From a virus, in IMG/VR virus record IMGVR_UViG_3300038369_000374, positions 1 through 20,283 of that record: a DNA stretch of 20,283 nt, one strand, 5' to 3'. The notes below the pieces were generated by a model. The model was not told the origin of the DNA. It worked only from the letters and a program-made list of their open reading frames with translations, and searched no databases. The translations under genes and the position numbers were made by a program. Of this stretch, positions 1 to 20,283 are shown piece by piece. Numbering within the stretch: the first letter of the stretch is position 1; every line of letters begins with the position of its first letter.

Positions 1-3000
1 TATTCATCATCAATTTTTAATATGTCTCCATTACGTATAGAAGAAATACCAGTCATTGAGAACACTGTTGATGCTGTTCCTATTTGTCCACCATTCGCTT
101 CTAAATCATAAACAATCGGAGTATATGCAATTGGAGATTGTATTACATCATCAATAGCAATTATTGCTTTCTCCAACTTTTTAACCATTTCAAATGAATG
201 TTTATTACCACTTCCTTCATCTATAAAGGTTACTGCAATTCCTGCAGCTGCATATTCAGGTCTTGTGGCAATTTTGAATTTTTCGTTATTAGTTCTAATT
301 GCATAAACTTGATATGGAAGTTTATTAGTTACAACACCAACAGAGTCAGCAGTTACTCCAATACCAATAGATGTAGATGTAAGTCCTGCTACTGATGATC
401 CTGCTCTATAAATTAATTCTTCTCCAGTTTCAAAGAAATGGTTAGTTATTGAAAATTCACCAGTTGTTTTATTTAAAATTGCAGTATCTGAAGGATCCCA
501 GAATTTTTGGAATATAGGAGTATCCTTATAATCCATTCTAAAGGATGTTTTATTAATTCTAGAACTATTTGTTGCATCAAATAAACCAATACCAAATTCT
601 TGTGTTTTTATAGAACCATAATTAATGTTTTGATATAGATTTTCTGTTTCTACTTCTTGGTATAAAACTTCATTAAATGATTTGATAGTAACTATACCAG
701 TTATGGAAGAATCTGGATAAAACTTAACTGCAACATTTGATCCATCAATAGCAGCACCAAATGTTCCTATTCCAGTTGTGCTCCCTATAGATAAGAAAGG
801 ATATTGTGTTGAATAAGTATCTGTGCTATCAGGACTTAATGTTAATATTTGGTGCAATGCATATGTCGCACCATAACTTACGCTAACTAAAGACTTGATA
901 GAATTAGTTAGTGTTGCATCTGCACTAAAGATTGTAGTTTCTCCAGTGCCAACTGTAGAGTTACCTGAGAAATATGCACTTCTTTCATTACCATCTGCTT
1001 GAGAGGTTCCTATCTTAAATCTTAAAGCACCATCAGCATTAGATGTAGAACCAAATCCAATAGCATTTGCTCTAACAGTTACTGGAACAGTAAGTGGGTT
1101 TGTATATGATAATGTAAGTTTTCCATTTGCTACAGAAGCATCAAAGTTTGAGAAATCATTACCACTAAATCCTTGAGATGAATCAGAATCAAAATAGTAA
1201 TCACTTACATAAGTATCTGTACCATCATGATGGATGTATAATTCTGTATAATTTTGAGTGAATAAATCAGTTGCATTTAAATGTAAATGAACGTGCATAG
1301 CATCAAAGTTATCAGAATCATATTCAAGTATTGTATTTGTAGATCCAACCCCTACAATAGCATTTGTAGACTGATTCTTAATCAAACCAATTGTTGTAGA
1401 TGCTAATCCAACTACGTTACCATTAAATGTATCCTTAATAAATTTAATATCATAATCAATATTGAATACATCATTAGGTGTAAATCTTAAAGATAGAACA
1501 TCAAATTCATCAACAATACCAGTTACTTCTGCAAATTCTTGTTCAGTATATCCATATTCATTAGTTGATGTATTTGCTATGCCTGTAGTGGATAAATATC
1601 CTTTTCTTAAAGTAAATACTGATTCAAATTCTGGATCATGAAGAACAATTATTTCATGAATAGAATTCTGTACATTATCTGTACTTCTAACTTGAACTAA
1701 GTATCTTGCAAAATCTTTTCCAGATTCATCTAAGTCTATAAATGTATCATTTACATTCTCTTTATTTGTAAATTGCTTACTTACATCATCAATTACAAGA
1801 ACTCTATTTGTTTTACATATAACACTATCAACAAAACTCTTAAATCTAAATTGTAAGAATTTAGAAGAATTAGTACCATCTACTAACTGAGGTTCAAAAT
1901 CCCTTGCTTGTGCGAATCCATATATTGTATCTATTCTATTTTCTTGAATCAGATCAGTATATTGTAAAGATTCAACAGTTGTTAATCCTATAGCAACTTG
2001 AGCAGTAGTTGCTATTCCAACATCAACAAAGTTTTTCAAACCAGTTGTATGAACTAAACGATTAATTACGTCTATTGAATCCTGATATTGAATAGGACTC
2101 TTAACTGAATATGATAAGTTTTGATAGTAATCATTATCAGGTAAAACTTGAATATCATTATTAAGTTGTCCTGTATTCTTCTTCCAACCTTTATTTGATC
2201 TTACAGAGAAATCTATATTAAATTTACCATCACTTTTTATAATTCTAGAAATAGTTCCAGTTGAACCAGACTGTACACCTCTGAGAGAATCTCCAGACTT
2301 AACTTCAAATTTCCCAGAAGTTTTAATGTAATCTGGTAAAACTGTGGTTACATTTAAATCTGTTGGTTCTCCATTAACAAATAATTGCTCTCCTTGCGTA
2401 AATTTACTCTTTCCTTGAGTAACTTTAAACACTGGATATTCATTTCTTTTTACAATATTTGCAAATGATCCTTGAGTGGTATTTGCTAAGCCTGGATTAG
2501 TTGTTAAACCTGCTACACTAAACTTAAGTTTTGCAGGAATAAGATTTTCATATGAAATAACTTTAAAGAAGTTAAACTGATAATCTTCAGAGTTAAATCC
2601 ACTACCATCTGTACCAGATTTAGTTATTCCCTCTACAAATATTTCATCTCCAACATTAAAGACAGAAGTACTAAAACCAAGTAGAGGTGTGGTTAAGAAA
2701 CATGTAACAATTCCACTGGTTGATGATTGCATAGTGGATATGCCAACACCATTACTATTATTGATAGCAAATAATGTTTTACTATTAAAGTTTAATCCTG
2801 TTGGTTGTTCAAAAATATTAACAGCAGAAACTGAACTTGATTGAACTTCTGTTGTTAATATACCATCATTAATTTTTTCTCCTGTAATTGAATCTACAAT
2901 TGCAATATCAGGTGCTGATGTATAATTATCTCCACCATTTATTATTTCTACGTCTGTTATAGTTAAATTAGATTGAAGTTCAAGTGTAGATGGTATATTT

Positions 3001-6000
3001 GCTTCAGGTCTAAGTGTTTTATCTCCATTATATTCAAATGCCTGATCTATAACTCTTATCTCCTTGATCTTACCCACAGTATCAGACTGAGCAAATAATA
3101 CTGCATCAGTACCATTTACAGTTGTTATGCTAGAAATACCAGGCAATTGTTTATAATCATTACCTTCTGAAATCATTTGCACTTTTGAAATAGAACCAGA
3201 GGCAGTTTTTGAAGTAGTATTATACTTCATAATCTCAGTGTTATCCTGAGTATAAAGTTCTAATTCTGGATCTTTAAGAAGAGATATAACAAATGAAGTT
3301 GTAGCTACACCAACAACTGAATAAGTTCCATCATATTTGCTATTATCAAACGTAATTTGGTTATAATCAATAACTGTTGAATCTGCTGTGGATATAAACC
3401 CACCTCTTTCTACGTTATAGAACAATGGTTGTGTAGGATCTGGCACTACATCAATTAAAGAATCAGTATACTTTAAAGTAAATGAAGCAGTTGATGTTAC
3501 ACCAACAGTTCCCACACCAGAAGTTGAAAATGTTGTTGTATTTGCAACAGATACAAATTGATTTTGGAATGTTTGATCAGTATATAAGTTAAACTTAAAT
3601 CCCTGTAAGGTAGAATCTGATAAATCAAATACAACATCATTACCTCTAGTTGGGAACAATCTTGGATTAATTGCTGAAAACTCTTGTTCAGCTCCACCTG
3701 TAGATCCTATAGAAATAACTTTAGGAGGTGATGCAACTGAATCTTCATAAGTAAGAGCAAGTTTGAATCTATTTTTATCAACTTTGTAAATGTAGAACAA
3801 ACCTGGTTCTAGTCCTTGTGCTACTTCATCTGTAGCGTTGTAATAAATTTTTTCTCCAGTTATAAATGGATGATTGTTAAGTGTTACTATACTTTCTATG
3901 GTATCAATAGCAGTTGAAGTAAATCCTATAGGATCTATAACAAGTTTTTCTATATCAAAATTATACTTAACTCTTACTTTAGTAGATGTTCCAATACCGA
4001 CAGATCTATTTGGTACAATAGTTAAAGAAATTTGATCTTCTGGTTGTAGATTATGTGCAGTTGATACAGACACTACTGCATCATTTTTTTGAACCACACA
4101 TACAACTTGATTCTTAGTTGGTTCTAGAGAATATTCATAATTATCAGATCCGTTACCATAGAAATATAAACCATTTGTTGATGTAGTTAATCCAGATTGA
4201 GTTACAATTCCAATATAATCTTCAGATTTATTAATAACATATAAAGTTTCAGGATTATCTCCAATGTCAAATGTTGCAGATGATTCTGTATTTGCTACAG
4301 AGATAGAATTACCTCCACCATTTTTTCTAAATGTTACTCTTTCTCCTGTTTTAAAAGGATGATTAGGTAAGAAAATACTTTGTGTAGGTATAGAAATATT
4401 ATAATTTTTATCTCCTATAGGATATTCTACTGCAATTCCAATACCAGGTGTAGAACCAATACCAATAGACTCTGTTGGATTGAAAAATACTTTTTCATTT
4501 AATGAAGATTCAAAGAAGGGAGAATCTACTGGAATTTTAATTGTATTTGGATAAACATACCCAACAATAGAAGTTGTATGTGCTGATCCTGTAATACCTC
4601 TTTTTGCTCTAATTATATTTCTATCACCAAATACGTTTAGTACTGATAAAACTTCTGTACCAATTCCAATAGTAGATCCAATTGATAATGTTTGTGGTAT
4701 GTTAGACACATAAATGTCTGTCATGATACCAGAAGAACTATTAGCAGGTAAATCTTGATATAAATTAAATGTTGCAGTAGTTATTGCAACTGTTCTTAAT
4801 CCTGCAACATTTTTAACAAATGTAGAAAGACCTGTTATAGAAATAATATCATCCTTTTGGAAATCATGAAAAGGATTTATTTTAATGTTTATACTACCTT
4901 TATCCCAAAGTAAAACAGATCCTGCATACTCTGTAAGAGATGATGCTATAGAGGTTACAACTTGTCCCTCAACTTTAGATACTTTTGCACTAGCACCACC
5001 ACCATTAGTGTTAGTATTATCAAAATTAATTAAATCATCTACTTGATAATTTACTCCTGCATTTCTAATATCTACACTGGTTATAGATCCTTTAGTTATA
5101 GATTCTATTGAAGATTCTTGACTGAATAAACTCTGAGATTCTATAATAAAATCATTTCTTGATCCAGTTACACCTAATTGATGTGGGAAAGTATTTCTAA
5201 CTATGTCTGAATTGTTTAAATCAAAACTTTGATCTTTATCATCAATTTGATTTAAAGATCTGAATCTCTTTCCAATAAAATAAGGAAATTTAGGAGTAAA
5301 AGTTCCATCAGTTGTTATACCTGCAAAGTAAGCATAAGTTCCATTTGGATATTCTGGAGTTTTACAGAATCTTGTATTATGAATATCCAAATCTCCAGTA
5401 GCATCATATGTAAAATCTTCAATAAAGAATCCATCAACAAATCCTTGTGGACGATCTACAATAATAGATGAATCTAATTTATAACCAGTACTCAATACTC
5501 TAACACCTGATGAAGCATCAAGAGGATCACTAAAACCAAAAGGACCATAAATTGGATGCCCATCATAAGCATATCCAATTATAGGGGAATGAGTTGTTCC
5601 AGTATCATTAAACTCTCCAGAAGCTATTTCATTTGAATATGAAATATTCACATATTCCAAACCTTTAGAAAGAGTAGGATGTAAATATTCCGATCCATGT
5701 CTTTGGGCATCATTTACAGTTAAAGATCTTATACTTGTAGAAAATTTAGCATTTTTACCTGCAGGTGTTACACTAATACTAGTTTTGTCTTGAGTATAAT
5801 TTGTTCCTTCTGATATAACAGATACTTCTATAATTTGTCCATCTCTAATGACAGGACGAACAACTCCTCCACTACCATCGCCATTTATTGTTAATTCGGG
5901 AAGAGAAAAATACTCAGAACCTCTTGATCTAACATCAACTCTTATTATCTTTCCACCTACAACGACAGGATACAAAGATGCACCTTTACCATTTTTAACA

Positions 6001-9000
6001 GTAACACTTGGTGATTTTTCAAAATTTAAGGTAGTGCTTCCGTAACCTGTACCAGTTTCATATAGATAAGCATCTATAATACTACCTTTAACATAAGGTG
6101 TTGCTGTAATAACCCCAGAGGTTCCAGAACCGTATGAAACGTTAATGTTTAACTTTATATCGGGATACTTAAATTGATGGAAACCAGACCCAACAGAGTC
6201 TAATTTAATGTATAGTCTACTATCATAATTATCTCTAACTGTTCCACCGATACCTGCGTCTGCAACTCTGAACTGATCTTTGTTCTTTTCAAAAACGTAA
6301 TATTGATTAGTAGTAACTAATCCAGATATAACAGTTCCTGTATTTTGATACTCTATTAAATCTCCTTCTTTAAATCCATGATTTTCAAAATTAACAAGAT
6401 GATCTATGGTAGAAATACCAACTGGTTTAACACTTAACTCTCTATTTTGGTAGTTAGAACCTCCTTCTAAAACTCTAACAGATTTTAAAGTTTTCTTACC
6501 ATTAAAAGTTCTAAATCTATGAATACCAGAGTTAGAAGTAGTGGTAAATCCAATTGTATTGATTCCTGTTTGAAAATCATTTTCAGAAAAATATAATCTA
6601 ATTGTTTGTGCGTTTACAAATTCTGCAATATATTTTGTATTTTCTACTAAAAATCTATTTTGATCTGCATTAGAAGCAGCAAAGGTTCCTATTCCTAAAG
6701 GAGCATTACCATTTGTTCGATATACAACTTCTTCTCCATCAGCAAAATTATGATCACCTAAGAATGTAATAGTTTCTGCAGATTCTCCTATACCACCACC
6801 AAATGTCAATAATCTAGCATCAAAACTAGCACTCAGAAAACTATCTTCAATCACTGGTTCTAAAGCAACACCATTACCAGGACCTCCACCAGTTATACTG
6901 ACAGAAATAACTTTATCCAATTCTCTTGTTTGAGGATCTACTAATATTTTTTCAACAGATCCACTAAGAACTGGTCTTACGAGTGCTGTTGTTCCAGATC
7001 CTGTATTTGCAACTTCAATTACAGGTGGATTTATCACATCATATCCAGTTCCTGAATTTAAGACGTTTGCAGAGACTAAAGGACCTGAATATATTTTATC
7101 TTGAGATTTGTAATTTTTAATTTCAACACCATTTATCAACATACCAACTGTTTCTGTCGTGGTATCCAATCCATCATTCTCTCTAGGTATTAATGGAAAC
7201 TTTCTAAGAAGTTTCTGTGGTTGGATTTGTTTTTGATATACAGATCTTAGAGTAAATGTATGTTTTCCTCCAATTCCGACAAGTAATGGTTCAAATTCAA
7301 GATTTAAATCTCCTTGAATGAAAGAATTAGAAGCATATAACTTAATTTGATGTTTATTAGGTAATACTCTAACATAATATGATTTACCTGTATCTAATCC
7401 TGTAATTGCTGTGCTTTCTGGTTCATATATAACTTCATCGCCAGTTAAAAATGGAACATTTGTAGGGAAGTTTATAATAGAATATGCTAATTCTCCTGTT
7501 TCTGTCTGTAAAGCATTACTTTCAGTTGTTCCTGCACCAATGAATGTAATAGCAGTTCCAACCACTATAGATGGTGTTGATGGTACAGTATCTTGTCTAA
7601 ATGTATAAGATGGAAGAGAGTTAGATGCAACATACATAAACTCTTCGCCATAAAATCCAAAGTCAAGATCTTCGCTATAAACGTTCTGTACGTCCGCAAA
7701 TAAGTCTGAATATTGTAGAGGTACAAATTTACTTGTAGACTTCTTTGGTACCCTTCTAAGGGAATGTGGAATGCTTGTATCAGTGCTAAATCCAGTATAA
7801 TCTAATGTTACTTGCTTATCATTAAAATCAATAGCAGTAACTTTAGCATTTTCTAATTGTACCTTCTTATTAATATCATTTACGATATTAACACGATCAT
7901 TTATTTTTAAACTTGCTTTATCAATTGAAGATTTTAAAGTAAACTGTTTTGCACTTGTATCAATACCAGAACATTCAAAAGTAGAACTGGTATTATAAAT
8001 CCATGAATTAGCAAATCTTTGTTTATTTGTCTTTTCAGCAGCAGATACTGGATTTTCAATTACATCTCCTAATTCTTTAATTGAAATTTTTTCATTAGCT
8101 AATGAAAGACCTGCATCTTTTGCTAAATCTAAATTAGATATTATTCCTGCTACCCTTAAATTAACTGGTTTTGTAAAGTCTCCATTTTCATAACCAAATA
8201 TAATTTCATCAGATCTAACGTCATCAGTTGCAGTAATTTCAGCATTAATTCCAGAACAATTTAAAAATTGATTTAAAGTTTTATCAGTGTAAGTTATGGT
8301 GTTAATACCACTAAGAATAGTACCAGTTGCAGGAAATCCTACAGTAGAATCAACTGTAATTACCGATGATCCAGCTGAAACATTAGTAATTGATTTTGTA
8401 TTTGGAGTTACTTCAAACTCTCCTTCTATGAGATCCTGATTACTATAACCAATGAATAGTGCTAATTTATAGTAGGTTTTATTATTTCGGGTTACTATTT
8501 CAATTTCAGATATTGCTGCTTTTGTTCTAGGATTAGATTTGCTGTATATTGTCTGTCCTACTAACTGATTAACATCTCCTGATAATCTTTCTACTAATAC
8601 AATTTCTCTTCTAACAAATTCAGCATCTGAAGGTTTTAATAAAAATTTCTCTAGATCAATAACAGATGGTGTTACTCCAAATAAAACTCTGTAGAGTATT
8701 TTAAATGATTCCTCTGTGCCTTTTGCTTGATAAAAAGTTCTTGCTTCTTTTATAAAATTACCTGCATTTAATTCTGGAACAAAATCAACATCCTCTAAAC
8801 CAGGTGCAAGAGAGAATTTTATTTTTTTATAAAATTCTTTTAAAAATAGAGAACTTAAATTTTGTACTGGTGATTCGTTATCATGATTTGCAGCAGTTGA
8901 TGTATTAAATACAAGTTCTTCTGAATTTGATAAACTATGATATGAAGTTATTCCACTGAAACCACGTACACATCCTGTAAATGTATTAGTAGTTAAACCA

Positions 9001-9332
9001 GTATAAGTTATTATTTCATCATCAATTTTTAGAAGACCATATTCATTAGGGAATCCTCTAGTATCTACAACTTCAATTACACCATCAGTTGAAGATGCAG
9101 CGGTAGTAAGCGAAGTAACACCTACAACAACTTGTGGTGTTAATTGGTCAAGACTTAAATATTGATCAAGATTATCAACTAAATCAACAGGTCCTCCTTG
9201 ATACTCCTGAGAAAGGTAGTATTGTTGAAGGAATTCTGTTGTTTTGGGACTTTGAGTACGAATAAACTCAGGTAATTGTCCCTCTATCAGTTGGTGAACC
9301 TTTACTCTTGATTCGATACCAGTTTGTATCAT
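1..9332 (-). CDS. Giant virion structural protein at the gp7 position, incomplete at its C-terminus (>3,110 codons)
   Basis: The reading frame opens at an ATG 3 bases after the gp6 stop, with AGAGGA upstream inside the end of gp6, and stays open to the left edge, so the C-terminus is missing. The N-terminal 230 residues (start MIQTGIESRVKVHQLIEG) look globular, with a charged helical stretch near 170-215 (RTFYQAKGTEESFK). The rest is beta-rich, dominated by G, S, T, N and V, with GIG/GIST turns and a recurring G-x-G/N-Y followed by P-x-I/V unit. Examples lie near residues 755, 1080, 1130, 1415, 2050 and 2125. LLKIDDEI near residue 112 recurs as ILKIDDE at the left edge. A YHYH-type motif lies at 1250-1265. 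Gene order gp25-gp6-this gene resembles T4 6-7, and cyanophage relatives are annotated as virion structural proteins. A baseplate or tail-periphery role is inferred from synteny. It is about three times the length of T4 gp7, so orthology is unproven. Confidence 0.85.
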   Translation of the reverse strand, partial: MIQTGIESRVKVHQLIEGQLPEFIRTQSPKTTEFLQQYYLSQEYQGGPVDLVDNLDQYLSLDQLTPQVVVGVTSLTTAASSTDGVIEVVDTRGFPNEYGLLKIDDEIITYTGLTTNTFTGCVRGFSGITSYHSLSNSEELVFNTSTAANHDNESPVQNLSSLFLKEFYKKIKFSLAPGLEDVDFVPELNAGNFIKEARTFYQAKGTEESFKILYRVLFGVTPSVIDLEKFLLKPSDAEFVRREIVLVERLSGDVNQLVGQTIYSKSNPRTKAAISEIEIVTRNNKTYYKLALFIGYSNQDLIEGEFEVTPNTKSITNVSAGSSVITVDSTVGFPATGTILSGINTITYTDKTLNQFLNCSGINAEITATDDVRSDEIIFGYENGDFTKPVNLRVAGIISNLDLAKDAGLSLANEKISIKELGDVIENPVSAAEKTNKQRFANSWIYNTSSTFECSGIDTSAKQFTLKSSIDKASLKINDRVNIVNDINKKVQLENAKVTAIDFNDKQVTLDYTGFSTDTSIPHSLRRVPKKSTSKFVPLQYSDLFADVQNVYSEDLDFGFYGEEFMYVASNSLPSYTFRQDTVPSTPSIVVGTAITFIGAGTTESNALQTETGELAYSIINFPTNVPFLTGDEVIYEPESTAITGLDTGKSYYVRVLPNKHQIKLYASNSFIQGDLNLEFEPLLVGIGGKHTFTLRSVYQKQIQPQKLLRKFPLIPRENDGLDTTTETVGMLINGVEIKNYKSQDKIYSGPLVSANVLNSGTGYDVINPPVIEVANTGSGTTALVRPVLSGSVEKILVDPQTRELDKVISVSITGGGPGNGVALEPVIEDSFLSASFDARLLTFGGGIGESAETITFLGDHNFADGEEVVYRTNGNAPLGIGTFAASNADQNRFLVENTKYIAEFVNAQTIRLYFSENDFQTGINTIGFTTTSNSGIHRFRTFNGKKTLKSVRVLEGGSNYQNRELSVKPVGISTIDHLVNFENHGFKEGDLIEYQNTGTVISGLVTTNQYYVFEKNKDQFRVADAGIGGTVRDNYDSRLYIKLDSVGSGFHQFKYPDIKLNINVSYGSGTSGVITATPYVKGSIIDAYLYETGTGYGSTTLNFEKSPSVTVKNGKGASLYPVVVGGKIIRVDVRSRGSEYFSLPELTINGDGSGGVVRPVIRDGQIIEVSVISEGTNYTQDKTSISVTPAGKNAKFSTSIRSLTVNDAQRHGSEYLHPTLSKGLEYVNISYSNEIASGEFNDTGTTHSPIIGYAYDGHPIYGPFGFSDPLDASSGVRVLSTGYKLDSSIIVDRPQGFVDGFFIEDFTYDATGDLDIHNTRFCKTPEYPNGTYAYFAGITTDGTFTPKFPYFIGKRFRSLNQIDDKDQSFDLNNSDIVRNTFPHQLGVTGSRNDFIIESQSLFSQESSIESITKGSITSVDIRNAGVNYQVDDLINFDNTNTNGGGASAKVSKVEGQVVTSIASSLTEYAGSVLLWDKGSINIKINPFHDFQKDDIISITGLSTFVKNVAGLRTVAITTATFNLYQDLPANSSSGIMTDIYVSNIPQTLSIGSTIGIGTEVLSVLNVFGDRNIIRAKRGITGSAHTTSIVGYVYPNTIKIPVDSPFFESSLNEKVFFNPTESIGIGSTPGIGIAVEYPIGDKNYNISIPTQSIFLPNHPFKTGERVTFRKNGGGNSISVANTESSATFDIGDNPETLYVINKSEDYIGIVTQSGLTTSTNGLYFYGNGSDNYEYSLEPTKNQVVCVVQKNDAVVSVSTAHNLQPEDQISLTIVPNRSVGIGTSTKVRVKYNFDIEKLVIDPIGFTSTAIDTIESIVTLNNHPFITGEKIYYNATDEVAQGLEPGLFYIYKVDKNRFKLALTYEDSVASPPKVISIGSTGGAEQEFSAINPRLFPTRGNDVVFDLSDSTLQGFKFNLYTDQTFQNQFVSVANTTTFSTSGVGTVGVTSTASFTLKYTDSLIDVVPDPTQPLFYNVERGGFISTADSTVIDYNQITFDNSKYDGTYSVVGVATTSFVISLLKDPELELYTQDNTEIMKYNTTSKTASGSISKVQMISEGNDYKQLPGISSITTVNGTDAVLFAQSDTVGKIKEIRVIDQAFEYNGDKTLRPEANIPSTLELQSNLTITDVEIINGGDNYTSAPDIAIVDSITGEKINDGILTTEVQSSSVSAVNIFEQPTGLNFNSKTLFAINNSNGVGISTMQSSTSGIVTCFLTTPLLGFSTSVFNVGDEIFVEGITKSGTDGSGFNSEDYQFNFFKVISYENLIPAKLKFSVAGLTTNPGLANTTQGSFANIVKRNEYPVFKVTQGKSKFTQGEQLFVNGEPTDLNVTTVLPDYIKTSGKFEVKSGDSLRGVQSGSTGTISRIIKSDGKFNIDFSVRSNKGWKKNTGQLNNDIQVLPDNDYYQNLSYSVKSPIQYQDSIDVINRLVHTTGLKNFVDVGIATTAQVAIGLTTVESLQYTDLIQENRIDTIYGFAQARDFEPQLVDGTNSSKFLQFRFKSFVDSVICKTNRVLVIDDVSKQFTNKENVNDTFIDLDESGKDFARYLVQVRSTDNVQNSIHEIIVLHDPEFESVFTLRKGYLSTTGIANTSTNEYGYTEQEFAEVTGIVDEFDVLSLRFTPNDVFNIDYDIKFIKDTFNGNVVGLASTTIGLIKNQSTNAIVGVGSTNTILEYDSDNFDAMHVHLHLNATDLFTQNYTELYIHHDGTDTYVSDYYFDSDSSQGFSGNDFSNFDASVANGKLTLSYTNPLTVPVTVRANAIGFGSTSNADGALRFKIGTSQADGNERSAYFSGNSTVGTGETTIFSADATLTNSIKSLVSVSYGATYALHQILTLSPDSTDTYSTQYPFLSIGSTTGIGTFGAAIDGSNVAVKFYPDSSITGIVTIKSFNEVLYQEVETENLYQNINYGSIKTQEFGIGLFDATNSSRINKTSFRMDYKDTPIFQKFWDPSDTAILNKTTGEFSITNHFFETGEELIYRAGSSVAGLTSTSIGIGVTADSVGVVTNKLPYQVYAIRTNNEKFKIATRPEYAAAGIAVTFIDEGSGNKHSFEMVKKLEKAIIAIDDVIQSPIAYTPIVYDLEANGGQIGTASTVFSMTGISSIRNGDILKIDDE
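5535..5585 (-). other. YHYH-type motif inside the giant structural protein
   Basis: Residues about 1250-1266 of the giant protein read PIIGYAYDGHPIYGPFG, followed by a D-P. This matches the core of the YHYH domain family (G-Y-x-x-D-G-x-P-I-Y-G-P), known from bacterial surface or secreted proteins and from large cyanophage structural proteins. It is embedded between beta-rich repeats. Its biochemical role is not established. An involvement in surface contact is only an inference. Confidence 0.6.
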
Positions 9333-9335
9333 ATT

Positions 9336-11234
9336 TTATCCTCTTTTTAGCTCTCCATTACTATAACTAGATGTTACTTTAAATCCAACTCCTGAAATCT
9401 TCTCACCTGAAGATATAGTGTCTCTAACCATATTTATCGTACTTTTTGAAACATCAAACTCAAGATATAGATCTTTTAATCCCACCACATCATTTGATTC
9501 TGGGAATGCTTGAATTTCAATTATATCATTTGCTACAGCAGTTTCTGTAATTAAGGTTGTAGATAAAATAACTTCTCCTTTTACATAATCAACGATACCC
9601 GCAGACTTAATAACAACTCTATTTTCTCCAGTCTCTTCAATAGGTTTAACAATTGAAAGAACACCTTTCATTCCATCTGCATTTGGAATATCTGTTAGAT
9701 AAACAATATCTGGTTCATTTATAATTTTAAATCCAGTACTTTTTATGTTAAATCCTGCAGGATTAACATGAAATTTATTACCAAAACATAATTCATACTG
9801 TGCTTCTTGATTTATAAGTGCTCTTAGGTTTCTCCTAACTCTAACTCTAGTAATATTAGAAGTTATAGAACGATCTACATCGTCAATTACGTTTAAAACT
9901 TTACTATATTTAAATCTCCCACCAAATTTACTTAAATCTACAGAATTTGAGTAAGATTGGAGAGAATTTGTAATATTTGTCTTCAAATTATCAATATTTG
10001 AAATCTGAGATGAGTTATAATAGACAGAAGAATCTATTTCAACATAAAGAATTTTAATATCAACAAGTTTTTGGTTAATTCCTGTTAATGAATAACTTTT
10101 TAATTTACTTAAAATAAAATCTTTATCAAAATCAGACACAAAATCGCCATTTTTTGGTTTAATACTAATTCTAACAGTTCCAAATTCTGGTGGATCTAAC
10201 TCTTCACCACCAACAACTGATATAGATTCAGTATTTGGATAGATATTTTGTATGATTGCTTCATAATCTCTTGCTGTAACTGCTCTAAACTGTGCAGCAT
10301 ATAGTCTTGGAGCAAAATATTTAACCGATTCAATTGGTTCAATATCAGTTCCACTTGTACTTTTAGTAAATGTAGTTAAATCTACTGAGGATACAGTAAC
10401 AGGATTGTTTAAATTGTCTCTAAATGTACCTGAAAAGGAAAAAAGACTAGCACCATTACCAGCTGATCCGTCTGTGATTATGTAAGTTACGGTAATTTCT
10501 GTGCCATTTTCTAATTTTTTACCAAAAATACCATCTCCAAAGAGCAACTCATACTTTTCATCCTGTACTTCTTGTATTAAAAATATTTCTGAATCGCTAT
10601 CAACACCAATAATATTATCAACAAGTGAATATTCCCTACCAGTTCCTGTCTCTCCTACACCTTTTACTTTAACAACAATAGTTTGTATGTCTATAAATGA
10701 ATTATCAAGTAAAAAACGTTGATCTAAACTACCATCAACCGTAAATTTCTTCTTTAAAACTGCTCCTTGATATATTAAAACTGGATCCTCAAGTGTTCCA
10801 AAGGTTGCTTTACCATCTACTACTGTTGTAGTGATTGGTTCTGGTATTGAAAATATATAAGAACTATCATCTGTTGCACCAACACACACAGGTCCTCTTG
10901 CTTCAAGTGTTAATGTTGGTAAACTTGCAGAACATTCTACATCTAATCTTATACTTGCTCTTGCACAAGTTCTAGAACGAGGTACATAACCTATTCCTCT
11001 TGCTAAAGATACAACATTTTCTCTTAAAGTTGCAGAATCTAAAAAAGATTCATTAACTACCATGTTCGCATTGAACGAATTTATGTAAGTGTTGTATGCT
11101 AATGTGTTTAAAAGAACTGAAAAATTTGATCCTTCAAAATCAAAATCAGTAAAAGTAGAATTTGCTCTTAAATAATCTTTTAACTGTCTCTTGATTTGAT
11201 CAAAATCTAAGTTTGTAAATTTAGTAAAAGGCAT
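9336..11234 (-). CDS. gp6: Baseplate wedge protein gp6 (Baseplate J-like)
   Basis: At 632 residues it is close to T4 gp6 (660). The N-terminus (MPFTKFTNLDFDQIKRQLKD) and the stretch F37-S40 to A79 (FDFEGSNFS, LNTLAYNTY, SLARGIGYVPRS) are characteristic of gp6 in T4-like phages. FGDGIFGKKLENG at 232-244 followed by DGSAGNGA is the Baseplate_J core signature. In T4, gp6 forms the inner ring of wedge dimers that tie the six wedges together around the hub and rearrange on sheath contraction. The ATG lies 1 base after the gp25 stop with GAG 8 bases upstream. The stop is 3 bases before the next ATG, so gp25, gp6 and the giant protein form one tightly coupled unit. No frameshift or missing segment is seen. 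Confidence 0.95.
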   Translation of the reverse strand: MPFTKFTNLDFDQIKRQLKDYLRANSTFTDFDFEGSNFSVLLNTLAYNTYINSFNANMVVNESFLDSATLRENVVSLARGIGYVPRSRTCARASIRLDVECSASLPTLTLEARGPVCVGATDDSSYIFSIPEPITTTVVDGKATFGTLEDPVLIYQGAVLKKKFTVDGSLDQRFLLDNSFIDIQTIVVKVKGVGETGTGREYSLVDNIIGVDSDSEIFLIQEVQDEKYELLFGDGIFGKKLENGTEITVTYIITDGSAGNGASLFSFSGTFRDNLNNPVTVSSVDLTTFTKSTSGTDIEPIESVKYFAPRLYAAQFRAVTARDYEAIIQNIYPNTESISVVGGEELDPPEFGTVRISIKPKNGDFVSDFDKDFILSKLKSYSLTGINQKLVDIKILYVEIDSSVYYNSSQISNIDNLKTNITNSLQSYSNSVDLSKFGGRFKYSKVLNVIDDVDRSITSNITRVRVRRNLRALINQEAQYELCFGNKFHVNPAGFNIKSTGFKIINEPDIVYLTDIPNADGMKGVLSIVKPIEETGENRVVIKSAGIVDYVKGEVILSTTLITETAVANDIIEIQAFPESNDVVGLKDLYLEFDVSKSTINMVRDTISSGEKISGVGFKVTSSYSNGELKRG

Positions 11235-11235
11235 A

Positions 11236-11649
11236 TTATCTCGTTGATTCTAATAGAAATGTATAACTTTGTCTTGGTGCAGATTCTCCTATCAAACTAA
11301 ACACCAGAGTTACTTCAAAAGCATTGTTATCAGGTAAAGCATCAACAGAGACATCTAAATTTGAAACTCTAGGTTCAAAGTTTTTTATTGCTTCTCGAAT
11401 TTCTGTTTCAAGAGATGATGCTGCAGCAAAATCAACAAATTCAAAAAAGGAACTACGAATGTTTGACCCGAAAAATTCATCAAAAAACCTTTCTCCACGA
11501 ATGGTTTGTACTATATTACTTACAGATGTACGAATACACGCAGTATCTCTCAATATAGTTATGTCTTTTGTAACTGGATGTGGTTCAAAAGACAGACTTA
11601 TATCTCTAAATCCTCTTGATCTTCGTTCTTGGGAGTCGTAGGCTGGCAT
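11236..11649 (-). CDS. gp25: Baseplate wedge protein gp25
   Basis: At 137 residues it fits the gp25/TssE-like family (T4 gp25 has 132). Visible signatures are the IRGERFFDEFFGSNIR block (residues 50-65), equivalent to the family's PGER..P.FG element, and the E-P-R triad at 92-94 preceding a predicted beta strand. The EPR motif is conserved in gp25 and in type VI secretion TssE. In the T4 baseplate, gp25 joins the gp6 core bundle and forms part of the platform from which sheath polymerises. The gene stops 1 base before gp6. Its start has no clear Shine-Dalgarno sequence, and the leader contains an inverted repeat (see 11652-11673). Confidence 0.95.
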   Translation of the reverse strand: MPAYDSQERRSRGFRDISLSFEPHPVTKDITILRDTACIRTSVSNIVQTIRGERFFDEFFGSNIRSSFFEFVDFAAASSLETEIREAIKNFEPRVSNLDVSVDALPDNNAFEVTLVFSLIGESAPRQSYTFLLESTR

Positions 11650-11651
11650 TT

Positions 11652-11673
11652 ATACAATACTTCTTCATTGTAT
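11652..11673 (-). promoter_or_regulatory. Inverted repeat in the gp25 leader
   Basis: A 7-base inverted repeat (ATACAAT / ATTGTAT, 8-base loop) fills most of the 36-base gap between the preceding stop codon and the gp25 ATG. It ends only a few bases from the start codon. In RNA it would form a weak AU-rich hairpin just where a ribosome binding site is expected. A role in controlling gp25 translation or as a protein site is inference. Confidence 0.4.
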
Positions 11674-11678
11674 TTAGC
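11671..11678 (-). promoter_or_regulatory. Candidate T4-like late promoter for the gp25-gp6 unit
   Basis: GCTAAATA on the minus strand, about 21 bases upstream of the gp25 ATG, differs slightly from the NATAAATA/TATAAATA late promoter described for T4-like phages. A second near match (TATAAATG) overlaps the ATG itself and is too close to serve. No -35 is visible, as expected for a late promoter. The match is weak. Confidence 0.3.
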
Positions 11679-11685
11679 ATGTTTT

Positions 11686-12201
11686 TTACAATAAGTTACA
11701 AGGATAATGAATATTTGGTTGTTCCCACCAAAAATGGAGGTCAAATTGGTCGCTATCGTAGTGTAAAGACACTAAATTGCACTTAAAACGACTATGTTGG
11801 CTCTCACAAAGTGCTACAGCATAGATTTCAGCACCTGATGCCTTTGTCATTATGTTACATAACTCCATTAAATTATCTCCCCACACTACACCTGATTGAA
11901 TTAGCACAAATTTATCCCATCTTCTCTGCCATTTCATAAAATTCTGTGTAAATTCAGTTATATACTCTCTTTTGTCCTCATCTGGGTATGGAACATTAAC
12001 TGATTCTATATTAAATATCTCTTTTTCCATAGAAAGACTATGAGAGAGGATTTGTGTTGCAATTCCTGAGTAATCAGGAGCAATTGACAGGAAACAAGTG
12101 TCTTTTGGATGAATTGGCAACTCTGCCATCTTCATTTTATACGCTAATTCCTGTATTAATGCTCTCTCTTTGTCTTCTGATATGAAAAGTAGGTTTTTCA
12201 T
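11686..12201 (-). CDS. Conserved phage protein of unknown function beside gp25
   Basis: I do not recognise a named family for this 171-residue protein. It begins MKNLLFISEDKERALIQELA. A hydrophobic strand followed by a small-residue loop, FVLIQSGVVWGDNLMEL (about 98-114), resembles the PRPP-loop region of phosphoribosyltransferases. The acidic pair normally expected there is absent, so enzymatic activity is doubtful. The C-terminal half is rich in H, W and C (SQHSRFKCNL, FHFWWEQPNIHYPC-like end). It starts inside the preceding gene's stop (ATGA overlap) and lies 36 bases before gp25, so it probably belongs to the virion transcription unit. It could be a structural or assembly factor. Function open. 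Confidence 0.8.
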   Translation of the reverse strand: MKNLLFISEDKERALIQELAYKMKMAELPIHPKDTCFLSIAPDYSGIATQILSHSLSMEKEIFNIESVNVPYPDEDKREYITEFTQNFMKWQRRWDKFVLIQSGVVWGDNLMELCNIMTKASGAEIYAVALCESQHSRFKCNLVSLHYDSDQFDLHFWWEQPNIHYPCNLL

Positions 12202-12917
12202 CCTAATTCTGGGTGATCAACGTAATTTATACCATTAGAAGTGTCTAATTCGATGTCAATATTGCCTGTTTTCTTCTCTTTTGCTGTTTTCCAGAAATAA
12301 TTTTCATCATTTCCGAGTCCATCTCTATCATGACCGTTCTCAACCTGATAATATACGGTAGAAACCTTAAAATCGGGTGTTTTTGGCACTTCTGGGGTTA
12401 AACTATTATCATAAATCCTCATTCTGTTGTTCGGATAGAGGCAAAATTGCCCATTATCGAGTTGAATCAGGTTATGAGACTTATGTTCGGCAGGTTGTTC
12501 GCTAGTTGAGTAGTCAATTGCGTCTACATCCTGATGATAATTGTCTAAAGTGCAAATATATGTGCCAGTTTGCGTTCCGTAGTCTCTTGTAAGCACTTCA
12601 TAGTGCATAGAACCCACAAATTGCTTCTGAACAGCAACTACACCATAGTCCATACAGTTCCAAAACTGTAAATTATGCAATTCCATGTCTGGAGTTGGTG
12701 TTTCTGGGTCTGAAACGAAGGCAGAAATGGGTAATTTATCGAACATCGCGGCATATTCGGGTAAATACGTCTCAAAATAAAAGGCACGACCAGGAATACT
12801 CTTAGCCGATACCCAAACTCCTTTAACAAATTCCCCATGACCACTTTTATGGTCGGTTAAGTACTCTTTTCTTACCCATACTTCATAAGAAGGTAAATTA
12901 CAAATTAAAGCGGGCAT
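12198..12917 (-). CDS. Conserved phage protein of unknown function (239 aa)
   Basis: A 239-residue soluble protein with no signal peptide or membrane segment. It is rich in Y, W, N and D and looks beta-dominated, for example MPALICNLPSYEVWVRKEYL at the start and DNGQFCLYPNNRMRIYDNSL near 160-178. A GGGGAG ribosome binding site lies 10 bases upstream, inside the end of the preceding 39-residue gene. Its stop overlaps the start of the next gene by 4 bases. Its position directly upstream of the gp25-gp6 cluster suggests a virion-related role, perhaps an assembly or tail component. That is inferred from neighbours only. Confidence 0.8.
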   Translation of the reverse strand: MPALICNLPSYEVWVRKEYLTDHKSGHGEFVKGVWVSAKSIPGRAFYFETYLPEYAAMFDKLPISAFVSDPETPTPDMELHNLQFWNCMDYGVVAVQKQFVGSMHYEVLTRDYGTQTGTYICTLDNYHQDVDAIDYSTSEQPAEHKSHNLIQLDNGQFCLYPNNRMRIYDNSLTPEVPKTPDFKVSTVYYQVENGHDRDGLGNDENYFWKTAKEKKTGNIDIELDTSNGINYVDHPELG

Positions 12918-12923
12918 TTTAAG

Positions 12924-13043
12924 TTATCTCCCCTGTCCTCTGTATCTCTTACGAGCCGAGTTACGCGATGACGCGGCATATTTTGAGTGCTTACCTCTTC
13001 CCTGACGAGTTTTTTTCGGGCGGGATTCAATTTTGTTTGCCAT
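12924..13043 (-). CDS. Tiny basic conserved protein (39 aa)
   Basis: MANKIESRPKKTRQGRGKHS begins a 39-residue protein ending SARKRYRGQGR. About 13 of 39 residues are K or R and there is almost no hydrophobic core, so it is probably extended until it binds nucleic acid or a partner. Small proteins with this K/R-rich pattern and the KxYRGQG ending occur in T4-like cyanophages next to the gp25 cluster, as I recall the family. The start overlaps the end of the 60-residue gene by 17 bases, and no Shine-Dalgarno is visible, so it is probably translated by coupling. It stops 6 bases before the next ATG and contains that gene's ribosome binding site. Confidence 0.8.
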   Translation of the reverse strand: MANKIESRPKKTRQGRGKHSKYAASSRNSARKRYRGQGR

Positions 13044-13209
13044 ATTTTGATTGTTTTCTTATTGTTTCGAGTGATTCGGGTCGAGGGGTTCCCTCGCTGT
13101 AAAATTTCTGAGAAAGATCCATCATGGTATCGAAGTATTCTTCCTCAGTTAAGTCTTGGTAGACGAGTTTCCCGTCCACCTTGACATCAAATAATTCTAC
13201 TCTTTTCAT
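13027..13209 (-). CDS. Small acidic conserved protein (60 aa)
   Basis: This 60-residue protein (MKRVELFDVKVDGKLVYQDL at the start, then TEEEYFDTMMDLSQKFYSEG) looks like a short beta hairpin followed by an acidic helix. It overlaps the end of the glycosyltransferase gene by 23 bases and the start of the 39-residue gene by 17 bases. Three consecutive out-of-frame overlaps indicate one polycistronic message with coupled translation. The pattern is familiar from T4-like cyanophages, but no function is known to me. It may be a small adaptor expressed with its neighbours. Confidence 0.75.
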   Translation of the reverse strand: MKRVELFDVKVDGKLVYQDLTEEEYFDTMMDLSQKFYSEGTPRPESLETIRKQSKYGKQN

Positions 13210-14086
13210 GACCTACACGAATACGAGGGTCGCACCAGATTTCAAAACCTGCTTCTTTTGCATCAAGACAGAAAGATACGTCCTCTCCGCACATATCCTG
13301 CACTTCTCCTGATTCAAAGACCTGCATCTTCGGTGCGAACCATGGATAAGGCATTTCTGGATGCTCAAATACTCCATGTTTAATCAGCAACCATCCGAAA
13401 CCTGTATAGTCTACTGTAAAAGGTTTGCGTCTCTTCTGTATTGTTTCAAGAGTTTCATGATTCATAACTCCACCGTTAGATCGGAAATCATCCTCCTCTA
13501 ACCAGTGTGCAACTGAAGTAGTTTGACCATCTTCAGTACAATACCAACCACCACAGATAGATCTTTCCTTAGTCGGATCAACTTTAATATTCTCTCCTAC
13601 TTTTTGTTTTGAAACATTTCCATCTGCATCTAATACTGGATTACCATCCTTATCAATTATCTCCTGTATTACATCTTCCTTCGTTATTGCTTCTTCTGGT
13701 ACAGACATCAATACTAATTGATAAAACTTCTCAGAGTTAAAAACAATATCGCTATCAATCCATAACTGATAATCATACTTTAACTTTCCATCCCAAGGTA
13801 TCTGATCAGGACCACGAAGAACGTTTGCTCCTAAACATTTACATCTTGCAAAGTTCACCATTGAACTATAATCCTGAGAAATCTGAATACTTGCTCCAGA
13901 TTGTACAAGATCAAAACATAGTTGAACGAATGACTTTAAAAAGATATAACTTACACCTCTGCCAGGTAGACAGAATACTACTGTCTTTCCTTTTATTAAC
14001 TGTCTTGCTAAAGCATAATCCCATTCTTCCTTCTTTGGTTTGGACTTGACGGGGGTTTTTGCTTTAACTGTAAATCCTTTTGCCAT
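13187..14086 (-). CDS. Glycosyltransferase-like protein, GT-A fold
   Basis: A 299-residue protein. The N-terminal 20 residues are lysine-rich and probably flexible. A Rossmann-like strand follows (KTVVFCLPGRGVSYIFL, 34-50). YDYQLWIDSDIVF at 105-117 carries the D-S-D (111-113) expected for the metal and nucleotide-sugar site of GT-A enzymes. YTGFGWLLIKHGVFEH (227-242) and GEDVSFCLDAKEAGFEIWCD (267-286), ending in VGH at 291-293, resemble the acceptor and catalytic C-terminal blocks of family 2-type transferases. It would transfer a sugar from a nucleotide-sugar donor; donor and acceptor cannot be read. Candidate acceptors are virion proteins or phage DNA. Residues 135-170 (KDGNPVLDADGNVS) look like an inserted loop. 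It has its own promoter (14109-14137). Confidence 0.8.
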   Translation of the reverse strand: MAKGFTVKAKTPVKSKPKKEEWDYALARQLIKGKTVVFCLPGRGVSYIFLKSFVQLCFDLVQSGASIQISQDYSSMVNFARCKCLGANVLRGPDQIPWDGKLKYDYQLWIDSDIVFNSEKFYQLVLMSVPEEAITKEDVIQEIIDKDGNPVLDADGNVSKQKVGENIKVDPTKERSICGGWYCTEDGQTTSVAHWLEEDDFRSNGGVMNHETLETIQKRRKPFTVDYTGFGWLLIKHGVFEHPEMPYPWFAPKMQVFESGEVQDMCGEDVSFCLDAKEAGFEIWCDPRIRVGHEKSRII

Positions 14087-14108
14087 AATGTGTTGTAATT
14101 ACATTCAT

Positions 14109-14137
14109 ATCATACACTATTATATAGTGGTTGTCAA
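14109..14137 (-). promoter_or_regulatory. Near-consensus sigma70 promoter with an inverted repeat in the spacer
   Basis: TTGACA (14132-14137) and TATGAT (14109-14114) are separated by 17 bases, and the ATG of the glycosyltransferase-like gene lies 22 bases past the -10. The -35 starts directly after the TAA of the upstream 72-residue gene. The spacer contains a perfect inverted repeat CACTAT-TAT/ATA-ATAGTG (14115-14129), abutting the -10. That position would suit an operator for a phage or host regulator. Confidence 0.75.
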
Positions 14138-14356
14138 TTAGTATGAATGATCATCAAGAGAGGGGTTTTCCACCTCTATTTTTTGTGATGGTAACTTAGT
14201 ATATGATAGGTCTTCTTCTTTATATGATGTATGCATCAGACCAACCATTGCTTTAAGTGTAGTCCATGTTATTTTGAAGTCTTCTTCTTTTATAGAATGT
14301 AGTATACATTCATCTTTGGCATAAAAATGATAAACGGTTTCGGTTTCTTTAATCAT
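14138..14356 (-). CDS. Small conserved protein of unknown function (72 aa)
   Basis: This protein begins MIKETETVYHFYAKDECILH, continues with an acidic/aromatic middle (EEDFKITWTTLKAMVGLMHT) and ends in a polar tail. It looks like a compact alpha/beta domain with no signal or membrane segment. Its ATG overlaps the stop of the 59-residue AbrB-like gene by 8 bases, and AAGAGG sits just upstream of the start, so the two are probably translated together. The stop directly abuts the -35 of the next promoter. I recall similar short proteins in T4-like cyanophages but know of no function. Confidence 0.75.
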   Translation of the reverse strand: MIKETETVYHFYAKDECILHSIKEEDFKITWTTLKAMVGLMHTSYKEEDLSYTKLPSQKIEVENPSLDDHSY

Positions 14357-14528
14357 CCTCTTTTTCTTTTAAGATAATTTCATCCTCATCGGATAACTCT
14401 AATTGTAGCACAGTTCCCTCATACCATCCCATATCATTAACCATCCACTCAGGCAGATCAATCATAAAGTTCCCAGTTATGGGATCGACCTCTATGGGCG
14501 AAAAATTTTCTGCGGAATTTTTTTGCAT
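14349..14528 (-). CDS. Small AbrB/MazE-like protein (59 aa)
   Basis: The 59 residues include IDLPEWMVNDMGWYEGTVLQ (about 23-42) followed by LELSDEDEIILKEKEDD. The spacing matches the swapped-hairpin AbrB/MazE/SpoVT pattern: a beta strand, P at the helix start, helix, G-W/L-x-x-G-T, strand, acidic turn, strand ending in I-I-L. In that family dimers bind DNA as transition-state regulators or antitoxins. No toxin gene is seen next to it; the partner slot is the coupled 72-residue gene, which does not look like a known toxin. The very acidic C-terminus argues against simple DNA binding unless the N-terminus supplies the contacts. The fold call is inferred from the pattern only. The ATG lacks a clear ribosome binding site. 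Confidence 0.6.
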   Translation of the reverse strand: MQKNSAENFSPIEVDPITGNFMIDLPEWMVNDMGWYEGTVLQLELSDEDEIILKEKEDD

Positions 14529-14661
14529 ATCAAGACAAAAAGTTTTAGGATTTGGTATGTGTTTTGACTTTATGTATAACGTTCGATATTTACCTCTCGA
14601 TTCGGGTCGTTTATAGCTTAATGGTACCTATCGATTTTATATACGGGTTTCGGTTTGGATT
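14529..14661 (-). promoter_or_regulatory. Non-coding leader between terminator and AbrB-like gene
   Basis: About 130 bases without a credible gene on either strand. It lies between a terminator and the 59-residue gene and therefore should hold a promoter. Candidates on the minus strand are CTATAAAC at 14609-14616, similar to a T4-like late element, and an AT-rich GTTATACATAAAG stretch near 14572-14584. Neither has a convincing partner -35, so the promoter is not assigned. Confidence 0.35.
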
Positions 14662-14685
14662 AAAAATCCCCCATAGGTTGGGGGA
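14662..14685 (-). terminator. Rho-independent terminator
   Basis: On the minus strand TCCCCC and GGGGGA form a 6-base stem around a 7-base loop (AACCTAT), followed by TTTTT. It lies 27 bases past the stop of the 64-residue gene and closes the right-hand cassette region. Confidence 0.8.
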
Positions 14686-14711
14686 CTGCTGTTCCACGAA
14701 CGAACGACTTA

Positions 14712-14906
14712 TTAAGGTTCGTATACGTAACCTGAGATGGGACACCTTGGATAAGGATCGCCTGTGTAATAAGGACTCCATCTGTCTGCAAGTTCAGCAG
14801 TTGGAAGCGGTGGGGTAATCCTAAAAGGGATCATGCTTCCGCTGCTATTGTATGTAATCCATCTGCGACCTTTGGTTTTAAGGTCGCATGCCATTACAAA
14901 TCTCAT
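14712..14906 (-). CDS. Small conserved protein of unknown function (64 aa)
   Basis: The protein starts MRFVMACDLKTKGRRWITYN and ends YPRCPISGYVYEP. It is rich in P, Y and R and has little helical tendency, so it is probably a small beta or extended protein. An internal methionine (M5) is an alternative start. The ATG overlaps the preceding stop by 4 bases (ATGA), and a terminator follows 27 bases after the stop. This makes it the last gene of the cassette that starts at 15331. I do not know a function. Confidence 0.65.
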   Translation of the reverse strand: MRFVMACDLKTKGRRWITYNSSGSMIPFRITPPLPTAELADRWSPYYTGDPYPRCPISGYVYEP

Positions 14907-15331
14907 ACTGCGAACCTCTTCTCTCCGTGGTAGAAGTTGTACTCCTTACACATAGTACGAACTTGTAGGTCTGTGTCCCACTCTGTATCCTGTGGGAATT
15001 GGTTGTCTAACGTTCTGATTCTGCTGATCTTCTGCCAAACTGATGCTTTACTGTGGTTACTGTTTGGGAACTCTCTAAAGAAAACTGTCCTTGCTTTCTC
15101 CATGTCTGCGTGGTTTAGTAGATACGCATTTAATAAACACTCTGTTTCCATATCTGTGTATGGGTGCTTCTTCTGAGATGCTTGTTTCTTTGCCTGTTCC
15201 AAAAGTTCCCTTCCTTGTTTGAATAACAATCTGTCCTCTCTCTCAAAGTTATATAAACCAAATGCCTTAACCTGATCCTTAAGATCGTTGTAAGTGTCGA
15301 TTGCGATTTGTTCTGTTTCTGAAAAGTTCAT
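14903..15331 (-). CDS. Possible HTH DNA-binding protein (142 aa)
   Basis: I chose the ATG starting MNFSETEQIAIDTYNDL because the region upstream holds a promoter and a strong hairpin. A longer in-frame extension of 47 residues would run through both and looks non-coding. The N-terminal 50 residues are helical and charged. Residues 58-110 (YTDMETECLLNAYLLNHAD, then SNHSKASVWQKISRIRTLDN) resemble a Myb/SANT-type three-helix domain: acidic first helix, conserved L/Y core, then S-x-x-S-V-W-x-K-I-x-R-I recognition helix. DNA binding is therefore inferred. The ATG has no clear Shine-Dalgarno. It overlaps the next gene by 4 bases. A transcriptional regulator role is possible but unproven. Confidence 0.7.
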   Translation of the reverse strand: MNFSETEQIAIDTYNDLKDQVKAFGLYNFEREDRLLFKQGRELLEQAKKQASQKKHPYTDMETECLLNAYLLNHADMEKARTVFFREFPNSNHSKASVWQKISRIRTLDNQFPQDTEWDTDLQVRTMCKEYNFYHGEKRFAV

Positions 15332-15356
15332 GATGCGTGTTTGTTTGTATACTGTT

Positions 15357-15390
15357 ATTATAAAGGATAGGGGGTTAAATGCAACCCCCT
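15357..15390 (-). promoter_or_regulatory. Promoter overlapping an 8-base inverted repeat
   Basis: TATAAT at 15357-15362 with TTGCAT 16 bases upstream (15379-15384) precedes the 142-residue gene. The -35 lies partly in the loop of AGGGGGTT / AACCCCCT (15369-15390, loop GCATTT). No U-tract follows the stem on the minus strand, so it is not a standard terminator. A GTATACAAACAAA box follows the -10. Confidence 0.65.
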
Positions 15391-15392
15391 TG

Positions 15393-15415
15393 GTGGACGG
15401 TTTTTTAAGCGTACC
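15393..15415 (-). repeat. Dispersed 3'-end repeat, copy A (divergent)
   Basis: GCTTAAAAAACCGTCCACC on the minus strand matches the right half of the family consensus and contains the TAA of the 84-residue gene. The left GACAGTT half is degenerate. Confidence 0.45.
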
Positions 15416-15659
15416 TACCTGCAGGATGTGGGTTTGCTTTGGTGTAACCGAAAGATGAAAAGAACTCATCAAGTAGTTTGAAATCTAAGTTTGGGTTAAG
15501 TTCAAAACCCTTACCGAAGAAATCAACTCCGCATATGTGGTCTACTCCCCACTCTTGAACTTCGTCTACGAATGTCTGGAAGTCTTCGCATAAGTAAGCA
15601 ATGTCGTTAAACTTCTCAACTGTTTTGATTCTGTTTATCATTCTTTCTGTTGGATTCAT
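15405..15659 (-). CDS. Small protein of unknown function (84 aa)
   Basis: The start MNPTERMINRIKTVEKFNDI is chosen because AAAGGAG lies 10 bases upstream and a TATAAT promoter with a GTATACA box precedes it. An in-frame ATG 15 codons earlier lies in that promoter. The protein is acidic and mixed alpha/beta, with a glycine-rich turn (GVDFFGKGFEL) and the ending FGYTKANPHPAGRYA. No signal, membrane segment or recognised motif. It is a single-gene cassette between two promoters. Confidence 0.75.
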   Translation of the reverse strand: MNPTERMINRIKTVEKFNDIAYLCEDFQTFVDEVQEWGVDHICGVDFFGKGFELNPNLDFKLLDEFFSSFGYTKANPHPAGRYA

Positions 15660-15686
15660 AATTGAAACTCCTTTGTGTATACAATC

Positions 15687-15715
15687 ATTATAAACGCAAT
15701 CCACCAGATTTGGCA
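15687..15715 (-). promoter_or_regulatory. Promoter of the 84-residue gene
   Basis: TATAAT at 15687-15692 is followed after 4 bases by GTATACACAAAGGAG and the ATG. The -35 is poor (TGCCAA or GCCAAA at 16-17 bases). Only a weak 4-base inverted repeat (AATC / GATT) is present in the spacer, unlike neighbouring modules. Confidence 0.55.
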
Positions 15716-15722
15716 GAGGTTA

Positions 15723-15747
15723 GTGGACACTTTTTTCAACTGTCCAC
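15723..15747 (-). repeat. Dispersed 3'-end repeat, copy B
   Basis: GTGGACAGTTGAAAAAAG followed by TGTCCAC forms a perfect 7-base dyad with an 11-base centre. It includes the TGA of the 63-residue gene, so the protein's last residues (V-D-S) are encoded by the repeat. Confidence 0.75.
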
Positions 15748-15927
15748 CTCAAAGCATGCATAATCCCATGGTGCGGGTTCGCATATTTTTTCAATCAGTG
15801 TGTCAAACTCTTTTTCTGTATCTGGGTCAACCCACCCGTTCTCTATAAAAAATTGTGCCATCTTGACGAGCACTGATTCTTCGGGTTCGGTCATTGTCAA
15901 TTCGCGTTCCCATTTAACTGTAGTCAT
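15736..15927 (-). CDS. Small acidic protein of unknown function (63 aa)
   Basis: It starts MTTVKWERELTMTEPEESVL with GGAGATTG upstream. A second in-frame methionine (M12) is possible but has no better ribosome site. The body (FFIENGWVDPDTEKEFDTLI) looks helical and acidic, ending in C-F-E-V-D-S. It overlaps the 55-residue gene by 4 bases. Its stop codon is inside repeat copy B. No recognised family. Confidence 0.65.
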   Translation of the reverse strand: MTTVKWERELTMTEPEESVLVKMAQFFIENGWVDPDTEKEFDTLIEKICEPAPWDYACFEVDS

Positions 15928-16091
15928 GGTTCAATCTCCAAAGAATTAATAAATGTGGTACAATAACGATTAAATCGTGTGAGAGATTCAAACGGTACTT
16001 GGTCATCTTCTTCACCGACGTAGTAAAAAAGTTTGTTAATATCGCTCTGAAAGTTTATCAGAGCGATTTCGTTTTTAGTGTAACTACTCAT
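15924..16091 (-). CDS. Small protein of unknown function (55 aa)
   Basis: MSSYTKNEIALINFQSDINK begins a 55-residue frame ending INSLEIEP. Both ends are coupled: its ATG overlaps the upstream TGA (ATGA) and its TGA overlaps the next ATG in the same way, which is good evidence that it is translated. It is helical, acidic and rich in N, F and Y. The codons for residues 9-17 form a perfect 10-base inverted repeat (16041-16067). No recognised family. Confidence 0.65.
   Translation of the reverse strand: MSSYTKNEIALINFQSDINKLFYYVGEEDDQVPFESLTRFNRYCTTFINSLEIEP
16041..16067. repeat. Perfect 10-base inverted repeat inside the 55-residue gene
   Basis: ATCGCTCTGA and TCAGAGCGAT flank a 7-base loop. 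On the plus strand it is followed by TTCGTTTTTAG, so it could terminate antisense transcription. On the minus strand it would be a strong intragenic mRNA hairpin about 25 bases after the start codon. Confidence 0.7.
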
Positions 16092-16306
16092 ACCAGTGAA
16101 TCCAGTCTTGATTGTGGAATTTCTTTACCATCTCTGGCACCCCACTTGTTGATGTGGCGTGAAGTTGTTACTGACCAAAACTGATCTGTTTTAACGAATC
16201 CTTCACCGAAGATGTAAGCAGCAACAGGTGTGCGGTATGAGAACAAAATCCTTGCTTCGTTTGTCTCAACCTCAGTCATGTTTGATGCGATTGGTGTAAG
16301 TTGCAT
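16088..16306 (-). CDS. Conserved cyanophage-type protein of unknown function (72 aa)
   Basis: The start MQLTPIASNMTEVETNEARI has AAGGAG 8 bases upstream. An in-frame ATG 8 codons earlier lies inside the GTATACA box of the promoter and is rejected. The stretches FSYRTPVAAYIFGEGF and WSVTTSRHINKWG are a pattern I recall as recurring among small proteins of T4-like cyanophages, often with the ending ...LDSLV or similar. No catalytic motif or membrane segment is visible; the fold looks beta-rich. First gene of a three-gene coupled cassette (72, 55 and 63 residues). Function unknown. Confidence 0.75.
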   Translation of the reverse strand: MQLTPIASNMTEVETNEARILFSYRTPVAAYIFGEGFVKTDQFWSVTTSRHINKWGARDGKEIPQSRLDSLV

Positions 16307-16332
16307 GAGTGCTCCTTTTGTTGTATACATCT

Positions 16333-16365
16333 ATTATGGCATTAAAAAACCCCCTTGTCGGGGGT
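16333..16365 (-). promoter_or_regulatory. Fused terminator-promoter module
   Basis: On the minus strand ACCCCC-GACAA-GGGGGT plus TTTTT forms a terminator after the 79-residue gene. A CATAAT -10 (16333-16338) lies 17 bases past CCGACA (16356-16361), so the -35 falls in the hairpin loop and adjoining stem. A GTATACAACAAAAGGAG leader follows, leading to the 72-residue gene. Confidence 0.65.
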
Positions 16366-16367
16366 CA

Positions 16368-16391
16368 GTGTGCACTTTGTCAACTGTCTAC
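16368..16391 (-). repeat. Dispersed 3'-end repeat, copy C
   Basis: GTAGACAGTTGACAAAG followed by TGCACAC lies 1 base after the TAA of the 79-residue gene and just before the hairpin of the next module. The dyad is imperfect here. Confidence 0.65.
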
Positions 16392-16392
16392 T

Positions 16393-16632
16393 TTAGTACT
16401 CTGAGACAATTTTTAACCAACTCCAAACTTCTGATTTGGTTAACCACCCACGCACGTCAGTCCACTCGTCGTCATAGTGTATTTTGTCTCCCTTTAAAAG
16501 AGCAATCTCATAAAGACCTTCTGATCCTCCGTATGATCCGTCATGACACGCAACTGATAGACCATAACCATTATCGCAGTAATACCTTACTACTTCGTCA
16601 TTAGGTCTGATTACTCTTTTTTCTTTGTACAT
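16393..16632 (-). CDS. Conserved cyanophage-type protein of unknown function (79 aa)
   Basis: The start MYKEKRVIRPNDEVVRYYCD follows the promoter box. A 24-codon in-frame extension upstream would run through the terminator hairpin and promoter and is rejected. The protein contains NGYGLSVACHDGSYGGSEGL (21-40), with C and H residues in a glycine-rich loop, then an acidic segment and a helical end (WLTKSEVWSWLKIVSEY). I recall a similar pattern in small T4-like cyanophage proteins. The C-H pair alone does not make a metal site. No clear Shine-Dalgarno. It is alone in its cassette. Confidence 0.75.
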   Translation of the reverse strand: MYKEKRVIRPNDEVVRYYCDNGYGLSVACHDGSYGGSEGLYEIALLKGDKIHYDDEWTDVRGWLTKSEVWSWLKIVSEY

Positions 16633-16660
16633 AGTTTTGAAACTTTGTTTGTATACCTTT

Positions 16661-16695
16661 ATTATAGTAAATAAAAAACCCTCTGTGAAGAGGGT
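16661..16695 (-). promoter_or_regulatory. Fused terminator-promoter module with -35 exactly in the loop
   Basis: On the minus strand the stem ACCCTC / GAGGGT encloses the 6-base loop TTCACA and is followed by TTTTTATTT. The loop is the -35 hexamer: it lies 17 bases before TATAAT (16661-16666). Terminator for the 47-residue membrane protein and promoter for the 79-residue gene. A GTATACAAACAAAG leader follows. Confidence 0.75.
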
Positions 16696-16719
16696 GTGTG
16701 ACACTTTTAAAACTGTCTA
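16696..16719 (-). repeat. Dispersed 3'-end repeat, copy D
   Basis: TAGACAGTTTTAAAAGTGTC followed by ACAC includes the TAA of the 47-residue membrane protein gene. The flank ACACCC runs straight into the terminator stem, as in copy F. Confidence 0.65.
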
Positions 16720-16850
16720 TGCTTTCCCAGTTTTACAAGTTTTGCTTCTTTCTCTGTGCTATAATAGTCAATCGTCGTAGCTATTGCCATTCCGCAAGTG
16801 TAGATTGCATAGCAACCACCGATTACGATAAAAAGTTCAATTCCTGTCAT
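16707..16850 (-). CDS. Small single-span membrane protein (47 aa)
   Basis: MTGIELFIVIGGCYAIYTCG begins a 47-residue protein whose residues 5-27 form one hydrophobic segment containing two cysteines. It is followed by a charged tail (STEKEAKLVKLGKHRQF) that would lie in the cytoplasm by the positive-inside rule. AAGGAGG lies 9 bases upstream, one of the best ribosome sites in the window, inside the end of the overlapping 45-residue gene. The last residues are encoded by repeat copy D. It resembles the tiny host-membrane proteins common in phage early regions. A role in host takeover or lysis timing is speculation. Confidence 0.7.
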   Translation of the reverse strand: MTGIELFIVIGGCYAIYTCGMAIATTIDYYSTEKEAKLVKLGKHRQF

Positions 16851-16974
16851 TTTTGGGTTCCTCCTTAAGAACGAATGTAGATGTGTAATTTTTGTAGTCT
16901 ACGATCAAATTGTAATCTTTGTCCTCATAGACTTTAAGAAGTTCTTCGTAAACTTTAGGATCAAGCGGTTGCAT
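16837..16974 (-). CDS. Small protein of unknown function (45 aa)
   Basis: MQPLDPKVYEELLKVYEDKD is followed by a short beta-like stretch (YNLIVDYKNYTSTFVLKEE) and a polar end. GGGAGG lies 10 bases upstream of the ATG. It overlaps the end of the 90-residue gene by 14 bases and the start of the 47-residue membrane protein gene by 14 bases, so all three are probably coupled. The frame contains the next gene's ribosome site. No recognised family. Confidence 0.65.
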   Translation of the reverse strand: MQPLDPKVYEELLKVYEDKDYNLIVDYKNYTSTFVLKEEPKNDRN

Positions 16975-17233
16975 AATTAGTCCTCCCGAATCTTTCGGCA
17001 TAATAACCGATATTTACATAGTCCCTTTTAAGGGTGCATATCCTAGTAATGTCTGCTAGTGCTAGGAGATGTTCGGGTGTGTAAACTGATGGATCGTCCC
17101 ACTCTGAAACCGCAATCGCATTTTCAACGTCCATTGCACTTCCAATAGCAGGGCAAGACATCAACGTTCCATCTTCGTCGATCCAGAATCCCATTCCGAA
17201 ACAGTGCGAGTAATGAATTTCAGGTTTTGGCAT
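16961..17233 (-). CDS. Small protein of unknown function (90 aa)
   Basis: It starts MPKPEIHYSHCFGMGFWIDE with CGGAGG 4 bases upstream. The N-terminal half (DEDGTLMSCPAIGSAMDVEN) has H, C and C residues at 10, 11 and 27, not spaced as a known metal site. The C-terminal half (YTPEHLLALADITRICTLKR, then GYYAERFGR) looks helical. First gene of a coupled cassette with the 45- and 47-residue genes, driven by a promoter at 17256-17283. No recognised function. Confidence 0.75.
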   Translation of the reverse strand: MPKPEIHYSHCFGMGFWIDEDGTLMSCPAIGSAMDVENAIAVSEWDDPSVYTPEHLLALADITRICTLKRDYVNIGYYAERFGRTNYATA

Positions 17234-17242
17234 TTGCCTCCG

Positions 17243-17298
17243 TGTGTATGTTCTTATTATAATGGATCATAGATCCAATTCAACGAATAGTGGACACT
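17243..17298 (-). repeat. Duplicated promoter segment, copy 1
   Basis: This 56-base stretch matches 19409-19464 at 51 positions. Four of the five differences lie in the inverted repeat of the spacer and one in the early leader. It includes leader, -10, spacer dyad, -35 and half of a dispersed repeat. Confidence 0.85.
17256..17283 (-). promoter_or_regulatory. Promoter with spacer inverted repeat (90-residue gene)
   Basis: TTGAAT (17278-17283), 16-base spacer, TATAAT (17256-17261). The spacer is the inverted repeat TGGATC-TAT-GATCCA plus one T. The ATG is 22 bases past the -10, after an ACATACACACGGAGG leader. The dyad position suggests an operator or a structural element. Confidence 0.7.
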
Positions 17299-17312
17299 TA
17301 ACCAACTGGCAC
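17290..17312 (-). repeat. Dispersed 3'-end repeat, copy E
   Basis: GTGCCAGTTGGTTAAGTGTC followed by CAC includes the TAA of the ligase-like gene and encodes its last residues (V-P-V-G). It adjoins the promoter of the next gene. Confidence 0.7.
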
Positions 17313-18224
17313 AAAGCGTCCGCTATTAAAATTTGCATATGAGAAGATATGTCTGTAAACTAATTTGTACATACCGAACTTATTAGTCATTACGAATCCT
17401 TCGCCTATGTGCTTGTCATATCCAAGATATGCCTGTACTGGATCGCTGTGAGTCAATCTGCTCATAACGTCCGCTTTAGTTTCCTGCACTAATTTCCAGT
17501 AATTTATCAATCTGCCATGAACCCCATAGTTTTTAGGATCCACTTCTCTTCCTTCTCTATAATCCTTATTTATTTGTTTCTTCAACTCATTCGCAGTTTT
17601 TTGATCCACGAACTGGATCCCACCTGCCATATGTCGAATAAAGTCAATAGACTTTTTCAAGTTACTAATCGGATCGTCTTCTCTCTCCCTAACCTTAGTT
17701 CCTACGAACAAACAATCGTCCATTTTTTCCCAATTGTAATAATAGGGAAAAGACTTCATAGGGTACGCAACAGCATTAGCAAGATTATCTGTGCATTGAG
17801 TGGTGATGTACTGGGTATGGGGTGCAATTATTATTTTCTGCTCCACCACTTCGGGGAATTTATAGGTAAGGGTATTGGGTTTATATTCATCTCTCCCCCC
17901 GAACCCTATGAAGTCACCTTGAAAAACCATGTAACCTAGATGGTGTGGTATGTTGTCCAAACACGCATGAAGAATTTTTGCAACTTCTCCTGTGTGGTTA
18001 GAATCAATATCACTGTGTGAGTAGTTGATCTTGATTTTAACTTTGTTAAAGACGCTTTTAGTACCCACGAAAAATCTGTGAGTCTTTGGGTGATTACCCC
18101 ATACTACTGCGGGTGCACCATCATATTTTAATGATACATGACCGCCACCAGTAAACCAATCTAACACGGATAAATCTCCTGTTAGGATCATGTCTTCTGG
18201 GTGTTCTAGGTGTGTGTTTTTCAT
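17298..18224 (-). CDS. Predicted ligase-like nucleotidyltransferase (308 aa)
   Basis: SLKYDGAPAVVWG near residues 31-43 fits motif I (K33-x-D-G) of the DNA/RNA ligase and capping nucleotidyltransferase superfamily, where the lysine is adenylylated. FFVGTKSVFNK (51-61) follows. YMVFQGDFIGFG (98-109) fits the motif III region, GEGFVM (274-279) motif IV, and MYKLVY (285-290, K287) motif V. I recall uncharacterised proteins with this layout (HLEHPEDMILTGDLSVLDWF at the N-terminus) in T4-like cyanophages. Activity as an RNA or DNA ligase, or on another nucleotide-linked substrate, is inferred. No OB-fold or helical accessory domain is obvious. The ATG starting MKNTHLEH is chosen from that N-terminus. 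A 28-codon upstream extension crosses the promoter and is rejected. The -10 ends only 6 bases before this ATG, so the message may be leaderless. Confidence 0.75.
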   Translation of the reverse strand: MKNTHLEHPEDMILTGDLSVLDWFTGGGHVSLKYDGAPAVVWGNHPKTHRFFVGTKSVFNKVKIKINYSHSDIDSNHTGEVAKILHACLDNIPHHLGYMVFQGDFIGFGGRDEYKPNTLTYKFPEVVEQKIIIAPHTQYITTQCTDNLANAVAYPMKSFPYYYNWEKMDDCLFVGTKVREREDDPISNLKKSIDFIRHMAGGIQFVDQKTANELKKQINKDYREGREVDPKNYGVHGRLINYWKLVQETKADVMSRLTHSDPVQAYLGYDKHIGEGFVMTNKFGMYKLVYRHIFSYANFNSGRFVPVG

Positions 18225-18230
18225 ACCTTC

Positions 18231-18264
18231 ATTATAACAAATGAAAACCCCCTGTGTAGGGGGT
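18231..18264 (-). promoter_or_regulatory. Fused terminator-promoter module with -35 in the loop
   Basis: On the minus strand ACCCCC / GGGGGT encloses the loop TACACA, followed by TTTTCATTT. TACACA (18253-18258) lies 16 bases before TATAAT (18231-18236). Drives the ligase-like gene and may end transcripts from the 91-residue gene. The usual GTATACA box is replaced by GGTATGAAA, which supplies the start codon. Confidence 0.7.
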
Positions 18265-18285
18265 GTGTGACACTTTATAAAGTGG
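18265..18285 (-). repeat. Dispersed repeat, copy F, with a perfect 14-base palindrome
   Basis: CCACTTTATAAAGTGTCACA on the minus strand. The core CACTTTATAAAGTG (18271-18284) is a perfect palindrome. The right flank GTGTCACACACCC is identical to copy D. Unlike other copies it is not at a stop codon but about 80 bases past one. Confidence 0.6.
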
Positions 18286-18366
18286 TTGGGCGGTAGCTGA
18301 GTACGCAACTGTTTGAACTACCATTAAGTGTGTTGACCTAGGACTACTCTTCACACACCCAATCTG
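18286..18366 (-). other. Non-coding stretch after the 91-residue gene
   Basis: No convincing gene. A short minus-strand frame of 30 codons starts at an ATG near 18328 but runs through the repeat and terminator and has no ribosome site. On the minus strand GGTAGTT and AGCTACC (about 18296-18326) can pair as a 7-base stem with one G-U and a long loop. There is no U-tract after it. Confidence 0.4.
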
Positions 18367-18642
18367 CTACCATTCCTCCTTTCTATCGTGGATGAATTCT
18401 TGAAGAACTTCATACGAACCTTCTTGATCCAATACGTAAGGTGCAAGAACTTCATATAAGTTTTCATCGTACTCATCCATCTCATCCCTTAACTCATCTT
18501 CCTCAAGATCAATTAATTCATTCATCATGATGTCCCGAATGTACGCAAACAAATCTTCAGAGGTCATATCCGCAAGTTTGAATTTTACGAATTCTCTTCT
18601 CAGATCCTGTAGTTGCTCTTTTGTAAACAATGATTTAATCAT
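18367..18642 (-). CDS. Small acidic protein of unknown function (91 aa)
   Basis: The start MIKSLFTKEQLQDLRREFVK overlaps the upstream stop by 4 bases (ATGA). An in-frame extension of 13 codons would lie wholly inside the upstream gene and is rejected. The protein appears all-helical and strongly acidic (LIDLEEDELRDEMDEYDENL, near 47-66), ending QEFIHDRKEEW. Acidic helical proteins of this size are frequent in T4-like cyanophages; DNA mimicry is a possible but untested explanation. Last gene of the five-gene coupled cassette that starts at 19397. Confidence 0.75.
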   Translation of the reverse strand: MIKSLFTKEQLQDLRREFVKFKLADMTSEDLFAYIRDIMMNELIDLEEDELRDEMDEYDENLYEVLAPYVLDQEGSYEVLQEFIHDRKEEW

Positions 18643-18824
18643 AATACTGGATCCTCTTCTACTTCGCCTGTGGTTTCCCAACCGTTTGACAATTCTTCGC
18701 CAGTTTCAGTAATTACATAGAAGTGTCCAAAATTCTCCTGTAATCTTGCTTCAGCATCTTCAACTGAGTCTGCTTCCACATGAATCCAACCTGTTTTTGT
18801 AACTTCAAAACTAAATTCTTTCAT
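18639..18824 (-). CDS. Small conserved protein of unknown function (61 aa)
   Basis: MKEFSFEVTKTGWIHVEADS, followed by VEDAEARLQENFG, gives a beta-beta-helix pattern with the typical V-E-A-D-S-x-E-D-A step. This step recurs in small phage and plasmid proteins of the DpnD/PcfM-like type, although I cannot confirm membership. The second half is acidic (ETTGEVEEDPVL). A GAGGGGG ribosome site lies 6 bases upstream inside the previous gene. Both ends overlap neighbours by 4 bases. Confidence 0.7.
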   Translation of the reverse strand: MKEFSFEVTKTGWIHVEADSVEDAEARLQENFGHFYVITETGEELSNGWETTGEVEEDPVL

Positions 18825-19057
18825 AATACCCCCTCTAGTGTAAGTTGTTTTTGATCAAAAATGTCTTGTTCTTCAACTTCATATATTCTTTCGTTGTACT
18901 CTCCATAATCACTTTCATAATCATCGAAATCCCATTCTCCATTTTCATATTTTGAGATTGCGTGTTCTTTACTCCGTGCCATTATGGTATAAGTACCATA
19001 TTTTTCAAATTTTGTTGTAACCAAAAATGGTGTTTCTGTTGGTAATTCAATTGTCAT
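18821..19057 (-). CDS. Small conserved acidic protein of unknown function (78 aa)
   Basis: MTIELPTETPFLVTTKFEKY continues with GTYTIMARSKEHAISKYENG and an acidic Y-rich segment (WDFDDYESDYGEYNERIYEV). The A-x-S-x-E-x-A-I pattern mirrors the V-E-A-D-S-x-E-D-A step of the next gene's product. The two may be distant paralogues. TAATG overlap with the upstream gene and ATGA overlap with the downstream gene show coupled translation. No known function. Confidence 0.75.
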   Translation of the reverse strand: MTIELPTETPFLVTTKFEKYGTYTIMARSKEHAISKYENGEWDFDDYESDYGEYNERIYEVEEQDIFDQKQLTLEGVL

Positions 19058-19254
19058 TATTCGTAATACCCCAACTCTTCCTCTTCTTCTCTGATCTCTT
19101 TAGATGCCATTTCAAAAAAGTCTCTGATTGTCATATCAGGATATTGAAGTAGGTAGGAACATAATGCACCCATCCGCATATGCCCAGATTCTGCCATTTG
19201 GATTTGCTCCATAACAGTGTTAGCATCCCACTCTAGTGATTGTTGTTCTGTCAT
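19057..19254 (-). CDS. Small acidic helical protein (65 aa)
   Basis: The start MTEQQSLEWDANTVMEQIQM is preferred over an ATG 5 codons upstream because that earlier ATG is part of the ATGGAGGAA sequence. This supplies the ribosome site for MTEQQS, and the chosen ATG overlaps the preceding stop (TAATG). The remainder (HMRMGALCSYLLQYPDMTIR, then EIREEEEELGYYE) is helical with an extremely acidic end. No recognised domain. Confidence 0.7.
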   Translation of the reverse strand: MTEQQSLEWDANTVMEQIQMAESGHMRMGALCSYLLQYPDMTIRDFFEMASKEIREEEEELGYYE

Positions 19255-19397
19255 TAGAAGTTCCTCCATAGAAATGAATCGTCTCCGTTAATCTGTTTGA
19301 TTAACGCATCTGCTTTTGCATCTTCTTCTTTGATGAAGTCTTCTGCAAATTTGATGAGATCAAGTAAACCTTGAACATCTTTGTTTTTGTTGTCCAT
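19254..19397 (-). CDS. Small helical protein of unknown function (47 aa)
   Basis: MDNKNKDVQGLLDLIKFAED continues as a charged helix (FIKEEDAKADALIKQINGDD) and ends SFLWRNF. AAGGGG lies 7 bases upstream, and a promoter with spacer dyad precedes it. It opens a five-gene cassette (47, 65, 78, 61 and 91 residues) linked by TAATG/ATGA overlaps. The spacing of hydrophobic residues in the helix could support a coiled coil. No recognised function. Confidence 0.7.
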   Translation of the reverse strand: MDNKNKDVQGLLDLIKFAEDFIKEEDAKADALIKQINGDDSFLWRNF

Positions 19398-19408
19398 TTA
19401 GAACCCCT

Positions 19409-19464
19409 TGTGTATGTTTTTATTATAATGGATTACGAATCCAATTCAACGAATAGTGGACACT
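19409..19464 (-). repeat. Duplicated promoter segment, copy 2
   Basis: Matches 17243-17298 at 51 of 56 positions. The inverted repeat differs but stays self-complementary. Confidence 0.85.
19422..19449 (-). promoter_or_regulatory. Promoter with spacer inverted repeat (47-residue gene)
   Basis: TTGAAT (19444-19449), 16-base spacer, TATAAT (19422-19427). The spacer is TGGATT-CGT-AATCCA plus one T. Leader ACATACACAAGGGG follows. Compared with the copy at 17256, the stem pair C-G has become T-A. Confidence 0.7.
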
Positions 19465-19477
19465 ATTCTAACTGTCC
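19456..19477 (-). repeat. Dispersed 3'-end repeat, copy G
   Basis: GGGACAGTTAGAATAGTGTC followed by CAC carries the TAG of the 92-residue gene and encodes its final D-S. Confidence 0.7.
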
Positions 19478-19746
19478 CAACCCAACTCCTTTTGCAATCT
19501 ATCTCCATCAGTAGAGAGTCTATTATATAAAATCGAATCTTTTACAATAGTTTCGTGTTTATGTGTTGTGCCTACTAATTTCACATTAGTTTCACTACCT
19601 TTAGATTTCTCAAGTGCTTGTTCGTGAGCATCAAGATATTCATTAGTTGGAACATCATAATATTCATAAACTGTGGTTGTTTTTGCAACTCTGACTCTAG
19701 TTACTGCTTGATAACCATAATTACCATACTTGTCAATTTTTTTCAT
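19468..19746 (-). CDS. Small protein of unknown function (92 aa)
   Basis: MKKIDKYGNYGYQAVTRVRV starts a 92-residue protein with a beta-rich first half (TTTVYEYYDVPTNEYLDAHE) and a more helical second half ending LQKELGWDS. AAGGTGG lies 11 bases upstream. The ATG overlaps the stop of the ArdA-like gene (TAATG), so the two are coupled. Y-rich and mildly basic at the start. No recognised motif. Co-expression with an antirestriction-like protein hints at an early host-defence role, by context only. Confidence 0.75.
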   Translation of the reverse strand: MKKIDKYGNYGYQAVTRVRVAKTTTVYEYYDVPTNEYLDAHEQALEKSKGSETNVKLVGTTHKHETIVKDSILYNRLSTDGDRLQKELGWDS

Positions 19747-20267
19747 TAGTCAACCACCTTTTTGAATATGTGTCCATAAGTGTATTCACTCATGTCGCAA
19801 TCAATTTCAAAATAATCCTTTGAGAGTTTAGATTCCCAAATAGTCTCATAGTTAACCTCTACCCAAGCAGGTAAGTTTTTTAACTCATCTACATTGTTGC
19901 ACCAATACTCTGCGAAATCAGTTGCAGTTTGAAATTCTCCTTCATACATGTCCTCAAACTTCTCATAAAAAGACGCATCGAGGTCAAAGTAATTTCCGAA
20001 GTTATCTACTAACTCTGTTCCGTAATCATCGCAAAGTCGATGATACGTTGTGTAGTGTGCTTGAAACTCCTCCTCGGAATGATTCTCAATGAAACGACAC
20101 ATTTCATTGTATTCCCAATTGAAAAGTTCATTGTAACAATCAAGAAGTTCTTGTGTGCGTTCTTGCATTTGTCCTGTTGGTTTGCCCATAGAAATTTGCT
20201 CGTTATACTTATTATAAAGCAATTCGTACTCTTTTCTTGTTAGAGTGGACACTTTTTTAACTGGCAT
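19746..20267 (-). CDS. ArdA-like antirestriction protein (173 aa)
   Basis: The C-terminal half follows the ArdA pattern: F-E-D-M-YEGEF (about 104-112), then a FAEYW helix (118-122), LPAWV (132-136), NYETIWESKL, DYFEI (151-155) and a final Y-x-H-I-F. The protein is strongly acidic, as expected for a DNA mimic that blocks type I restriction enzymes; ArdA proteins have about 165 residues. The N-terminal part (EYELLYNKYNEQISMG, ERTQELLDCYNELF) looks helical. The start is uncertain. The ATG at 20267 (MPVKKVSTLT) keeps the helical N-terminus but lies in repeat copy H. A TATAAT with a GTATAA box at 20202-20216 would instead favour the ATG at 20189 (147 aa, no ribosome site). Family call inferred from pattern. 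Confidence 0.65.
   Translation of the reverse strand: MPVKKVSTLTRKEYELLYNKYNEQISMGKPTGQMQERTQELLDCYNELFNWEYNEMCRFIENHSEEEFQAHYTTYHRLCDDYGTELVDNFGNYFDLDASFYEKFEDMYEGEFQTATDFAEYWCNNVDELKNLPAWVEVNYETIWESKLSKDYFEIDCDMSEYTYGHIFKKVVD
20211..20216 (-). promoter_or_regulatory. Possible -10 box inside the ArdA-like reading frame
   Basis: TATAAT followed by AAGTATAACGAG resembles the -10 plus GTATACA box of neighbouring modules, 21 bases before the ATG at 20189. There is no usable -35 at 16-18 bases. The bases also encode a natural-looking Y-N-K-Y-N, so chance is a real possibility. Confidence 0.35.
20245..20267 (-). repeat. Dispersed repeat, copy H
   Basis: ATGCCAGTTAAAAAAGTGTC followed by CAC. By analogy with other copies it should mark the 3' end of an upstream gene, yet it also supplies a start codon and the first codons (M-P-V-K-K-V-S-T) of the ArdA-like frame. 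Confidence 0.65.
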
Positions 20268-20283
20268 CGGCAACATCAAATGC
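20257..20283 (-). CDS. Possible 3' end of an upstream gene, cut by the window
   Basis: The frame from the right edge reads A-F-D-V-A-D-A-S then TAA, with the stop inside repeat copy H at the same place (AGTTAA) as in copies B and G. This is only eight codons, so the call rests on the repeat's usual position. Confidence 0.35.
   Translation of the reverse strand, partial: AFDVADAS

Follow-up and report, generated by a model that had tools for sequence, protein, structure and literature searches.

Introduction

What is the function of a short sequence that recurs among the small genes of a virus and, at most of its places, contains the stop codon of the gene before it? This question is raised by a viral stretch of 20,283 nucleotides (IMG/VR record IMGVR_UViG_3300038369_000374), here called the window, in which a sequence-only reading had noticed an eight-copy repeat and suggested that it was a joint for gene shuffling, a 3′ RNA processing or protection signal, or a protein site. 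T4-like cyanophages lack the T4 RNA polymerase modifiers alt and modA and the middle activator motA, so the means by which they take over the host polymerase has been unclear (PMC2984593). Herein we argue, from sequence analysis, that the repeat is likely to be an operator, a recognition site lying upstream of one class of early promoters in these T4-like cyanophages.

Copies of the element in the window

The element was confirmed in eight places on the minus strand between 15.39 and 20.27 kb, with none in the structural half. The description as eight copies of one element stood as to the number of sites, but it had mixed strong copies with weak ones: four (15723, 17290, 19456 and 20245) match GNCAGTT-N5/6-AGTGTCCAC exactly, and four (15393, 16368, 16697 and 18266) are degenerate. 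The 15393 copy keeps the right half alone (ACCGTCCAC), the 16368 copy carries AGTGCACAC, and AGTGTCACA is present in both the 16697 and the 18266 copies, the left half of the latter being CACTT (Table 1). Under a composite model of two half-sites plus a −10 box, seven window copies score 11.6–41, and the first 15.3 kb of the window give zero matches. Markov-randomised sequence yields about 5 matches per 1.06 Mb (both strands) at the score level of the window copies, one of them above 18, which corresponds to an expectation of about 0.1 for the window. The eighth copy (18266), with TATAAT 29 nt away, was picked out by eye.

Most copies do contain a stop codon, in differing frames: six of the eight hold one, and TAA, TAG and TGA are all seen. 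The upstream stop lies directly before the left half, outside the element, at the 16368 copy and about 80 nt further upstream at the 18266 copy.

Table 1. Element copies, promoter motifs and neighbouring genes in the window.
Feature	Position	Strand	Remarks
Element copy 1, CCGATGCCAGTTAAAAAAGTGTCCAC	20245..20270	−	Holds TAA of upstream (cut) gene
−10 TATAAT of copy 1	20211..20216	−	28 nt from copy 1
Anti-restriction-like ORF (phrog_36653)	19746..20279	−	Putatively driven by copy 1; true start probably the ATG directly after the −10 box
Element copy 2	19456..19481	−	Holds TAG of upstream ORF 19468–19746
−35 TTGAAT / −10 TATAAT of copy 2	19422..19449	−	Element-to-−10 gap 28
Element copy 3, degenerate, CCACTTTATAAAGTGTCACA	18266..18285	−	Without upstream-ORF stop inside
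Terminator-like stem-loop, copy 3 spacer	18247..18264	−	
−10 TATAAT of copy 3	18231..18236	−	Gap 29
ORF, DUF6267 / phrog_455 protein	17298..18308	−	Stop TAA within copy 4
Element copy 4	17290..17315	−	
−35 TTGAAT / −10 TATAAT of copy 4	17256..17283	−	Gap 28
Element copy 5, right half AGTGTCACA	16697..16722	−	Holds TAA of ORF 16707–16850
Copy 5 terminator-like stem-loop (16695–16678) and −10 TATAAT (16666–16661)	16661..16695	−	Gap 30
Gene between cassettes 5 and 6	16393..16704	−	Missing in relatives; ORF call too long at 5′ end
Element copy 6, AGTGCACAC	16368..16393	−	
Copy 6 terminator-like stem-loop (16366–16348) and −10 CATAAT (16338–16333)	16333..16366	−	Gap 29
Element copy 7, AGGTGGACAGTTGAAAAAAGTGTCCAC, extended dyad	15723..15749	−	Holds TGA of ORF 15736–15927
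−10 TATAAT of copy 7	15687..15692	−	Gap 30
Element copy 8, right half only, AAAACCGTCCAC	15393..15418	−	
Copy 8 stem-loop (15390–15369, includes TTGCAT), then −10 TATAAT (15362–15357)	15357..15390	−	Gap 30

Architecture of the cassette

A −10 box lies 28–30 nt past the element in all eight window copies. Among distinct metagenomic sites it is found at 28–29 nt in 106 of 126, with positions 15–44 open to search, which places the element at about −62 to −41. Training of the site models relied on consensus-derived sites, and the composite scan was confined to gaps of 27–31, so the evidence for spacing is this open scan together with the controls.

The element is an imperfect dyad, CAsTT-N4/5-AAsTGkCcac, with left half-sites of the form TGTGmCAsTT or GTGGACAsTT and right half-sites of the form AAsTGTCCAC or AAsTGkCACA; roughly one turn of the helix separates the two halves. 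Dyad pairs 1, 3, 4 and 6 are complementary in 90–99% of cases and position 2 in 24%, being mostly G/G; with a core position that usually does not pair, a DNA site fits better than an RNA hairpin.

The spacer between dyad and −10 box is of more than one kind. Of 478 unique cassettes, 24% have TTG at −35, compared with 6% of shuffled spacers, and 29% have a GC stem (15% with a following T-run), compared with 8%; within the window, a stem-loop terminator is clear in four of eight cassettes and weak in a fifth. With a −35 or a putative intrinsic terminator in its spacer, the whole would form a compact stop–operator–terminator–promoter cassette resembling the promoter-early stem-loop (PeSL) cassettes reported from T4-type phages (Arbiol et al., 2010, and Comeau et al., 2014, as cited in PMC4503421). 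Between homologous junctions (14 pairs with 60–80% flank identity), the half-sites and the −10 box are conserved while the spacer diverges (right half 0.99, −10 box 1.00, spacer 0.59).

Distribution and relation to genes

The dyad-plus-(−10) pattern gave 25 matches in seven of nine T4-like cyanophage (cyanomyovirus) records, S-SM2 and P-TIM68 being without a match to the strict pattern; T4, KVP40 and P-SSP7 gave none, and the reversed-pattern control had zero matches in any phage record searched. Sites cluster in one region per genome, between the tail-fibre genes and gp25/gp6 and next to the baseplate block that also adjoins the window cluster; some other promoters of these regions have no recognisable element. 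In Syn9 (177 kb), the four matches scoring at least 21 all fall within 44.8–49.1 kb (44.8, 46.3, 47.2 and 49.1 kb), with variant sites at 51.0 and 51.2 kb; they lie in a small-gene cluster. An even spread relative to genes, or absence from the hypervariable regions of relatives, would have told against the sequence-only reading; what was found instead is multiple copies among the small genes of these hyperplastic regions.

The element is essentially absent from host-family genomes save for one integrative island. The scan of 400 such genomes gave 3 matches, compared with 6 for the reversed control: one on a 189-kb contig of the same size as a site-bearing IMG/VR virus contig, a second that shares its 8.5-kb contig with an ORF for a CobS-like ATPase, and a third in the island. 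A scan of the whole collection gave 52 matches, nearly all of which look like chance or coding sequence.

The stop of the upstream gene lies within the element at 311 of 432 tandem sites. These overlaps arise because the element sits at the end of the previous gene and offers stops in three frames. A further 56 of 561 sites (about 10%) lie between divergent genes, where there is no upstream 3′ end.

A proposed operator of early promoters and its alternatives

Of the three proposals made for the repeat, the protein site is the one that the dyad, the fixed distance to the −10 box, the strand matching that of the promoter and the presence of sites where no gene ends all support. We suggest that a dimeric DNA-binding protein, supplied by the host, made by the phage or carried in the virion, would occupy the dyad and bring the RNA polymerase of the host to −10 boxes that are mostly without a −35, and that the recruited polymerase would switch on host-takeover and accessory genes. 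The 28–30 bp spacer could contribute a −35, or an intrinsic terminator ending the previous transcript, and the three-frame stops could terminate the previous gene. As expected of an activator site, the distance to the core promoter is fixed and the −35 is weak or absent, for which the site may compensate. Early timing is suggested by gene content, position and a published abstract; one cassette precedes an anti-restriction-like gene.

It is possible, albeit doubtful, that the repeated cassettes also act as PeSL-like joints through which recombination inserts, deletes or swaps genes, a role compatible with that of a promoter. Window positions 16393–16704, a gene plus cassette, are missing in two relatives (L019 and L185), relatives carry an extra cassette and a 58-codon gene exactly at 15393, a 75-nt cassette is duplicated within the window at 84% identity, and cassette similarity decays across the cassette when one flanking gene alone is shared. 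Breakpoints were in raw excess when cassettes were set against every other junction, but the excess lost significance with gap-matched controls, both under broad cassette detection (0.203 vs 0.166, p 0.14; 0.283 vs 0.236, p 0.10) and under strict detection (p 0.27 and 0.29), and we rejected a recombination joint as the primary function. Support for this proposal is anecdotal, in the form of two gene indels in the window with a cassette at each end, without significant enrichment over gap-matched junctions; the shuffling signal is probably a consequence of a repeated operon boundary rather than a function. A 58-aa gene tracked across 62 loci had many neighbour contexts and no consistent cassette-plus-gene unit.

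The dyad symmetry and the restriction to one promoter class would suit any dimeric regulator, including a phage repressor that would silence early genes at a later stage of infection. We consider such a repressor unlikely: the element lies further upstream than the core promoter, and TTG is missing at −35 in 76% of cassettes, so that the core promoter alone looks weak and an activator is favoured.

An ordinary host regulator whose binding site the phage borrowed seems similarly improbable. If the genes are expressed immediately on infection, the factor must be there at once, from host or virion, and Synechococcus AG-670-B23 has one chromosomal copy; against this, host-family matches do not exceed those of the reversed control, and on the 400-genome and whole-collection scans we rejected a host regulon as the main source. 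It is quite unlikely that an activator specific to the phage, and perhaps delivered with the virion, reads the dyad and that Synechococcus integrative islands carry the same promoter, to be switched on by infection.

Least credible is a hairpin that processes or protects the 3′ end of the upstream mRNA, which the frequent overlap with upstream stops and the modest folding of the dyad (mean −6.0 vs −2.9 kcal/mol shuffled) would suit, but which we rejected as a very improbable reading since the spacing is locked to the downstream −10 box, sites occur at divergent genes and core position 2 fails to pair in 76% of sites, while an Rfam search gave no match and the terminator-like stems are separate from the dyad, within the spacer.

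Should the operator reading hold, such a precise site would allow the DNA-binding protein to be sought directly by affinity capture, and its definition provides a rule by which these promoters can be annotated in cyanophage sequences.

Relation to known systems

The window element is probably the “novel regulatory element” that Doron et al. reportedly described in 2016 (ISME J 10:1437) as controlling early-gene transcription in Syn9 and P-TIM40. That element reportedly shares with ours its occurrence in T4-like cyanophages, the restriction to one gene class and a non-T4 logic, and its abundance and conservation among relatives are reported as well; the window-type element is present in Syn9. 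We did not find the motif printed in the open literature. Doron et al. may or may not have covered the overlap with stop codons, the two kinds of spacer (−35 or terminator) and the copy in the host island.

T4 middle promoters, composed of a MotA box and a −10 box, similarly have an upstream activator site that replaces the −35 at a fixed distance from the −10. The MotA box is short and lies near −30, whereas the present element is a dyad at −62 to −41. Neither this position nor the lack of motA in cyanomyoviruses, which are also without asiA (PMC2984593), fits a MotA-dependent middle promoter.

With PeSLs, the cassettes share the close packing of a stem-loop terminator with an early promoter (both putative here, the −10 being assigned by sequence), a high copy number among the small genes of hyperplastic regions, and gene indels bounded by cassettes. 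Unlike in PeSLs, the upstream dyad is here the conserved part, the stem-loop occurs in a minority of cassettes with a −35 or nothing in the others, and the excess of shuffling is not significant over gap-matched junctions. The stem-loop reported in S-PM2 at 11369–11391 (PMC4503421) falls within the spacer of a dyad cassette.

Probable Promoter Geometry and the Spacer

The element is probably part of a promoter. A -10 box lies 28–30 nt 3' of every window copy, read 5' to 3' (TATAAT in seven, CATAAT in one). Scanning IMG/VR for GNCAGTT-N5-AAGTGTCCAC returned at least 119 stretches, and of 126 non-redundant sites (the IMG/VR matches listed plus the window) 106 had their best -10 match, sought between 15 and 44 nt from the element, at a distance of 28 or 29 nt. 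The site logo extends to (A/G)TGTGmCAGTTGrTCAAAGTGTCCACyA, and the element spans about -62 to -41, taking the -10 box as -12 to -7. Wider scanning of viral sequences recovered cassettes (element, spacer and -10 box) in 264 loci, 632 of them under strict and 1139 under broad criteria; the reversed-sequence control gave 24 regex matches. The presence, spacing, symmetry, stop overlap and distribution of the element are demonstrated, and protein binding, activation and early timing are predicted. Early transcription in Syn9 and P-TIM40 was reportedly found by Doron and co-workers in 2016 to be controlled by a novel regulatory element conserved in T4-like cyanophages, which is probably the present one.

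Within the spacer, TTG stands at -35 in 24% of 478 cassettes (6% when shuffled) and a GC stem in 29% (8% when shuffled), while half have neither. A single cassette could thus end the previous transcript and start the following one in about 65 bp. In the window, an entire 75-nt cassette (element, -35, -10 and leader) occurs twice, the copies being 84% identical and preceding unrelated genes.

The promoter-early stem-loop (PeSL) cassettes of T4-type phages join an early promoter with a stem-loop, and a 2015 S-PM2 study (PMC4503421) judged them too sparse to account for the S-PM2 ORFanage. Yet one stem-loop reported there (11369–11391) falls within a cassette spacer, and three further cassette-like sites lie in or beside this region (about 5.1, 8.6 and 16.5 kb).

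Features located in the window and compared sequences
Sequence	Position	Strand	Feature
Window	copies 16368, 16697, 18266	minus	Clear terminator-like stems with T-runs in the spacer
Window	copy 15393	minus	Stem including TTGCAT in the spacer
Window	copies 17290, 19456	minus	TTGAAT at -35
Window	17240–17314, 19406–19480		75-nt cassette copies
Window	19746–20279		Anti-restriction-like protein (phrog_36653), first gene after the cassette at the contig edge
S-PM2 (NC_006820)	5085–5165, 8578–8632, 11340–11430, 16500–16590		Sites resembling the cassette, each with AACTGG as right half, within or next to the ORFanage region published as PeSL-poor
Viral locus L246	3485–3557	opposite	Two elements less than 75 bp apart; apparently overlapping facing promoters

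Distribution in Phages and Hosts

The window covers part of the genome of a T4-like cyanophage, with a gp6 up to 64% identical to that of Synechococcus phage S-SKS1. On the minus strand, small genes mostly of unknown function (about 14–20.3 kb) are followed by gp25, gp6 and a structural ORF at least 3110 aa long. The eight-copy repeat described in the sequence-only reading is real, with four exact and four degenerate copies, all on the minus strand at 15.39–20.27 kb, and scanning the structural part of the window found none, as that reading had stated.

In phages searched whole or nearly whole, sites are concentrated in one region: all four Syn9 matches scoring at least 11 lie at 44.8–49.1 kb of 177 kb, in the small-gene cluster between the tail-fibre genes and gp25. 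The dyad-plus-(-10) pattern gave 25 sites across Syn9, S-SKS1, P-HM2, S-PM2, P-SSM2, P-SSM4 and S-SSM7, and none in S-SM2, P-TIM68, T4, KVP40 or P-SSP7; its reversed form gave none in any phage searched. Some of the 25 lie away from the main cluster, for instance at 125.0 and 133.8 kb in P-HM2, so confinement to a single region is a tendency.

The 400 host-family genomes yielded three element matches (six in the reversed control): one on a 189,106-bp contig, an IMG/VR virus contig of equal size also having the site; one on an 8.5-kb contig, beside an ORF that we read as a putative CobS-like ATPase; and one on a Synechococcus contig, adjoining an integrase gene and tRNA-Ser. On this last contig, QCSL01000004.1 of Synechococcus sp. 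AG-670-B23, the cassette (element at 4892–4913, minus strand; 29 nt; TATACT) directly follows a tyrosine-integrase gene by tRNA-Ser, with a Mrr/ResIII restriction-helicase gene farther along: a predicted phage-type promoter inside a chromosomal integrative island.

Symmetry, Gene Ends and Possible Gene Shuffling

CAsTT and AAsTG, the two half-sites, make up an inverted repeat, and roughly one turn separates their centres. Cleaner dyads at unchanged spacing are seen in diverged phages, such as TGACAGTT-GACA-AACTGTCA in P-HM2, with TATAAT 29 nt on. In the strict set, dyad pairs 1, 3, 4 and 6 are complementary in 90–99% of sites, and pair 2 in just 24%, being mostly G opposite G. Selection for an RNA stem should have removed this mismatch, which a dimeric protein may tolerate, so the dyad favours a dimeric protein, in line with the protein site suggested earlier. 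The proposal of a 3' RNA processing or protection signal loses ground accordingly, and divergent genes flank 56 of 561 assessable strict sites.

Same-strand ORFs end nearby at 432 of these 561, and the upstream stop lies inside the element in 311 of the 432 (129, 92 and 90 by frame), bearing out the claim of stop codons in different frames. The element supplies TAG, TGA and TAA, each in a different frame, so an ORF running into it terminates there; we infer that repeat-encoded C-termini are a by-product of tight promoter-gene packing.

As a joint for gene shuffling, also proposed from the sequence, the element has two clean local indels in its favour: the related viral loci L084, L185 and L019 carry an additional cassette and a 58-codon gene precisely at window 15393, and the window's gene and cassette at 16393–16704 are absent from L019 and L185. 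Against it, across 264 loci homology loss at cassettes was not significantly above that at other junctions of similar gap size, a conservative test because control junctions may include undetected cassettes; the raw excess stems from using tightly packed genes as the reference. At 15393–15418 the degenerate copy marks a site of gene presence or absence, relatives having a full cassette and small gene there (L084, about 700–1000), with a short TTA shared at the junction. Another gene of unknown function, encoding 58 aa in cyanophages, is present in 62 contigs (viral loci L346–L407) and has about 10 different upstream and 9 different downstream neighbour groups.
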